From assembly GCA_002070955.1 (NCBI GenBank), contig MWEK01000009.1, positions 62,001 to 126,000 on the forward strand: 64,000 nt of DNA, given 5' to 3'. Position numbers and translations under genes: made by a program. This DNA is from Planctomycetes bacterium ADurb.Bin069 (GTDB lineage: Bacteria; Planctomycetota; UBA8108; UBA8890; UBA8898). A model generated the notes under the pieces. It saw nothing but the letters and a program-made list of their open reading frames with translations. It was not told where the DNA came from and made no database searches. Positions 1 to 64,000 of the stretch are shown piece after piece; within the stretch, counting starts at the first letter, position 1, and each line of letters starts with the position of its first letter.

Positions 1-1443
1 AAGCAGGAGCGCAACCTGCTGGACTACGATGATTTGCTGCTCTTCTGGCACGAACTCCTCGAGGATGACCGCACCGCGGATCTCCTGGAGAGCCGCTTCA
101 GCCACATTCTGGTGGACGAGTACCAGGACACCAATCCGATCCAGGCCCGGATCCTCGCGCGCATGCGGCGGCACAACCGCAACATCATGGTGGTCGGCGA
201 CGACGCCCAGGCGATTTACGGGTTCCGCGCCGCCACGGTCCGAAACATCCTCGACTTCCCGAAAGAGTTCCCGGACGCGACGGTGGTCACGCTGGACCAG
301 AACTACCGCTCGGTCCAACCCGTGCTCGATGTCACCAACAAGGTGATCGCCTACGCCAAGGAGCGCTACACCAAAGACCTGTGGAGCGAGCGCGCGAGCG
401 CCCAGAAGCCGTACCTGGTCACGTGCTACGACGAGCCCCAGCAGAGCACCTTCGTCATCGACACGCTGCTGGCCCATCGCGAGGAAGGCGTGCCGCTGCG
501 GCGCCAGGCGGTGCTCTTCCGCGCGAGCCAGCTCAGCGCCAACCTGGAGCTGGAGCTCGTGCGGCGCAGCATCCCGTACCACAAGTTCGGGGGGCTGCGC
601 TACTTGGAGGCCGCCCACGTCAAGGACTTGCTCAGTTTCCTGCGGGTCATGGAGAACGGCCGCGACGATCTGGCCTGGCACCGCATGCTGAACCTGCTGC
701 CCGGCGTCGGCCAGTCCACCGCCGCGCGGGTGATCGCGGCTTTCGGTGCCGGGGGCGGGTCGTTCGCCGGCCTCAAGGACTGCGCCGTCCCTTCCCGGGC
801 GGAGGAGCACTACGGCAAGCTGGTCGACCTGCTCTGCGAGCTGCACGGTTCGAAGCGCCCGCTTCCCGAGGAGGTGAGCGCCGTCCGGAAGTTCTACGGC
901 AGCCTCCTTCAGGACCTGTACGAGAACGCCGAGGTGCGCGACCGCGATCTCGACCACCTGGAGGCGCTCTCGCAGCGCTACAAAAGCCGGCGCGAGTTCC
1001 TCGCCGATCTGGCCCTCGATCCGCCCACCTCCACTTCGGACTTCGCCGCCGACCCGTCGCGCGACGACGACTGGCTGGTTTTGTCGACGATCCATTCGGC
1101 CAAGGGCCTCGAGTTCGACGCCGTCTACATTATCCACGCGGCCGACGGTTGCCTCCCGAGCGATCTGGCGACCTCTTCCGAGGAGGAGCTCGAAGAAGAG
1201 CGCCGGCTCCTGTACGTCGCCATGACGCGCGCGCGCAACTTCCTCTACGTGAGCTTCCCCTTCCGCTATTACTCGCGGCCCTTCGGGACCGGCGACCGGC
1301 ACGCCTACGCCCAGCTCACGCGCTTCATCCCGCCCGTCCTCTTCGACTCCTTCGAGCGCATCAGGCTCGCCCAGGAGATCGTGCCCGACGAGGTCGTGGA
1401 CGCGGCGGATATCCAGCGGCGGATCCGCAGCAAGTGGTGGTGA
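1..1443 (+). CDS. UvrD/PcrA/Rep-family ATP-dependent DNA helicase, C-terminal part (truncated by window edge)
   Basis: The reading frame is open from the first base, so the N-terminus, including the Walker A motif, lies outside the window; 480 residues remain. Superfamily 1A helicase motifs appear in order: a DYDDLL block at the start, motif II DEYQDTN near visible residue 39, motif III GDDAQAIYGFR, motif IV NYRS, motif V IHSAKGLEFD near nt 1090, and motif VI LLYVAMTRAR near nt 1210. These enzymes are 3'-5' DNA translocases acting in repair and replication restart. The C-terminus is short after motif VI. PcrA, UvrD and Rep cannot be separated from this fragment. The next gene has its own promoter. 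Confidence 0.93.
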   Translation, partial: KQERNLLDYDDLLLFWHELLEDDRTADLLESRFSHILVDEYQDTNPIQARILARMRRHNRNIMVVGDDAQAIYGFRAATVRNILDFPKEFPDATVVTLDQNYRSVQPVLDVTNKVIAYAKERYTKDLWSERASAQKPYLVTCYDEPQQSTFVIDTLLAHREEGVPLRRQAVLFRASQLSANLELELVRRSIPYHKFGGLRYLEAAHVKDLLSFLRVMENGRDDLAWHRMLNLLPGVGQSTAARVIAAFGAGGGSFAGLKDCAVPSRAEEHYGKLVDLLCELHGSKRPLPEEVSAVRKFYGSLLQDLYENAEVRDRDLDHLEALSQRYKSRREFLADLALDPPTSTSDFAADPSRDDDWLVLSTIHSAKGLEFDAVYIIHAADGCLPSDLATSSEEELEEERRLLYVAMTRARNFLYVSFPFRYYSRPFGTGDRHAYAQLTRFIPPVLFDSFERIRLAQEIVPDEVVDAADIQRRIRSKWW

Positions 1444-1459
1444 CGCGCGCCCTCGGGCC

Positions 1460-1489
1460 TTGGCCCGGCGGCGCCGCCTCGGCTATAAT
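1460..1489 (+). promoter_or_regulatory. Predicted sigma-70 promoter for the Tat-exported oxidoreductase
   Basis: TTGGCC at 1460-1465 and a perfect TATAAT at 1484-1489 are separated by 18 bp. An AT-only hexamer stands out in this GC-rich sequence. The expected start site is about 70 bp upstream of the ATG at 1565. Confidence 0.55.
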
Positions 1490-1564
1490 GAGGTTCGCGG
1501 CGTGCGCGGCGCTCCGGCGCCGCGGGCATCCGGTTCGGCGAACTTTTTCTGGAGGAACGAGCGT

Positions 1565-2809
1565 ATGCGCACCCAAATTTCTCGTCGTCACCTTTTGAAG
1601 TCGGCGGCGGCGGCCGGCGTCGGCCTGGCCGCCATGAAGAGCCGGACCATCGCGGCCGGCGACGTGGCGTTCAAGGCGGGCCTTATCGGCTGCGGAGGGC
1701 GCGGCAACGGCGCCGCCGGCGACATCCTGAAGGCCGCTCAGAAAACCGGCATCAAGGTGGAGCTCACGGCGGTCCACGACGTGTACGAGGGCCAGGCCAA
1801 GAACTCGGCCAGGCACTTCAACGTCGGCGCCGCCGGCACCTTCTGGGATTTCGACGGCTACAAGAAGCTGATCGACTCCGGCGTTGACATCGTCATCCTC
1901 GCAACGCCTCCGGGCTTCCGGCCGGAGCATTTCGAGGCCGTCGTCGCCGCGGGCAAGCACTGCTTCTGCGAGAAGCCCGTGGCCACCTACGCCCAGGACT
2001 GCCGCCGCTTCCTCAAGGCGGCCGAGGAGTCCGTGCGGAAGAATCTGACGGTGGTCGCGGGCACGCAGCGCCGCCACCAGAGCAACTACGTGGAGACCGT
2101 CGCCAAGCTTCACGACGGCGCCATCGGCGACATCCGGGCGCTGCGCGCTTATTGGTGCGGCGGCCCGGTCATGAAGGGCCGGCCGCGCACCCCGGGCCAG
2201 AAGGACATGGACTTCCAGCTCAAGGCCTGGTACTCCTTCGTGTGGATCTGCGGCGACCAGATCGTCGAGCAGCACCTCCACAACCTCGATGTGTGCAACT
2301 GGGTCATGGGCGCCCATCCGGTGAGCGTCTACGCCTCGGGCGGCTGCGCCTGGCGCCCGAAGGAAGAGTGGTACGGCAACATCTACGACCACCTCACGGC
2401 GGACTACGCCTACGCCGACGGCGTCCACATGATGAGCATGTGCCGCCAGTACAAGGGCTGCGATGACAACGTCTCGGAGTTCATCGTGGGCGCCAACGGC
2501 GAGAGCAACGGCACCTCCATTTGGCAAAAGGGCCGGAGAGTGTTCGAGGGGCCCGGCGGCGAGAATCCCTACGTTCAGGAGCACATCGACATGCTCAAGA
2601 ACATCGTGCGCGGCGACGGCGAACCGCTCCTCAACGAGGCCGTCGGCGTCGGCGAGAGCACGATGACGGCCATCATGGGGCGCATGTCAGCCTATACGGG
2701 CAAGGTCGTCACGTGGGACCACGTGATGAAGGTCAACGACAGCGAGATGCCCGCGTCGAGCTGGGACGCGACGATCCCGATTCCGCCGGTGGCGGTGCCG
2801 GGCGCGTAA
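1565..2809 (+). CDS. Gfo/Idh/MocA family oxidoreductase, Tat-exported
   Basis: The protein has 414 residues. The start is the ATG preceded by GGAGG at 1551-1555; an upstream in-frame start lacks such a site. Residues 6-12 (SRRHLLK) followed by an Ala-rich hydrophobic stretch form a twin-arginine signal, so it is probably exported folded with its cofactor. A Rossmann GCGGRG motif lies at residues 42-47 and the family EKP motif near 136-138. Members are NAD(P)-dependent sugar or inositol dehydrogenases or related glycosidases; the substrate cannot be read from sequence. A second Tat-exported relative is encoded at 45753-47087. Confidence 0.9.
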   Translation: MRTQISRRHLLKSAAAAGVGLAAMKSRTIAAGDVAFKAGLIGCGGRGNGAAGDILKAAQKTGIKVELTAVHDVYEGQAKNSARHFNVGAAGTFWDFDGYKKLIDSGVDIVILATPPGFRPEHFEAVVAAGKHCFCEKPVATYAQDCRRFLKAAEESVRKNLTVVAGTQRRHQSNYVETVAKLHDGAIGDIRALRAYWCGGPVMKGRPRTPGQKDMDFQLKAWYSFVWICGDQIVEQHLHNLDVCNWVMGAHPVSVYASGGCAWRPKEEWYGNIYDHLTADYAYADGVHMMSMCRQYKGCDDNVSEFIVGANGESNGTSIWQKGRRVFEGPGGENPYVQEHIDMLKNIVRGDGEPLLNEAVGVGESTMTAIMGRMSAYTGKVVTWDHVMKVNDSEMPASSWDATIPIPPVAVPGA

Positions 2810-2879
2810 CGGCGCTCACGGTTTTCGACGCGCGGCGGGGCGGGGCGGCTCAGAGGAGCCGTCCCCGCCCCGCCGCGCG

Positions 2880-3743
2880 CTACCTGCCTCCCACCAGACG
2901 CACCAGCTTGTCCAGCCCTTCGGGCGGAAAGCCCAGGTACGCGAAGAACGCGGCGAAAACGCCGATCCCGGCCACGAGCGCGCCCAGGCAGATCGCCGGG
3001 TTGCTGGGGCGCCGCTCGCGGTAACCGAGCACCGCGGCCGCGCCGGCGCCCGCGAAGAACCCGCCGATATGGGCCCACACGGCGCAGTTCGGAATCGCGA
3101 AAGAGAGCACGAGGCCTAGGCCGGCCCAGAAGAGCCCGAACCGAAACACCCCGGCGCCGAAGACCCCGCCGCGCCTGAAGCCGTACCAGACGAGCGCTCC
3201 GAAGAGGCCGTAGACCCCGCCCGAGGCGCCCACCAGGATGTCGCCCGCATCGATGAAGACGCCGGCGGCGTTCCCCGCGACGCCCGCCGCGAGAAAGATG
3301 AGCAGGAAGCGGGGCGCGTCGTAGAGTTCGCAGAGCGGCGCGGCAAGCTGCCACGTCCACAGCAGGTTAAATAGGATGTGAAGGAGGCTCCCGTGGAGAA
3401 ACACCGCCGTGAGCAGCGTCTCCCATCTCCCGAGGAGCTCCACCGTGATCCGCCCGGTCGCGCCGAGCGTTATGAGCGCGGCCGGGGTGGGCGCGGCCAG
3501 GGCCGCCACGGCGTCGGGTCCGTCTCCGCGGTGCAGCGCCAGCGAGCCCGCGTACAGCACGCCGCACAAGGCGATGATGCCGTCGCGGAAAGGCAGCGAT
3601 CGCACCTTGAGCAACGCCGGTCCGAAGCCCCAGAAGCTCGGACGCCACATGCCGCACGCGGGGCATCGCCGCGCCCGCGCCTCCACGAGGCGGCTGCAGC
3701 GCGGACACACGATCGCGCCGCTCCGCCGCCGGAATGCCCCCAT
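2880..3743 (-). CDS. Rhomboid-family intramembrane serine protease with N-terminal zinc ribbon
   Basis: The 287-residue protein starts at the ATG with a GGAAGGAGA ribosome site; an upstream TTG in frame lies inside that site and is less likely. Residues 13-30 hold a C-x2-C...C-x2-C zinc ribbon. Several hydrophobic helices follow. The rhomboid signatures are present: HGSLLHILFN near 117-126, the nucleophile in GASGG (Ser174) and the second catalytic residue in AHIGGF (His225). Rhomboids cleave membrane proteins within the bilayer. The cytosolic zinc ribbon is a recurrent but poorly understood addition. It is encoded opposite the flanking genes and probably transcribed alone. Confidence 0.9.
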   Translation of the reverse strand: MGAFRRRSGAIVCPRCSRLVEARARRCPACGMWRPSFWGFGPALLKVRSLPFRDGIIALCGVLYAGSLALHRGDGPDAVAALAAPTPAALITLGATGRITVELLGRWETLLTAVFLHGSLLHILFNLLWTWQLAAPLCELYDAPRFLLIFLAAGVAGNAAGVFIDAGDILVGASGGVYGLFGALVWYGFRRGGVFGAGVFRFGLFWAGLGLVLSFAIPNCAVWAHIGGFFAGAGAAAVLGYRERRPSNPAICLGALVAGIGVFAAFFAYLGFPPEGLDKLVRLVGGR

Positions 3744-3909
3744 GCCCTGTAGTTCTCCTTCCAAGGAACGCCGGGACGAAAGCGCGCGCCGCGCCCGCGC
3801 GCGCCCAAATCATAGCCCGTGCCCGCCGGCGCCGCAATTTGAAGCGCCCGCCAATCGGCCGGATTCGGGGAGGGAATGCAGGAATTCATCTTAAACCGGG
3901 GAAGGGGAG

Positions 3910-3938
3910 TGGAAAACGGCGCGGCACGGTGCTATTAT
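3910..3938 (+). promoter_or_regulatory. Possible promoter for purF
   Basis: A good -10 element TATTAT (3933-3938) is preceded at 17 bp by the weak -35 match TGGAAA (3910-3915). The leader to the GTG at 4017 would be about 70 nt. Confidence 0.35.
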
Positions 3939-4016
3939 CGCCCTGTTGGGGCCATGCTCCTCTGTCGCGCGCGGACCGTCCGGATCGTCGGCCATCATGC
4001 GAGGTGCGAACACGCC

Positions 4017-5624
4017 GTGAGAGAAGAATGCGGTATCGCCGCGGTTTACGCCCTGAAGAACGGCATGCCCGATGCCGAGAGCGACGTCGCGCCCTTCGTC
4101 ACCCGGCTGCTCCTCGACATGCAAATGCGCGGCGAGCTCTCCGCCGGGATGACGAGCTACGACCCGTCCCGCCGGCGCCTCCTGGTCACCTACAAGCAGG
4201 TCGGCACGGTCAACGAGGCCTTCCGGCTGGGGCACAGCGGCAAGTCGGCGCACATTTTGGCGCATTGCCGGGGCTGCGCCGCCATCGGCCACGTGCGCTA
4301 CTCCGCCTGCGGCCCCGATGACCGCGCGTATGCCCAGCCCTTCGAGCGGCAGCACGGCCGCATCTACAAATGGTTCTCCTTCGGCTGCAACGGGCAGCTT
4401 GCCAACTACGCGCTTCTCCGGGACCGTCTCAAGCAGCAGAAGGGCTACCACGTCGTTCTCGACACGGACACCGAGATCATCATGCACTACCTGTCCCGCG
4501 AGCTGGCCGGCGAGGAGCGGCCGCCGCTGGAGCGCGTGTTCGGGAACGTCGCGCGGGAGTTCGACGGCGCCTACAGCCTCGCGTTCTTGAACGCGGACGG
4601 CGAGCTGGTCGTCGCCCGCGACCCTCTCGGCTTCAGGCCTCTGTGCTACGGCATCCGCGACGATCTTTTCGCCGCCGCCAGCGAATCGGCGGCGTTGGCG
4701 AACCTCGGCTTCAAGGAAGTCTTCTCCCTGGAGCCCGGCTGTCTGGTCCTCATCAACCGCGACGGCGTCGCCGTGCGCCGCTTCGCCGAGTCCCCGCGCC
4801 GCGCCACCTGCTTCTTCGAGTGGGTGTACTTCGCCAACGCCGGCTCGGCGATCGACGGATGCTCGGTCTACCTCACCCGGAACCGCCTAGGCCGCATTCT
4901 GGCGGAGATCGAGACCGTGCCCAAGGACGATGACCTGATCGTCGTGCCCGTGCCGGACACCGCGAAAGCCGCCGCCGACGGCATGGCGTACCACCTCGGC
5001 ATCCCGGTGCTCGAGGGGCTGCTACGCAACCGCTACGTCGGCCGGACGTTCATCAAGAGCGGCGCGCGCAGCCGCGCCGTGTCCTTGAAGTACACCCCCG
5101 TCAGGGAAGTGCTCGAGGGCAAGCGCGTGCTGCTGGTCGAGGACAGCATCGTCCGCGGCACGACGCTCAAGCACCTCATCGGCCACATCCGCGAGCGCGG
5201 GCGCCCGCGGGAGGTGCATCTGCGGATCGCCGCGCCGCCCATTCTCTACCCGTGCTTCTACGGCATCGACATGTCGACGGTCGGCGAGCTTTTCGCGCGC
5301 GCGCATGTCGCGGAGATCGAGGACGAGATCCCCGAGCCGATCCGGAGCATCATGGCGGCCGAACTCGGCGCGGACTCGCTCAGGTACGTGCCGCGCGCCA
5401 AGATCCCCGTCGCGATCGGCCTGCCCGGCAGGGACCTCTGCACGGCCTGCATCGACGCACACTATCCCACCGAAGCCGGGCGGCACCTCCACGGCCTGGC
5501 CGAGGCCGCGCACCGCGCCGGCATCACGAGCTGCCCTTACACGACGAGCCCCGTGACGCCGACTGCGCCGCGTGGAGGCTCCGGCGCGCCCCTTTCCGCG
5601 TCGGCCCGCCGCTCCGCCCGGTAG
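4017..5624 (+). CDS. purF: Amidophosphoribosyltransferase, divergent PurF
   Basis: This enzyme transfers glutamine-derived ammonia to PRPP, the first committed step of purine synthesis. The 535-residue product is read from GTG 4017 (GAGG at 4001-4004); this puts the catalytic Cys of ECGIAAVY at residue 5 after a four-residue propeptide. The frame is open further upstream, but that would bury the nucleophile. The C-terminal half has the PRPP motif VLLVEDSIVRGTT (371-383). Cys265, Cys413, Cys475 and Cys478 sit where the iron-sulphur ligands lie in Bacillus-type PurF. Several glutaminase blocks deviate: RGELSAG for RGQ-S-G, CNGQLAN for HNGNLVN, and RYSACG for RYSTAG. No other purine genes are nearby. 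It may be a PurF paralogue. Confidence 0.85.
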   Translation: MREECGIAAVYALKNGMPDAESDVAPFVTRLLLDMQMRGELSAGMTSYDPSRRRLLVTYKQVGTVNEAFRLGHSGKSAHILAHCRGCAAIGHVRYSACGPDDRAYAQPFERQHGRIYKWFSFGCNGQLANYALLRDRLKQQKGYHVVLDTDTEIIMHYLSRELAGEERPPLERVFGNVAREFDGAYSLAFLNADGELVVARDPLGFRPLCYGIRDDLFAAASESAALANLGFKEVFSLEPGCLVLINRDGVAVRRFAESPRRATCFFEWVYFANAGSAIDGCSVYLTRNRLGRILAEIETVPKDDDLIVVPVPDTAKAAADGMAYHLGIPVLEGLLRNRYVGRTFIKSGARSRAVSLKYTPVREVLEGKRVLLVEDSIVRGTTLKHLIGHIRERGRPREVHLRIAAPPILYPCFYGIDMSTVGELFARAHVAEIEDEIPEPIRSIMAAELGADSLRYVPRAKIPVAIGLPGRDLCTACIDAHYPTEAGRHLHGLAEAAHRAGITSCPYTTSPVTPTAPRGGSGAPLSASARRSAR

Positions 5625-5667
5625 CGCCCGGGCCGGCGCGCGCGCGCCGCGGCGGCGGCCGCGCGGC

Positions 5668-6372
5668 TCACTTCGCGATCTTCCCCAGATCGGCGGCGAT
5701 CTGCGCCAGCCAGCGCGCCTCGTCCGCCAGGTCGAAGGCGCGCAGCGGCCCCATGGCCGCGGGAAGCTTCTGCGGCGCCTCCAGAAGCACCGCGACCCGG
5801 CTCACGCCCAGGCGGCTCGCCAGGCAGCCCGCCGCGAACGCGGCCGCGGGCGCGAGGCCGCCGGACGCGTCCGGCGGCGCGATCACGACTCCGTAACGCA
5901 GCGTCGCGAGCGTCATGATCCTCGCCAGAAGGTCGCCGCCCTCTTCCACCACCAGGACCTGGAGATTGCCCTTCGCCAGGAGCGCGGCGGCGCCCTCGGC
6001 CGCCGCCGCGCTGCGCGCCCACACGACGCCCGCGAACACGCGCAGTGCCTTCGCGAGCCCGCCCTGCTCCCGCGCCGCCTCTTCCTTCCCCTTGAGAAGT
6101 TTATCGATGACCTTCAGCTCGCGATGCAGATTCGCCACAACCTGCGTGAGATAGTAGGAAGGATCGGTGTCGAAGTTGGTCATGATTCTGCGATGCGCGG
6201 CCGCGAGTTCCCTGAGCTCGGCCGACGCCGGTCCGTAGATCGCCGCGCAGGCCTCGCGCGCTCCGCGCGTCCACGCCTCGCAGGTCTCCCGCACGACGGG
6301 CTGGTGCTTAAGAATGCCGTTGCCGCGCTCGCACACATCCTTGAGCGCTTTGAAAGCCTCTGCGTCGTCCAT
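5668..6372 (-). CDS. Hypothetical cytosolic protein
   Basis: The protein has 234 residues and no signal peptide or clear membrane segment. The ATG is preceded by AAAGGAGG, which rules out a 22-residue longer start. The N-terminal half is charged and probably helical, with a DTDPSYYLTQ segment. The C-terminal half contains a QVLVVEEGGDLLARI block and an Ala-rich stretch ending in LAQIAADLGKIAK. I do not recognise the family. It faces the OmpH-like gene across a shared intergenic region and converges on purF. Confidence 0.7.
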   Translation of the reverse strand: MDDAEAFKALKDVCERGNGILKHQPVVRETCEAWTRGAREACAAIYGPASAELRELAAAHRRIMTNFDTDPSYYLTQVVANLHRELKVIDKLLKGKEEAAREQGGLAKALRVFAGVVWARSAAAAEGAAALLAKGNLQVLVVEEGGDLLARIMTLATLRYGVVIAPPDASGGLAPAAAFAAGCLASRLGVSRVAVLLEAPQKLPAAMGPLRAFDLADEARWLAQIAADLGKIAK

Positions 6373-6605
6373 GGAGCCTCCTTTCCTGCGCGCCGGTCGC
6401 GGGATGACGCAGCGCGCGGCTTCGGGGAAGACCTGCAATGCCCGCCCGAGGACCTACCGTGATGGCGCCGCGCGCCCGGCCTGCGCGCGCGCCGCGCTGC
6501 ACAACCCGCATCATACGCGACGCGGCGCGGCCGGCGCAACCTTCGAACGCCGCCGCGCGGGAGGAACGCCCGCGGACCGGACCGATGCGCCGCGGCCTCC
6601 TGACA

Positions 6606-6634
6606 TTGCCCTCCGGCCTCGACATGCGTAAGAT
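6606..6634 (+). promoter_or_regulatory. Predicted sigma-70 promoter for the OmpH-like gene
   Basis: TTGCCC (6606-6611) and TAAGAT (6629-6634) are exactly 17 bp apart. The expected start site is about 22 bp upstream of the ATG at 6663. Confidence 0.55.
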
Positions 6635-6662
6635 ACTTGCGACAAGAAAGGCAGGTGCGGTT

Positions 6663-7208
6663 ATGCGGTACCTCGCGTGCACGCTCGCGATCATCCTCCT
6701 GGCGGGCGCGGCCCTGCGCCCGGATGCGGGGATGCCCGCCATCGGCGTGGTCGACGTCAACCAGGTCTTCGAGAAGAGCGCCAAATGGCGCGACATGGAG
6801 AAGGTTCTCGAGGCCCGCCGGACGGCGTGCCAGGAGGAGATCGACGCGCTCGTGCAGCAGGTCGAGAAGCTCCGGGAAACGCTCGAGCAATCGGCGGCCG
6901 GCTCTCCGGAGTTCATCCGGCTGCAAGCCGAACTGATCAAGAAGGAGGCGTACCTGGGCTCGACGTCCCAGCAATACGACCTGGAGCTCGGCCGCGCCGA
7001 TGCCGCCAACTACGACGGCTTCACCGCCGAGCTCGACGCGGCGATCGCGGATCTGGCCCGGGAGACGGGCCTGGCCCTCGTCATCCAGCGCACCCTGGAG
7101 ACGTCCGAGGGAGAATGGCGCAGCGTTCTGTATGCCCACCAGGGCGCGGATCTGACGGCGAGCATCATCGAGCGGCTCAACGCGAAGCACTCTCGGGAGA
7201 AGAAGTGA
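6663..7208 (+). CDS. OmpH/Skp-family periplasmic chaperone-like protein
   Basis: The 181-residue protein starts with an N-terminal signal segment (residues 1-17) followed by the family block IGVVDVNQVFEKS near 27-39. A long charged coiled coil follows (about 45-110), and the C-terminus contains GLALVIQRTLE, as expected of the beta strand after the Skp tentacles. Skp trimers escort outer-membrane proteins across the periplasm, which supports a diderm cell. The ATG follows AGGCAGG. No bamA or lpxD neighbour is present, unlike in many Gram-negatives. The radical SAM gene starts 74 bp downstream and may be cotranscribed. Confidence 0.8.
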   Translation: MRYLACTLAIILLAGAALRPDAGMPAIGVVDVNQVFEKSAKWRDMEKVLEARRTACQEEIDALVQQVEKLRETLEQSAAGSPEFIRLQAELIKKEAYLGSTSQQYDLELGRADAANYDGFTAELDAAIADLARETGLALVIQRTLETSEGEWRSVLYAHQGADLTASIIERLNAKHSREKK

Positions 7209-7282
7209 ACGGCGCGCCGCGCGACGACGAAGCATCGCGACGTCCGGCGCGCGGCGCCGGAAGAGGATAACGAGGAGGCGCG

Positions 7283-8587
7283 GTGAGGGTCTTACTGCTC
7301 CGGCCGCCGGCGGGCGGCCGAAGGCGGCTCTTCGACTTGGGCGCGGGGCGGCACCGGTATCCGTTGCATTTGGCCTACCTGGCGGCCGGTCTGCGCAGGC
7401 TGGGCGTCGCCGTCGAGTTTCTCGACTGCCCGCGCCTGGACTACGATGCTCACGCGGCCGCGGGCGCGGTGTTCACGGCTCACCCCGATGTGGTCTACGC
7501 GGAGCTCGATCCCCGCGCGGCCCGAGCGCAGCTCATCTTCCTGGCGGGCATCAAGGCCTGCGGCTCCGCGCGCATCGTCCTCGGAGGACCCTACGCGTCG
7601 CTGTGCGCGCGGCCGGTCCTCGCCGCCTTCCCCGGCCTCGATGCGCTTATCCTCGGCGAGCCCGATCTGGCGCTCGTCGAGCTCGTGAGCCTCTGGTACG
7701 AGGGCCTTCCCGCCGTGAAGGTCCGCGGCGTCGCCGTGCCGGGCCCGACGCGCATCAGCGAGGGGCCGCCGCGTCCGCTCATCGACGACCTGGACAGCCT
7801 GCCCTTTCCCGATCGTACGATCGTGCCGCTCGCGGCCTACCAGGCGGGCTGTCTGCGCCGCCGGCCGGTCGCCACGGTGGCGGGGATGCGCGGATGCCCG
7901 CGGCAATGTCGCTTCTGCCGGCGCGGAGCCGATTCCCGGCCGCCGCGGTTCCGCAACCCGCGCGCCGTCGCCCAGGAGGCGGAGGATCTCATCCGCCGCC
8001 ACGGCGTCAGGGAGATCGCCTTCGTCGATCCGGTGTTCAACGCCGATGAGGATTGGGCCCTCGCCCTCGCGGAAGCCATGCGGCCCCTCGGCGCGACGTG
8101 GCACTGCTCCCTCGCGGCGCACGCCGTCACGGCGGAGTTGCTCGAGAGCCTGCGTCGCGCGGGCTGCCGCGATGTCGTCTTCAATCCCGTTTGTCCGACG
8201 CGCGAGAGCGCCGACGCGCTCCTCGTTCGGGACGGACCGGAGGAGACCCGGCGCGCTTGCGCCCTCGCCGTCAACGAGGATGTGACGGCGCACGTCGTCG
8301 TGGCGGCCGGCGACGGCGAGCTTCCCCCCCTGGCGGATGCGAACGCCTTCGCGGCGTCGCTCGCCGGCGCGTGCGTCACCGTGCGCCGCATCGCGCCGCA
8401 GCCGGGCTCGGCGCTGCTCCCCGCGCCCCCCGACGACTTCGCGGCGCCCGGCGAGGACCGCGACCTGCGCCTGTCGCCGGCCTATCCCTTCAAAGACCCG
8501 CGTTTCTGGCGCGAGAGCGTGCGCACGCTGCTGGGTCGGCGCGCCGAGGTCTGCGCGCGAGCCGGCATCGAGGAGTGCGGCCGGTGA
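7283..8587 (+). CDS. B12-binding-domain/radical SAM protein
   Basis: The 434-residue protein starts at GTG with GAGGAGG at 7272-7278. The N-terminal ~150 residues (VLLLRPPAGG..., LGGPYASLCARP, LILGEPD) have the Rossmann-like pattern of cobalamin-binding radical SAM proteins, but no DxHxxG cobalamin motif is visible. The radical SAM cluster motif C-x3-C-x2-C is at Cys205, Cys209 and Cys212 in GMRGCPRQCRFC. The C-terminal ~220 residues follow a TIM-barrel pattern. Such proteins methylate or rearrange unactivated carbons; the substrate is unknown. Its stop overlaps the GTG of the pullulanase, so the two are translationally coupled. Confidence 0.85.
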   Translation: MRVLLLRPPAGGRRRLFDLGAGRHRYPLHLAYLAAGLRRLGVAVEFLDCPRLDYDAHAAAGAVFTAHPDVVYAELDPRAARAQLIFLAGIKACGSARIVLGGPYASLCARPVLAAFPGLDALILGEPDLALVELVSLWYEGLPAVKVRGVAVPGPTRISEGPPRPLIDDLDSLPFPDRTIVPLAAYQAGCLRRRPVATVAGMRGCPRQCRFCRRGADSRPPRFRNPRAVAQEAEDLIRRHGVREIAFVDPVFNADEDWALALAEAMRPLGATWHCSLAAHAVTAELLESLRRAGCRDVVFNPVCPTRESADALLVRDGPEETRRACALAVNEDVTAHVVVAAGDGELPPLADANAFAASLAGACVTVRRIAPQPGSALLPAPPDDFAAPGEDRDLRLSPAYPFKDPRFWRESVRTLLGRRAEVCARAGIEECGR

Positions 8588-10977
8588 CCGTCCTCACGAT
8601 CCATTATCATCGGCCCGACGGCGATTACGATGGGTGGGCTCTCTGGGTCTGGGAGCACCCGAGCGGCGCCGCCGCGCGGACCATCGCTCCCGCGGCGAAC
8701 GATGCCTTCGGCGCCGTCTTCACCGTCGCCGCGCCGCCCGCGGGGCGGCTCGGCGTCCTGCCCTACCGGCCCGCAGCCGCGGTTTACGACCGGCCCGACC
8801 GAATCTGGGACGCGGAGATGGGCGCGGAAATCTGGATCAAGCGCGGCGCCGAGCGGATCCACGGCGAGCCTCCCCCCCTGCTGCCGGCGCTCCTGCGCGC
8901 CTTCGTGGACGGGAAGCGCCGCGTAACCGCGGTCCTGGAGCATCCCCTCGCCGCGCGGATGACCACGCCGGCCGCTTTCCGGCTGACGAACCGCAAGGGC
9001 GCGGCCGTCGCCGTCGCGGGCGTCGAGGGCGATGCGGCGGTTCTCTCCCTGGCGACGCACGTCCTGCTCCCCCACCGCGAGGCCGATGCCGCCGCGTGGA
9101 CGCTGGCTCTCCAAGGCTCGAACGCGACCCCCCTGCGGGTGCGGCGCATCCTCGATGCCTACGAGAGCGACGCGCCGCTGGGCGCGCGCGTCGAGAACGG
9201 ACGCACGGAGTTCGCGGTGTTCGCGCCGGGCGCCGGCATGGTCCGGGTCGAGCTTTTCGCCGACGCCGAGGGCGGCGCGCCGCGCGCGCGCCGGCTCAGG
9301 CGCGACTCCCGCGGCGTCTGGCGCGCGACTTTCGACGAGGACCTCACGGGAACCTACTACGCCTACGTTATCCACGGCGGCGATCCGGACTTCGACGGGC
9401 GGCGCCGCGCGGTCGATCCCTACGGCCGTCTATCGACTCGGCACGACGGCCGCTCGCGCGTGCTGGCGCCGCGGCCGCTTTTGCCTCCGGGGCCGTCGTT
9501 CCCGCCCCAGGACGCGGTCATCTACGAGCTGCACGTCCGCGATTTCACGATCGATCCGGAAAGCGGCGTCTCCGCGCCCGGCACGTTCCGCGGCTTGGCC
9601 GAGGGAGGCGCGCGTCTTGCGGGGCTTTTCACCGGCCTGGACCATATCGTCGAACTCGGCGCCAACGTAGTCCAGCTCATGCCCGTCCTGGACTTCCCCA
9701 TCGACATCGGCGGCGGGGGCTACGACTGGGGCTACATGCCGGCTCACTACTTCTCGCCGCAGGGCTGGTTCGCCGCCGATCGCGCCGGCGACGGCCGCGT
9801 CGACGAGCTCCGGGCCCTCGTCGCGGCGCTGCACGAGCGCGGCCTCAAGGTCGTCTTCGATGTCGTGTACAACCACACCTGCGAGACCGAGCCCGACCGC
9901 GGCGTGTGCTTGAGCCCATGCGCGCCGCGCTACTATTACCGCGAGCGTCCCGACGGAACGGCGCACAACGGCTCGGGCTGCGGCAACGAGCTGCGCACCG
10001 AGGCGCCCATGGTCCGCCGGCTCATCTTGGATTCGCTCGCGTACATGGTCGACGCCTTCGGCGCCGACGGATTCAGGTTCGACCTGCTGGCGTTGATGGA
10101 CGCCGACACCGTCGCCGCGGCCGGCGCCATGCTAAGGGCCAAGAACCCCGCCATCCTCCTGTACGGAGAGCCGTGGACCGCCGGCCTCGCGGGCATTCCG
10201 CCGCCCAACGCCGACACCCTGCGAGCCAACGGCTTCGCCCTTTTCGACGACCGGTTCCGCGACGCGCTGCGCGGCAACGTCTTCTCCAGCGAGGGCGGCT
10301 TCCTTTCCCACGGCGACAACGTCCGCGAACTCAAGGCCGCCCTCAAGCGCCGCGATCCCCTCGGCCGCATTATCTACGCCGAGTGCCACGACAACCACAC
10401 GCTGTGGGACCGCCTGGCGCTCGTCACGGCGCGCGAACCGCACGTCACCTGGCAGGAGCGCGAAGCCATGGTGCGCATGGGCACGGCGCTGCTCCTGGCA
10501 AGCCCGGGGATACCGCTCCTGCACGCCGGGCAGGAGTTCCTGCGCACCAAGAACGGCGCCCACGACAGCTACAATCTCGGCGATGAAATCAACATGATCC
10601 GGTGGCGCGCCAAGGTCGAGCACCTCGCCACCGCGGCTTACGTCCGCGGCCTCATCGCCATGCGCCGGGCGCACCCCATCTTCAGGCCGGGACCGGCCGA
10701 CGAGAGCCCGCTGTTGCTCCTGGACGATGATCTCGGCCTTTCCGTGCCGCCCAAGGCGGTCGGGTTCGTGCTCAGGCGCCGCGCGGCGGCTTCCGAGCTC
10801 AAGGAGGTCGCCGTCCTGGCCAACGCGAACGTCATTCCGCAGACCTTTCACCTTCCCTTCAAGCGCTGGCAGGTCTTCGCCGACCACATGCACGCCCAGG
10901 CGCTGCCGCGCGGGACATACGTCGGCAAGGCGATCGTCGTGCCGCCGCGGTCGGCCTGGATCCTCGGCCGATCGTGA
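8584..10977 (+). CDS. pulA: Type I pullulanase / alpha-1,6-glucan debranching enzyme (GH13)
   Basis: The 797-residue protein starts at GTG 8584, inside the stop of the preceding gene. It opens with the pullulanase-associated carbohydrate domain (TIHYHRPDGDYDGWALWVW). A CBM48-like domain follows, then the GH13 barrel with the debranching signature YDWGY at 380-384. Catalytic regions are DVVYNHT (426-432), GFRFDLL (nucleophile Asp500), LLYGEPW (acid Glu529) and ECHDNHTLWD (Asp603). It hydrolyses alpha-1,6 bonds of glycogen or pullulan. No Sec signal is visible, so an intracellular glycogen role is likely. Cys601 replaces the Ser usual before the region IV HDN. Confidence 0.93.
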   Translation: MTVLTIHYHRPDGDYDGWALWVWEHPSGAAARTIAPAANDAFGAVFTVAAPPAGRLGVLPYRPAAAVYDRPDRIWDAEMGAEIWIKRGAERIHGEPPPLLPALLRAFVDGKRRVTAVLEHPLAARMTTPAAFRLTNRKGAAVAVAGVEGDAAVLSLATHVLLPHREADAAAWTLALQGSNATPLRVRRILDAYESDAPLGARVENGRTEFAVFAPGAGMVRVELFADAEGGAPRARRLRRDSRGVWRATFDEDLTGTYYAYVIHGGDPDFDGRRRAVDPYGRLSTRHDGRSRVLAPRPLLPPGPSFPPQDAVIYELHVRDFTIDPESGVSAPGTFRGLAEGGARLAGLFTGLDHIVELGANVVQLMPVLDFPIDIGGGGYDWGYMPAHYFSPQGWFAADRAGDGRVDELRALVAALHERGLKVVFDVVYNHTCETEPDRGVCLSPCAPRYYYRERPDGTAHNGSGCGNELRTEAPMVRRLILDSLAYMVDAFGADGFRFDLLALMDADTVAAAGAMLRAKNPAILLYGEPWTAGLAGIPPPNADTLRANGFALFDDRFRDALRGNVFSSEGGFLSHGDNVRELKAALKRRDPLGRIIYAECHDNHTLWDRLALVTAREPHVTWQEREAMVRMGTALLLASPGIPLLHAGQEFLRTKNGAHDSYNLGDEINMIRWRAKVEHLATAAYVRGLIAMRRAHPIFRPGPADESPLLLLDDDLGLSVPPKAVGFVLRRRAAASELKEVAVLANANVIPQTFHLPFKRWQVFADHMHAQALPRGTYVGKAIVVPPRSAWILGRS

Positions 10978-11017
10978 CGCCGGCGGGACCCGCCCGCGGC
11001 GCGCTCCCCGGCAAGTA

Positions 11018-11872
11018 TCACTGCGGCGGCGAAGGCGGCGGATGCTCGGAAACCGATTCGGGTTTCGGCGGCGGGCGCTGGTTGGAGCGTTCGTCGGTCC
11101 TAGGCGCCGCCGGGAAAGCCCGCGAATGGTCCGAAATCGGCGGCGAATAACGCCACGCCGACTTCTGCTCGAGCCTCGCGGCCGGGACGGACCCCGCCGG
11201 GCTCTCTTCCGACTTCTGCTCCTCGGGCTTTTCCGACTTGGCCGGCGGCTCCTCGGGCCGCGGGGGCCGCTTGATGCCGAGCACCAGGCGGGAGCAGAAT
11301 CCCACGATCGGGTACGAGGGCTCCAAGCCGACCAGACACAGCAGTGCGTAGAGCGCCGCGACGCCGCCGAGGGCGATCTTCGCGCTTCCGAGGGGGAACG
11401 CGGCCTCGTTCGCAAGGAGCGCGAAAAGCCCGCCCTGATCCAGAAGCGGCGCGAGGCTCGTCACCGCCTCGGCCCTGCACGCGACCAGCGCGAGCACCAG
11501 GAAGAGAATCTGCGCGAGCGTCTGGTACGCGATGGCCTGAACTCCGGTCAGCCTGATGGACCGGGACCAGTCTTTCCTGAGGGCCCAGATCGCCGCCGTC
11601 GTCGCGATGCCCCACCACCCCAGGAAGTACCCGCCGTGGCACAGCGCGCCGAACACGCGATCATCGCGGCCGCGCCTCTGCGCCATGGGGTCCACGCGGT
11701 GCTCGCGGCGCCCCTGGGCGGACTGACTCTGCGGGCGCCTCGGGTCCTGCCGGGGACGATCATCGCGGGGCCTTTGCTGCTGCTGCGGGCCCCCCTCGGT
11801 CCGGCCGGCGCGGCCGCCGATGGGACGCATTCGCCCCCTGCCCCTGTAGCGCTGCCGTTGGTTCTCATCCAT
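11018..11872 (-). CDS. DUF4870-like (Tic20-type) membrane protein with disordered tails
   Basis: The 284-residue protein starts at the ATG with AGAAAGGATC upstream. Residues 1-75 are rich in Arg, Gln, Gly and Pro and probably disordered. The core (about 77-190) has a hydrophobic helix with GYFLGWWGIA, a basic loop (RKDWSRSIRLTGVQAIAYQ) and further helices; this layout matches DUF4870/Tic20-like proteins. The C-terminal ~100 residues are Pro-, Glu- and Ser-rich. The family's function is unknown in bacteria. It converges on the pullulanase gene. Confidence 0.7.
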   Translation of the reverse strand: MDENQRQRYRGRGRMRPIGGRAGRTEGGPQQQQRPRDDRPRQDPRRPQSQSAQGRREHRVDPMAQRRGRDDRVFGALCHGGYFLGWWGIATTAAIWALRKDWSRSIRLTGVQAIAYQTLAQILFLVLALVACRAEAVTSLAPLLDQGGLFALLANEAAFPLGSAKIALGGVAALYALLCLVGLEPSYPIVGFCSRLVLGIKRPPRPEEPPAKSEKPEEQKSEESPAGSVPAARLEQKSAWRYSPPISDHSRAFPAAPRTDERSNQRPPPKPESVSEHPPPSPPQ

Positions 11873-12224
11873 CTGCGGGAAGATCCTTTCTCTTCGTGCC
11901 CGCGCGTTCCGTTGCGAGTGCGCCTGAAGGCAGGGCCGGAAAAGCGCCCGCGGGCATGCCTGGCAGGCTTGACGGCCCTTCACCCGGGCGTCGCGGACAA
12001 GAAACAAGCACGCCGCGCGCGTTCGCGCATCCATCGCGGCCGCCCGGACGGCGGCACTCGCGCCCCGCTGCTAGCCAGCGTTGGCGAATGACCGTGAAAT
12101 ACTCAGGATAGGTTCTTCGGAGAGAATCGTCAAGCGCGGGAGGACGCCGGATGCCCTCGGCGGCGATCTCCGCGGGCGGTCCACGGGAAGGGCGCCGCCG
12201 CGGAGCCGCGAGGCGGCGCCGGCG
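11873..12224. other. Intergenic region upstream of the DUF4870-like gene
   Basis: This 352-bp gap lies between two minus-strand genes. Apart from the hairpin at 12191-12220, I see no coding signal. Open frames here have no ribosome site and Arg/Pro-rich translations typical of GC-rich noncoding frames. It should contain the promoter for 11872, which I could not place. Confidence 0.5.
12191..12220 (-). terminator. Strong GC hairpin after the Cys-rich protein gene
   Basis: GGCGCCGCC (12191-12199) is perfectly complementary to GGCGGCGCC (12212-12220), with extra pairing inside the 12-nt loop. It sits five bases beyond the stop codon at 12225. There is no T-tract, so it may be an mRNA 3'-end stabiliser or a non-canonical terminator. 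Confidence 0.5.
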
Positions 12225-12743
12225 CTACAGAAAGAGCACGGGTGCAAGATCCAGATCGGCGGGAATGCCCGGCACCGTCCGATTGATGAAGTCCTCGTGC
12301 GCACGGCGCGTCTTCTCGGACAGGCAGCCCTGCAGCCGCTCTTCGCACTCGGCGCACATCCCAATGACGGGCATGATGAGGCGGTCGCCGCGGCACACGG
12401 CCGAGAGCGATTGCGACGGCGCGCCCCCCATCACCGCGCCGCAGAACGTGCAGACCTCCGGCGGCCGCGAGAAATCCAGGCGCTGCTGCATGAAGGCGGT
12501 GATGGCCGCGATCGACTCGCGCGAGTACTCCGCCGCGAGCGCCAGCCCGCACTCCATGCACACAACGATCTCGAACACCGCCTCGCGCTTGTTGAACGCC
12601 TTCTGAATTTCGTAGCAGTCCTCGGGACCGAGCGCGCGGTTGCAGACCATGCACTCGCGAAAGGGCGCGTTGCGCTGGGAGGACCACAGCTTGCGCGGAA
12701 CCTCCCCGTGATCGCCGAAGAACATGGTTTCGTCGCCGAACAT
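12225..12743 (-). CDS. Cys-rich protein with four CxxC pairs, function unknown
   Basis: The protein has 172 residues. The ATG follows GGAGG closely; an in-frame GTG four codons upstream overlaps that site. Cysteines occur as C-x2-C at 31/34, 62/65, 98/101 and 130/133, with further single Cys between, enough for two treble-clef or zinc-ribbon sites. No signal peptide or membrane segment is visible. I do not recognise the family; a zinc-binding cytosolic adaptor is a reasonable guess. The next gene, on the other strand, starts at 12985. Confidence 0.65.
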   Translation of the reverse strand: MFGDETMFFGDHGEVPRKLWSSQRNAPFRECMVCNRALGPEDCYEIQKAFNKREAVFEIVVCMECGLALAAEYSRESIAAITAFMQQRLDFSRPPEVCTFCGAVMGGAPSQSLSAVCRGDRLIMPVIGMCAECEERLQGCLSEKTRRAHEDFINRTVPGIPADLDLAPVLFL

Positions 12744-12984
12744 GGCTGCCTCCACGGAAGACCGCGGGCGCGCGGGGCCGCGCGTCGCCGCCCGGCCCCG
12801 CCGTCCCGCCGCAAGCGAGTCTATCGCACGAGTCTGTGCGCCGTAAGGTCTTCCCCCCGACGCGCCCAGCCATTACACTGCTCTAGGCTGCCCATCGGCA
12901 TCGGATCTGCCTGGCGCGAAAGCTCTCTTTCGACCGCAGCCGGAACGCGGCTTTCCCGCCAGGCCCGGAAGCCGAGGAAAGACA

Positions 12985-13905
12985 ATGCGTGCGATCAACC
13001 TCAAACGACTCGCCGGCATCCTCTGCATCGAGGCGTTGCTCCTCTCCGGCCTCTTCGCGCTGCACATCGCCTTCAGCCTCCCGCGCGCGATGATCCAGGG
13101 GGAGGATATCGTCGTCCTCCCCGGCGAGGAGACCGCGCTCACTTGCATCGTCGCCCTCGATCCGCCGGGACCCCAACCCGCGCGGGGGGACGGTATCGAA
13201 GTCGCCTTCTTCGAAACCCGCCGGCACGCCGATGCTATCGTGCCCGCCGGCGGCATACCGCTCGGCGTGGCGCGTGCGGCGGCCGGGGGCGTCGCGTCCC
13301 TCCCGTGGAAAGCCCCGCGGGATGCCCTGGCCGTGACCGAGATTCTGCCCCTGATCGACGGGGACCGCGAGATCTCTTACGCACCCCTCGTGCCGCGATC
13401 CTTTGTCGCCGCGTATTCCATGTCGCCGGGAACCTTGCTCGTCCTTTGCGACGTCGAGGCGCTGCTCGCCCCACACGCAACCTGGGAAACGCTCGACATG
13501 ACCGCCCCCGCCGACTGGCCCCTCGCCGCCGACGCGGCCGCCGCGCTCGTCAAGGTCGGCCAGGGCTCCGGCCGCCGGCTCATCTATCTGGCGCCCGGCG
13601 CCGTCCTTTTGACGGCGGAGGTCCGGGCCGCGCTCCATGCGGCGCGCTTCCCGACTGGTCCCATTCTCTTTCCTGAAGCGCCTCCCCGCCCGCAAGCGTA
13701 CGCCGCCTGCGTCGCGGCGGTCCATGCCAAGTGGCCCCACACCAAGTGCGGGATCGTCAGGGGCGCCGTCCTCGCCGAGGCCCTCGCCGCCGCGGACCTT
13801 TTCGCCGTGGCGGTGGGAACGGCGCCCGCAGGCCTCACGGTCCTCAAGAAACTCCGCGTGGCGCCCACGTGGCGCGAGGTGCCCGCGCTCGCGGGCTCGC
13901 TCTAG
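12985..13905 (+). CDS. Hypothetical membrane-anchored protein
   Basis: The 306-residue protein has an ATG with GAGGAAAG seven bases upstream. Residues 11-31 form one hydrophobic helix (signal anchor or uncleaved signal), so the rest is probably extracytoplasmic. A beta-rich segment (EDIVVLPGEETALTCIVAL...) suggests an Ig-like or intermediate domain. Later blocks LLVLCDVEAL and LIYLAPGAVLLT look like Rossmann-type strands. This arrangement faintly recalls LNS2/APP1-like phosphatase proteins, but no HAD DxDxT motif is visible. It converges on parB. Confidence 0.65.
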   Translation: MRAINLKRLAGILCIEALLLSGLFALHIAFSLPRAMIQGEDIVVLPGEETALTCIVALDPPGPQPARGDGIEVAFFETRRHADAIVPAGGIPLGVARAAAGGVASLPWKAPRDALAVTEILPLIDGDREISYAPLVPRSFVAAYSMSPGTLLVLCDVEALLAPHATWETLDMTAPADWPLAADAAAALVKVGQGSGRRLIYLAPGAVLLTAEVRAALHAARFPTGPILFPEAPPRPQAYAACVAAVHAKWPHTKCGIVRGAVLAEALAAADLFAVAVGTAPAGLTVLKKLRVAPTWREVPALAGSL

Positions 13906-14201
13906 GCGTTTTCCAGCCCTTGTTGTCGTTAGAAATACTTACAGGCGGCCACCCGAAGTTCCCAAATGGATTTTATCGGCACTTGATCGGCGCTCCGCGC
14001 AACGGCGCCTATGGCTCGAATTCGGTCCGCGTCGACATTTCGGGTCCCCCTCCGTATGATCTTCCAACTTCCGAGAATTCCTGAATCTGTTGGACCATCC
14101 CGCGCCGATCAAAAAACGACCGCCGCCTTGCCGCACGTAAGATTTTCTTACACAACCCGATTACGCCTTTCACCAAAGGTCTGATCGGGGCGTCTCGAGC
14201 G
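13906..14201. other. Convergent intergenic region, AT-richer, with hairpins
   Basis: This 296-bp region separates the convergent 12985 gene and parB. It is clearly less GC-rich than its surroundings and carries no gene I can support. Besides the hairpin at 14156-14189, it contains a perfect short inverted repeat, GTAAGA-TTT-TCTTAC, at 14137-14151. Confidence 0.5.
14156..14189 (-). terminator. Putative parAB transcription terminator hairpin
   Basis: Two nested stems are visible: CCCGAT (14156-14161) with ATCGGG (14184-14189) and, inside, CCTTT (14166-14170) with AAAGG (14175-14179) around a CACC loop. The element lies 13 bp past the parB stop. Read on the minus strand it is followed by TTGTGT and then the second inverted repeat, not by a classical U-run. 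Confidence 0.45.
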
Positions 14202-15077
14202 TCAGGCGGGCGTCGGCTGAGCTGCGCGAAAGAGCTCGCGCAGGCGCTCGAAATCCTCGGCGCTGAAGAAGTGAATATGAATCACGCCCTTGGCGCCGTG
14301 CCTCGTGATCTGCACCTTGGTGCCGAGCAGGCGCGTCAGCTCGTCCACGAGGGCGTTCATCTGCGAGTCGCCCCCCCCGACCCGCTTCTTGGGCGCGGCG
14401 TCGCGCCTGGTTGGAACGATCCCACCGGCGATCAGCTCCTCGAGCGCGCGCACCGAGAGCCCGCGTTCCTTCACCTCCTGGAAGAGCGCAAGCTGCGCCT
14501 CGCCGTTCGTCACGGACAGCAGCACCTTTGCGTGTCCCGTCGAGATCACGCCGCTCGCCAAGCCCTGCAGGATCTCTTCCGGGAGGTCGAGCAGCCGCAG
14601 CGTATTCGCCACGGTGGAGCGCTTGATGCCGATCGCGTCGGACAAGGCCTCCTGCGTGAGGTTGTAGCGGTCCATCAGGCTCCGGAACCCGTGGGCTTGC
14701 TCGACGGCGTTCAGATCCTCACGCTGCAGGTTCTCGACCAACGCCAGTTCCTGCGCTTTGCGCTCGTCCACATCGAGGACGATCGCGGGCACAGCCGGAA
14801 GATTCGCCAGCTTCGCCGCCCGCAGCCGCCGCTCCCCCGCGATCAACTCGTATCCGCGCACGGCTTGGCGCACGAGCACGGGCTGCAGGACGCCCTCCCG
14901 GCGGATGGACCCGGCGAGTTCTTCCAGCTCGCCGGCGCCGAATACCTGGCGCGGCTGGTACTTGTTCGGCGCGATGTCTTCGACCGGCACCGTGATGACT
15001 TCCTTCCCCCTGCCGGTCGCGCTCATTCTCTGTGGAATGAGCACATCGAGTCCGCGTCCGAGCTTACGAATTGTCAT
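14202..15077 (-). CDS. parB: Chromosome-partitioning protein ParB
   Basis: The 291-residue protein starts MTIRKLGRGLDVLIP; its ATG follows AGGAGGTG and overlaps the end of parA by 14 bp. The N-terminal CTPase/ParB domain has the GERRLRAAK box near residue 80. A helix-turn-helix region follows (LTQEALSDAIGIKRSTVANTL, around 150-170), and the C-terminus is a dimerisation domain. ParB nucleates at parS, spreads as a CTP-dependent clamp and interacts with ParA to segregate origins. Six perfect parS sites lie immediately upstream, which identifies it as the chromosomal system. Expected to be cotranscribed with parA. Confidence 0.97.
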   Translation of the reverse strand: MTIRKLGRGLDVLIPQRMSATGRGKEVITVPVEDIAPNKYQPRQVFGAGELEELAGSIRREGVLQPVLVRQAVRGYELIAGERRLRAAKLANLPAVPAIVLDVDERKAQELALVENLQREDLNAVEQAHGFRSLMDRYNLTQEALSDAIGIKRSTVANTLRLLDLPEEILQGLASGVISTGHAKVLLSVTNGEAQLALFQEVKERGLSVRALEELIAGGIVPTRRDAAPKKRVGGGDSQMNALVDELTRLLGTKVQITRHGAKGVIHIHFFSAEDFERLRELFRAAQPTPA

Positions 15078-15837
15078 TGCCGAGCACCTCCTTGCTGAGG
15101 CAGATGTACGACCACGCGCCTCGCGACGTGATGTCGTACGACACGATGGGCTGGCCGTGGCTCGAAGCTTCGGCCAGCGCCACATCGCGCGGAATTGTCG
15201 CTCGATACACCAATTTAGGAAAATGTGAACGCACTTCGTCCGCCACTTCGTGAGACAGCTCCAGCTCGTAATCGAACATCGTCAGGAGCAACCCTCCCAC
15301 GGCCAGGCGTTCGTTCAACTCCCTCTGCACCTTCTCGACCTGTGGCAGGATCTGGCTCAACCCCTCCATGGCGTAGTATTCGCACTGAACCGGCACGATT
15401 ACGCTCTGGGCTACGGAGAAAGCCAGCTCCGGCAGCAGACCCGTGCTCGGCGGACAGTCGATGACAACGTATTCGAAGTCATCGCACAGCCTAAGGAAGA
15501 GCCGCTGAAACGCCTTCATACGGCGCGGCTTAATCTCGTTATGCAGGTTCAGGTCGGACAACTCCTGCGAGGCGGGGATGATGGCGAGGCCGGAGAAGCT
15601 TGCCTCGCGCACCTGCGTGGCAATGGCGAGGTTCTCGATGAGACAGGCATTTAGAAACGAGCGCTCGCTGCGACTGATGCCGACCCCGCTCGTGGCGTTT
15701 CCCTGTGGATCGAGATCCACGAGCAACGTGCGTTTCCCAGCGAAGGTGAAACACGCGGCCAGGTTCACCGCGGTGGTGGTCTTTCCAACGCCCCCCTTCT
15801 GGCTTGCAATCGCGAACACTTGATCCTTACGGGCCAC
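15064..15837 (-). CDS. parA: Chromosome-partitioning ATPase ParA/Soj
   Basis: This ParA/MinD-superfamily ATPase has the deviant Walker A KGGVGKTTTAVN, switch regions LLVDLDPQGNATSGV and VVIDCPPSTGLLPE, and the usual length of about 257 residues. It drives segregation of ParB-parS complexes. The start is uncertain. GTG 15837 has GGAG 11 bp upstream. GTG 15849 would add four residues (MKRK) but overlaps that GGAG and lies only about 5 nt from the predicted transcription start. Coupled to parB by overlapping ends. Confidence 0.96.
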   Translation of the reverse strand: MARKDQVFAIASQKGGVGKTTTAVNLAACFTFAGKRTLLVDLDPQGNATSGVGISRSERSFLNACLIENLAIATQVREASFSGLAIIPASQELSDLNLHNEIKPRRMKAFQRLFLRLCDDFEYVVIDCPPSTGLLPELAFSVAQSVIVPVQCEYYAMEGLSQILPQVEKVQRELNERLAVGGLLLTMFDYELELSHEVADEVRSHFPKLVYRATIPRDVALAEASSHGQPIVSYDITSRGAWSYICLSKEVLGNDNS

Positions 15838-15860
15838 TTTTCTCTTCACTCCGCGCAGAT

Positions 15861-15889
15861 GTCATAGCTCACACCGGCGCGATTTGCAA
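15861..15889 (-). promoter_or_regulatory. Predicted sigma-70 promoter for parAB
   Basis: On the minus strand TTGCAA (15884-15889) and TATGAC (15861-15866) are 17 bp apart. Transcription should begin near 15854, giving a very short leader. This is the basis for preferring the GTG at 15837 as the parA start. Confidence 0.55.
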
Positions 15890-16045
15890 GAGCAAAGTAC
15901 GCTGTCGTGGAAATTTTTTCGCCTGGACCGGTGGTGGACATCGCTTTTGCAATGCGGCTACATCGCTTCGTCGCGAGCGGATGACACCGACTGGCCCGTC
16001 GCCGACGCCGGCGGGCGCGTGTCAATCGGCGCCTGCGGCCTCGGA

Positions 16046-16061
16046 TGTTCCACGTGGAACA
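16046..16061. promoter_or_regulatory. parS site 1
   Basis: TGTTCCACGTGGAACA is a perfect 16-bp palindrome matching the known bacterial parS consensus (TGTTNCACGTGNAACA) bound by ParB. Confidence 0.97.
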
Positions 16062-16121
16062 TTACCCATGGCAGGTTCGCGACAGACCCCACGACTCCAC
16101 CACCGCCGCGACCCCTCAGAA

Positions 16122-16137
16122 TGTTCCACGTGGAACA
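16122..16137. promoter_or_regulatory. parS site 2
   Basis: Identical perfect palindrome, 76 bp after site 1. Confidence 0.97.
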
Positions 16138-16198
16138 TTAGCGACGGCAGGTTCCGCGACAGACCCCACGACTCCACCACCGCCGCGACCCCTCAGAA

Positions 16199-16214
16199 TG
16201 TTCCACGTGGAACA
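16199..16214. promoter_or_regulatory. parS site 3
   Basis: Identical perfect palindrome, 77 bp after site 2. Confidence 0.97.
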
Positions 16215-16275
16215 TTACCCATGGCAGGTTCCGCGACAGACCCCACGACTCCACCACCGCCCCGCCCCCTCAGAA

Positions 16276-16291
16276 TGTTCCACGTGGAACA
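16276..16291. promoter_or_regulatory. parS site 4
   Basis: Identical perfect palindrome, 77 bp after site 3. The spacer beyond it is unrelated to the repeat unit. Confidence 0.97.
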
Positions 16292-16427
16292 TTCCTGTTT
16301 TGGACTCTGCCCACCGCGCCACCCCGGCTCTCAGCCCCTGCAGGGCGGAGACCCTGACCGAAGATTCCTCCGGAATCTCGCCCCAGCCGCGCGCTACCTG
16401 ATCTCCAGCGTCAACGCGTCTAGAGAA

Positions 16428-16443
16428 TGTTCCACGTGGAACA
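16428..16443. promoter_or_regulatory. parS site 5
   Basis: Identical perfect palindrome, 152 bp after site 4, close to two repeat periods although the intervening sequence is not the repeat. Confidence 0.97.
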
Positions 16444-16608
16444 TTCCCCGATCTCCCGTTCCCTGGCTACGGGCCACGCCGAGCCGATCTTCGCGTACGC
16501 CTCACGGCAGTGCAACGCCCGCGGCGATTCTCTCTCCCTGAGCGCACCCCCCGGCCCGGCGCGCAACAGTAGTGGTGGTCCCTCTCGCGCAGACGCGCCC
16601 CGGCCGCG

Positions 16609-17337
16609 TTACCGTCCGAACCGCAGTCTATCGCCCAGGACTTGAGGAAGGCCTGCTTCACGGATCTTTCGCGCCGCCGTTTCGTAATCGTAGGCGACCC
16701 GCCGAATCTCCAGGGTCCGCTCCGCGGAGTCGAAGACCGCGAAGCACGCTCGCCGATCGCCGTCCCGCGGCTGGCCTACGCTGCCCACGTTAACTACAGC
16801 GCGACCCTCCGGCTCGAAATGACACTGGCTTCCGTCATCGTAGAACGGACCTGGCTCCCGGAAGCATACAGCCACGTGGGTGTGGCCGACGAAACAAATG
16901 TTCCCGGGCTGCACCACCTGCAGGGCGCGATAACCATCTACACAGTCCTGGATGTACTCGAACATCCGCGGCATGACGCACTCGCCATGCACCAGTTCCA
17001 TCGTGAGATCGTCAAGCCTCGCTTGCACGGGCAAACTCGCCAGGAAGGCGCGGTCACTCGCCCGTAATTCGCGCGCAGTCCAAGCGGCCGCCTCGCGCGC
17101 GGCGGGATTGAAGAAATCCGACGCTCCTTCCAGGACTGCGGCCAGGTCGTGATTGCCCGCGACGGTGGCAAGCGCCCGCTCGGCCACAAAGTCAATGCAC
17201 TCCCGCGGATTCGTTCCGTAGCCAACGATATCGCCGAGGCACACCAGCTCCCTGACACCGAGCCGTTCGAGTTCGCCGGCGACTGCCTCCAACGCCTCTA
17301 GGTTCCCGTGGATATCGGAGATTATCGCGATCTTCAT
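16609..17337 (-). CDS. Metallophosphoesterase (YfcE/MJ0936-like calcineurin-fold)
   Basis: The 242-residue protein starts at MKIAIISDIHGN; a longer in-frame start adds an unlikely 22-residue tail. Metal-binding motifs appear in order: SDIHGN (8-13), GDIVGYG (about 36-42), GNHD, HGE and GHTH, followed by NVGSVGQPRDGD. These match the small-protein phosphodiesterase/phosphatase family acting on nucleotides or phosphoproteins; the substrate is unknown. The gene sits between parS sites 5 and 6, within reach of ParB spreading. A -10-like TATACT lies at 17459-17464 on this strand, without a clear -35. Confidence 0.9.
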   Translation of the reverse strand: MKIAIISDIHGNLEALEAVAGELERLGVRELVCLGDIVGYGTNPRECIDFVAERALATVAGNHDLAAVLEGASDFFNPAAREAAAWTARELRASDRAFLASLPVQARLDDLTMELVHGECVMPRMFEYIQDCVDGYRALQVVQPGNICFVGHTHVAVCFREPGPFYDDGSQCHFEPEGRAVVNVGSVGQPRDGDRRACFAVFDSAERTLEIRRVAYDYETAARKIREAGLPQVLGDRLRFGR

Positions 17338-17736
17338 GCTTCTCGAACCGGGACGATCACTGTCTGCGGGGCTCCCGCGCAGCCACCCCTCGCCATGAGT
17401 CACCGGTAGGCGGTAACACCTGTCCCTGGGCAGCCCGCGCTTGCTTCCTGGCCCTAAAGTATACGATGCCGAGTTTGCAGGGCCGGAACTCCGCGGCTAG
17501 TCGCTCTTAATATCGCCGCAGCGAATGTTCCACGTGGAACAATTACCCGGAGGCGCGTGGGGGGGGGCTGCATGAATTCACTCGCACCGTTACTTCAGCG
17601 GCAAGAGCGCGCGAGGAAGCGGAGTTGTCGGCGTGCTGACGCGGCGACTACCCGCGGGCAGGGGGAGAATCGTGCGAAAAAATCCACACGAACCTTAGCG
17701 GCGGCGGGGTTCCGTTCGATCGACACCCGCACATAG
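17338..17736. other. Intergenic region with parS site 6
   Basis: This 399-bp gap lies between the metallophosphoesterase and the first TatA-like gene. Apart from parS 6 and a possible -10 at 17459-17464, I see no supported gene; the open frames are short and lack ribosome sites. Confidence 0.6.
17526..17541. promoter_or_regulatory. parS site 6
   Basis: Identical perfect palindrome, about 1.1 kb from site 5, separated from it by the metallophosphoesterase gene. Confidence 0.97.
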
Positions 17737-18051
17737 TTACGCGCCCTGGTCCTTCGACGGCGCGGGCGCCACGGCAGCATGGGGGGGGGCCGCCTGGGCC
17801 GGGGCCGCTTGGGAAGGCGCCGGCTGAACCGGCTGCTCATAGCGAGGTTGCTGAGGAGGCAAGGATGCCGCCTGGTCGACCTGGTCCTCAATGCCTCGGA
17901 CGCCACGCTTGAACTCCACGATGCCCCGGCCCAGATTTCGCATCACCTCGGGCAGACGGCGCCCGAAAAGGAGCAGCGCGACGATGCCGATGACCACGAG
18001 CTCGAGGGGGCCCAGGTTCGGTATGAGGGCTAGCGTCGGAAACAAATCCAT
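17737..18051 (-). CDS. TatA/TatB-like twin-arginine translocase subunit, copy 1
   Basis: The 104-residue protein has an N-terminal hydrophobic helix (about 5-27; IPNLGPLELVVIGIVALLLF), the hinge FGRRLPEVMRNLGRGI and an amphipathic helix ending FKRGVRG, then a Pro/Ala/Gln-rich tail. This is the TatA/E layout. TatA oligomers form the pore for folded Tat substrates, several of which are encoded in this window. The ATG follows GAGGATTTT. It is a tandem paralogue of the next gene, sharing the protein start, the tail block and a similar AT-rich leader. TatA and TatB roles cannot be separated here; no tatC is in the window. Confidence 0.88.
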   Translation of the reverse strand: MDLFPTLALIPNLGPLELVVIGIVALLLFGRRLPEVMRNLGRGIVEFKRGVRGIEDQVDQAASLPPQQPRYEQPVQPAPSQAAPAQAAPPHAAVAPAPSKDQGA

Positions 18052-18478
18052 AAAATCCTCTTTGTTAACGATTTACGACTTTATAAATATCTGTAGCCGC
18101 TCGGCTTATCCGTGCGCCGGGGTTCGGGCGCGGCCGCCGCCTCGAGGGGAGCCGCCGCGAGGGGAGCCGCCGCGGCCGCTTGGGAAGGCGCCGGCCGAAC
18201 CGGCTGCTCATAGCGAGGTTGCTGAGGAGGCAAGGGCGCCGCCTGGTCGACCTGGTCTCCGATGCCCCGGACCTCGCGCTTGAACTCCGCGATGCCCCAG
18301 CCGATACCCCGGCCCAGATTTCGCATCGCCTTGGGAAGCCAGCGGCCGAAAAAGAGCAGCATGCCAATGCCAATGACAAGAAGCTCGATGGGGCCGAAAG
18401 TCGGTATGAGGGCTAGCGTCGGAAACGAATCCATGTAGCCTCTCTGTTAGCGATTTACCGCCTTATAAACCTATATAG
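18052..18478 (-). repeat. Tandem gene duplication including leader sequences
   Basis: The leaders at about 18058-18090 and 18441-18478 are alignable (both carry TGTTA-CGATTTAC followed by TTATAAA on the plus strand), as are the two TatA-like coding regions. The duplicated unit is therefore about 380 bp. Confidence 0.65.
18081..18434 (-). CDS. TatA/TatB-like twin-arginine translocase subunit, copy 2
   Basis: The 117-residue protein closely resembles the adjacent copy: MDSFPTLALIPTFGPIELLVIGI, hinge FGRWLPKAMRNLGRGI, and the same tail block (DQVDQAA-LPPQQPRYEQPV). It differs by a four-residue insertion (GWGI) in the amphipathic helix and a longer Ala-rich tail. The ATG follows GAGAGG. The gap to copy 1 is 29 bp. 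A duplicated leader before both genes (TGTTA-CGATTTA-C-TTATAAA on the plus strand) shows that the duplicated segment included upstream control sequence. Confidence 0.88.
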   Translation of the reverse strand: MDSFPTLALIPTFGPIELLVIGIGMLLFFGRWLPKAMRNLGRGIGWGIAEFKREVRGIGDQVDQAAPLPPQQPRYEQPVRPAPSQAAAAAPLAAAPLEAAAAPEPRRTDKPSGYRYL

Positions 18479-18612
18479 CTTGCAACACGCTCGAACGTTA
18501 GGCGCACCTAGTGAGCGATGTTACCCCACGGCGGCGACTGGTTCAAGGAGAATCGGGGCGCCCGGATCCTCCGCCATCTCGGCGAACTTCCTCCGGTCGC
18601 CGCGGCACGCGC

Positions 18613-19188
18613 TCACCACGCCTTCTTTATGAAAACCTCCTGCCACCGCTTCAGAATAAGACGAATCAGCATTTCCTTCCCGGCTTCGACTCCGGACACC
18701 ATGTCGTCCATGGATTCCCCGGACCCGATGGAGACATCGATAACGCGGCTGAAAGTGACGTCCTTGTCCGCGACGGAGTACACATCGACGTTGAGCATCG
18801 CGCGCCCGGGCACATAACCGATGGCGGTGGCCCTGCCGACCTCCCACATCATGAGGCGCGCCACGATCACGTAATCGGCGCCCAGTTGCTCGCCGTAGGT
18901 CACCCACGGCGGGTCCAGGCGCCCGTCGTAGGCCACAACCTCGTTCATGATCTTTTCGCTCTGGCAGATGCGCGCTCCGCCCTGCGCGAGAACCGCGCAC
19001 GCGCGCTGGTAGATGGAGTTCGCGACCTTATCCTCGCCGTACCACTTGCCCTCCGTTCCCCGGAAGGGCATTACGGCGACGCGCGAGCCTCCCAAGTAAA
19101 ATTCCGCGCTGTTGAAAAGGGCACACCCGGTTATCGGAACACAGACGGCGGCGAGAACGAAAAAATGACAGGCGGTGCGTGCGCGCAT
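18613..19188 (-). CDS. Lipoprotein, LpoB/CsgG-like fold suspected
   Basis: The 191-residue protein starts at the ATG with GGAGGGTC; the longer frame upstream is not supported. A signal peptide ends in the lipobox PITGC (Cys22), so it is probably lipidated. The mature part has VAVMPFRG, then a helix containing QRACAVLAQGGARICQSEKI and LGADYVIVARLMMW. This strand-helix order recalls the LpoB/CsgG-type lipoproteins that act in peptidoglycan synthesis or secretion. Assignment is by pattern only. It has its own promoter at 19294-19322. Confidence 0.75.
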   Translation of the reverse strand: MRARTACHFFVLAAVCVPITGCALFNSAEFYLGGSRVAVMPFRGTEGKWYGEDKVANSIYQRACAVLAQGGARICQSEKIMNEVVAYDGRLDPPWVTYGEQLGADYVIVARLMMWEVGRATAIGYVPGRAMLNVDVYSVADKDVTFSRVIDVSIGSGESMDDMVSGVEAGKEMLIRLILKRWQEVFIKKAW

Positions 19189-19293
19189 CTTGACCCTCCG
19201 ACGGTCGGTTGCGAGAGACGGACGATGCTGCTCCCGCGGCCCCCGCACACAAAGCACGCCCGGGCGGACCCGCGGAAACACTCTCCCGATTAA

Positions 19294-19322
19294 GGTATAC
19301 AGGACAAACGGGCTCGGAGCAA
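19294..19322 (-). promoter_or_regulatory. Predicted sigma-70 promoter for the lipoprotein gene
   Basis: On the minus strand TTGCTC (19317-19322) and TATACC (19294-19299) are 17 bp apart, about 100 bp upstream of the ATG at 19188. Confidence 0.5.
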
Positions 19323-19338
19323 GCGCCGCGCGCGGAGC

Positions 19339-22300
19339 TCAGCGGGCGGCCGCCTCGTTCTCCACTCCGGGGAGCGAGTCATCCTTCTCGTATTGGAGCG
19401 AGCCATCGCTGCGCCGGCGGATCGAGATCGTGTAGGCCTTCTCGGCGCCCATGGGGTGCGTCAACACGGCCTTGCCGCCGGCCTGGTCGCCGCGAAGTCG
19501 GAATCTGAAGGGGTTGTGCTGATAGTCGGCGCGGGCGCCGGAGCCGAAATACGCCGGAGCATCGCGGGACTCGGCGGATGTCCGGAACCCGACGTGCCCG
19601 ACGGCCTCGGCCTGAAAGCCCGCCGCGCGGGCGGGCGCGCGGTCCGCGGGAATGGTGAGATTCACCCTGTCGGCATTGACCGTGATCTTGTCCGGCACCA
19701 GCTCCGACAACGCACCCGTCTTTTGGAACGACCGCAGGTGAAAGATACAGGTCACATCCTCGGACATGACCCCGAAGATCTCCGGGTGCGCCTTGCCTTG
19801 ATCGAGCTGCTCGCGGCGCTGCAGCTTGATCGTGCGCGCGTTCAACCAGCTCGCCTCGGGCGGGACGCCGTAGCGGATCGTCTGGAACGACGCGCTCTCC
19901 CGCGGCGCTCCCAGCGTGATGGTCTGGGTGCCGGGATCGAAGGCGAGCTGATCGCCCGTCACGTGAATCGGCATCTCGTCGTTGGCCAGCCGGACATCGC
20001 CCTGGGCCGTTAGTCCGGCGACAAGCCAGGAGCTGCCCTCCCGGCGGAGCTGGACTTGGGCCGTGCGGGCTTCGTACCGCCAGGGCGTGCTCGGCGCCCG
20101 CGGGTCGTTCGGAACCTGAGGCGCATCGCCCCAGTTCCTCTGGTGTACGAGCCCCGCGACCCCTCCCGACAGCGTCACTCGGCTCTCCGACGGCACGAAG
20201 GTCACGGTCTGAGCGGCGAGCTCGTCGGCGCCCGCCGGGCCCGTGTAGCGGAAGCGCTGCCGATCAGGCCCCTTGAGCAGGAGGATGTCGTCGAGGGCAT
20301 CATAGTCCAGTTCGCCCGCCTCGGCCTGGAGCGCGTCGCCCTGCAGGACGACCTTCCTCCCGGCGCCGGCCGATGCCTTGATGCCGCGCAGGGCGGTGAG
20401 CGCGGGCGGACCGCCGTCCTGCAACTGCGCGGGATCGACGGCGCACTCCGCCGCATCGGCGCTGATGGTGAACTCGCCGCGCTCCGTACGCAGACGGATC
20501 GCCACTTCGCCCGTAGCCGACACTTTCGCGGCGGCCGGCATGAACCGCAGCTCGCGGCAACGCAGCTCGCCCGTGAGGAACTCGATGCGCTGCGCGGCGA
20601 TGTCCTGGAACGGCGACACGATCGCGACATCGCGATCCTGCTCCCACAGAAGGCTGCCGCCAATGAGACGGCACCGCGGCGGGCCGTCGTATTCGAGGCA
20701 CAGCGGGGCGCCGGCGTCCTTGGCCCGAGCGGTCACGCTCGAGACGCCGGTCTCGGCCCGGCCGGCAATGCGGACCCAGTGGGCGTTCAGCCGGTGCACA
20801 TGCTCGCCGGCGCGCGCGGATTTCTGCGTCACCTTGGCCTCGACGCGTTCCTCCAGCACGATCCCCCCTTCCCGAAAGAAGAAGCTCACGCGTTCCGCCT
20901 CGGCCATGAGCTTCTCTCCCGGGCGCTCGATGTGCAGGAACGGCCGGCGGGGCGGCACGCCCGTGACGACCAGCACTTGCGATTCGACATCGTACCTGAG
21001 CTTTCCGCCCTCGGCGCGCACCGCGTCTTCCTTGCGGCTCAGGAAACGAATCGCCTTCGGCGACGGCAGCGCGGGGTCGGCGGACGCCGTGATCTCCTTG
21101 ATGGTGAAGCCCTTGCCTTCGTTGAACCGCACCTCGCCGTAGTCGGCATCCAAATCCCACGCGGAGGGCAGCCGGTCCTTCGCCAGCGGGGCCTCATGGT
21201 CGATGAAGGTCTTGATGGGCCCGAAAAGGCGCACAAGCCGGCCGCGGTTGTCCATGAGAATCCGCGCGGCCGTCGTGTCGCACCTGAAATCCTTGGTCTT
21301 GCTCCACATGTGCGGGCCGTCGGTCAGCTCCGCCGTGTCGGCGGCGGCATCCCACGCGGCCTTGCCGCTCTCGATCCTCGTGGTGCCCCAGACCGCGCGC
21401 ACGGGCAGATCGGGACCGCGCTCGGCGACGGCGCCCGCCAGCTCCTCCTCGGCGGGATCCAGGCTCACGGTCAGCCGGTGACATTCGATGCGCTGGTCGC
21501 CCGCCGCGACCGGCACCTCGGGATTCTCGGTGGGGGCGATGAGAATGTTGCGATCGAACACGATGCGGCGCGCGCCCCAATCCAGCGTCAGGACGCCGTC
21601 GCACTTGACGCATATGTACGTCGGAGCGGCCCCGGTCCGCGCATCCGAGCCGCGCAGCCCCAGAAAAGCCTGGCCGGCCTCGCGGCGCATAAAAGCGTAG
21701 ACCGGCGCCGGGAAGTCGATCCTGTAGATGCCCTCCTTGCGGTCGAACTTCCCCGTGAGCCCGGCCTTTCCGGACAACCTAAGGAACGGCGCCTCGCGTT
21801 CGATCTGCACGGGCTGCGAGCTCTTCAGCTCCACAAGGCCGTGAGTCTGGTAATTGACATCGAGGGATTTGAAGCGCACGACCGTGCCGTCGTCAAAGGT
21901 GCCCGTGCAGTTGCCCGGCAGCGAGAGGCGGGCGGATTCGCCCGAAGCCGCGCCCCCGCGGCCGGCGGCATCCACGGCCTCGAAGGTTCGATAGGATGCT
22001 TGTTCGAACTGAAGCGTGAACGACGACGGCGCGCGCAGGCTGCCCGCGCTCTTGGCGGCGCCCGCGGCGATGGGCACTCGGATCGTGCCCTTGCCGAACT
22101 CGGACGAATGCTCGATCCGCGACTTCCCGGTCATCTTGATCTCGGCGCTGTCTTTCAGCGCGGCGGAGATGCGGATGAGCTCGGCGTCGCTGTGGGGATC
22201 GAAGACCGACATGTTCAAGGAGAAATCCTTCGCCGGCGGGTTCGCGGGGGGGGCGCCGGGTTCGGTCTGGGGCACCCGCCGGGTCAACTGCCCCCCGATG

Positions 22301-22356
22301 ACGAGGGCGAGGATCGCGATCAGGAAAGACCCTGCGATGATCGCCGTGCGTTTCAT
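19339..22356 (-). CDS. Large LptC/OstA-like envelope protein
   Basis: The 1005-residue protein starts at ATG 22356 behind GGTGGAG; a GTG two codons upstream is in frame. Residues 4-20 form a single membrane anchor, as in LptC. After a Pro-rich linker, KDFSLNMSVFD and the following beta-rich segments resemble the LptC/LptA beta-jellyroll. The rest is a long series of short beta-strand repeats (GKLRYDVESQVLVVTG, GELDYDALDDILLLKG) typical of OstA/LptA domains, which carry lipopolysaccharide on a hydrophobic slide. LptA and LptC are about 180-190 residues each, so this would be a much longer bridge. Family assignment is tentative; lipopolysaccharide synthesis genes are not nearby. Confidence 0.7.
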   Translation of the reverse strand: MKRTAIIAGSFLIAILALVIGGQLTRRVPQTEPGAPPANPPAKDFSLNMSVFDPHSDAELIRISAALKDSAEIKMTGKSRIEHSSEFGKGTIRVPIAAGAAKSAGSLRAPSSFTLQFEQASYRTFEAVDAAGRGGAASGESARLSLPGNCTGTFDDGTVVRFKSLDVNYQTHGLVELKSSQPVQIEREAPFLRLSGKAGLTGKFDRKEGIYRIDFPAPVYAFMRREAGQAFLGLRGSDARTGAAPTYICVKCDGVLTLDWGARRIVFDRNILIAPTENPEVPVAAGDQRIECHRLTVSLDPAEEELAGAVAERGPDLPVRAVWGTTRIESGKAAWDAAADTAELTDGPHMWSKTKDFRCDTTAARILMDNRGRLVRLFGPIKTFIDHEAPLAKDRLPSAWDLDADYGEVRFNEGKGFTIKEITASADPALPSPKAIRFLSRKEDAVRAEGGKLRYDVESQVLVVTGVPPRRPFLHIERPGEKLMAEAERVSFFFREGGIVLEERVEAKVTQKSARAGEHVHRLNAHWVRIAGRAETGVSSVTARAKDAGAPLCLEYDGPPRCRLIGGSLLWEQDRDVAIVSPFQDIAAQRIEFLTGELRCRELRFMPAAAKVSATGEVAIRLRTERGEFTISADAAECAVDPAQLQDGGPPALTALRGIKASAGAGRKVVLQGDALQAEAGELDYDALDDILLLKGPDRQRFRYTGPAGADELAAQTVTFVPSESRVTLSGGVAGLVHQRNWGDAPQVPNDPRAPSTPWRYEARTAQVQLRREGSSWLVAGLTAQGDVRLANDEMPIHVTGDQLAFDPGTQTITLGAPRESASFQTIRYGVPPEASWLNARTIKLQRREQLDQGKAHPEIFGVMSEDVTCIFHLRSFQKTGALSELVPDKITVNADRVNLTIPADRAPARAAGFQAEAVGHVGFRTSAESRDAPAYFGSGARADYQHNPFRFRLRGDQAGGKAVLTHPMGAEKAYTISIRRRSDGSLQYEKDDSLPGVENEAAAR

Positions 22357-22577
22357 GGGCACTCCACCTGAGCCGAGGCCGGCGCCCGCGGGCGGCGTCT
22401 ACGCGGCGCGCATCCTTCGCGGAGCGCGAGCATTGTACCCGGGGAGAAAGGCGGCGTACAGCTTCGACCGGGCGACGCGGGACGCGCCGAATCCGCCCGC
22501 GGCGCCGTGAAAACGTAACGGCGGCCCGCCGCATCGCGCGCGGCGCGGCGGGCCGCCGCGGTTGCCGGCCGACCTTC

Positions 22578-24530
22578 TTACAGCCGGGCGCTGACGAGCT
22601 CGTCGACCACCGTCGGGTCCGCGAGCGTGGTCGTGTCGCCCAGGTCGCCGATGTCGTTGGCGGCAATGCGCTTCAGGATGCGCCGCATGATCTTGCCGCT
22701 GCGGGTCTTGGGCAGCCCGCGGGCGAACTGGACCTTGTCGGGCGTCGCGATCGGGCCGATCTCCTTGCGCACGTGGGCGATGAGGGCCTTGCGGAGCTCC
22801 TCGCTCGCCGTCTGACCCGCCGAGAGAATCACGAACGCGTAGATGCCGGTGCCCTTGATCGCATGCGGCATGCCGACGACGGCCGCCTCGGAGACCGACG
22901 GGTGGGACACGAGCGCGCTCTCGACCTCGGCCGTGCCGAGGCGGTGGCCGGACACGTTGATGACGTCATCGACGCGGCCGGTGATCCAGTAGTAGCCGTC
23001 CTCGTCGCGGCGGCTGCCGTCCCCCGTGAAGTACTTGCCCCTGTACTGGCTGAAGTACATCTCGACGAAGCGGGCGTGGTCGCCGTAGACGGTGCGCGCC
23101 ATGGCGGGCCACGGCCGCAGGATGCACAGGTTGCCGCTGACGCCGTTGCCTTCCTTGAGCTTGCCGTGCTCGTCGACGATGCCGGGCAGGACGCCGAAGA
23201 ACGGAAGCGTGGCCGAGCCGGGCTTCAGATCCGTCGCGCCGGGGAGCGGCGTGATCAGAATCCCGCCCGTCTCGGTCTGCCACCACGTGTCCACGATCGG
23301 GCAGCGGCCGCCGCCGATCTTCTCGTGGTACCACTCCCAGATCTCCGGGTTGATGGGCTCGCCGACCGTGCCGAGGAGCCGCAGCGTCTTGAGCGAGCGC
23401 GCCTTGACCAGATCGTTGCCCTGGGCGTGAATGGCGCGGATCGCCGTGGGCGCCGTGTAGAAGATGTTGACCTTGTGCTTGTCGATGACATCCCAGAAGC
23501 GGCCGTAGTCCGGATAGCTCGGGACGCCTTCGAACATCACCGTGATGGCCCTGTTGGCGAGGGGCCCGTAGACGATGTACGAGTGCCCCGTGATCCAGCC
23601 GATGTCGGCGGTGCACCAATAGACGTCGCCGGGATGGTAGTCGAAGATCACGGCGTGCGAATAGGCGACGAAGACTAGGTAGCCCGCCGTCGTGTGGACC
23701 ACGCCCTTGGGCTTGCCCGTGCTGCCCGAGGTGTACAGGATGAACAGGGGGGCCTCCGCATCCATGGGCTCGGGCGGGCATTTCGGAGCGGCCTTCGCCA
23801 TGAGGTCGTCCCACCACAGGTCGCGGCCCGGCTTCATGGCGACGCCGCCGCCCGTGTGCTTGACGACGACGCAGTGCTCGACGCAGGCCGTCTTCTCCAT
23901 GGCATCGTCGGCGACCTTCTTGAGCGGAATGCGCTTCGAGCCCCGCAGCCCCTCGTCGGCCGTCACCAGCAGCTTGCAGGTCGAGTCGTTGATGCGGTCG
24001 CGGAGCGAATCGGCGCTGAAGCCGCCGAAGACGATGCTGTGGATCGCGCCAATGCGGGTGCAGGCGAGCATGGCGAAGGCCAGCTCGGGGATCATGGGGA
24101 GGTACAGGGCGACGCGGTCGCCTTTCTTGACGCCCAGGCCCTTGAGCACGTTGGCGAACTTCTCGACCTCGGCGAGCACCTGGGCGTAGGTGAAGCGCTT
24201 GGACACCTTGGGATCGTCGCCTTCCCAAATAATGGCGACATCGTTCCCGTGGCCCGCCTCCACGTGGCGGTCCAGACAGTTATAGGACACGTTGAGCTTC
24301 GCGCCGGCGAACCACTCGACCTTGGCGGTGGAGAAGTCCCACGAGAGGACGCGGTCCCACTTCTTGTAGAAGGTGATGCGCTCGGCGACTTCGCCCCAGA
24401 ACTCCTCCGGCTTCTCGATGGAACGCCGGTAGAGCTTCTCGTATTCGTCCTTCCCCTTGATGTGCGCCCGTTGCTTGAACGCTTCCGGTACCGGGTAGGC
24501 CTTCGTCGCTAGTCCCTGACCCTCAGACAT
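22578..24530 (-). CDS. acsA: Acetyl-CoA synthetase (AMP-forming)
   Basis: This enzyme activates acetate with ATP and CoA to acetyl-CoA. The 650-residue product has the expected family length and starts at the ATG following GGAGGTG; longer frames upstream are unsupported. Visible motifs are the N-terminal [17 protein letters not shown], the AMP-binding loop [11 protein letters not shown], the substrate-pocket block [10 protein letters not shown], the hinge block [18 protein letters not shown] and the catalytic lysine in [12 protein letters not shown], the target of protein acetylation in many bacteria. It is transcribed alone and diverges from the glycosyltransferase operon. Confidence 0.97.
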
Positions 24531-24955
24531 TGACTCACCTCCTGGTTGTACAGACCGCCGGCCGCGCGGCGGGCGCTCCTCGCGCGCCTCCGTCATGCGC
24601 CGTTGACCATGCGCGCCGGTCCGCGCCGCCAAACACAACGGATTGCCGGCTTGCCACCGCCGCGGGGCGGCGGCCCGACGCGTCTCGACGTCGCGCCATG
24701 CGATACCGCGGACGAGTCGCCCCGCGCAGGCTGTCGCGGCATTCCGCCGCGCCCCGCGCCAGGCGTTTTCCGTCTCCGCGGATCGAAATAGAATCCTGAA
24801 TGTTACGGTTTGCGCGCCCGTCGGTCAAGGGACGGCGCGCGGCGCTGCGCCGGGAAACCCGGCGCTTCCCTTGCCGCCGATCCACGGATATAGTGGGGGG
24901 ACGGCGCGCGGGCGTGCCCGGCAGGCCGGGCGGGGGCTCGCCGCGCGAGGAGCCG
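24531..24955. other. Divergent control region between acsA and the sugar operon
   Basis: This 425-bp region lies between two outward-facing starts. A possible promoter for the plus-strand operon is listed separately. I could not place the acsA promoter. Open frames inside have no ribosome site and are Arg-rich. Confidence 0.55.
24866..24894 (+). promoter_or_regulatory. Possible promoter of the glycosyltransferase operon
   Basis: TTCCCT (24866-24871) and TATAGT (24889-24894) lie 17 bp apart, with the ATG about 60 bp downstream. The -35 match is weak. Confidence 0.4.
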
Positions 24956-25702
24956 ATGCCAGCAACGGAACCCCACGTAAGCCTCATCATCCCCGCGTTC
25001 AACGAGGGGCGGCGTATCGCGCCGACGGTGCGCGCGACGGTGGCCTACCTCGGCGACAACGGCTATGCCTACGAGGTGATCGTCGTCGACGACGGCAGCA
25101 CCGACAGCACCTACGACGTGGTGCGCCACATCCAGCGGGAGGTGCCGCAGCTCGGGATCGTCCGGCACCCCGTGAACCTCGGCAAGGGCTGCGCCGTCAA
25201 GAGCGGATTTCTGGCGGCCCGAGGAGATTTCGTGTTTTTCACCGACGCGGACCTCTCCACGCCCATCGAGGAGCTTCCCAAGTTCATGACCCGGGCCCAC
25301 GAGGGCTACGATATCGTCATCGCCTCCCGCGCCCTGCCGGACTCCGTCATCGCCGTGCCGCAGGCCTGGTACCGGCGCCGGATGGGCGGCGTGTTCAACT
25401 GGCTCGTGCGCGCCTTCGTGATCGGCGGCATCCGCGACACGCAGTGCGGCTTCAAGTGCTTCCACCGGGAGCGCTGCGCGCCGATCTTCGCCGTCCAGCG
25501 CCTGCGGGGCTTCTCGTTCGACGTCGAGATTCTGTACCTGGCGCGCAGGCACGGGCTCAGCATCATCGAGCTGCCGGTGGTGTGGCACAACAGCGCGGAT
25601 TCCCGCGTCCACACGCTGAAGGACTCGCTGCGAATGTTCAGGGATCTGCTCCGCATTCGGTGGAACGGCCTGCGGGGCAAGTATCGTATCGCCCAGACAT
25701 GA
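24956..25702 (+). CDS. Glycosyltransferase family 2, polyprenyl-phosphate glucosyl/mannosyltransferase-like
   Basis: The 248-residue protein starts at the ATG after GAGGAG; a longer frame upstream reads Arg-rich intergenic sequence. GT-A features appear in order: VSLIIPAFNEGRRI, EVIVVDDGSTDST, NLGKGCAVKSG, the metal-binding FFTDADLSTP, ASRALPDS and DTQCGFKCF. This set is typical of dolichyl/polyprenyl-phosphate beta-glucosyltransferases, which load a sugar on a lipid carrier. No C-terminal membrane helices are present. First gene of a probable operon; the oxidoreductase starts 20 bp after its stop. Confidence 0.92.
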   Translation: MPATEPHVSLIIPAFNEGRRIAPTVRATVAYLGDNGYAYEVIVVDDGSTDSTYDVVRHIQREVPQLGIVRHPVNLGKGCAVKSGFLAARGDFVFFTDADLSTPIEELPKFMTRAHEGYDIVIASRALPDSVIAVPQAWYRRRMGGVFNWLVRAFVIGGIRDTQCGFKCFHRERCAPIFAVQRLRGFSFDVEILYLARRHGLSIIELPVVWHNSADSRVHTLKDSLRMFRDLLRIRWNGLRGKYRIAQT

Positions 25703-25722
25703 GCCCGCGGGGAGAACCAGAC

Positions 25723-26847
25723 ATGCGCCGTCGCGTCGGTTTCATCGGTTTCGGCTTTATCGGAGGGGTGCACGCCTTCGCGTACCGGGCGCTGCCCTTC
25801 CACTACGAGCGCCTGCCCGGCGAGTACGAGCTGGCGGCGGTGGCCACCTCGCGCCCCGAGACCGCCGAGGCGGCGCGGGCGCGCGGCGGCTTCACGCGCG
25901 CGGCGCGGGACTGGCGCGAGATCATCGAGGATCCGTCCATCGAGATCGTGCACATCGCGACCCCGAACGTTTACCACCGCGAAGTCCTCTGCGCCGCCAT
26001 CGAGGCCGGCAAGCACATCTACTGCGAGAAACCGCTGGCGGCGACGCTCGCGGAGGCCCGGGCGGTGGGGGCGAAGCTCGCGTCTTACGGCGGGACGAGC
26101 CAGATGGTGCTCCAGAACCGCTTCTTCGCCGCCACGGTGAAGGCCGCCGAACTCGCGCGCGAGGGATTCCTCGGCGAGGTGCTCTGCGTCCGGGGAGCGT
26201 ATCTCCACAGCGGCACGCTGGACGCGCACAAGGCGCTCAACTGGAAGGCGACCATCGCCCAGGGCGGCGGCGGAGTCGTGAACGATCTGGGGCCGCACAT
26301 CCTCGACCTCGTGGAGCTCCTCGCCGGACCCATCGACGCCGTCTCCGCCGCGACGCGGATCGCGCTGCCCGACCGGCGCGTCGTCGTGGGCGGCGCGGAC
26401 GCCGGCCCGCCCACCGCCGAGGACCACGCCGTCGCGCTGGTCCGGCTCGCGGGCGGCGGCACGGGAACGGTGGAGGTGAGCAAGGTCGCCACGGGCACCC
26501 TCGACGAGCTGAGAATCGAGGTGCACGGCACGGGCGGCGCGTTGCGTTTCGATCTCATGACGCCCAACTGGCTCGATGTCTTCGACCAGCGCCGGCCGGA
26601 GGAGGGCTGGCGCCGCGTTCCGACCATCGGGAATTATCCCGACAAGAACGCCCTCCGGGGCAAGAACGCCATCGGCTGGGTTCGAAGCCACATCGCCTGT
26701 TTGTACAATTTCCTCTGCGCCGCCGCCGAGGGCCGTCCGGCGGCGCCGGATCTGGCCGCCGGGATCCGGTTGCAGGCCCTATGCGACGCCGTCTACCGTT
26801 CGGCGGCGTCGGGGTCGTGGTGCGCGGTGGAGGAACAGCGCTCGTGA
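25723..26847 (+). CDS. Gfo/Idh/MocA family oxidoreductase (cytosolic)
   Basis: The 374-residue NAD(P)-dependent sugar dehydrogenase-like protein starts MRRRVGFIGFGFIGGVH, with the Rossmann motif GFGFIG at 9-14 and the EKPLAAT motif near 104-110. The central DLGPHILDL segment supplies the catalytic His area. Unlike the two relatives elsewhere in the window, it has no Tat signal. GGGGAG precedes the ATG. Its last codon overlaps the GTG of the PfkB kinase gene, which implies translational coupling and a shared sugar substrate. Confidence 0.92.
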   Translation: MRRRVGFIGFGFIGGVHAFAYRALPFHYERLPGEYELAAVATSRPETAEAARARGGFTRAARDWREIIEDPSIEIVHIATPNVYHREVLCAAIEAGKHIYCEKPLAATLAEARAVGAKLASYGGTSQMVLQNRFFAATVKAAELAREGFLGEVLCVRGAYLHSGTLDAHKALNWKATIAQGGGGVVNDLGPHILDLVELLAGPIDAVSAATRIALPDRRVVVGGADAGPPTAEDHAVALVRLAGGGTGTVEVSKVATGTLDELRIEVHGTGGALRFDLMTPNWLDVFDQRRPEEGWRRVPTIGNYPDKNALRGKNAIGWVRSHIACLYNFLCAAAEGRPAAPDLAAGIRLQALCDAVYRSAASGSWCAVEEQRS

Positions 26848-27743
26848 GCGGCGCCGTCGCGTGCGATCTCATCTCCATCGGCGAGGTCCTGTGGGATCTC
26901 TTCCCCGACGGCAAGAAGCTCGGCGGGGCGACCTTCAACCTCGCGTTCCACGCCCGCCAACTGGGCGTCGACGCCGGCGCGGTTTCGCGCGTGGGAGCGG
27001 ACGGCCCGGGCGAGGAGATTCTCGCCGCGGCGGCGCGCGCCGGCCTCCCGCGCGAGTTGCTGCAGGTCGACCCGTCCTTGCCCACAGGCACCGTGGCGGT
27101 GGCCCTCGATGCCGAGGGGAAGCCCGCCTTCACGATCACGCCGGAGGTCGCCTGGGACGCCATCGCGTGGGAGCCCGCGCTCGCGGCGGCGCTGCCCCGC
27201 GCGCGCGCCATCGCCTTCGGCTCCCTGGCTCAGCGCAGCGCCGCGAGCAGGGCGACGATCCGGGCGGCGGTAGCGGGCAGCGGCGCCGCCATCAAGCTCT
27301 GCGACATCAACCTTAGGCCGCCCTTCGTCGACCCCGAGGTGATCCGCTGGTGCCTGGCGGCGGCCACGCACCTCAAGATCAACGACGACGAGCTGCGCGT
27401 GCTGGCGGACATCGCGGGCCTGCGCGGCGACGAGGCGGACGTCTGCCGGCAATTGGCGCGGGATTTCCACCTTGAGACCGTCTGCGTGACCAAGGGCGCC
27501 GCGGGGTGCGCCGCGTACGCCGGCGGCGCGCGCTGGCTGATCCCGGGAATCGCGGTGAAGGTGGCGGACACGGTGGGCGCGGGCGATGCCTTCGCCGCCG
27601 CCTTCGCGGCGGAGCTGCTCGCGGGCCGGGATCCGGGCGCGGCGGCGCGCTTCGCCAACGCCATCGGCGCCCTTGTGGCTTCCAAGCCGGGCGCGACGCC
27701 GCTCCTCGCCCCCGAGGAGATCGCCGCCGCGGCGCAGGCATGA
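26844..27743 (+). CDS. PfkB-family carbohydrate kinase, fructokinase-like
   Basis: The 299-residue protein is read from GTG 26844, which overlaps the preceding stop and has GGAGGAAC upstream; a longer frame starting at 26781 lies inside the previous gene. The N-terminal ISIGEVLWDLFPDGKKLGGATFNLAFHA matches bacterial fructokinases. The C-terminal signature DTVGAGDAFAAAF carries the catalytic Asp and anion hole. These enzymes phosphorylate fructose or related ketoses; exact specificity is unknown. The GH97 gene follows after 19 bp. Confidence 0.93.
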   Translation: MSGAVACDLISIGEVLWDLFPDGKKLGGATFNLAFHARQLGVDAGAVSRVGADGPGEEILAAAARAGLPRELLQVDPSLPTGTVAVALDAEGKPAFTITPEVAWDAIAWEPALAAALPRARAIAFGSLAQRSAASRATIRAAVAGSGAAIKLCDINLRPPFVDPEVIRWCLAAATHLKINDDELRVLADIAGLRGDEADVCRQLARDFHLETVCVTKGAAGCAAYAGGARWLIPGIAVKVADTVGAGDAFAAAFAAELLAGRDPGAAARFANAIGALVASKPGATPLLAPEEIAAAAQA

Positions 27744-27762
27744 CGGAGAGGAGCGCGGACTC

Positions 27763-29763
27763 ATGACGCGGGCGTTGAACGCAGGTCTCTTGGCGGGGTT
27801 ATGTATGAGCGGCTGTGCTGCACCCCAGGGATGGCAGGTCGTGTCGCCCGGCGGCGGCGTCACCATGACGGTGGCGCTGGCGTCGCTCGCGGGGCAAGCG
27901 GATTACCCCGGCGCCGCGCGGCTGTACTACAAGGTGGATCTGGACGGGCGGGAGTTGGTTCCGTTCTCGCCCCTCGGCCTTGTGAGACAGGATGCGGCCT
28001 TCGTCGACGGCCTTGCCTTCGTCCGGGCCGGCGGCGCGGTGAAAATCCGGGAGTCCTACGCGATGCCGCACGGCAAGCGCCGCCTGTGCCGCAACGATTT
28101 CGTCGAGCGGACCCTCACGTTCGCCAACGCGCAGGGCGAGGAGCTCGCCCTCGTCGTGCGCGCCTATGACGACGGCGTCGCTTTCAGGTACGTGTTCCCG
28201 GGCGGCGGCGGCGCACCCCGCACGGTGATCGAGGAAGCCACCGGCTTCCGCGCGCCCGCGGGTTCGCGCGCGTGGATTCAACCCTACGACGAGGCCTCCC
28301 AATGGACGCCGGCCTACGAACCCTTGTACCGGAACGGCATCCTCGCCGGCACGCCGTCGCCGACCCGGGCGGGCTGGGCCTATCCGGCGCTTTTCCGGAT
28401 CCCCGACCCGAGCGCCGCCGGCGAGGGGAGCGAAGCGGGGCCCGCCGCGGGCTGGGCGCTCTTCACCGAGGCCGCCGTCGACGGCGGATATTGCGGCACG
28501 CGCTTCGCGGCCGCGCCCTCGGGGAACGTCTACCGGGTGCGCCTGCCCGACGCGGCCGAGGGGAACGGCGTCGGGGCGGCGCTCCCGTCTTCCAGGCTGC
28601 CGTGGACGATGCCTTGGCGCGTCATCATCCTCGGGAAGACCCTCGCGCCCATCGTCGAGAGCACCCTCGTCCTCAACCTCAATCCCCCCGCCGCCGGCGG
28701 CGATACCGGCTGGATCGCGCCGGGCCGCGTCGCTTGGAGCTGGTGGTCCGACCACGACAGCCCCAAGTCCGCGGACAAGCTCAACGCCTTCGTGGACCTC
28801 GCCGCGGAAATGGGGTGGGAGTACACGCTCATCGACGCCAACTGGAACCTCATGGAGCAGGGCACGGTCCAGGACGTTCTCGACCGCGCGGCCACGCGGG
28901 GCGTCGGCGCGTTGCTCTGGTACAACTCGGGCGGACCGCACAACACCGTCACCGAGGCGCCCCGCGACCGCATGACGACGCGCGAGGCGCGCCGCGCCGA
29001 GTTCGCTTGGCTCCGCGAACGGGGCGTCAAGGGCGTCAAGGTCGATTTCTTCCAGAGCGACAAGCAGAACATCATGCAGCTTTACCTCGCCATCTTGCAG
29101 GATGCCGCGGACTTCAAGCTGCTCGTCAACTTCCACGGCTGCACGCTGCCGCGGGGCTGGTCCCGCACGTATCCCCATCTCCTGGCCATGGAGGCCGTGC
29201 GCGGCGCGGAGTGCTACACCTTCGACAAGGATTATCCCGCCGCCGCGTTTTGGCACAACACGATCCTGCCCTTCACGCGCAACGTCGTCGGCCCCATGGA
29301 CTACACCCCCGTAGCTTTCACGAACGGCGGCAACGCGCCGCTCACGACCTGGGCCCATGAACTCGCCCTCGCCGTGGTGTTCGAGTGCGGGCTGCTTCAC
29401 TTCGCCGACCGCGCCGCCGCCTTCCGCGAGCTGCCCGAGCCGGCGAAGGGCTTTCTGCGCGCCGTCCCGGCGGCGTGGGACGACACGCGGTACCTCGCCG
29501 GCGAACCCGGCTCGCTGGCTGTGATCGCGCGGCGCCGTGGGAACGACTGGTATGTCGGCGGCATCAACGGCCTGGAAAGCCCCGCGGCCGGCGCCTGCCC
29601 GCTCGCTTTCCTCGACGAAGGCTCCTACAAGCTGACACGCATCGGGGACGATGACCGGGGCCGGGGCTTCGCCGCGACGACGGGCACGGTGACGCGCGCC
29701 GACGCGCTCAGCCTCAGGATGCTTCCCCGAGGCGGCTTCGCGGCGGTGCTGGCGAAACAGTAG
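27763..29763 (+). CDS. Glycoside hydrolase family 97 lipoprotein (alpha-glucosidase/alpha-galactosidase)
   Basis: The 666-residue protein starts at the ATG with GGAGAGGAG upstream. A short signal peptide ends in MSGC (Cys18), so it is probably an outer-membrane or periplasmic lipoprotein. The N-terminal beta-sandwich (about 25-300) contains the YDDGVAFRY block. The barrel contains GRVAWSWWSDHDSPK, EYTLIDANWN, GVKGVKVDFFQSDKQ (nucleophile-region Asp) and NFHGCTLPRGWSRTYP, all characteristic of GH97. The family includes inverting alpha-glucosidases (SusB) and retaining alpha-galactosidases; I cannot decide which. Last gene of the sugar operon, converging on the GH4 gene after 5 bp. Confidence 0.93.
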   Translation: MTRALNAGLLAGLCMSGCAAPQGWQVVSPGGGVTMTVALASLAGQADYPGAARLYYKVDLDGRELVPFSPLGLVRQDAAFVDGLAFVRAGGAVKIRESYAMPHGKRRLCRNDFVERTLTFANAQGEELALVVRAYDDGVAFRYVFPGGGGAPRTVIEEATGFRAPAGSRAWIQPYDEASQWTPAYEPLYRNGILAGTPSPTRAGWAYPALFRIPDPSAAGEGSEAGPAAGWALFTEAAVDGGYCGTRFAAAPSGNVYRVRLPDAAEGNGVGAALPSSRLPWTMPWRVIILGKTLAPIVESTLVLNLNPPAAGGDTGWIAPGRVAWSWWSDHDSPKSADKLNAFVDLAAEMGWEYTLIDANWNLMEQGTVQDVLDRAATRGVGALLWYNSGGPHNTVTEAPRDRMTTREARRAEFAWLRERGVKGVKVDFFQSDKQNIMQLYLAILQDAADFKLLVNFHGCTLPRGWSRTYPHLLAMEAVRGAECYTFDKDYPAAAFWHNTILPFTRNVVGPMDYTPVAFTNGGNAPLTTWAHELALAVVFECGLLHFADRAAAFRELPEPAKGFLRAVPAAWDDTRYLAGEPGSLAVIARRRGNDWYVGGINGLESPAAGACPLAFLDEGSYKLTRIGDDDRGRGFAATTGTVTRADALSLRMLPRGGFAAVLAKQ

Positions 29764-29768
29764 CGCGA

Positions 29769-31199
29769 TCAGGTTTTCGGCGCGCTCTGCGCCAGCTTCA
29801 TGAAGCGCCAAACGATGGCGAGCGCGGGATCCAGCGGCACGTCGACCGGTTTGACGTCCTTCGGGATTTTGATCTCCGGCGTCGGCCGGAGCTTCTTCCC
29901 CGCGAACTGCGGCAGCCACTGCGCCTCGGCCGCCAGCATCTCCGCCGTCATCTCCCGCGCCTCGGCGAGGGTGCACACGGCGGCGGTGAGCGGGTCGAAG
30001 GCCACGGCGTTCGCCGCGAGCTCGGGGTCGCCCGCCAGGGCCGCCTCGACCGCGAGATTCTGGACGATGATATTGGTCAGATTGGCAGCGGCGCACTGCG
30101 GCGGCAGGTCGCCGACAACGGCGGGGTGCAGCCCCATGCGGTCGACGTAGACGGGCACCTCGACGCAGCAGCCCTGCGGGAGGTTCGTGATGTAACCGTC
30201 GTTGCGGACGTTGCCGTTGAGCTTGAAGATCCGGCCCGTCCGGTGCGCCTCGATAATGTACGAACAGTATTCGGTGCTGCGCCGGCCCAGCGCCGTGTCC
30301 TCGATGCTCAGGGGGTCGACCTTCTCGAACTTCTCGGCGATCTGCACCGCCCACTTGTAGTAGGCGCCCGTGGCGCCCCCGAAATCGGGCTGGTCGCAGT
30401 AAAGCTCCAGCGCTTTCCGGTTCTTACGGAACCAGGGCAGATACTCCGAGAGGTGCCCCGTGCTCTCGGTCATGAAGTACCCCAGGTGGCGCATGACCTC
30501 GCACCTGACTTTCTCGTTGACGTAGTACTCGGGCTTCTCGATGTTCGCGCGCAGGATCGGGTTGAGGTCCTTGCCCTGGTGCTCGAGTTTCAGGAACCAC
30601 GCCATGTGGTTGATGCCCGCGGCGAGAAAATCGATCTCCTCCTTGGGGACGCCCACGTAGCGGGAGATGAGATCCATGGTGGTCTGGACGCCGTGGCACA
30701 GGCCGATGAACTTGACTTTGCTGGCCTTGCCGAGCGCCGCGCAGCACATGCCCATCGGGTTGGCGTAGTTGAGCATGATCGCGTCCGGACACAGGGTCTC
30801 CATGTCGCGCGCGATGTCCATGAGGACGGGGATCGTCCTCAGGGCGCGGAAGATGCCGCCCGGATTGATGGAGTCGCCGATGCACTGGTCGACGCCGTAC
30901 TTAAGCGGGATCTTGTAGTCGTGGCCGAAGGCCTCGACGCCGCCCACCTGAACCATGATGATCACATAGTCGGCCCCCTCCAGGGCCTTGCGCCGATCCG
31001 TCGTCGCGGACACCTCGGCCCCCAGGCGGTTGTCCTTGATCATGCGCCGGGCGAAGGCCTCCATGCGCCTGAGCTTGGGCTCGGTGGGGCTCATGAGGAC
31101 GAACTCGGAGTCGGCCAGCGCCTCCGTCGCCATGACGTCCTGCATGAGGGTCTTGCAGAAGACGATGCTCCCGGCGCCGATCATTGCAATTTTAGCCAT
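29769..31199 (-). CDS. Glycoside hydrolase family 4, alpha-galactosidase (MelA)-like
   Basis: GH4 enzymes cleave glycosides by an NAD- and metal-dependent redox-elimination mechanism. The 476-residue protein starts at the ATG after GGAGAGG. It has the NAD motif GAGSIVF (8-14), NYANPMG (144-150), the metal ligand Cys168 in GLCHGVQ and His198 in GINHMAW. The MSPTEPK and NPGGIFRALRTIP blocks fit the alpha-galactosidase/glucuronidase branch better than 6-phospho-glucosidases. No phosphotransferase genes are nearby. It is convergent with the GH97 gene and may serve the same glycan. Confidence 0.93.
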   Translation of the reverse strand: MAKIAMIGAGSIVFCKTLMQDVMATEALADSEFVLMSPTEPKLRRMEAFARRMIKDNRLGAEVSATTDRRKALEGADYVIIMVQVGGVEAFGHDYKIPLKYGVDQCIGDSINPGGIFRALRTIPVLMDIARDMETLCPDAIMLNYANPMGMCCAALGKASKVKFIGLCHGVQTTMDLISRYVGVPKEEIDFLAAGINHMAWFLKLEHQGKDLNPILRANIEKPEYYVNEKVRCEVMRHLGYFMTESTGHLSEYLPWFRKNRKALELYCDQPDFGGATGAYYKWAVQIAEKFEKVDPLSIEDTALGRRSTEYCSYIIEAHRTGRIFKLNGNVRNDGYITNLPQGCCVEVPVYVDRMGLHPAVVGDLPPQCAAANLTNIIVQNLAVEAALAGDPELAANAVAFDPLTAAVCTLAEAREMTAEMLAAEAQWLPQFAGKKLRPTPEIKIPKDVKPVDVPLDPALAIVWRFMKLAQSAPKT

Positions 31200-31389
31200 G
31201 AGCCTCTCCTTTGAGCGGGCGGCGGCCGCGCGCGCCGCGCCGGCGCGCTCCGTCCGGTCACGGTAGCCGCGGCGCGGCGCGGCGTCAAGGGCGCGGCCGC
31301 CGGGGCGGACGGACCGCCGGCGCCTGCTCGCAGGCCTTGGAGCAAATACCCGCGGACACGCGCGCCTGAGCGCGCGCCGGCGGTTCGCG

Positions 31390-31920
31390 CTACGGATTCG
31401 GCGGCGGCGCCGCAGGCGGCTTGGAGCCCTCGGGCGCGGCTTCCTCGCCAATCTGCGGCAGGTGCTTGCGCCAGTATGTCATCGCCGAGACGTACGCCAT
31501 GGCCAACGACCCGACCACGGTGAGACAGTTGCTGACGTCGACCACGTTCTCAACGACGAAACCGAGGACGGGCAGCAGGCTCGCCACCGGAATCGCGTGC
31601 CGCTCCAGGTGCGGCGGAAGGAACTTGACCGCCAGCACCTTGAGCACGATCAGGACCAGGACCGCGAGGGCGCCGAAGAAGGAAAGCAGCGGGAACCAGT
31701 GGGAAAGCCCACGGAAAGCCCACCCGCCTGACCGGCTCCACATGATCACCCACCCGATCAGAACGAGCACCGCCAGCACGAAAACGATCTTCTCGACGAG
31801 CGGCAGCTTCTTGATGTTGCCCGCAACATCCGGGCCGGGGGCCGCCGGCGCGGGAGTGGGCGCGGTTGCTTGATCCGGCGGCGCCGCCGGCGTTTCGGGA
31901 GTAGTCGGTTGTTCGGTCAT
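31390..31920 (-). CDS. Hypothetical four-helix membrane protein
   Basis: The 176-residue protein has an ATG after GGAAGGAAC. Residues 1-40 are Pro/Thr/Ala-rich and probably cytosolic. About four hydrophobic helices follow, at roughly 47-67, 75-95, 103-125 and 130-150, ending in a charged Pro-rich tail. The helix pattern resembles small DUF-type membrane proteins with no assigned role. I do not recognise the family. Confidence 0.65.
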   Translation of the reverse strand: MTEQPTTPETPAAPPDQATAPTPAPAAPGPDVAGNIKKLPLVEKIVFVLAVLVLIGWVIMWSRSGGWAFRGLSHWFPLLSFFGALAVLVLIVLKVLAVKFLPPHLERHAIPVASLLPVLGFVVENVVDVSNCLTVVGSLAMAYVSAMTYWRKHLPQIGEEAAPEGSKPPAAPPPNP

Positions 31921-32095
31921 AATCGTTCCTTCCTTTCCTGCATCACCCATACCCTTTCACGCGCGCGCGCGGGCCGTCCCCGCGCCCAAGGCGCGCCTGC
32001 GTCCTCACCGCGCGGCGTCCCGAAGCGTTTTCGATCGCATTGCGACGAGGACGCCGCGCGCATATTCGCAACGACGGCCGCGGCCGACAAGCGGC

Positions 32096-33019
32096 TCAGA
32101 GCTTCGCCCCGCAGCCGCCGCAGAATTTCACGCCGGCCTCGAGCTTGGCGCCGCAGTTCGGACAGAAACTCTTGGCGGCGGCCTCCGGCGCGGGGGCGGC
32201 GGCGGCGGGAGCCGCCGCCGCCGGGGCCGTCACGGCAGGGGCCGCGGACTGCTTGGCGGTCTTCGTGAACTCCTCCAGCACGCTGTCGATGTCGGGCAGC
32301 ATCTTGCGGACCGCGTCATCGAGCGCGAGCCTGAGAATCTTGCCCTTGTCGTCCTCGCTGATCTCGAGATTCGCGTCCGCCTCGGCGCCGGCGCCCAGGA
32401 TCTCGATGCCGAAGGCCCCGATCGAATCGATGCGCTTGAACTCGCCGAAGTGGCTGGCCTTGACCTCGCCGGAGGAGGGTTGGACGAGCTTGAGATCGAC
32501 CCCGCATTCGGCCACCACCTTGGTGTCCTTCTTTTTGTAATCGAATCCGCCGATGCCCAGAAGCGGTATGTTGCCGAGGCCGAACCCGCGTGACGCGCTC
32601 TCCGTCTTGACGCGCAGGTTGGTGACCTTGCCGTACATGAGGTAATCCACGCCCCGCACCTGGCCGGCTTTGGCGAGCTCGTCGGTCTTCACGATGCCTT
32701 CCAGATTCTGCTCCGCGAGGAGCTGGTTGAGCTGGTCGCGCTCGATGACGGTGAAACGCCGTGTCTGGTATGCGAGGGTGGAAAGCTGGGCCCCGGCGAA
32801 GCTTTCGAGCGATCTGGTGCTTCCCTCCCCGATGATCGTGAAGTTCGGCACTCCGAGCCGCGGCTTCGCCAGGCCGGGAGGAGGAGGCGGGTATATTCCC
32901 ACGTGGGCCGTGAGCTGATCGCGCTCCGCCGATTCGCTTGACGATGCGCACCCCGAGAACGCAACGAGGCCGAAAACCCCGGAGACGCACGCGACGAAAC
33001 CGAGCAAGGCAGACTTCAT
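32096..33019 (-). CDS. CsgG-like lipoprotein with C-terminal zinc ribbon
   Basis: The 307-residue protein has an ATG with GGAGGATATCT. The signal peptide ends in the lipobox AFSGC (Cys24). The middle shows the CsgG pattern: LGVPNFTIIGEG, RRFTVIERDQLNQLLAEQNLE and VDYLMYGKVTNL. CsgG-type proteins form outer-membrane secretion channels or assembly lipoproteins. After an Ala/Pro linker the chain ends in a zinc ribbon with two CxxC knuckles (FCPNCGAKLE...KFCGGCGAKL). A cysteine ribbon on an exported lipoprotein is unusual, and the neighbouring 1545-residue exported protein ends the same way. Confidence 0.85.
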   Translation of the reverse strand: MKSALLGFVACVSGVFGLVAFSGCASSSESAERDQLTAHVGIYPPPPPGLAKPRLGVPNFTIIGEGSTRSLESFAGAQLSTLAYQTRRFTVIERDQLNQLLAEQNLEGIVKTDELAKAGQVRGVDYLMYGKVTNLRVKTESASRGFGLGNIPLLGIGGFDYKKKDTKVVAECGVDLKLVQPSSGEVKASHFGEFKRIDSIGAFGIEILGAGAEADANLEISEDDKGKILRLALDDAVRKMLPDIDSVLEEFTKTAKQSAAPAVTAPAAAAPAAAAPAPEAAAKSFCPNCGAKLEAGVKFCGGCGAKL

Positions 33020-33080
33020 AGATATCCTCCGTGGAAAAAGCTGCGTCAAACGCGCCGTCGGTAAACCTCGGAACGACCGG

Positions 33081-33101
33081 GGCTTACCTATAGGCTTACC
33101 T
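33081..33101 (+). repeat. 9-bp direct repeat in the leader of the CsgG-like gene
   Basis: GGCTTACCT occurs at 33081-33089 and 33093-33101, a 12-bp period. It lies between the predicted start site and the ribosome site of the lipoprotein gene. Confidence 0.5.
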
Positions 33102-33114
33102 CTAGGATCGGCTC

Positions 33115-33143
33115 ATTCTCTCCAATAATTTCGCCAATTGCAA
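33115..33143 (-). promoter_or_regulatory. Predicted promoter of the CsgG-like lipoprotein gene
   Basis: On the minus strand TTGCAA (33138-33143) and GAGAAT (33115-33120) are separated by 17 AT-rich bases. Confidence 0.45.
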
Positions 33144-33191
33144 GCGTTTTCCGCGCCTAAATCGCGGCGCGGCGGTTCACCTCCCGGCCGT

Positions 33192-36100
33192 TCATTTTTC
33201 CGGTATTCTCGCGCCGCAGCTCGTGCAGAACCTCCCGCCCGGAGGCAGCGCGGCTCCGCAGCTCGTGCAGAACTTCGCGCCGTGCTTGGGCTGATCTTCC
33301 GCTTTCGCGGGCGGTTGCGCCTGCGCGGGCGGTTGCGCCTGCGGCGCCGCGGGGGCCGCCGCCGGCGCCCTCCCGGCGCCCGCCATCTTCGCGGCCGCGC
33401 CCGCATCGAAGCACACCGACGTCACGGCGTCCGTGTTGATCCAGAACTCCTCCTCGAACGCGGCGCCGGCCAGTTCCGTCCTGAGGACGTACTTGCCCTC
33501 GGGGAGCTTTCGCGAATCGCCGAAGACGCCGCGGCCGACTTCCCGCCGCCGCTCACCGAAGAGCTCGTAACCCGAGGGAGTTCCCAGGACGGCGGCGCGC
33601 AGCTCCCGGGTCAGATCCGCCGCGCGCGCCACCGGCCAGTAGGTTCCCTTGGCGAGGCGCGCCATCTCGGCGAGCTGAGCCCTCCAGTCCTCCCGGTTGA
33701 TATCGAAGCCCACAATGTGCAGCTTCACGTTCCGGAGGCGCCCGAACTCGGCGGCGGCGGCCAAGGGGTCCTGCCGCGGGAGCGTATCCTCGCCGCCGTC
33801 GGTGAGCAACACGACCGTGACCGGCGCGGATTCCGCCGCGCCGGCCAGATCGTGCACGGCCTCGCGGAGACTGAGGGCCAGCGGCGTCTTTCCCCGCGGC
33901 CTTAAGGCGCGGAGCTTCTCGCCGAACTTCGTACGATTGAGGGACCCCATGGGAATTTCGAGCGCCGTGTCCTCGCTGGAGCCGGCTTCCAGCGCCGTTT
34001 TCCGGTGGCCGAAGACCCGCAGGGCGACCGGCGCGCCCGCCGGGATCTCCCGCGCGATCGACTCGACCGCCTCGCGGGCGATCTCGAACTTCGCGCGCCC
34101 GTCGATCGCATCGCGCATCGACCCCGAGGCGTCGAGCACTAGATAGAAACGTCTCTCCGGCTCCAGTGCCACCGAGGTCCGGAGCGTCCCCGACCCTCCG
34201 CGCGCCAACTCCTCGCTGAGCCGCGGCGTCGCGCGCGTCAGAAAAAGGAGAGCGAAGCTCGTGTCGAGCCGGGGATTCTCCTGGTCCTTCGAAACCCAGG
34301 AGCCATCCTCATTCTGGGCGTCCACGAGGTAGCGGGCGCCCAACGGATACCACTCGTGCTCGCCGATGAACTCCGTCCCCAGAATCCGGCCCACGCGTTC
34401 GAGGGAATAGAGATAATAGTAGTGCCAGTCTTCGCTCTCGGGATTTCCCTTGACGCTGAAGCGCGCGGCCAGCCAGGCCAGGCCCCGCTCGATGCCCACA
34501 TCGGCGCCGGGATCGCTCTCCCCGAGGTGGAAGCGGTTGATCGCCAGCGCGCAGATCCCCGCGCAGGTCATGCTGCCGTACGAAGAACCGGTCGTGTAGC
34601 CCCAGCCCCCGTCCTCCTCGTTCTGCCGTTTCCGGTACGCGGCCAGGCACTTCGTCCACACGTCGCCGGGCAGCCGGAAGTTGCAGCGCGCCGCCGAGTG
34701 CATGCCGAGCAGCGCGAACTGGGAACTGGAATTGTCGCCATCCTGGCCCGTCTGCCACGGGGTCATGCGCGCCATATCCTCGCCCGCGGCGCCGGAGCCG
34801 TCGAGCGCCCGCCCGCCCGAGATGCGCAGCGCCTGCGGCTTCTCTTCCAGCTCGCCGAAAACCTCCTTCGGGATCTTGGCGCTGTAACCCCAGGACCCCT
34901 CCGGGCCTTGCGCCTCGAGGAGGTACCGCGCGGCCGCGCGCAGCTTGGGCAGGAAGGCCGGGTCGCCGTAAGACTCGATCAGCATGGCGAGCACGCCGTT
35001 CTCGTAGCAGCCGAGTCTCTCGACGGGCCGCGCCGCCGCGATGCACCTGCGAATCGCCGCGTCGATCGCTGGATCCTTGTGGTGCGCGCCCGCGTGAACG
35101 AGGGCCAGGGCCAGGGGAAGATCCTGGTTTTCGGAACCGATGGCCGGCTGCCGGTACTTCACGTTCTTCAGGGCGAGTTGCCACAGAAACGCGCTGCCGC
35201 GGTCGATGGCGCGGTTCACGTCCTCGGCCCGGAGGCCCACGCCCTCGAGGCCGCGCGGCGTCCGGTCGCTGCGCGCGCGAACGCGAGGGGCTTCCCTCGC
35301 GTCGATCTTCGCCGCCGGCGCCGCCGCGGGCGGCGGCGGCGGTGTCTTCGGCGGAGCCGTCGCCTCCTTGGGCGGAGCCGGCGGCTTCGTTCCCTCCGCC
35401 TCGCCTCGCGCCGCGGGAGCCGCGGCGACTTCGGGCGGCGCCGGCGGTGTCTTCGGCGGAGCCGCCGCCTCCTTAGGCGGGGCCGGCGGCTTCGTTCCCT
35501 CCTCCTCGCCTCGCGCCGCGGGAGCCGCGGCGCCTTCCTTGGCCGCCGCGGCAGGCGGCTCCGACTCAATGGGCAGCAGCGCGATGACCTCCGCTTTCGA
35601 CACCCCGGCGTACACCAGCCGCGGCGCGCGCTCCGTCGCGGCGATGCGGAAGACGACCTGGAACGACCGCGCCTCGCCGGCGGGAATCCATACGAGCGCG
35701 CCCGGCCTGCGCGGACCGCGCTCGGTCACGGCGTCGGGCGGGGACTGCGAGCCATCGGCCGCCGCGTACGCGAGCTGCTCGGCCGTTTGGAAGAACTCGC
35801 CGCTCTTGCCGGAGTTCCTCACCGTCACGTCGAGCACGAGGAACCGATCGCTCCCGGCATCCTCGCCGGCGAAGCGCGCCGCCACGGCCTGCCCCGCGAC
35901 TGAAAGCAGGAAGAAATCGTCCTTCACGGACGCGATGGCCGCGCGCGGCGGCGGCGACGGCCGCGCGCCCTCGAGGGGCAGCGTGATACCGGCGGGCTTG
36001 AGGATCTTCGACGATCCCGGCACTTGGGCATTGGGGAAATCGCAGCGCAGCTCCAGCGACGCGGACGCCTCGGGCGCCAAGAACACGGCGAAGCCTCCCG

Positions 36101-37829
36101 TGAAGATGTCGGGCAGGAAGCGCGGTTCGGCGTCGAGCTCGGTCTCGGGCTCGACCGCGCGGCCCAGCACGCCGTCGATGACCAGATGCAGATAGCGCCG
36201 CGACTCCTTCCAATCCGCCACGGTGCCCACGGAAACCTTCGCGCCCGGCCGCGCCTTGGGATCGAAGGCCGTCGCGTCGGCCTGGGTGACGGCGAGGCTG
36301 CGCGCCCGGAAGTCGACGACGACGAAGGTCTCGCCCGGGGGCGCCGCGCGGCCCGCGAACTCCGCGGACTTCCGGACGCCGAACACGGCGGCCTCCACGA
36401 CCTCGTTCTTCGCCGGCCCCGCGATGGGCTGCTCCCGCTCCACCGGTCCGGCGGCGAGCAAGGGAATCTCGCAGAATCCGTGGACGAAATCGTAGAACCG
36501 GAGGTCGAGACGCGTGGGGAGCGCGCGGGCGTCCATCTCATAGATGAGCCGCCCCTCGGCCGTCGCGCCCGCATGGGGCAGCTCGAGCAGCTCCAGGCTC
36601 AGGGCGCCGGCCACATCGGCCGATTCGCGCGGGCGGATCACGGCGCGTCCCTCGGCGACGAGGTACAGATGGTCGGCGAGGCGCGGGATGCGGTAGGCGA
36701 TGGGAACCTGCTGATCCCTGACCACGGCGGGGGTGAGCACGTTACGCCAGCGCGTGTCGATGACGAGGAAGCGCCGGCCTTCCGGGGCGCGCGCGGAGCC
36801 GAACGCATCGAGCCACCCGAGCGAACGCACCTCGATGACGGCGGCGCGGTTCCTCCCCTCGACGCCGGCCGCGACGAGCTTGCCGGGCTCCAGGTGCGCG
36901 AGAGGGGCCGCCGGCTCGGGCGCGGGCGCCGCGCCCTCCGGGCGCGGGCGCCGGGGGGCGAACGCGAAGCGCCCGGCCGTCTCGGCATAGGCCGCCGAAG
37001 GCGTCTCCGGGGGCGCGAGCTGCGCCACCGCGCCGCGCGCCCCGGCGGCGTCGAACACGATCGCCGCCGCCGCGCCGCCGCCCGGCGGGGATAGGAAGAT
37101 CTTCCGCTCGGGCGCAAAATCGCGGGCGCCGCCGCCCCTGCCCGAAACGATGACGGCCCGGACCTTGGGCGAGCTCGCGGCCCAGGCGGCGGCATCGGCC
37201 GGATCGGCGTCGGCCAGAATCACGACGGCGTCGGCCGCCGCGGCCGCCTTGGGCACCGCGGCCGCGATGGCCGCGCCGGGTTCGACGAATTGAAGCCCCG
37301 GCACGACGCCGGCGTCGGGAAGCTCCATCGACGGCGCGCGGACGGCAATCCCGACGAAGGCGGTGGCGACCCCGCCGCGCGTCACCACGACGAAGTCCTT
37401 CCACGGCGTGTCGCGGCCGGCGGGCAGGCGGAAACTGGCCGACACGAACCGCACCCCGGCGCGGCCGATCGCCTCCGCCAGCGCGGCCGGGTCGCCCGCC
37501 AGATCGCGGTGAGCGAGGTTCACCACATCGAACGGCACGGCCGCGGCGAGCGCCGCGGCACAGGCCGCCCGTTCGGCCGGCGGCGCGCCCGGCGCCGCCA
37601 GCGCGCCGCCCGTGCAGGCGATGAACGCCTCCTTCTCGATCCCGAGCGCCGCGAGAAGACGCTCCCGGCCGAGCTCGGCCGCGGTGGCCTCTCCCAGGTC
37701 GCAGAGATGGACGATCGGAGGCGGGGGCGCCGCCGCGACAGCGCCCATTGCGCTCCACACCACGCACACCGCCGCGGGCAGAAACGCCCGCCGCGCCTTC
37801 GCGCCCGCAGATGACAATTTGCGGCTCAC
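33192..37829 (-). CDS. Giant exported protein: squalene-cyclase-like repeats, VWA domain, zinc ribbon
   Basis: The 1545-residue protein starts at GTG 37829, overlapping the stop of the upstream gene by four bases, so the two are coupled. Domains in order: a signal peptide (about 12-33); a metallophosphatase/CapA-like region (about 38-260, HLCDLGEAT, VVNLAHRDL); beta-rich segments; a Pro/Ala/Lys repeat; alpha-toroid repeats of the prenyltransferase/squalene-oxidase type (about 880-1200; EGSWGYSAKIP, DGGWGYTTGSS); a von Willebrand A domain with MIDAS DASGS (1233-1237); and a C-terminal double CxxC ribbon. The role is unknown. VWA MIDAS sites bind proteins through a metal ion. The combination recalls planctomycete proteins. 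Confidence 0.85.
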   Translation of the reverse strand: MSRKLSSAGAKARRAFLPAAVCVVWSAMGAVAAAPPPPIVHLCDLGEATAAELGRERLLAALGIEKEAFIACTGGALAAPGAPPAERAACAAALAAAVPFDVVNLAHRDLAGDPAALAEAIGRAGVRFVSASFRLPAGRDTPWKDFVVVTRGGVATAFVGIAVRAPSMELPDAGVVPGLQFVEPGAAIAAAVPKAAAAADAVVILADADPADAAAWAASSPKVRAVIVSGRGGGARDFAPERKIFLSPPGGGAAAAIVFDAAGARGAVAQLAPPETPSAAYAETAGRFAFAPRRPRPEGAAPAPEPAAPLAHLEPGKLVAAGVEGRNRAAVIEVRSLGWLDAFGSARAPEGRRFLVIDTRWRNVLTPAVVRDQQVPIAYRIPRLADHLYLVAEGRAVIRPRESADVAGALSLELLELPHAGATAEGRLIYEMDARALPTRLDLRFYDFVHGFCEIPLLAAGPVEREQPIAGPAKNEVVEAAVFGVRKSAEFAGRAAPPGETFVVVDFRARSLAVTQADATAFDPKARPGAKVSVGTVADWKESRRYLHLVIDGVLGRAVEPETELDAEPRFLPDIFTGGFAVFLAPEASASLELRCDFPNAQVPGSSKILKPAGITLPLEGARPSPPPRAAIASVKDDFFLLSVAGQAVAARFAGEDAGSDRFLVLDVTVRNSGKSGEFFQTAEQLAYAAADGSQSPPDAVTERGPRRPGALVWIPAGEARSFQVVFRIAATERAPRLVYAGVSKAEVIALLPIESEPPAAAAKEGAAAPAARGEEEGTKPPAPPKEAAAPPKTPPAPPEVAAAPAARGEAEGTKPPAPPKEATAPPKTPPPPPAAAPAAKIDAREAPRVRARSDRTPRGLEGVGLRAEDVNRAIDRGSAFLWQLALKNVKYRQPAIGSENQDLPLALALVHAGAHHKDPAIDAAIRRCIAAARPVERLGCYENGVLAMLIESYGDPAFLPKLRAAARYLLEAQGPEGSWGYSAKIPKEVFGELEEKPQALRISGGRALDGSGAAGEDMARMTPWQTGQDGDNSSSQFALLGMHSAARCNFRLPGDVWTKCLAAYRKRQNEEDGGWGYTTGSSYGSMTCAGICALAINRFHLGESDPGADVGIERGLAWLAARFSVKGNPESEDWHYYYLYSLERVGRILGTEFIGEHEWYPLGARYLVDAQNEDGSWVSKDQENPRLDTSFALLFLTRATPRLSEELARGGSGTLRTSVALEPERRFYLVLDASGSMRDAIDGRAKFEIAREAVESIAREIPAGAPVALRVFGHRKTALEAGSSEDTALEIPMGSLNRTKFGEKLRALRPRGKTPLALSLREAVHDLAGAAESAPVTVVLLTDGGEDTLPRQDPLAAAAEFGRLRNVKLHIVGFDINREDWRAQLAEMARLAKGTYWPVARAADLTRELRAAVLGTPSGYELFGERRREVGRGVFGDSRKLPEGKYVLRTELAGAAFEEEFWINTDAVTSVCFDAGAAAKMAGAGRAPAAAPAAPQAQPPAQAQPPAKAEDQPKHGAKFCTSCGAALPPGGRFCTSCGARIPEK
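35341..35535 (-). repeat. 105-bp imperfect tandem repeat encoding a Pro/Lys linker
   Basis: Two copies, beginning at 35341 and 35446, encode a segment of the form PAARGEaEGTKPPAPPKEA followed by APPKTPPxPP. It forms a flexible linker before the alpha-toroid domain. The second copy is slightly shorter. Confidence 0.85.
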
Positions 37830-40168
37830 TCGTCACTCCCTTCGACCATGTCGCCGACATCGAGGGCGCCGCCGAGGATATCGCCTATCGAGCCAAGCAC
37901 CCCGCCGGTAGTCTCCCAGCCCATGACGCTCAAGGTGTTGCCCGCCGCGCCCATGGGCCCGCCGGGATTGTCGACGCCCGTGATGCAGGCCATCCAGGCG
38001 ACAGCCGCCTTCGGGTCGCGCTGGTTGCCGAACATCATGGCGCTCTGCCACGCCAGCATGCACTTGAGGTTGCTCAGATTCATCTTGGTGATCTGGAGGT
38101 ACTCTATCGCGGACTGGCCCTCGCCCGCGCCGCCGCGGCCGAGGGTCGCGCCGGTGGCGCGATCGACGCTCCACCAGCTTGCCGCGCCGTCCCGCCGCGG
38201 GAAGAGAAGCGCTCCTCCGGTTTCGTTCCGGGCGATGGCCCAGGCGCCGAGAGGATCCGGCCGCGCGCCCGTCACGGCGCCGTTTTCGCCGCGCTGGGCG
38301 GCCACGGGCGCCAGCCCCTCGAGACGGGCCCTCTGCGCCTCGGGGTAGGCGCCGCGAGCCATGGCATCGGGCCGATGGCGCCGCAGGATCGCCGACTCCA
38401 GCACCGTCGATGCCGCGCCCAGGGTCATGTTGGCGCGCGGCGCCGACGCAACGCCCTCGGCGGCGCGCGGCAGCATCTGCGCGCGATCGAAGGCGACGTC
38501 GAGCGCGACGCGGACGCCGGCGGTCTTCGTCTCGGCCTTCACCACGAACTGCGACGTCTGCAGGACGGCCGCCGGGCCTCCCAGGAAGGACAGCGCGCGC
38601 TCGGCGCGTAGAATTCGATCGGCGAGGGCCAGGCGGCCGAGCTGCCAGTCGTGGAGCATGCTCGGGCACCGCCGCGCGTCAGGCCCATCATCGAAGCGCC
38701 GCGCGTCCTCCGAAAGCAGCGCCCGCGCCAGGATCGGCGCGTTCGCCGTCACGGCGTCGAGCGCGAGCCAAGCCGCCGTCGCGGGTCCGAGCGGTCCCGG
38801 ACAGACGAGCATGTCGGCGATGTAGACGGGGCTCACGTCGCGGCGCAGGTCGCCGTAGATGAGGCGTTCCTGGGACGCGGGTTCCTCTCCGGGCAGCACG
38901 ACCTCGAGGCTGAGGACAAGCTCGCGGATGCCGGTCTTGGCCTCCGGTTCGCTTTCTCCTCCGAAGAGCCCGCCCAAGCCTCGGGCCGCCGCGCCCAACT
39001 GCTTCGCGCTCTCGACGCGGCCGTCGGCGGCCACATCATGGACGCCGCCGTCCAGATCGAAGACCTTCGAGCCCATCCAGTCATCGCCGGCGCGGAAAAT
39101 CGCCTGGAATTGACGGAAGCCGCGCACGCGCTCGTACCACTCTTCCGGCGTCCACTGGGCCGGCGGCCGCGCCGCAGCCTTGGAGTCCACCGGAACGATC
39201 TCGAGGCGCAGCGGTCGATCGACGAGTTCGCCCAGGGCGTGCGTCCAGTCGACCAGGATCGTGGCCGCGCCTTCCTGTCCCTCGGCACCCGTCACGAGCG
39301 TAAGCCGGACGCCCGCGCGGGCGACCAGTTCGGGCGGCGGCGCGTCGAGGCGCTCGGTCGCATCCAGGCGCGCGGCGTCCGGCGCGGATGCCTCGGGCCC
39401 GGGGGAGAGGACGCGGGCCGCGTCCTCGACTTCGATTTCGACGAGGACTCTTTCCGCGGCACCGGCGGCCAGCGTCTTTTTCCATGCCGCCAGGTCGTTC
39501 CACGCGGCCAGGCCGGCGGCCGCCACGGACCGCTCGATCCGGACCGCCTCGGGCGCGGCGGCATCAAAAGCCTCGTCGAGAAGACGCCGCCATTGCGCCG
39601 CGCCCCGGCGGAGATGGATCGCGCGGTTCTCCTCGGGAATGCCGAAACGCCGGAGCAGCGGCGGTGGGGGCGGGAGCTTCGCTAGATCCACCTCTCCGCC
39701 CGCGGGGAGCGTGCGCCGCCGCGGGTCCTCTCCAAAAAATCCGCCGACCACCGCGGCCGCTTCGGCCGGCGTGCGCTCGATCACGACGAACTTCGCCTCG
39801 TGCCCCGCCGCGGAGAGAAGCGCCCGCAGAAGCTCGGCGCGGTCCCAATCGCCGCCCGAACCGGCGGCCAAAACGCCCGCCGAGCCGCGCACGATGCCCC
39901 GGTACGGCTCATAGGCGATGTTCGCGCGCACGAACGCCGCCAGAGCCTCAGGATCGATTCCAACCTGCATCACGACGGCCGCCGGGCTGAAAGGACATTG
40001 ATCCGGCCGGAGGCTCTCGGCGCGAGCCGCGCGGGCGTAGCGCTCGTACTTCTGGACCGCGTCCTTGGAGGGGCCTCTGGGCGCATCCGCCGCCGGCAAC
40101 GACCCGAAGGCAAGGAGGGCCGCCAGGAAAACCGCGGCTGGATTGGCGCGCTGCATGATTCTTCCCAT
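37826..40168 (-). CDS. Exported protein with degenerate transglutaminase-like domain
   Basis: The 780-residue protein starts at the ATG with GAGAGG six bases upstream (a second ATG four codons on lacks spacing). Residues 5-25 form a signal peptide. The N-terminal domain (about 50-130) has the transglutaminase-core pattern ANIAYEPYRGIVRG...GDWDRAELLRALLSAAGHEAKFV. Where active enzymes have GDC, this reads GDW, so the nucleophile appears lost. The remainder is long, mostly beta and helical, with an RHRPDA segment and no further domain I recognise. It overlaps the giant VWA gene by four bases and probably acts with it. Confidence 0.75.
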   Translation of the reverse strand: MGRIMQRANPAAVFLAALLAFGSLPAADAPRGPSKDAVQKYERYARAARAESLRPDQCPFSPAAVVMQVGIDPEALAAFVRANIAYEPYRGIVRGSAGVLAAGSGGDWDRAELLRALLSAAGHEAKFVVIERTPAEAAAVVGGFFGEDPRRRTLPAGGEVDLAKLPPPPPLLRRFGIPEENRAIHLRRGAAQWRRLLDEAFDAAAPEAVRIERSVAAAGLAAWNDLAAWKKTLAAGAAERVLVEIEVEDAARVLSPGPEASAPDAARLDATERLDAPPPELVARAGVRLTLVTGAEGQEGAATILVDWTHALGELVDRPLRLEIVPVDSKAAARPPAQWTPEEWYERVRGFRQFQAIFRAGDDWMGSKVFDLDGGVHDVAADGRVESAKQLGAAARGLGGLFGGESEPEAKTGIRELVLSLEVVLPGEEPASQERLIYGDLRRDVSPVYIADMLVCPGPLGPATAAWLALDAVTANAPILARALLSEDARRFDDGPDARRCPSMLHDWQLGRLALADRILRAERALSFLGGPAAVLQTSQFVVKAETKTAGVRVALDVAFDRAQMLPRAAEGVASAPRANMTLGAASTVLESAILRRHRPDAMARGAYPEAQRARLEGLAPVAAQRGENGAVTGARPDPLGAWAIARNETGGALLFPRRDGAASWWSVDRATGATLGRGGAGEGQSAIEYLQITKMNLSNLKCMLAWQSAMMFGNQRDPKAAVAWMACITGVDNPGGPMGAAGNTLSVMGWETTGGVLGSIGDILGGALDVGDMVEGSDE

Positions 40169-40218
40169 GAGAAACCTCTCGATATCGCTGAAATTCCTGC
40201 CTTCGCAGAACCGGTATG

Positions 40219-40247
40219 ATTTTAGCCACCACACTCCCGGGAAACAA
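40219..40247 (-). promoter_or_regulatory. Predicted sigma-70 promoter for the transglutaminase-like/VWA operon
   Basis: On the minus strand TTGTTT (40242-40247) and TAAAAT (40219-40224) are exactly 17 bp apart, about 45 bp upstream of the predicted ATG at 40168. Confidence 0.55.
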
Positions 40248-40327
40248 CGATAATCGCGGTGGAAAATCTTCGCGGTTCCGCGCGGCGGGCTCTTGCGCGT
40301 TCCCGCCGGTCGGTTCAGAATCCGGCC

Positions 40328-41443
40328 ATGGCCGCAGGCATCAGGGTCGTTCTCGATATGACCAGCGCCGCCAAGCCGCGGCGGGGAGGCCTCCGGAGCT
40401 ACATCTGCCATCTAGCCCGCGTCCTGGGAACGCATGCCCCGGATATCGAGCTTGTGCGCGGCATCCGGGCGGCGCATTACCGCGACCGCGCGTTCCTGGC
40501 CGAGTTCGCGCCCCTGCGCCTGCTGCCGCCATTCCGGACCTTCGGCGCCGGAATCTATCATGCGCCGGGCGCCAAGCTGCCCTGGAGCCTTGCGGGGCGC
40601 GGCTGCGCGCGGATCGCCACGCTTCACGATCTCGGCGTCTTCGATGCGCCCGAGCTCTACGACCCCGGGTGGGTGCGGCGGCGGCGGCGGCGCATCGCGC
40701 AGACGGTGCGGCGCGCCCAGGGGATCATCGTTTACACCAACCACACGCGCGACCGGGTGCGGCGGATCTTCCCGGGGTACCGGGGCGCCATCGATGTGAC
40801 GCCGCTGGGGGTCGACCATGCGCGCTTCTCGGCGCAGCCCGTGCCCGAGGACGAGGAGACCGTGGCGCGCCTCGGCATCGATCGGCCGTACGTTCTGGCC
40901 GTTGGCGCCCTCGCCGAGCGCAAGCAGCCCATGGCGCTCGTGCGCGGCTTCGCGGCCTCCGCTCACGCGCACCGGCACGCTCTGGTTCTCGTGGGCAAGG
41001 CCGTCGATGCCCAGGTGTGGGCGCTCAGCGCGGCGGCTCGAGACGCGGGCATCGAGACGAACCTCGTCCTGCCGGGCTACGTGCCGGACAGCGTGCTGCC
41101 CGCGCTCTATCGCCGGGCGCAGGCCTTCGTCTTCGCCTCGAAGTACGAGAGTTTCGGCCTTCCCATCCTCGAGGCCTTGGCGTGCGGCGCGCCCGTGCTC
41201 ACCACCGCCGCGAGCTGCCTGGGCGAGGTGGCGGGCGACGCGGCGCGCTACTTTTCCCACGACGATCCGCCGTCCCTCGCGGCCGAGCTCGACAAGGTGC
41301 TCGCCGCGGACCGGCAGGAGGCGCAGGCCCGCAGGGAGCGCGGCATCGCCTGGAGCGCGCCCTTCACCTGGGAGCGCACCGCCGAACTCACGGCGGAATG
41401 CTACCGCCGTCACGCCGGCGGAGGCGCCGCCGGCCCCGAGTAG
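40328..41443 (+). CDS. Glycosyltransferase family 1 (GT-B, GT4-like)
   Basis: The 371-residue protein has an N-terminal Rossmann half starting IRVVLDMTSAAKPRRGGLRSY, with a FHDL-like TLHDLGVF block. The C-terminal donor half contains YVLAVGALAERKQ, VLPGYVPDSVLPALYRRA and the nucleotide-sugar block KYESFGLPILEALACGAPV with the E-x7-E pair. Such enzymes extend capsular, lipopolysaccharide or glycoprotein sugars. The start is uncertain: ATG 40328 has no clear ribosome site, and an in-frame GTG at 40259 has none either. It diverges from the transglutaminase-like gene over a shared promoter region. Confidence 0.9.
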   Translation: MAAGIRVVLDMTSAAKPRRGGLRSYICHLARVLGTHAPDIELVRGIRAAHYRDRAFLAEFAPLRLLPPFRTFGAGIYHAPGAKLPWSLAGRGCARIATLHDLGVFDAPELYDPGWVRRRRRRIAQTVRRAQGIIVYTNHTRDRVRRIFPGYRGAIDVTPLGVDHARFSAQPVPEDEETVARLGIDRPYVLAVGALAERKQPMALVRGFAASAHAHRHALVLVGKAVDAQVWALSAAARDAGIETNLVLPGYVPDSVLPALYRRAQAFVFASKYESFGLPILEALACGAPVLTTAASCLGEVAGDAARYFSHDDPPSLAAELDKVLAADRQEAQARRERGIAWSAPFTWERTAELTAECYRRHAGGGAAGPE

Positions 41444-41679
41444 GAGCCAAGGCGCGGAAGGCACGCAAGAGGCAACCCATGGGCGCGCCGCGAACCGTTG
41501 CGGCGCGCATCGCCTAGCCCGGGAATGCGCCGCGGATCTTCGCCGATTGCCCCATGCGGGCGCCGAGTTCAACGAGCTCCGCCGGCTCGGCTTTGTCGCC
41601 ACGGCCGCGGCGGACACGGCGTTTTTCCTCGCCGACTTCAAGTTCGCGCCGGGCGGCGAACTCGGCCTCCGCGCGGGAT

Positions 41680-43575
41680 CTACCCGCCGCTTCCCTCCCG
41701 GCGTAGAAGCAGCGACCGGGCGGTTGGATCGCGCCACGCGTTGACCAGGGCGCGCACCTCCTCGAACGCCGCGGCGGGCGCCTCCCCGGTTTCAAGGGCG
41801 ATGCGCCGCAGGATGCGCAGCGAACCGTCGGGGCGCGCCTCGACCGCGACCGTGACCGCGCCCAAGGAATTCCGCACGCAAAGCGAGGCCGGCAACGCGA
41901 CGATCTTCATGCCGGCAGGCAGGGCGAGCGTGAGGTCCAGCTCCTCGACGCCCGGCCCCGGGAGCGCCACGGGGCATGCCCGCGCCAGCGGCGCGAGCAC
42001 GGGCAGCGCCGTCTCCACACCCCCCGCGATGGCGCTCGCATCGAGCGTGAGAAACCCGAAGGCATCGGCCGCGGGCAGCGCGCCCTCCAGCGCGCATGTC
42101 AAACTCCCCTCCCGGCGTCCGAGCGCGGTGACGCCGGCATCCTTCGCCTTGCCGCCCGGAAGCAGCCGCGCGGCCAGATCATCCGCCAGGCGCTGCGGCT
42201 CGCGCACCAACGTTCCGTGGGGTAGCGCGCCGCCGGAGGCGGAAAAGCTCAGCGTCCCGCGCACGGCCCCGTCCTTAGCCACGGCGCCGGTGAAAACCGC
42301 CGTGCGCCGCCATGCCGGCGCGGCCGGCGTGGCCGCGCCCGCGCCCAGTTCTCCGTGAAGGACGGGCCCATCGAGGGCGGCCTCCAGCGGCATGCCGCGC
42401 CCCGCCTCGCGCGGATCGTACAGGCGCCACGCGCCGCCGGGATCCTTGACCCGGACGAGCGCGCGCTCGAAGCCCGCCAGCGCGGGACATTCCGGAACGG
42501 CCGGCCCGCGGACCCCGGCAAGGGCCGGACGAGCCGCGATGCCCAAGGCCTCGAGCGCCGCCGCCTGGAAGACGGCGATCTCCAGCGGCGTGGCGACACC
42601 GGCGCGCCATACCTCCGCCAGCGGCGCGGGCCGCCAACCTTGGAGGGCCGGCCCGACGGCGCCGGCCGCAAGCTCTCCGGGGAGCACATCGAGCGCCGCG
42701 AGGACGCGCCGCTCCCAGTCCGTTTCCTTGTCCGCGGCCGCCTTGACCGCCGCGAGCGCCTCGGGAGGCACGGGGCCCGCCGCCGCGGCGCGGCGCGCGA
42801 ATTCCTCGCCGAGGGCGGCGAACCCCGGGCAGGTGCTCACACGCAACAGCGGCACGCACGCCGCGCGCGGCGGCGCGTTGGGCTCGTCGGGCACGGCCGG
42901 CGCGCCGGTGCGCCACCAGACCCACACGGCGCTCCCCGAAACATCCGGTTGCGCGGGCCGCCCCCAGGGCACGCCGCCGTCCGCGGGCAGGCCGGCGACC
43001 CCGCCGCGCAGCCGCACGCCGGCGGGCAGCTCGATCCGCACGACCCGCTCGGCGATGGGGATCTCGGCGGCCATGGCCTCGTTCACCTCCAGCCACGGGA
43101 ACGCGTCCGGCCGGTGCGTCAGGCGCCAGCCAAGCTCGATGACCGCGCCCGGCTCCAGCGCCGTGTGCACGAACACCCGCCGCCCGAGCCGCGACCAAAG
43201 CGGGTTCCGATGCGCGGCGGGCGGCAGGTCGTCGATCACGGCGTTCTCGGGCGCGGGGACGACCCGGCCGTTCGGGAGCACCGTGCGGTTGTGGAGCGTT
43301 TCGATGGCCGTCGTCGCGGGGTCGAACTCGACCCGGCTCTCGCCGTACAGGCGGTGCATCGCCACGAAGCTGTTGATCTTGAGGCGCACCGTGCGCTCAT
43401 GCACGATGCCGCCGTCGCTTTCCAGAACGTAGCGATCCTGAAGAAGCAGGTATTCGGCGTCAGGGCCGGGCACCGCCGCGAAGGCCCGGCGCGCCGCCGG
43501 CGCCTCGGCGGCGCCGGCGCAGGGAAGGCTCAAAACCGCGGCGAGCGCCGGGCCGAGAAGGAGAACGCGCTTCAT
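41680..43575 (-). CDS. DUF3857-type protein with degenerate transglutaminase domain
   Basis: The 631-residue protein has an ATG overlapping the stop of the preceding gene (ATGA). Residues 1-20 are a signal peptide. The N-terminal ~240 residues have the DUF3857 pattern (DRYVLESDGGIVHERTVRLKINSF, VIELGWRLTHRPDAFPW). The second domain aligns with the transglutaminase core but reads ATPLEIAVFQAAALEALGIAARP, where an active enzyme has GVCKDKA, so the catalytic Cys is absent. The C-terminal domain is beta-rich. It is paired with an intact relative just upstream and is probably a structural or regulatory partner. Confidence 0.82.
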   Translation of the reverse strand: MKRVLLLGPALAAVLSLPCAGAAEAPAARRAFAAVPGPDAEYLLLQDRYVLESDGGIVHERTVRLKINSFVAMHRLYGESRVEFDPATTAIETLHNRTVLPNGRVVPAPENAVIDDLPPAAHRNPLWSRLGRRVFVHTALEPGAVIELGWRLTHRPDAFPWLEVNEAMAAEIPIAERVVRIELPAGVRLRGGVAGLPADGGVPWGRPAQPDVSGSAVWVWWRTGAPAVPDEPNAPPRAACVPLLRVSTCPGFAALGEEFARRAAAAGPVPPEALAAVKAAADKETDWERRVLAALDVLPGELAAGAVGPALQGWRPAPLAEVWRAGVATPLEIAVFQAAALEALGIAARPALAGVRGPAVPECPALAGFERALVRVKDPGGAWRLYDPREAGRGMPLEAALDGPVLHGELGAGAATPAAPAWRRTAVFTGAVAKDGAVRGTLSFSASGGALPHGTLVREPQRLADDLAARLLPGGKAKDAGVTALGRREGSLTCALEGALPAADAFGFLTLDASAIAGGVETALPVLAPLARACPVALPGPGVEELDLTLALPAGMKIVALPASLCVRNSLGAVTVAVEARPDGSLRILRRIALETGEAPAAAFEEVRALVNAWRDPTARSLLLRREGSGG

Positions 43576-45596
43576 CAGACACCTTCCTTTCCGGCGCGGG
43601 CGGGCCGCAGGAGAATCGGCGTCGCCGCGAGCTTCCGGAAAGCCTCGAGCGCCGCGCGCAGCCCGGGCCATTCATCAGGCTCGATGCGGCGCGAGCGCAT
43701 GGCGAGCGTCTCCTCCACGACGAGAACGCCGTCCGCGATGGACCACTTGGCATCGAGGGCGCCGTTGCCATCGAGCGCCACCGCCGCGGGGAGCCCCTCG
43801 ACGGCGAACCCCTTGGGAAGCTCCATGCGCTCGGCGAGGGCGACCAGCCGCGTGCAGCCGATCCTCGCGGTGAAGCGCCGTGTCGCCGGCCCGGTGGGAA
43901 AAGAAATCTCCTCGCTCTGGAGCGCCACGCCGACGGGGTGGCGCGGCCCCAGCGGGACCAGGAGGAGCGCCCCATCGTCGAGCTTGCGCGCGTAGCCCGG
44001 AATGCGGAAGGAAAGCGCCAGCGTGAAGGGGCGGTCGAGATCGTCCGGATCGATTCGTTCGACATCGGCCACTTCGGCGCGCGCGTCGAGCGCGGCGATC
44101 CATTGGCGGTCCACCGCCGGCCATTCGTGGCGCATGCGGCCGCGGTAGGCGCGCCGCACCGCGGCGTCGGACTGGCCGTCGCTCGCGAGCCGCATGCGCC
44201 CCTCGATCGTTCCGTCGGGGCGCAGCGCCGAGTCGATCGTCACCCGCAGCGGGTGGTTCTCGGGCGGAGACAGCGGCGTCGTCATCAGGTCGGCGCCCTC
44301 CGGGAGCCCCATCAGGACTTCCTGCTGCTGCTCGCGGCTGGACCACATCTCGCGCACCCCCGGAATCCAGGTGGGATCCAGGAGCACGGTCGTGGCATCG
44401 GGCTTGCGCCACACGGTCACGCAGTGGTTGAAATGGTCGGCGGCCAGGCGCTCGATACGCTCGCCGGCCATCGTCATGGCGGCGTAGGATTCGAGGCCCG
44501 CGGCCCTGAGCAGGGCGACGAGGATGCCCGCCTTGTCCTTGCACACGCCGCCGCGGTCCCGGAGCGTCATCGCCGCCGGGTGGAGCGTGTAGCCCTCGCC
44601 CGCTCCCATGTGGAGCCCGATGTAGCGGATGTTCTCGGCCACCCAGTGGTTGAGGGCCGCGACCTTGTCCTCGTCGCGGGTCAGGCCCGCGGTGATTTCG
44701 CCGGCGACCCGCGCCAGTTCGGGCGTCGTTTCGAAACAGCGGGCTTCCTCCTGGACGGCGTGAAACCAGAGCGATTTAGCGCGCCAGTCGCGCGCCGTCG
44801 TCAGGAGCAGCTTCGGCCCCACATCGGACCAGGCGACCATGCCGGGTTCGGAGGGCGGCGGCTTCATGTCGCGCATGGTCACGGTCACGACGCGCAGGTC
44901 GTTCTCGATGCTGTCCGAGACCTCGGCGCTGCCGTTGTAAATCCGGTATTGGAGATGCTTTTCGGGCGCGATCGCGACGCGGTAGCTTTGCTCGATCACC
45001 GGATAGCGCGACCAGAAGGGCACGATATCGTAGAAATGCCCCCGCATGGGGGGCACGAAGCGGCTTTCATCCCCTCCGGACCCGCCCGCGAGCAAGGCGT
45101 AGGTGAAGCCCGCGCGCCGCGTCACGACCTCGACCGCCTCGCCGGGCGCGATCCTGCCCACGGGGAGCAGCTTGTGGCGCGAGTTCCAGTAGATCATGCT
45201 TTGGGGGTCGGGGAGGTCGAGCGCGGAGGCCGGATCCACCGTGCGCGCGGCGCCGCCCGCCGAAAAAACGCGGCAGCGCAGGACGGCGATGGCGGCGGAC
45301 AGCGGGTCGTAATCGTATTGGCCCACGACGAGCGCCCGCGCGCCGGCGGGGGTAAGCGCCTTGGCGAGGGTGTGGCGGACGGTCCGCGCCAGCCCGCTCT
45401 CCTCGACCGCGACATCGCTCCGATCGAAGACCATGACCAGGTCGGCGCCGGGATAGGCGCCGGCCGAGACCGCAGCAAGCTTCTTGGCGAGAGTCTCGGC
45501 GGGGACATCCCACGGTTCGGCCGCCGCGGCGCCGGCGGCAAGCAGCGCCGCCAAGGCCGGCGCGAACGCGCGGCTTCCTCCTCTCGGATTCCTCAT
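43575..45596 (-). CDS. DUF3857/transglutaminase protein, catalytic residues intact
   Basis: The 673-residue protein has an ATG with GGAGG seven bases upstream and a signal peptide (about 8-26). The DUF3857 beta domain (YDYDPLSAAIAVLRCRVF, KLLPVGRIAPGEAVEVVTRR) is followed by a transglutaminase core with Cys in RGGVCKDKAGILVALLRAAG, His in ADHFNHCVTVW and Asp in VLLDPTW. Members are exported cysteine enzymes with transamidase or peptidase folds; substrates are unknown. It is the first gene of a two-gene coupled unit with the degenerate paralogue. Confidence 0.88.
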   Translation of the reverse strand: MRNPRGGSRAFAPALAALLAAGAAAAEPWDVPAETLAKKLAAVSAGAYPGADLVMVFDRSDVAVEESGLARTVRHTLAKALTPAGARALVVGQYDYDPLSAAIAVLRCRVFSAGGAARTVDPASALDLPDPQSMIYWNSRHKLLPVGRIAPGEAVEVVTRRAGFTYALLAGGSGGDESRFVPPMRGHFYDIVPFWSRYPVIEQSYRVAIAPEKHLQYRIYNGSAEVSDSIENDLRVVTVTMRDMKPPPSEPGMVAWSDVGPKLLLTTARDWRAKSLWFHAVQEEARCFETTPELARVAGEITAGLTRDEDKVAALNHWVAENIRYIGLHMGAGEGYTLHPAAMTLRDRGGVCKDKAGILVALLRAAGLESYAAMTMAGERIERLAADHFNHCVTVWRKPDATTVLLDPTWIPGVREMWSSREQQQEVLMGLPEGADLMTTPLSPPENHPLRVTIDSALRPDGTIEGRMRLASDGQSDAAVRRAYRGRMRHEWPAVDRQWIAALDARAEVADVERIDPDDLDRPFTLALSFRIPGYARKLDDGALLLVPLGPRHPVGVALQSEEISFPTGPATRRFTARIGCTRLVALAERMELPKGFAVEGLPAAVALDGNGALDAKWSIADGVLVVEETLAMRSRRIEPDEWPGLRAALEAFRKLAATPILLRPARAGKEGV

Positions 45597-45752
45597 GCGC
45601 ACCTCCGTTCCGATCCATCATAAGGGAAGGCGGTGAAACCGAGAAGCGGAGGGCGCGCGGCCGAGCTGCCGCCGCGACGCGCGGCGCGGGCAAGAAAAGG
45701 CCGCGCGGCCCCTTGGGGAATCCACCGGCGATGAAGGCCGACCGCGCCGGGC

Positions 45753-47087
45753 TCAGAAGGCCTTCGTCATGCCCGGCATGGCGACGGGGTAGCGGCCCTG
45801 GGCATCCGGCGCCACCGGCGGTTCGCCGTCCATCGTAAGCTGCTCGACGTTCGGGGCGAGGACGAGGTCCGAGGCCAGCGCCTCCCGCCACGTCACCTCC
45901 CGCCCCGACTCGGCGGCCATGCGGCCCAGGACACCCACGAGGGTCGCGTAGGCGCAGCGCTCGGTCTCGTTGTAGGGCTTGTCCCGCCTGATGGCCTCGA
46001 AAAGCCGTTCGTGCTCAATTCGGTACTGATTGCCGAACTCGCCCTTGAACTCCCAGATCTGGTTTTCGGGCGTTTGTTTCCAGGCCTTGAAGATGCGCGG
46101 CTCGCGGATGCCCTCTCCGAGGACGGCCGAGCCCTTGGCGCCGTGAATGATGTCGCCGAAGAAGCCCCAGCAGTTGTCCATGTGGCGGCCCTGGCCGAAG
46201 AGCCGCGTCCCGTCGGGGAAGCTGTATTCCACGGCGTAATGGTCGAAGAGCTGATCGGGCGCCATGCGCACCTGGCGGCCGCCCTGGCCCTGGCACGAGA
46301 CCGGCCACGCGCCCTTCACCCAGCAGCACACGTCGAGGTTGTGGATCAGCCAGTCCAGGAGAAAGCTCCCGTTGAGCCAGGTGAAGTTGCTGTAGTTGCG
46401 GATCTGGTGGGCGACCTCGCTCATGCCCGGATCCTTGGGCGCGAAGCCCACCGGGCCGTGTTCGCGGTACGCCCAGCACGTCACGACCTCGCCGATCACG
46501 CCCGCGTGGATCCGCTCCACCGCCGCTTCCAGCGCCGGGGAGTGGCGGCTCATGAGCCCGCCCGCGATCTTCAGATTTTTCCGCGCGGCGGCCTCGCCCG
46601 CGGCCAGGACCCGGCGAATGCCGGGCGCGTCCACCGCGAAGGATTTCTCCATGAAGACGTTGACGCCCTTGGCGACGGCGTATTCCAAGTGCGGCGGCCG
46701 GAAGACGGGCGGAGTGGCCAGAATTGCCACTCCGTTGGGGCCGAGGCAGTCGATGGCGCGCTTGTAGGCATCGAAACCCAGGAACCGGCGCTCCGCGGGG
46801 ACATCTACCTGGCTCGGGAACCGCTGCGAGAGGTTGCCGTGGCTCCCTTGGATGCGGTAGTCGAAGACGTCGGCCATGGCGACCAGCTTCGTCGGGCCGC
46901 TCGTGGTCGCCAACGCATCCGCCGCCGCGCCCGTGCCGCGCCCGCCGCAGCCGACGAGCGCCACCGTGATCGTGTTGTCCTCGCCGGCGTGGACGTGGGG
47001 AATCGCCGCCGCCGCCAGGGCGGTCGCCGCGCCCGTCCGCCTCAGAAACTCGCGCCGCGAAGGGGCCGTCGTTTTCTTGTCACTCAT
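45753..47087 (-). CDS. Gfo/Idh/MocA family oxidoreductase, Tat-exported
   Basis: The 444-residue protein has GGAGAGG before its ATG. A twin-arginine signal, SRREFLRRTG (RR at 11-12), and an Ala-rich h-region precede the Rossmann domain with GCGGRG at 47-52. The usual EKP reads MEKSFAVDAPG, a Ser for Pro change in the family motif. The C-terminal half has GSFLLDWLIHNLDVCCWV, the His-containing block of this class. Exported relatives act on sugars or as NAD-linked glycosidases. It is 137 bp from the fucose-isomerase-like gene on the same strand. Confidence 0.9.
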   Translation of the reverse strand: MSDKKTTAPSRREFLRRTGAATALAAAAIPHVHAGEDNTITVALVGCGGRGTGAAADALATTSGPTKLVAMADVFDYRIQGSHGNLSQRFPSQVDVPAERRFLGFDAYKRAIDCLGPNGVAILATPPVFRPPHLEYAVAKGVNVFMEKSFAVDAPGIRRVLAAGEAAARKNLKIAGGLMSRHSPALEAAVERIHAGVIGEVVTCWAYREHGPVGFAPKDPGMSEVAHQIRNYSNFTWLNGSFLLDWLIHNLDVCCWVKGAWPVSCQGQGGRQVRMAPDQLFDHYAVEYSFPDGTRLFGQGRHMDNCWGFFGDIIHGAKGSAVLGEGIREPRIFKAWKQTPENQIWEFKGEFGNQYRIEHERLFEAIRRDKPYNETERCAYATLVGVLGRMAAESGREVTWREALASDLVLAPNVEQLTMDGEPPVAPDAQGRYPVAMPGMTKAF

Positions 47088-47223
47088 GGGGCGCCTCTCC
47101 TTTCGCGCAAGAAGCCGCCGCGCCGCCCGCGCGCCGCGCCGCGATCAGGCGCGGCGCGCGGAAGCGCGATGCTTGATGATACTCCGGCGCCCCGCGGCGC
47201 ACAATGCGCGAGGCGTCTCGCCC

Positions 47224-48921
47224 TTACCTGAGCTTGGTCGCCAGCTCGCCGCCGTTCAACACGTAGAGGAGCGGCATGGGCCGGTCGACGCCCTCCACGA
47301 AGGCCGGGCGGTTCGCCCAGGGCGTCGCCGAGATCACGCCCGCCAGGTCCAGCCAGTACTGGACCCGCGCCGGCGCCAAGTCCCATGTCATGTGGAGATG
47401 GTTGGCGGGCGCGTACTGCTTGTACTCCGCCATCGACGCGTACTTCGGCAACACGAAGGTGTGCGGCCAGGTCGGGTCGGTCGCGCCGCACACCGCCTTG
47501 GCCAGTTTCGCCGGCAGCTCCACCGTCACGGCTTCATCCCAGATCAGCGCGAAACGGTTCATTTGCGCGCTGTAGGCCAAGCGGCCGGCGATGCCCTCGA
47601 TGCCCCCCGGCGTCAGGAACGTCACCGAGTTGCCGCCGCCCGGGAAGTAGTGCGGGTCGGCCGCCGGGAAGGAGACGTTCGCCATGATCTTCTCCACCGA
47701 GACGCCCGGCGCCGCCGCCCAGTCGAAGGACGCGCTTCCGGAGTTGTTGCCGTCCACGAAGCCGCGCTCGGCCCACTCGGCCCGCGCCGCCGGGACCTTG
47801 AGCTTCTGGGCGAACGCCTTGATCTCGAAGGGCTCCCACACCTTGCGGAAGTCCATGAAGAGCGGCGGATTCCCCCCCGCCAAATACGTGAAGAAAAGCA
47901 TGGTCAGGAGGCCTTGCACGTCCGCCTCGGTCGCGTAGGGCAGGGGCGGCTTCCTGCCGTTGTGGTCGAAGGTGGAGTTGAACAGCGACTCCATGACGTC
48001 GGGAACGGGCAGCGGCGTCCCGCGGCGGTCCGAGCCCCATTCGAGCTGGTTCATGAACCCGCCGCCGACGGCGTTGAGATCCTGGAGCAGATCGCGCATG
48101 ACCAGGTACATGGCCAGCTCCGTGTTGAAGCGCGCGCTCTGCGCCTCGTCCCGGAGCTCCAGGCGCTTGCCCGCGTGGCGATCGATCCAGCCCCGCAGGG
48201 CGGCGAGTTCCTTCGCCTTGTAGGCTTTCTTCGTGACCATGTCGGCGAAGAGCTTCATGTCCAGGCGCGTCATTTCCAGGCCGAAGGTGTTGCGCGTGGG
48301 AATGACGTGCGCCAGCGCCGTCTCCATGCCCATGGAATCGTGGCCGAAAACGACGACGCGCTTGCCGCGGAGGTACTGGTGCGTCACCGCCGCGTAGCAC
48401 CAGTCGACGAGCGCCGCGATGGTCTTCTCGCTGATGCGCGGCTTGAGGCCGGTGTCATCCCAGTTGCCGACGTTGATATGGACCAGCGTGCCGCTCTGGC
48501 TCAGGGCGCCGCTCAGGGCGTGCGTGAAGACGACGCCCGGCTTGGGTCCGCTGTTGCCGCAGGTGAGGTTGATCGGCGTGCCCTTGGGGAAGTGGCTCAG
48601 GAGCGAAATCACGGTGAGCTGCGGGAAGGCCCACGTGTCGGGAACGCACACGAGCACCTGGACGCCCTCTTGGAGAAACCGCGTCGCCACCACGTCGGCT
48701 TCCTTCTCGCCGTCCACAAGCAGCGGGCTCCAGACCACCGGCACCGGCGTTTTGTCGGGCAGCGCGATGCCCGCGATGCTCTCGGCGACGATCTGGACGA
48801 TGTTCGCGGCGCGGGCCCGCGCGGCTTCGTCGATGCGCGGGTCGCCGGTGGCGAAAACGCCGATCACCGGGAGCCTGGGTTTGACGGTCCTGTCGCCGGA
48901 AAGTTGCCTTGCGTGTGCCAT
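47224..48921 (-). CDS. L-fucose/L-arabinose isomerase family enzyme
   Basis: The 565-residue protein is slightly shorter than E. coli FucI (591). Alignment by eye gives ATEADVQGLLTM for FucI ATENDSLNGVAM, LFMDFRKVW for VFADVRTYW, NSGSASFD for NSGSAALD, GGNSVTFLTPGG for GGYSSRFLTEGG and ANHLHMTWD for ANHGVLTIG. The Mn-binding residues of FucI therefore correspond to Glu332, Asp357 and His508. Such enzymes interconvert aldoses and ketoses, e.g. L-fucose to L-fuculose. The N-terminal part diverges strongly, so the sugar is uncertain. AAGGAG precedes the ATG. Confidence 0.88.
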   Translation of the reverse strand: MAHARQLSGDRTVKPRLPVIGVFATGDPRIDEAARARAANIVQIVAESIAGIALPDKTPVPVVWSPLLVDGEKEADVVATRFLQEGVQVLVCVPDTWAFPQLTVISLLSHFPKGTPINLTCGNSGPKPGVVFTHALSGALSQSGTLVHINVGNWDDTGLKPRISEKTIAALVDWCYAAVTHQYLRGKRVVVFGHDSMGMETALAHVIPTRNTFGLEMTRLDMKLFADMVTKKAYKAKELAALRGWIDRHAGKRLELRDEAQSARFNTELAMYLVMRDLLQDLNAVGGGFMNQLEWGSDRRGTPLPVPDVMESLFNSTFDHNGRKPPLPYATEADVQGLLTMLFFTYLAGGNPPLFMDFRKVWEPFEIKAFAQKLKVPAARAEWAERGFVDGNNSGSASFDWAAAPGVSVEKIMANVSFPAADPHYFPGGGNSVTFLTPGGIEGIAGRLAYSAQMNRFALIWDEAVTVELPAKLAKAVCGATDPTWPHTFVLPKYASMAEYKQYAPANHLHMTWDLAPARVQYWLDLAGVISATPWANRPAFVEGVDRPMPLLYVLNGGELATKLR

Positions 48922-49055
48922 GGCATGCGTCTCCTTGGGTTAAGCCTAAGCCGCGCGGGTTCGACGCCCCGCCGCATGCGGCGCGTCGCGTCACCCCGAG
49001 AATGTATGCGTCGGGCGCCGGGAAAGCAAGGCCGCGGGGGAGGATCGGCCGGCGG

Positions 49056-52000
49056 CTACCCGTCGAGCCTGAGCCGCGCCAGGGCGCAAAGCCGCTTGCC
49101 CGCGGCCTCGAAGCGCTCCTTGCGGCCCAGGAGGATCAGGCAGCCGCGGCGGTCCGCGTCGATGGCGAGCGCGCCGCCGGGGGACAACGCGCCTTCCTCG
49201 TAGGTCGCGAAGGCGCCCGCGACGATCTCGCCGACGGCGAAGGCGTCGAAACCCGCGGCCTTCGAGCGCAGCGCGAACCCGCCCTCGGCCAGCGGCGCCA
49301 GGACGAGGACCTCGGCCGCCGCCAGGTCGCCCCCGAAGGGCGCGAAGAGCACCGACGGCTCGGGCAGCGTCAGCTCGGCGCCCGACGCCAGCTCGATCCG
49401 CCCGCCCGCCGCGAGGCCGAGGGTCTCGCCGCCGGCGCCCCGGTGCACCGCGCAGGCCGAAAGGCCCGACAACGTGCCCGCGAAGCCCTCCTCGCGCCGC
49501 ATCGGCACCGGCGTTTCGGCCGGGTTGGCGATGACGACGAGCGTGCCCGCGCCGGTGGGGACCTCGAAGCGCATCGTCGGGCGCCGCGGCCCGAAACGCG
49601 CCACGAGGCGCGCGTTCAGCTTCTCGTACGCCCGGTTGAGCGCCTCCTTGTCGCCGCCGGCGGGCAGCCGCAGGACGACGGACTCGGGGCCCAGCCTCGC
49701 GAGGCGGCCCGCGCGCTCGTCCTCCTCGTTCGCCAGGAGGAACGGCACCCCGCAGTGAAGCAGCGTGCGCATCGATGTCCCGATGGCCGCATCGACGGCC
49801 TCCTTGCCCGCCGACAGGCGCTTCGCCGACTCCAGGACCAGCACCGCCCGCGGCGCCATGGGCCCCGGCGCGAAGCCGCGCAGAAAAAGGCTCAAGGCCC
49901 TGAAGGCGCGTAGAACCTGCTTGGGCCGCCCGTCCCTGTGGGCCATGCCCCAGGGGAACACGGTGGCGGCCTTCTCCCGGAGATCCCACGAGAGCGCCAT
50001 CGTCGCGCCCAGCCCCGCCCCGGTGAGAACCGTGTAGGCATAGCGCCGGATGCTCTCCTCCGCGAACTCGCCGCTCAGGCCGCGGACGCGGGCGTCGTGG
50101 GCCTCCTGCGCCCCGAACTCCCCGAACGTAAGGCCCTGCCCGGCCAAGCTCCGGTCGGCCCACTTGGCCTCCACCGCCAGGTCCGGAAGCGCGCCATAAA
50201 AGTGAAAACAGGCATAGTCCAAGCCTTCGAAGGCCAGCGCCTTGTCGATGGGGCCGTTCCATGGGAGCAAGCCCACGGTGACGAGGGCGCCGGGATTGCC
50301 TTCCCTGGCGCCGGCGGCGTTGGCGCCCGTCCAGCGGCGGAAGAGCCACAGCCGGAAGCGCTCGCGCAGCTCGCCCGCCGGGTCGGCCCAGGACAGCGCC
50401 GCGCCGCCCAAAACGGCCTCCGGGTCGCGCGCCGCGGGTTCGAGCGTCGCCGCGAATTCCCGCCACAAGCTCCGGTGCGACGCCGTGTTCTCGGCCTTCA
50501 CGACGGGTTCGTTCTGAATGTCGATGAGAAAACCCTTGACGCCGCGGTAGCGCGCGCTCCAAAAGCGCGCCCAGCGCGCCTGCGCCGCGAGCGCCTCGCC
50601 ATCCAGCGCGACCGGCTGCCAGTCGTGAAGCGTGAGCATCGGAATCTGGTCGTGGCGCGCCAGCAGGTAGACGAGCGCGTCGGTTTTGCGGCACAGATCC
50701 TCATCGGGCGGGTCCTTGGCAAGCTGGTCGGCCCTGATGCCGAAGTGCAAGTACCGGATCACGTTGAGGGCGTGGTCGCGCTGCCGGGCGAAGTCGCGCT
50801 GCCAGAGAAGCGGCCCTTCCGACGCCGAATGCCACACCACTCCGGTCTGATTCGTGCCCGTGAGGAACACGGGCTTCCCGTTCACGCGGAAGCGGTTGTC
50901 GCCGAAGGCGAGCGCGGGCCCCTCGACGCCGGCGGCGGGATCCCACACGCAGCAGGCGCACTCAAGAGGCGGCGCGGCGAGGCACGCGTCCTCGGGCGCC
51001 AAGGTGCACGTCGCGCGCAGCACGTACAGGCCGTGGGCGTTCGGCGCGCGCGCCGTGAACGCCTCCCGGCACGTCTCGCCCGGCGCCAGGTCGCGTTCCC
51101 GCAGGAGCACCTCGGCGCCGAAAGCCCGGACCGCGATGCTCCACCTCCGCGTCCGGCGCCCGAAGTTGCCCAGCTCGAGTTCGCCGCTCACGGTCTCGCC
51201 CGGGCGGTAGCAGGCCCGATGCGTGCGTAGCTCCGAGGCTCCGGCGCGGGCGGCGCAGGCGCGGGCCAGTCTCACGATGTAGTCGTCGGGCAACAGGCCG
51301 GGGGCGAAGAGATCGGCGTTGTCGACCCCGAAGAACGCCCACACGCCGCCCCGGAAGGGCGGCGCGGTATGGCGCAGGAGCCCCGCGGCGGGGCCGCGGT
51401 CTCTCCCATAGCGATCGCGGGCCGTAAGCAGCGGCTCCCAGCGGGCGTTGACCGCGGGCGCCACCGGATCGTTCGTGCCGATGAGGCCCACCGCCGACCA
51501 GCCCGCGAAAGCGCCCCGGAGCGCGATCGGGCCGCCGTCGATGCGCGCGCAGCCCTCGAAACGGTCGCTCGGGTCGAACATTCCGATCTGCTCCGCTCCG
51601 AGGCCCAGCGTGTCGCCTCTCTTTCCGAAGCGCGTGTTGATGCTTTCCGCGCCGGCGGCGCCGTCGACCTCCGACGCCGGGACGGCGTGGGCGGTTTCGA
51701 TGAACGTGCCGTCGTCAAGAGGCACCACCGGCGCGTCGAAGGCGTACCCGCCCATGGCCAGAAGGCTCCCGCCGCGGGACAGGAACGCGCGCACGTTCCG
51801 CGCCGCGGGCGCGGGGAACACGGGGCCGAGCGGCAGGACGAGCAGGTCGACGCCGGCAAGATCCGTCCACGCGAGGGCCGCGGCGTCCAGGACGAAGACT
51901 TCGAAGCCGCCGCCCGTGAGCAGCGCCTCGATGCGGCGCGGGTCCGCGGGCGCGCCGCGCCGCGGCAGGCCGGCGGCGTCGAGCACCGCGGCGCGCGGGG

Positions 52001-52595
52001 CGGCGCCGGGCGGCGGCAGCGCGGCCGGCGCGGCGGGCGGGTTCAAGCACACGAAATCCACCGCGCCCACATCGACGGCGAGGCTCGCGTGGGCGCAGCC
52101 CAGGAGCAGCCGGTCCACCGTCATGAACTCCTTGGTCCCGTTCCCCCGCGGCTCGAACCCGAAGCGCGCGAAAGGCAGGAAGACCGCGTGCCATGCCCCG
52201 CCCGCCTCGTCGAGGCCGCGGCCCGCGGGCAAGACCCGCGCGACACGCGCGTCGCCGTCCCGCTCCAGGAGCCACACGTAGAAGCCCGACTCCGGCGCGG
52301 CGGCGCGCACGCGCAGGCGCAGGCGCAGGCCGATGGCGTCCCCCGGCACCGCCACGGCGGCGGCCAGATTGCCCCACCCCCGCGCGCCCCGGACGAACTC
52401 GAGGGCCAGGTGCGGCCGGCCGCCGGGCTCGCCGGCCGGGTCGATCCGAAAGACGAGTCCATCGCCGCCGTCGGCGTTGACGGACCACCCCTCCAGGCGG
52501 CTCGTGTCGCAGGCGGGCGCGAGGGGAAAGGCGCCGAGCGGCGCGGCGCACAAAAGCAGGCTGCACCACGGCGCGGCAAGGGGGGCGCGCGGCAT
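49056..52595 (-). CDS. Large exported clan GH-A glycoside hydrolase
   Basis: The 1179-residue protein starts at ATG 52595 (GGAGG upstream; an in-frame GTG lies one codon earlier) and has a signal peptide (about 5-23). The N-terminal ~170 residues look like a carbohydrate-binding jellyroll; a flavodoxin/GATase-like segment (LLVLPLGPVFP...FLSRGGSLLAMGGY) follows. The barrel begins near RFRVNGKPVFLTGTNQTGV; the acid/base Glu696 is in IDIQNEP and the nucleophile Glu826 in LTFGEFG. Beta-sandwich domains end the chain. The layout resembles GH2/GH5-like beta-galactosidases or mannosidases. Substrate unknown. Confidence 0.85.
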   Translation of the reverse strand: MPRAPLAAPWCSLLLCAAPLGAFPLAPACDTSRLEGWSVNADGGDGLVFRIDPAGEPGGRPHLALEFVRGARGWGNLAAAVAVPGDAIGLRLRLRVRAAAPESGFYVWLLERDGDARVARVLPAGRGLDEAGGAWHAVFLPFARFGFEPRGNGTKEFMTVDRLLLGCAHASLAVDVGAVDFVCLNPPAAPAALPPPGAAPRAAVLDAAGLPRRGAPADPRRIEALLTGGGFEVFVLDAAALAWTDLAGVDLLVLPLGPVFPAPAARNVRAFLSRGGSLLAMGGYAFDAPVVPLDDGTFIETAHAVPASEVDGAAGAESINTRFGKRGDTLGLGAEQIGMFDPSDRFEGCARIDGGPIALRGAFAGWSAVGLIGTNDPVAPAVNARWEPLLTARDRYGRDRGPAAGLLRHTAPPFRGGVWAFFGVDNADLFAPGLLPDDYIVRLARACAARAGASELRTHRACYRPGETVSGELELGNFGRRTRRWSIAVRAFGAEVLLRERDLAPGETCREAFTARAPNAHGLYVLRATCTLAPEDACLAAPPLECACCVWDPAAGVEGPALAFGDNRFRVNGKPVFLTGTNQTGVVWHSASEGPLLWQRDFARQRDHALNVIRYLHFGIRADQLAKDPPDEDLCRKTDALVYLLARHDQIPMLTLHDWQPVALDGEALAAQARWARFWSARYRGVKGFLIDIQNEPVVKAENTASHRSLWREFAATLEPAARDPEAVLGGAALSWADPAGELRERFRLWLFRRWTGANAAGAREGNPGALVTVGLLPWNGPIDKALAFEGLDYACFHFYGALPDLAVEAKWADRSLAGQGLTFGEFGAQEAHDARVRGLSGEFAEESIRRYAYTVLTGAGLGATMALSWDLREKAATVFPWGMAHRDGRPKQVLRAFRALSLFLRGFAPGPMAPRAVLVLESAKRLSAGKEAVDAAIGTSMRTLLHCGVPFLLANEEDERAGRLARLGPESVVLRLPAGGDKEALNRAYEKLNARLVARFGPRRPTMRFEVPTGAGTLVVIANPAETPVPMRREEGFAGTLSGLSACAVHRGAGGETLGLAAGGRIELASGAELTLPEPSVLFAPFGGDLAAAEVLVLAPLAEGGFALRSKAAGFDAFAVGEIVAGAFATYEEGALSPGGALAIDADRRGCLILLGRKERFEAAGKRLCALARLRLDG

Positions 52596-52684
52596 CACGG
52601 TCGGCCTCCTCGCGGGCGCGCGGCCGTCTTCCGGAGGGCGGCGGCTCCGTTGACACGCCCGCCCTTCGAGCGTACGGTGAGGAT

Positions 52685-53671
52685 ATGCCCGCGAACCTCA
52701 CCCCTCAGTATCTGGAGGCCGAGAGAGTTTTCAAGGCCGCCAAGGAACCGGACGCCAAACTCGCGGCCCTCGACGACATGATCCGGCTCCTTCCCAAGCA
52801 CAAGGGCACGGATCGCATGCTGGCCGGCCTCAGGCGCAAACGCTCCGAACTGGTCGACGAATGCGAGAAAGCGAAGGTCAAGGGCCGCCGGGGGCCGAGC
52901 TTCCGCATCCCGCCCGAGGGCGGCGGCCAGGCCGCGCTGGTGGGCGCGCCCAACGCGGGCAAGTCGAGCCTTCTCAGAGCGCTCACCAAGGCGACGCCGG
53001 AGGTGGGGGACTTCCCCTTCACGACCCGCGAGCCCGTCCCCGGCATGATGGCGTACGAAGACATCGCCTTCCAGCTCATCGACACGCCGCCGATCACGGC
53101 GGACTTCATGTTCCCCTGGATGGTGGAAATCTGCCGGAACGCGGATGCCGCCCTCTTCGTGGCCGATCTGTCCACCGACGACGCGCTGGAGCACGCCGCG
53201 GTGGTGCGCGCGCGCCTGGCGGAGAAAAAGGTCGAACTCGTGCCCCAGGCCCCGCGCGAGAGCGGCGCCCCGGTGAAACGTCTGCGGACGCTGCTGGTGG
53301 GGAACAAGGCCGACGCCGCCGAGGCCCTCGACCGGTTCGACGTGCTGGCCGAACTGCTCGGCGAGGACTACCGCAGGATCGCCGTGTCGGCCCTGACCGG
53401 ACAAGGCCTCCCGGAGCTGCGCGCGCTGCTCTTCGACTTTATGGAGGTGATCCGCGTCTACTCGAAGATGCCCGGCAAGAAGCCCGACATGGACGCGCCT
53501 TTCGTCCTGCCCCGGGACAGCACGGTCATGGACCTCGCCCGCAAGGTCCACCGCGACATCGCCGAGCGCCTGAAGTCCGCGCGCCTCTGGGGCGAGGGCG
53601 TCTTCGAGGGCCAGACCGTCAAGCGCGACCACGTGCTCCACGACGGCGACGTGGTCGAACTCCACGACTGA
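52685..53671 (+). CDS. DRG/Obg-like GTPase with C-terminal TGS domain
   Basis: The 328-residue protein has an N-terminal helical region (1-75) before the G domain: G1 GAPNAGKSS (about 88-96), G2 Thr in DFPFTTRE, G3 DTPPI (DTPG in most relatives), G4 NKAD and G5 SAL. The last ~75 residues (PFVLPRDSTVMDLARKVH...HVLHDGDVVELHD) are a TGS domain, an RNA/nucleotide-binding module shared with ThrRS, SpoT and DRG GTPases. A ribosome-associated role is likely. It is transcribed away from the glycosidase and converges on the thioredoxin-like gene. Confidence 0.92.
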   Translation: MPANLTPQYLEAERVFKAAKEPDAKLAALDDMIRLLPKHKGTDRMLAGLRRKRSELVDECEKAKVKGRRGPSFRIPPEGGGQAALVGAPNAGKSSLLRALTKATPEVGDFPFTTREPVPGMMAYEDIAFQLIDTPPITADFMFPWMVEICRNADAALFVADLSTDDALEHAAVVRARLAEKKVELVPQAPRESGAPVKRLRTLLVGNKADAAEALDRFDVLAELLGEDYRRIAVSALTGQGLPELRALLFDFMEVIRVYSKMPGKKPDMDAPFVLPRDSTVMDLARKVHRDIAERLKSARLWGEGVFEGQTVKRDHVLHDGDVVELHD

Positions 53672-53680
53672 GCGGGGCGG

Positions 53681-54754
53681 TCACTCGGCCGCCGCGCGGG
53701 GCAGGGCCTCCAGCAGGACTTCCAGCTTCGTCGTTCCCGGGACGACGATCTTGCCCTTGCGGTCGATCAGCACGTAGTACGGCAGGCTGTTGACGTCGTA
53801 CAGGAGCGCCAGGGTGTTGTGCCACTCCTTGCCTTCGGCGACGAGGAGCCAGGGGAGTTTCTCGCGCGCGAAGAACTCCTTCGGCCGCTCGATCAGCTCC
53901 TCGCACGCCACCGCGACGACCGCGACCGCATCAGGTCCCTGGGCCTCGACCGCCGCCTTGAGCTCATCCAAGCGCCACCACGAGGGATACGACCACGTCG
54001 ACCAGAAGAAGATGACCTGCGCCTTGCCCCGCAGGGACGCGCCGGAGAGCGCGTTCCCGTCCGCCGTCGTCACCGCGAAGGCCGGCGCCGGCGCTCCGGC
54101 GGCCAGGCGGGCGGCGGCGAGTTTGCGCGCCCCTTCCTGGCCGGCGCGCGCCCGGGGGAATTTCTTGACGAGCTCCTCCAGCAGCGGCACGCGCTCGGGC
54201 CCGTCCCGGAAAAGCTCCGCCTTGACGAGCAGCGCCCGCGCCCGCGCCTCGTCGTCGCCCGGCCGGTCGATGACGCTCTGGAGCACCGCCAGGTATTTCC
54301 GAGTATCCCCGCCCACCATCAGCATGTATTGGGCGACGCGCGTGCGCGTTACGGGGTCATCGACTTTTTCCAGGCTCTCCAGGATCCCCGCCGCGGTGTT
54401 GGCCTCTCCCAGGCGCTGCCGCGCGAAGGCCACCCTGAGAAGGTCCTGCAGGAAACCGTCCTGCAGATCGTCGAGCACCTGCGCGGCCTTGTCGCCGCGC
54501 TCGACCGCGACGTACGCGGCGAAAAGCGACCAGCGCACCTTCGCGCTGTAGACGCTGTCCGGATGGCTCAGCAGGAAGTCCTCGTAAAGCAGGATCGCGT
54601 CCTGCTGGCGCTGGGCGAGGGCGCGCCCCCCGCCGCCCAGCTCGCCCAGGCTTCGCGCCAAGGCCACGAAATCCCCGGCAAGCCGCGCCGGATCCTCGGC
54701 TCGAGCGCAGAAGGGCAGGAACAACGCCGCAAGGCAGGCGGTCGCACGCAGCAT
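53681..54754 (-). CDS. Thioredoxin-fold (TlpA/AhpC-like) exported protein lacking active-site cysteines
   Basis: The 357-residue protein has an ATG with GAGGAGG and a signal peptide (1-19). Residues 25-215 look like tetratricopeptide-type helices (LLYEDFLLSHPDSVYSAKVRW...). The C-terminal domain has the TlpA pattern: GAPAPAFAVTTADG, LRGKAQVIFFWSTWS, LPYYVLIDRKGKI. The redox motif, normally W-C-x-x-C, reads W-S-Y-P-S (Ser255 and Ser258), so it cannot do disulphide chemistry. A scaffold or binding role is likely. Confidence 0.85.
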   Translation of the reverse strand: MLRATACLAALFLPFCARAEDPARLAGDFVALARSLGELGGGGRALAQRQQDAILLYEDFLLSHPDSVYSAKVRWSLFAAYVAVERGDKAAQVLDDLQDGFLQDLLRVAFARQRLGEANTAAGILESLEKVDDPVTRTRVAQYMLMVGGDTRKYLAVLQSVIDRPGDDEARARALLVKAELFRDGPERVPLLEELVKKFPRARAGQEGARKLAAARLAAGAPAPAFAVTTADGNALSGASLRGKAQVIFFWSTWSYPSWWRLDELKAAVEAQGPDAVAVVAVACEELIERPKEFFAREKLPWLLVAEGKEWHNTLALLYDVNSLPYYVLIDRKGKIVVPGTTKLEVLLEALPRAAAE

Positions 54755-54824
54755 GAGGCCTCCTCTCGGGGTCGCGCGGCGCGCTTCACGCCCGACGCGG
54801 GAAGCCGGGCGCGCCCACGAGGAC

Positions 54825-54853
54825 AGTATAGGGCGGCCGAAGAGGGGGGACAA
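54825..54853 (-). promoter_or_regulatory. Predicted promoter of the thioredoxin-like gene
   Basis: On the minus strand TTGTCC (54848-54853) and TATACT (54825-54830) lie 17 bp apart, about 64 bp upstream of the ATG at 54754. Confidence 0.5.
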
Positions 54854-54898
54854 CACGGGCGCTTTCGCGCCGGCAGCCTGAAGCCGCGCGGCGGGAAC

Positions 54899-54921
54899 AA
54901 AAAAACCGCGGCGCCGGCGCC
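54899..54921 (-). terminator. Candidate intrinsic terminator of a small transcript
   Basis: In minus-strand reading, the self-complementary GGCGCCGGCGCC (54910-54921) is followed by GCGG and seven T (54899-54905). The stem is not directly next to the T-run, so the call is weak. Confidence 0.35.
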
Positions 54922-55096
54922 TTTCGACACGTTGGCAAGGGTTGGGGCCCGAATGCATGTCCTACGTCGAAGGCTTTCCGGCGCCGCGCTACGCCAGGGC
55001 AGTTTTTCCTCGCGGTGACCGTCACCTCCTTTCGGAGCTGTTCGTTCGCCGCCGCTGCGCGCGGCCGCGCCCGCCGCGGGCGGCGTCATAATCACT
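54899..55096 (-). ncRNA. Candidate structured small RNA or leader
   Basis: A transcript from the consensus promoter would contain CTCC-GAAA-GGAG, a hairpin with a GNRA tetraloop, directly followed by GGTGA-CGG-TCACC. The perfect Shine-Dalgarno sequence AAAGGAGGTGA (55022-55032) is buried in these stems. No ATG, GTG or TTG lies at normal spacing downstream of it. No known RNA family was recognised. Confidence 0.35.
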
Positions 55097-55130
55097 ACTG
55101 TGATTATAGGCATTCTTCCCTTCTTGTCAA
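55088..55130 (-). promoter_or_regulatory. Consensus sigma-70 promoter overlapped by a palindromic operator
   Basis: On the minus strand a perfect TTGACA (55125-55130) and a perfect TATAAT (55103-55108) are 16 bp apart. The 20-bp inverted repeat ATAATCAC-TACT-GTGATTAT (55088-55107) covers the -10 and start site, as expected of a repressor site. Such AT-rich elements are rare in this window. Confidence 0.7.
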
Positions 55131-55295
55131 CCCCCGCTCCGGATTTTTTCCCGGCTTTCCGCGGCGGCCCGCGGGGGCCGGGCCCGCCGGCCCGGCAGGC
55201 CTCCGGCCGCTTGCCATCCCCCGCCGCGAAGCGGACAATACGGCCGAGACGCGGGCGGGCCCGGCGGCGCGCCGCCCGCCGCCGGAGAACACGGT

Positions 55296-57140
55296 ATGAC
55301 CTCCAACAACGAACGCCACACGCTGGCCGTGGAGCGGCTGAACTTCCTGCTCCTGCTGCCGTGGATGAAGATCTTCACCTGGGGCCTCTTCCTGCTGGCC
55401 GTGTACGCCCTGCGGAGCTTTTTCACGGTCATCTTCCTGACTTTCCTCCTCACCTACATCGCCGCCAACATCCTGCGGCGCATCGCGCCCGCGCTGCGAA
55501 GGTGGGAATGGCTCAGGAAGACGCTGGTGCTGGTCACCTTCGCGATCTTCTTCGGGATTTTCTACATGGGCGGGAATTTCATCATCCCCGAGATCATCCG
55601 CCAGGGGCAACTCGTGGTGAAAACGGTTCAGGACTTCGGCCTCGACCGCGGCATTCACAAGATCATTCCGGACCTGTACGCGCGCTGGAAATACGCCCTC
55701 TTCAAGAACACCCGGGAGTTCGAGGCCGAGTTCAAGGCCTTCCGCGAAAGCCAGGACGTCAAGCAGGTGACCCGCGAGGCTTTCCTCACGCAGGCCCGGG
55801 CGCTCCGGGCCGAATACCGCCGGGAGCAAGCCCTGCGCCTGGGGCAGCAGCGCTTGGAGGCCGCCAAAAGCACGCGCGAGTACGAGGACCTGTATCGCGC
55901 CTGGCTCGAGCGTAAGGCGGCCGAAGACCTGTATCTGCCCGCCGACAAACGCGCCAAGCTCGATGCGGCCAAGGAAGCGGCTCTCATCAACGTCCTGGGG
56001 CAGAACGCTTTCGAGGTCCTGAAGCACAGCTACGGCGAAAACTATCCGACCTACCTCCAGAGCCAGATCGTCAAGGAACTGGTGACCGGGATGGAGCGCG
56101 ACCGCCTGGAAAGCTATACCCGCGCCTTCCAGGAGCGCTTCGCCGAGGAAGAGGGCGAGAAGGCCGTCGCCGCCGCCGAGCAGACCCCCGAGTGGGAGGA
56201 AGGCTTCCGCGAGCACTACAACGCGCGCCGCAAGAGCCATCCGGAGGACATGGCCTCCGACTACGAAAAGTTTCGAGGGCTGGAGGCCGCCCTCGACGAC
56301 CGCCATTTCTCGGCGCTCCTGGGCGAAGAGCAGGAGCGGGCCGGCGCCCGCGCCCTCATCCAGAAGTTCGAGGCCCTCAAGATCAACCAGTTCTCCGAGG
56401 ATGCCAGCCGCAATCTCAGCGAAGCGGGCATCTTCAACTACATCAACGAGGCGGCCGGCCAAGTCCTGAGCCGCCTTCTCGGGTGGCTCCGGCAAGGCAT
56501 CGCGTCCCTGGTGTCCTTCACCTTCGACGCCATCCTTTCGGTGTTCCTGAGCCTCATCATCATGTGGGACTTGCCGCGCCTGGCGCGCGGCGTCCAACGC
56601 CTGGGCCAGAGCCGGCTGCGCCGCCTGTACAACGAGCTCGCGCCCGGGCTGGCGAGCTTCGGGCTGCTGCTCGGGCAGTCCTTCGCCGCGCGCGCCTTGA
56701 TCGCCATCGTCAACACGGCCCTCATCATCGCCACGCTGGTTTTCATGGGAATCGAGCAGCGCACCTTCCTCTGCACCATGGTCTTCATCTGCAGCTTCAT
56801 TCCCATCGTGGGCGTCGTGCTCTCGGGCGTGCCGATCGCCCTCGTCGCCTTGCAGGTGGGCGGGCCCATGCTGGCCCTCAAGCTCATCGCCGCGCTCACC
56901 ATCATCACCATCGTCGAGAGCCTGCTCCTCGATCCGAAAATCATGGGCGACGTGCTCAACCTCCACACGCTGCTGGTCCTCATCGTGCTCACCGTGGGCG
57001 GCTATTACTTCGGCGTGTGGGGGTTGCTTCTGGGCGTGCCCATCGCGGTTTACGTCATCCGCGATGTGATCCTCAAGGAGAAGACGGGGCCGCCGCCGGC
57101 GCCGTCCGCGACGGGACCGCCGGCCGCCGGCGGGGCGTAG
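55296..57140 (+). CDS. AI-2E family transporter with large soluble insertion
   Basis: The 614-residue protein is about 250 residues longer than typical AI-2E/PerM permeases. Two or three N-terminal helices (about 18-105, with LSFF-like LRSFFTVIFLTFLLTYIAANILRRI) are followed by a charged, mostly helical insertion (about 115-385). The C-terminal membrane domain (about 395-600) has the family blocks SLIIMWDLPRLARG, FICSFIPIVGVVLSGVPIALVAL and ESLLLDPKIMGDVLNLHTLLVL. The family exports signals or ions; the transported molecule is unknown. GGAGAA precedes the ATG. The alpha-mannosidase gene follows after 32 bp. Confidence 0.88.
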   Translation: MTSNNERHTLAVERLNFLLLLPWMKIFTWGLFLLAVYALRSFFTVIFLTFLLTYIAANILRRIAPALRRWEWLRKTLVLVTFAIFFGIFYMGGNFIIPEIIRQGQLVVKTVQDFGLDRGIHKIIPDLYARWKYALFKNTREFEAEFKAFRESQDVKQVTREAFLTQARALRAEYRREQALRLGQQRLEAAKSTREYEDLYRAWLERKAAEDLYLPADKRAKLDAAKEAALINVLGQNAFEVLKHSYGENYPTYLQSQIVKELVTGMERDRLESYTRAFQERFAEEEGEKAVAAAEQTPEWEEGFREHYNARRKSHPEDMASDYEKFRGLEAALDDRHFSALLGEEQERAGARALIQKFEALKINQFSEDASRNLSEAGIFNYINEAAGQVLSRLLGWLRQGIASLVSFTFDAILSVFLSLIIMWDLPRLARGVQRLGQSRLRRLYNELAPGLASFGLLLGQSFAARALIAIVNTALIIATLVFMGIEQRTFLCTMVFICSFIPIVGVVLSGVPIALVALQVGGPMLALKLIAALTIITIVESLLLDPKIMGDVLNLHTLLVLIVLTVGGYYFGVWGLLLGVPIAVYVIRDVILKEKTGPPPAPSATGPPAAGGA

Positions 57141-57172
57141 CGCGCCGGCGCGGCGGCGGCAAGGAGAGCCTC

Positions 57173-60100
57173 ATGCGGAGCGTGTTCCTCGCGATTCTGT
57201 GCGCAAGCGCCCTCGGCGCCGAGTTCGGCCGCTTTCCGGCGAGCCCGGACGGCGACATTCTCACGTGGCTCATCGCCGGTCCCTTCGCCCCCGGGGAGTT
57301 CGATGCGGCCGAGCTCGTGGGCGGCGGCCTGCCCTGCGAGGGCGATGCCGCCGGCGCCGCGGCATGGGCCTTTGTCCTCGCCGGCGACGGCGGCATCGTG
57401 GATCTCGAGGCGCGCTGGCCGCGCGATCATGTCGCCGCCTTCGCCGCCTGCGGCATCGAGGCGCCCGAGGCGCAGAAGGCCGTCCTGGCCTTCGGGAGCG
57501 ACGACGCCTGCAAGGTCTGGCTCAACGATGCCCTCGTGTTGGAAACGCCCCGCTCCCGCGCCCTGACGCGCAACCGGGATTCCGTCGCCGTGGACCTACG
57601 CAAGGGCGTCAACACGCTCTACGTCCAAATCACGGAGACCGTCGGCGGCTGGGGTTTCCAGGGCAGCGTCAAGCCCGCGGCCGGAGCCGTGCGCATCGTC
57701 CTGCCGCTCCGCGAGGCGCCCGACCCCCTGAGGTGGAGCTTCCAGTCCGTGCCCTTCGCGCGGCGCGCGGGCGACAAGGCCGAGCCCATCGTCTGGCTGC
57801 ACGTGGAATGGCTCGGCGACCCCGTGAAGGCGGCCGTCGAGATCGCGGCGGGCAACACGCTGGCGCGCACGGAGATCGAGTTGGAGCCCGGCAGGGGGAC
57901 GTTCGCCCTGCCCGTGCCTTCCGTCCCGGCCAAGACGGCGGCCAAGGCGCGCATCGCCGCCGGCGCCGTCGCGCGCGAGGCGGCGCTCGAGCTCGCGCCC
58001 GTCAAGCCGCTCGAAGTCTTCATCGTCCAGCACACGCACACCGACATCGGCTACACGGCGGACCAGCCGGAGATCCAGCGCGAGCACCTGCGCTTCATCG
58101 ACGAGGCTCTGGCCGCCGTGGACGCGACGCGCGGCTATCCCGAGCACGCCCGCTTCAAGTGGGTCTGCGAGGCCGCCTGGGGCGTCGAGCTCTACCTGGA
58201 TAACCGGCCGCCCGCGGCGGCGGCCAAGCTCCTGGCGGCGGCGCGCGAGGGCGCCATCGAGCTCACCGGCCTGAGCCTCAACATGACCGACCTGGCCGAC
58301 GAGGAGGTTCTCATCAGGGGTTTGCAGCCGCTGGCGCGCCTGCGGCGCGCGCGCTTCGACATCGCCTGCGCCATGCAGAACGATGTCAACGGCTTCCCCT
58401 GGGCCCTGCCGCGCCTGCTCCGGAGCGCCGGCATCAGGTACTTTTCCAACGGCATCAACGAAACCCGCTCCAAGGTCCCCTTCGACCATCCGCGGGCGCT
58501 CTGGTGGGAGAGCCCGGACGGAAGCGCGCTCCTCACCTGGCGCGGCTGGCACTACATGGCGGGGAACTTCATGGGGCTGAACGAGGACTTCGCGGCGGCG
58601 GAGCGCAAGGTGGGCGATTTTCTGGCGCCGCTCAACGCGCCCGAGTACCCCCACGCCGTCGTCCTCGCCCCGCTGAGCGGGCTTTTCACCGACAACGGTC
58701 CGCCCAGCACCTTCATGTGCGACCTTGTGGCGCGGTGGAACGAGAAGTACGCCTGGCCGCATCTGCGCATCGCGACCCTCAAGGAGTTCTTCACGGCCCT
58801 GGAGGAGCGGGAGGGGGCGCGCATTCCCCGGATCCGCAAGGCCTGGTGCGACTGGTGGGCCGACGGCATCGCCGCGGGGGCCGACGAATGCGCCATCGTC
58901 AAGGCGAGCCAGGAGTCGCTCCGATGCGCCGACACGCTCGCGGCTCTCGCCGGCGCCGGGCTCGGCGACGGCGGCGCGGGCCTGCGCGCCGAGCTTGCCG
59001 GCGCCTACCGCCACTGCCTGCTCTACGACGAGCACACCTACGGCGCCTGGAACAGCATCGAGGATCCGGGCAGCCTCCGGGCCAAACACGGCTGGCTGTA
59101 CAAGTCGTCCTTCGCCGCCGCGGCGGGCCTGGGGAGCGCGCGCGCCGAGGACGCGGCCCTGGCGGGCCTCCTTTGGAACCTCGCGACGGGCCCCGATCCG
59201 ACCCTCGTCGCCTTCAACCCGCTGCCTTGGCCGCGGGCCTGCCCGCTCAAGATCAAGCTGCCCCGCAATCGCATCGAGCGGATGCGGCCCTTCAAGCTGA
59301 TCGAGAACGAGGGCGGCGCGGAGCTCCCGTACCAAATCGTCGGAGAGGAGACGCTGTGGCTCCACCTGTGGGCGGCGGCGCCGGAAGTGCCGGCCTGCGG
59401 CTACCGGACGTGGCGCATCGTCCCCGGCGCGCCGGCGGAGGTTCCCAATCCCTTCGCAATCGATGGGACGACGATCTCCAACGGCCGGGTCGCCGTGGCG
59501 GTCGACGCCGCCACGGGCGCCATCGCGGGGCTGTCCATCGACGGCCGCGAGCTCGTGGGAGAGGCGTCCGCGCCGCACGGCTTCGGCGGCTACATCTACG
59601 AAGAGATCGCCGATCCCGCCGGCCGCGGCATGCTCTGGCCGCGGCGCGACAAGGTCGCGTTCACGCGCCGCGCCCTCGCCGAGGTCTCGGTCGAACGCGG
59701 CCTGGCCGGTCCCGTCGCCGCTTCCCTTATCGTGCGCGGCCGCATCGCCCCGGACCACCGTGTCGCGTGCGAGATCACGCTCTGGCGCGACGCGCCGTGG
59801 GCGGAACTCGCCTACACCCTCAGGAAGCCGCGCACGGCGACCCCCGAAGCGGTCTACATCGCCTTTCCGTTCCACGCGCCGCCCCTCAGGGCCGAGATCG
59901 TCGGCGGGCTGCTCGAGCCGGGACGCGGCCAGATTCCCCGGAGCGCCATGGACTGGCACGCGATCCAGGACTACGTGCTCGCGGGGACGCCGGGCGGGCT
60001 CGCCGCGTGGGTGACCCACGACGCGCCGCTGGTTCAGTTCGGCGCCATCAACACGGGCAAGTACCTCGACATGCTGGCGCCGGCGGCGCCCGTCGTCTAC

Positions 60101-60553
60101 TCCTGGCCCATCAACAACTATTGGTTCACGAACTTCCCGGCCGAGCAGGGCGGCGAGTTCCGCTTCCGGTATTCCGTCGGCGCGCCGGCCGACGATGCGG
60201 CCGGGCACCGCTTCGCCAAGGAGCGCGTCGCCTTCGCCCGCACGGCGGTCGCGCCCCCGCGCCGGGCGGGCGCGCTGCCCGCCGAGGGCGCGAGCCTGCT
60301 TCAGGGCGACGAGTGCCTGCACTTCGTGAAGCCCGCCGAGGACGGCGGCGGCTTCGTCCTGCGCTTCCGCAACTTGAGCGCCGCTCCGCGCACCGCCGCG
60401 GCGCGCTTCTCGCCGCTCCTGCGCATCGCGGGCATGCGGGGCGTCGACGTCCTGGAGCAGCCCGCCGAGGTCGACTTCGTCTGGCGGGACGGAACTCTGA
60501 CGGTGCCGCTCGCGCCGCACGCGGCGGCGGAGATCATGGCGATCGTCCCCTGA
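57173..60553 (+). CDS. GH38 alpha-mannosidase-like glycoside hydrolase
   Basis: The 1126-residue protein starts at the ATG after AAGGAGAG and has a short signal peptide (1-15). An N-terminal beta domain (about 20-270) precedes the GH38 domain. The latter has the zinc-binding HTHTDIGYT (His287, His289, Asp291), a nucleophile candidate Asp404 in CAMQNDVNGFPWALP, and the LYDEHTYGAWNS block. The C-terminal beta domains fit family 38. These enzymes hydrolyse alpha-mannosidic linkages of N-glycan- or yeast-type mannans, with a retaining zinc-dependent mechanism. Cotranscription with the transporter is likely. Confidence 0.9.
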   Translation: MRSVFLAILCASALGAEFGRFPASPDGDILTWLIAGPFAPGEFDAAELVGGGLPCEGDAAGAAAWAFVLAGDGGIVDLEARWPRDHVAAFAACGIEAPEAQKAVLAFGSDDACKVWLNDALVLETPRSRALTRNRDSVAVDLRKGVNTLYVQITETVGGWGFQGSVKPAAGAVRIVLPLREAPDPLRWSFQSVPFARRAGDKAEPIVWLHVEWLGDPVKAAVEIAAGNTLARTEIELEPGRGTFALPVPSVPAKTAAKARIAAGAVAREAALELAPVKPLEVFIVQHTHTDIGYTADQPEIQREHLRFIDEALAAVDATRGYPEHARFKWVCEAAWGVELYLDNRPPAAAAKLLAAAREGAIELTGLSLNMTDLADEEVLIRGLQPLARLRRARFDIACAMQNDVNGFPWALPRLLRSAGIRYFSNGINETRSKVPFDHPRALWWESPDGSALLTWRGWHYMAGNFMGLNEDFAAAERKVGDFLAPLNAPEYPHAVVLAPLSGLFTDNGPPSTFMCDLVARWNEKYAWPHLRIATLKEFFTALEEREGARIPRIRKAWCDWWADGIAAGADECAIVKASQESLRCADTLAALAGAGLGDGGAGLRAELAGAYRHCLLYDEHTYGAWNSIEDPGSLRAKHGWLYKSSFAAAAGLGSARAEDAALAGLLWNLATGPDPTLVAFNPLPWPRACPLKIKLPRNRIERMRPFKLIENEGGAELPYQIVGEETLWLHLWAAAPEVPACGYRTWRIVPGAPAEVPNPFAIDGTTISNGRVAVAVDAATGAIAGLSIDGRELVGEASAPHGFGGYIYEEIADPAGRGMLWPRRDKVAFTRRALAEVSVERGLAGPVAASLIVRGRIAPDHRVACEITLWRDAPWAELAYTLRKPRTATPEAVYIAFPFHAPPLRAEIVGGLLEPGRGQIPRSAMDWHAIQDYVLAGTPGGLAAWVTHDAPLVQFGAINTGKYLDMLAPAAPVVYSWPINNYWFTNFPAEQGGEFRFRYSVGAPADDAAGHRFAKERVAFARTAVAPPRRAGALPAEGASLLQGDECLHFVKPAEDGGGFVLRFRNLSAAPRTAAARFSPLLRIAGMRGVDVLEQPAEVDFVWRDGTLTVPLAPHAAAEIMAIVP

Positions 60554-60564
60554 ACGGGGCGGCG

Positions 60565-61434
60565 CTACATGTATCTCGCGAAGAGCCCGCGGATGAAGCC
60601 CGCGTTGGCGGCGGCGGAGATGTCCGCGCCCAGCGGAGCGCCCGTCTCAAGCACGATCCAGCCCTCGTAGCCGTTCTCGGCGATGGCCTCGGCCGCCTCC
60701 CGGAACTTCACCTCGCCGCGGCCCAGGAGGCCGCTTTTGTAGTCCTTGAAGTGAATCTGGCGGACGCGGTCCTTGAGGGCGCGTAATTCCGCGGGCACAT
60801 CGTAGCCGTAGTGGGTCGCGTTCCCGACATCGTAATAGATCCCGAGGCCCGGCGGGTTCCCGGCTTTGTCCAGGAGCGCGAGGTTCTCGGCGGCGCTGAG
60901 GGTGTTCTCAAGACCGAGGGTCACACCCTTGGCGGCGGCCTTGGGCGCGAGGTCCTTGAGAATCGCCGCCGCGGCGTCCTTGTCCGCCTGCGTTTTGAGC
61001 GTCCCCGCCCCGAAGCACGCGATCAGAATCGTCCCGGCCTTGAGCGCCGCCGCGGCATCGATGGTCGCGGCGATCCAGCCCGGCGCGCGCGCATCGCGGA
61101 CCAACGGGCTCCCGTTGAGCAGCCCCATGCAAATCGAGCTCACCACGACGCCCGTCTCCTCGACGGCTTTCAGGTACTCGGCGATGACGGCGGGCTTGCA
61201 AATTCTGAGCGTCTCCTCCGGCCGGCCGGCGTCGGCCTCGACGCCCTCAAGACCCGCGCGTTTCGCCGCTTGGAGCGCATTGACGCCGCCGCCGCCCAGG
61301 ACGCCGTCCATGGCGCCCACCTTGATCTTGACCTTGCCCCGCTCCGGGGCGTCCGCCGCCGCCGCGCGGCCGCCGAGCAGCGCCAAGGAGGTCAAAGCGC
61401 CTCCACACACGAATCCGCGTCGCGTCAGTTCCAT
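60565..61434 (-). CDS. Xylose-isomerase-like TIM barrel (sugar phosphate isomerase/epimerase), Tat-exported
   Basis: The 289-residue protein starts MELTRRGFVCGGALTS, a twin-arginine signal (RR at 5-6), with GGAAGGAG upstream. The AP-endonuclease-2/xylose isomerase-type barrel shows GVEADAGRP, VTLGLENTLSAAENLALLDKA, GIYYDVGNATHYGYD and RQIHFKDYKSG, with Glu, Asp and His metal ligands. It probably isomerises or epimerises a sugar derivative in the periplasm. It converges on the mannosidase gene by 11 bp; the RarA gene diverges from it. Confidence 0.9.
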   Translation of the reverse strand: MELTRRGFVCGGALTSLALLGGRAAAADAPERGKVKIKVGAMDGVLGGGGVNALQAAKRAGLEGVEADAGRPEETLRICKPAVIAEYLKAVEETGVVVSSICMGLLNGSPLVRDARAPGWIAATIDAAAALKAGTILIACFGAGTLKTQADKDAAAAILKDLAPKAAAKGVTLGLENTLSAAENLALLDKAGNPPGLGIYYDVGNATHYGYDVPAELRALKDRVRQIHFKDYKSGLLGRGEVKFREAAEAIAENGYEGWIVLETGAPLGADISAAANAGFIRGLFARYM

Positions 61435-61594
61435 TTCCAGCTCCTTCCTGTCCGCCGCTCGTCGTCCCGCCGCCGCGCGGCGAACGCCTTCATTGTACCC
61501 GGGCCCCCCGCGGCGAGAAAGCGGCCGCGGCGCGGCATCGCCGGGGCGCGCGGCGCGGGATAAAATGGCCGCAACGATCGGAGCGAAACCCGCC

Positions 61595-63757
61595 ATGCCG
61601 CCGGACGCCGATTTCCTCTCCCGCCGCGGGTCGGAGCCGCTTGCCGCGCGCATGCGGCCGGCCACGCTGGATGAGTTCGTGGGGCAGGAGGACATTCTCG
61701 GGCCGGGCAAGCTGCTGAGGCGCGCCATCGAGGCCGACCAGCTTTCCAGCATCATCCTCTGGGGCCCGCCCGGCTCCGGCAAGACGACGCTGGGCCACGT
61801 GATCGCCGCGCGCACCGAGAGCCGCTTTCTCACCCTCAACGCGGTCCTGGCCGGCGTCAAGGACATCCGCGCGGCGGTCGCCGAGGCCGAGGCGGCATGG
61901 AAGGAACTGCGGCGTCGCACGATCCTCTTCATCGACGAGGTCCATCGTTTCAACAAATCCCAGCAGGACGCGCTCCTGCCCCACGTGGAGAACGGCACGA
62001 TCGTCCTCATCGGCGCCACGACGGAAAACCCGTACTTCGAGGTCATCAAGCCCCTCGTCAGCCGCTCGCGCATCTTCGAGCTCAGACACCTGACGGCCGC
62101 CGAGATCGCCGTGCTCCTCAAACGCGCTCTCGCCGACCCCGAGCGCGGCTACGGCCGCCGGGCGGTCACGATCAGCCACGAGGCGCTGGCGCATCTCAGC
62201 GACGTGGCCCAGGGCGACGCCCGCTCCGCCCTGAACGCCCTCGAGCTCGCCGTCGCGACCACGCCGCCCGGCCCCGACGGCGTCATCGCCATCGACCGCG
62301 CCGTGGCCGAGGAGTCGATCCAGCGCCGCGCGCTCCTCTACGACAAGGACGGCGATGTCCACTACGACACGGTAAGCGCTTTCATCAAGAGCCTACGCGG
62401 TTCGGACCCCGATGCGGCGCTCTACTGGATGGCGCGCATGCTCCACTCGGGGGAGGATCCGCGCTTCATCGCGCGGCGCATGGTGATTTTCGCCAGCGAG
62501 GATGTCGGGCTGGCCGATCCCGCGGCCCTCGGCATCGCCGCGGCGGCGGCCCAAGCCGTCGAGTACGTGGGCATGCCCGAGTGCCAATTCAATCTCGCCC
62601 AGGCCTGCTTGTATCTGGCCTGCGCCGAGAAGTCCAACAGCGCCATGGCGTACTTCGACGCCCTCGCCGCGGTGAAAGAGGAAGGCATCGACGAGGTGCC
62701 CCTCCACCTCAAGGACCCGAGCCGCGACAAGCAAGGCCTCGGCCACGGCAAGGGCTACAAGTACCCCCACGCTTACCGGGAACATTGGGTGCCGCAGCAG
62801 TACTTGCCCGACAAGCTCGAGGGGCGCTACTTCTTCCACCCCGGCGACCGGGGCGCGGAGGCCGGCATCCGCGAGCGCCTCGCCGGACTAAGACGGCGCA
62901 GGGAGGAGCCCGCGCGGCCGGCCGCGCCCGGCGGCCGGCCCTGGGAGGCGTGGCAGGAGCGGACCTTCGGCAAGGCGGCGGCGGCCCAGCGCGACCGCCT
63001 GCTGGAACAGACGCCGTTCCGCGAGGACGCGCGGGTTCTCGACCTGGCCGGCGGGGGCCTCATGGCGCTCGGCGCTCTCCTCAACGCGCCCTTGGGGCGG
63101 ATCGCCGCTAGGTTCGACGACGCGGCCCAAGCCCGGGCGGCCGGCCGCCGCTTCGAGGAATGGCGGGTGGACCGCGTGCTGCGCGCCGTCTGCGCGGCGC
63201 CCGAGGCCCTGCCTTTTCGGCCGGCGGTTTTCGATCTGGTCTTGGCCGCGAACCCGCTTACGGGCGGAGGGGACGCCGCGGCGATCTTCGCCGAAGCCGC
63301 GCGCGTTCTCATTCCCGGCGGCTGCCTGGCTTTCACCGAGCCGCTCCCGGCCCGCAGGCGCCGCCTCTGGCAGGAACTGGACTTGAGCACCCTTCCGCAG
63401 GCCCTCGTCGGACGGGTCGTCGAAGCCGAGGAGAGCCTCTATCGCGACCCCGAGAGCCGATTCGCGCTCTCGGAAGCCGCCCTGAGCCGGGCGCTCGAAG
63501 CCGCGGGCTTCGAGATCAAAGTCCTGGATTTGGACTCGGGCACCGAGAGTTTTCTCGTCTCGCCGGCTTTCATAGAACGGCTCTTCGCGCCTGGAAGCTC
63601 CGGCCTGTCCTATGGCGACCGGCTCCGTAAGATGCTCTCCGAAGAGGAGTTAGAACAGGTCAGACACCTGGTCGCCGCCCGCCTCGGCGGCCGGACGCTC
63701 GGGCGGGAGAGCGTCTTTGCCTGCGTCGTCGCGCGGCTGAAACGTTCCGACGCGTAA
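61595..63757 (+). CDS. rarA: RarA/MgsA replication-associated ATPase fused to a methyltransferase-like domain
   Basis: RarA handles stalled replication forks. The 720-residue protein has an AAA+ module: MRPATLDEFVGQ, Walker A GPPGSGKTT, Walker B LFIDEVHRF, sensor IGATTENP and the family block MARMLHSGEDPRFIARRMVIFASEDVG. The RarA C-terminal domain ends near residue 440 (LPDKLEGRYFFHPGDRG). A further ~280 residues form a SAM-methyltransferase-like fold (RVLDLAGGGLMALGAL, FDLVLAANPLTGGGD, LIPGGCLAFTEPLP). A similar fusion is known in cyanobacteria. ATG 61595 has GGAG 11 bp upstream; ATG 61565, ten codons earlier, has none but follows a TAAAAT -10-like box. Confidence 0.92.
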   Translation: MPPDADFLSRRGSEPLAARMRPATLDEFVGQEDILGPGKLLRRAIEADQLSSIILWGPPGSGKTTLGHVIAARTESRFLTLNAVLAGVKDIRAAVAEAEAAWKELRRRTILFIDEVHRFNKSQQDALLPHVENGTIVLIGATTENPYFEVIKPLVSRSRIFELRHLTAAEIAVLLKRALADPERGYGRRAVTISHEALAHLSDVAQGDARSALNALELAVATTPPGPDGVIAIDRAVAEESIQRRALLYDKDGDVHYDTVSAFIKSLRGSDPDAALYWMARMLHSGEDPRFIARRMVIFASEDVGLADPAALGIAAAAAQAVEYVGMPECQFNLAQACLYLACAEKSNSAMAYFDALAAVKEEGIDEVPLHLKDPSRDKQGLGHGKGYKYPHAYREHWVPQQYLPDKLEGRYFFHPGDRGAEAGIRERLAGLRRRREEPARPAAPGGRPWEAWQERTFGKAAAAQRDRLLEQTPFREDARVLDLAGGGLMALGALLNAPLGRIAARFDDAAQARAAGRRFEEWRVDRVLRAVCAAPEALPFRPAVFDLVLAANPLTGGGDAAAIFAEAARVLIPGGCLAFTEPLPARRRRLWQELDLSTLPQALVGRVVEAEESLYRDPESRFALSEAALSRALEAAGFEIKVLDLDSGTESFLVSPAFIERLFAPGSSGLSYGDRLRKMLSEEELEQVRHLVAARLGGRTLGRESVFACVVARLKRSDA

Positions 63758-63858
63758 GAATTTCTGGCTTTTCCGCCACTCTCAGATTATGATTTTATCC
63801 TGAATGCGGCTCTTCGTCGGAGCCGCCGTATTTATCCATTTTTAGAGGGAGGCAAGTC

Positions 63859-64000
63859 ATGCGTTTCTTGAAAATGCTGGTCATCGCCATCGCCTTCGTC
63901 GGCCTCTGCGGGCTGACAAGCTGCACGAAGGAAGAGCCCAAGCAGGTGCCCTCGGTCCCCGTTCCCGAGGCGCCCGCCACGCCGACTCCGCCGGCGCCGC
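63859..64000 (+). CDS. Small lipoprotein, 3'-truncated by window end
   Basis: The ATG follows GAGGGAGG. Residues 1-20 form a signal peptide ending in the lipobox LTSC (Cys22); a Pro/Ala/Val/Thr-rich linker follows and continues past the window. A TATGAT -10-like box lies at 63788-63793. Function unknown. Confidence 0.7.
   Translation, partial: MRFLKMLVIAIAFVGLCGLTSCTKEEPKQVPSVPVPEAPATPTPPAP

Follow-up and report, generated by a model that had tools for sequence, protein, structure and literature searches.

Two adjacent genes of a planctomycete, referred to here as A and B, encode large, apparently exported proteins in which enzyme folds that have lost their catalytic motifs are combined with a metal-dependent binding domain, and in most loci a gene for a CsgG-family lipoprotein adjoins them. 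We propose that A and B form an exported scaffold which, together with the CsgG-like lipoprotein, takes part in assembly at the surface, in anchoring or in secretion, a reading to which we give a probability of about 0.42. It draws on the conserved linkage of the genes, the identities of their domains, the loss of catalytic motifs and the retention of an intact MIDAS. The DNA analyzed, called the window throughout, is a stretch of 64,000 nt from contig MWEK01000009.1 of assembly GCA_002070955.1 (Planctomycetes bacterium ADurb.Bin069); the genome to which it belongs (G000) comprises 4.55 Mb and is 88.5% complete.

A conserved pair of genes

Gene B (37826–40168, minus strand) encodes a protein of 780 residues that is apparently exported and carries a transglutaminase-like domain without catalytic residues, and gene A (33192–37829, minus strand) encodes an apparently exported multidomain protein of 1545 residues. 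The two reading frames overlap by four bases, as the earlier note had described: the stop codon of B and the start codon of A share the GTGA at 37826–37829 on the minus strand, and the same overlap is found in a genome of the same genus (G001) and in G076. In alignments with the same-genus orthologues, A is 80% identical with a dN/dS of 0.29 and B is 77% identical with a dN/dS of 0.23, values which indicate real genes kept by purifying selection. Each protein starts with a signal-peptide-like stretch that was judged by eye, as was the lipobox of the lipoprotein described below. A good promoter common to both genes had also been claimed; a scan of the minus strand from 31900 to 40500 for one promoter type, sigma-70-like, found no such site, and we do not retain this claim.

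A query with the middle region of A gave 10 matches in the 392 genomes searched for the phylum and five in the 29 of the class. The count for the phylum is a lower bound, since A proteins without the middle region escape the profile; a divergent eleventh A, in G145, came to light by way of its B alone. All ten A-matched genomes also have B, and in all but G017, which is split by contig ends, the two genes are neighbors on one contig. These ten genomes, together with a second pair in the window’s own genome and the pair in G145, make up the 12 loci considered here. Conservation of the pair in other genomes had been put forward as the main test of the earlier note, and the pair is indeed conserved: in 10 of the 12 loci B immediately precedes A in the same orientation, in G145 only a CsgG-family gene stands between them, and in G017, the twelfth locus, both A and B are truncated where contigs end. 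Apart from the window, G001 and G076, where the GTGA overlap occurs, B and A are separated by 1 to 99 bp. The B profile has a wider distribution (38 of 392 genomes), most of its matches outside the A-bearing genomes covering only the transglutaminase-like core. A good B match in G290 (E 4.9e-58) lies on a short contig on which no A was recognized; the CsgG gene of G290 is cut by a contig end. Planctomycetes bacterium UBA4800 was the one relative returned by a contig search of named genomes, so the distribution given here rests on the set of 392. The further pair in the window’s genome (locus L050, 4405–11360, contig C29) is a diverged B-A pair with no adjoining CsgG gene, its A being about 50% identical to that of the window in the matched regions.

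A CsgG-family lipoprotein beside the pair

The lipoprotein gene downstream of A (32096–33019, minus strand) encodes a protein with a lipobox-like stretch up to a conserved Cys and with a C-terminal zinc ribbon, and this product scores 62.4 bits against PF03783 (CsgG; cut-off 20.8; E 4.8e-17). A CsgG-family gene adjoins the pair in 9 of the 12 loci, although the A-bearing genomes are related and such linkage counts are not independent trials. Three gene orders occur: B-A-CsgG (G000, G001, G076), CsgG-B-A (G015, G047, G390 and, with two CsgG copies, G312; G017 shows CsgG-B up to the contig end) and B-CsgG-A (G145). The pair stands without an adjoining CsgG gene in the second locus of the window’s genome and in G013 and G165. 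Nine of the 11 A genomes have a single PF03783 match (G000, G001, G013, G015, G017, G047, G076, G165 and G390), and in seven of these nine the single gene is the copy at the pair (in G017 beside the B fragment), the exceptions being G013 and G165; in the multi-copy genomes, one of two CsgG genes (G145) and two of three (G312) are at the pair. When the 392 genomes were searched with a profile of this CsgG group, whose rows include sequences from A-bearing genomes, 116 matched at E 0.001 and 15, counted by eye, at E below 1e-60, with all 11 A-bearing genomes falling within those 15.

The clearest indication of a functional link between the lipoprotein and the pair is that three gene orders occur. 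It might instead be held that A and B are partners and that the CsgG gene is incidental, encoding a generic planctomycete lipoprotein often found near genes for envelope proteins, as the three loci with the pair alone would allow. The CsgG subfamily also occurs without A in G007, G217 and G130, so the lipoprotein is independent of A and B, and no homologue of A or B was found near it in G217 or G130. We nonetheless consider this account unlikely: the adjacency holds in nine loci, in three orders and mostly with one CsgG gene per genome, and while common descent explains part of this, it would be difficult to account for contact kept through re-ordering if no link existed.

CsgG-like domains and LpoB have a common fold, which opens a further account in which A and B form a periplasmic complex for cell-wall or lipoprotein homeostasis and the lipoprotein, neither pore nor anchor, serves as an activator of the LpoB type. 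The LpoB profile does match the window’s lipoprotein weakly (E 0.0018), but the CsgG profile match given above is far stronger, and in hhalign comparisons E. coli LpoB aligns with the lipoproteins in the signal region alone. The corresponding alignment with CsgG has an E of 5e-6 and covers the N-terminal part, the first 93 columns only. At what we take to be the membrane-hairpin positions of CsgG, the lipoproteins keep long segments, similar in length to those of E. coli CsgG, where LpoB has almost none; this difference is suggestive, not decisive. We judge the LpoB-like account to be improbable as well, while noting that membership of the CsgG family, as assigned from profiles, does not prove a pore.

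Other genes in the vicinity of CsgG-like genes may be recorded here. What appears to be a small membrane protein, with no Pfam family assigned, is encoded at 31390–31950 (minus strand) of the window, adjoining the CsgG gene, and is kept beside CsgG only in the same-genus genome (71% identity over 121 residues). Tandem pairs of CsgG-like lipoprotein genes occur in several planctomycetes (L120, 8770–10262; L121, 9471–11004; L122, 8663–10322; L102, 6094–7751), three of these four loci being without A or B. In G290, another Cys-rich, exported-looking protein follows CsgG (L123, 615–2828).

Folds without catalytic motifs in A and B, and an intact MIDAS in A

Residues 22–290 of A (36960–37766, minus strand) have a predicted 5'-nucleotidase/UshA-type metallophosphatase fold. 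The profile of this domain matches 5'-nucleotidases of the PDB (E 1.3e-11), and its predicted structure (pLDDT 81, pTM 0.66) aligns with CD73 and other 5'-nucleotidases over 260 residues with a Z of 22.7 and an rmsd of 3.4, the best Foldseek match to 5'-nucleotidases having an E of 1.2e-10. The NCBIfam model NF041198 (UshA_like_PCGU) is matched by six of six A proteins (best E 2.8e-18) and by the A of G145 (E 1.2e-24), although the A proteins with bit scores shown reach only 17 to 87 bits, far under its cut-off of 275. Profile alignments show the positions of GD, GNHE, SH and GHxH, which we take to be the metal-ligand motifs of 5'-nucleotidase/UshA, to be replaced in A, and a motif search found GNHE and GHxH in none of the 11 A proteins that have an N-terminus. 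The N-terminus of A thus has, as judged from profiles and models, a 5'-nucleotidase/UshA fold stripped of its metal-binding motifs, and this dead domain is the constant part of A proteins. A CapA-like region had earlier been read in A; the N-terminus proves to be UshA/5'-nucleotidase-like instead, and CapA (capsule protein, presumably PF09587) is absent from the list of 13 families reported for A at E values up to 10, a search in which HMMER filters may lose weak matches. The CapA-like assignment was dropped, since the 5'-nucleotidase fold accounts for the region. Two divergent A proteins (L103, 5477–11068; L106, 5495–8680) have a CxxC-type N-terminal motif, as in UshA-like (seleno)proteins, that the window’s A is without.

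The N-terminal domain is followed by three predicted beta-sandwich domains (residues 319–750, 35580–36875, minus strand; approximately 319–458, 470–620 and 633–750) that are weakly DUF4352-like and form the best conserved part of six aligned A proteins, with a mean column identity of 67% vs 53% for the whole protein; no relative of this region that would point to a viral origin was found among viral contigs. A linker rich in Pro, Ala and Lys and variable among orthologues (residues 757–854, 35268–35561, minus strand) leads to a squalene-cyclase-like alpha toroid (residues 855–1214, 34188–35267, minus strand), whose repeats score under the Pfam cut-off while several homologous planctomycete toroids score over it. 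Motif patterns found neither DxDDTA nor CGEQ, presumably the motifs of squalene-hopene cyclases and of thioester (TED) domains, respectively, in any of the 12 A proteins, and on this ground we reject the idea that the toroid has cyclase or thioester chemistry.

The VWA domain (residues 1227–1400, 33630–34151, minus strand) exceeds its Pfam cut-off and presents a complete MIDAS (DASGSM at 1233–1238, T1315 and D1344), of which the DxSxS, T and D are invariant in the six-protein alignment. A CxxC-CxxC zinc ribbon (residues 1518–1542, 33204–33278, minus strand) ends the protein, its 24.4 bits falling just short of the cut-off of 25. The squalene-cyclase-like toroid, MIDAS-bearing VWA domain and zinc ribbon that the earlier note had recognized in A are therefore present, with the VWA domain above its cut-off, the ribbon just under and the toroid under their own. 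The toroid and VWA domain cannot be regarded as universal central parts, however, since motif patterns place the VWA MIDAS (DxSGSM) in 11, the toroid in nine and the zinc ribbon in seven of 12 A proteins, a set that includes the C-terminal fragment from G017. The A of G312 has no VWA domain, its last parts being the beta-sandwiches and a zinc ribbon, and that of G145 has no toroid and was missed by the beta-region profile. Zinc ribbons here end apparently exported proteins, the ribbon of A resembling that of the CsgG-like lipoprotein.

In B, residues 61–283 (39320–39988, minus strand) are predicted to adopt a transglutaminase/papain-like fold in which Asp107, within GGDWD, occupies the position of the catalytic Cys. 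The model of B (pLDDT 70, pTM 0.74) gave no Foldseek match at E 0.001, and only VIA-align recovered the transglutaminase-like region, with a moderate Z of 8.3 to an axonemal chain (residues 61–278; rmsd 3.3, 118 aligned) and Z values of 5.6–7.8 to arylamine N-acetyltransferases. These moderate values agree with the matches of five of six homologues to Pfam Transglut_core (PF01841; best E 3.6e-6), the window’s B itself falling under the cut-off (E 0.024). The claim of a transglutaminase fold without its Cys thus holds, and it holds across the family: in nine B proteins the Cys position is Ser in five (GNSLD), Asp in two, Ala in two and Cys in none. The His of HxWVQ and the Asp of DLDP are kept in seven of the nine and lost in the window’s B, and the HxWV His is likewise lost in its same-genus orthologue. 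Some 500 further residues of B have no known family assigned to them here; within them, residues 665–690 (38099–38176, minus strand) form a conserved motif, WWS-D-TG-GR-GEGQ-EY, whose W665 and W666 are invariant in nine of nine proteins. Across the three dead-fold regions and the VWA domain of A and B, the VWA MIDAS is the sole intact motif. The Ser of the GNSLD homologues, with the His and the Asp-side region so often kept, could be taken to point to a Ser-His-Asp transglutaminase-like enzyme working in an unusual way beside a remodeled phosphatase domain in A, but the Asp at the Cys position of the window’s B, its loss of His and Asp, the Ala of two homologues and the absence of nucleotidase metal motifs from 11 of 11 A proteins make such activity very unlikely.

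Two overlapping DUF3857 genes lie at 41680–43671 and 43575–45602 (minus strand) of the window. The product of the upstream gene has a transglutaminase core with its Cys (GGVCKDKA), and that of the downstream gene has a core that matches weakly and looks degenerate. Gene B may therefore have a live/dead transglutaminase pair close by.

Proposed role and relation to known systems

An envelope role for A and B is plausible, given the signal-peptide-like starts of both proteins and the CsgG-family lipoprotein that so often accompanies them; the adhesion, protein capture or surface display put forward in the earlier note is conjectural. In the mechanism we propose, A and B would be exported and would form a physical complex in which the 5'-nucleotidase domain, the transglutaminase domain and the toroid would carry out no catalysis and would serve as binding surfaces and spacers, while the VWA MIDAS would bind a protein ligand via a metal ion. 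The CsgG-like lipoprotein would position this assembly at the outer membrane, where it may capture, anchor or help export surface proteins. CsgG serves curli and HfaB serves holdfast, the two systems from which CsgG-type lipoproteins are mainly known, and the assembly proposed here might play a part comparable to that of the auxiliary components of those systems, although we do not class it as a curli or holdfast system. A bolder possibility, which we regard as doubtful, is a new outer-membrane machine in which dead-fold assemblies of A and B gate or decorate a CsgG-type ring, giving a mode of secretion or anchoring without a described counterpart.

Each part of the system has known relatives from which it departs. 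The N-terminal region of A (residues ~22–290) is like UshA/5'-nucleotidase and NF041198 in fold and sequence and differs in its lost metal-binding motifs and low family score; B is like the transglutaminase-like superfamily in the fold of residues 61–283, and in sequence for most members compared, and differs in the replacement of the catalytic Cys by Asp, Ser or Ala in all nine proteins. The neighboring lipoprotein resembles CsgG/HfaB-type lipoproteins in profile score and, less decisively, in segments of hairpin length, whereas its C-terminal zinc ribbon (8 of 12 aligned CsgG-like rows) and its apparent partners, A and B, set it apart. Planctomycete squalene-cyclase-like toroid proteins are 31–51% identical to the toroid of A among the non-A matches listed, and DUF4159 scores above its cut-off in two of seven toroid relatives scanned; in A, by contrast, the toroid is fused to dead nucleotidase and VWA domains. 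The idea of substrate capture by a VWA domain is common to A and the VWA-MoxR ternary systems, in which the VWA domain is proposed to capture protein substrates as part of a system built on a MoxR ATPase (PMC7159879); A and B, by contrast, are apparently exported. No MoxR or other ATPase was found among seven window proteins scanned. Nor did A, B or the CsgG-like lipoprotein have a match among the anti-phage defense profiles of PADLOC at E 0.01. The domains of the three proteins are known singly, and their combination was not found in the open-access literature searched, which lends weak support to its novelty.

Planctomycete cell surfaces are poorly understood, and the conserved unit of A, B and the CsgG-family lipoprotein provides a defined set of genes with which surface assembly may be tested. 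More broadly, A and B would represent a striking case of several catalytic folds re-used together as a scaffold.
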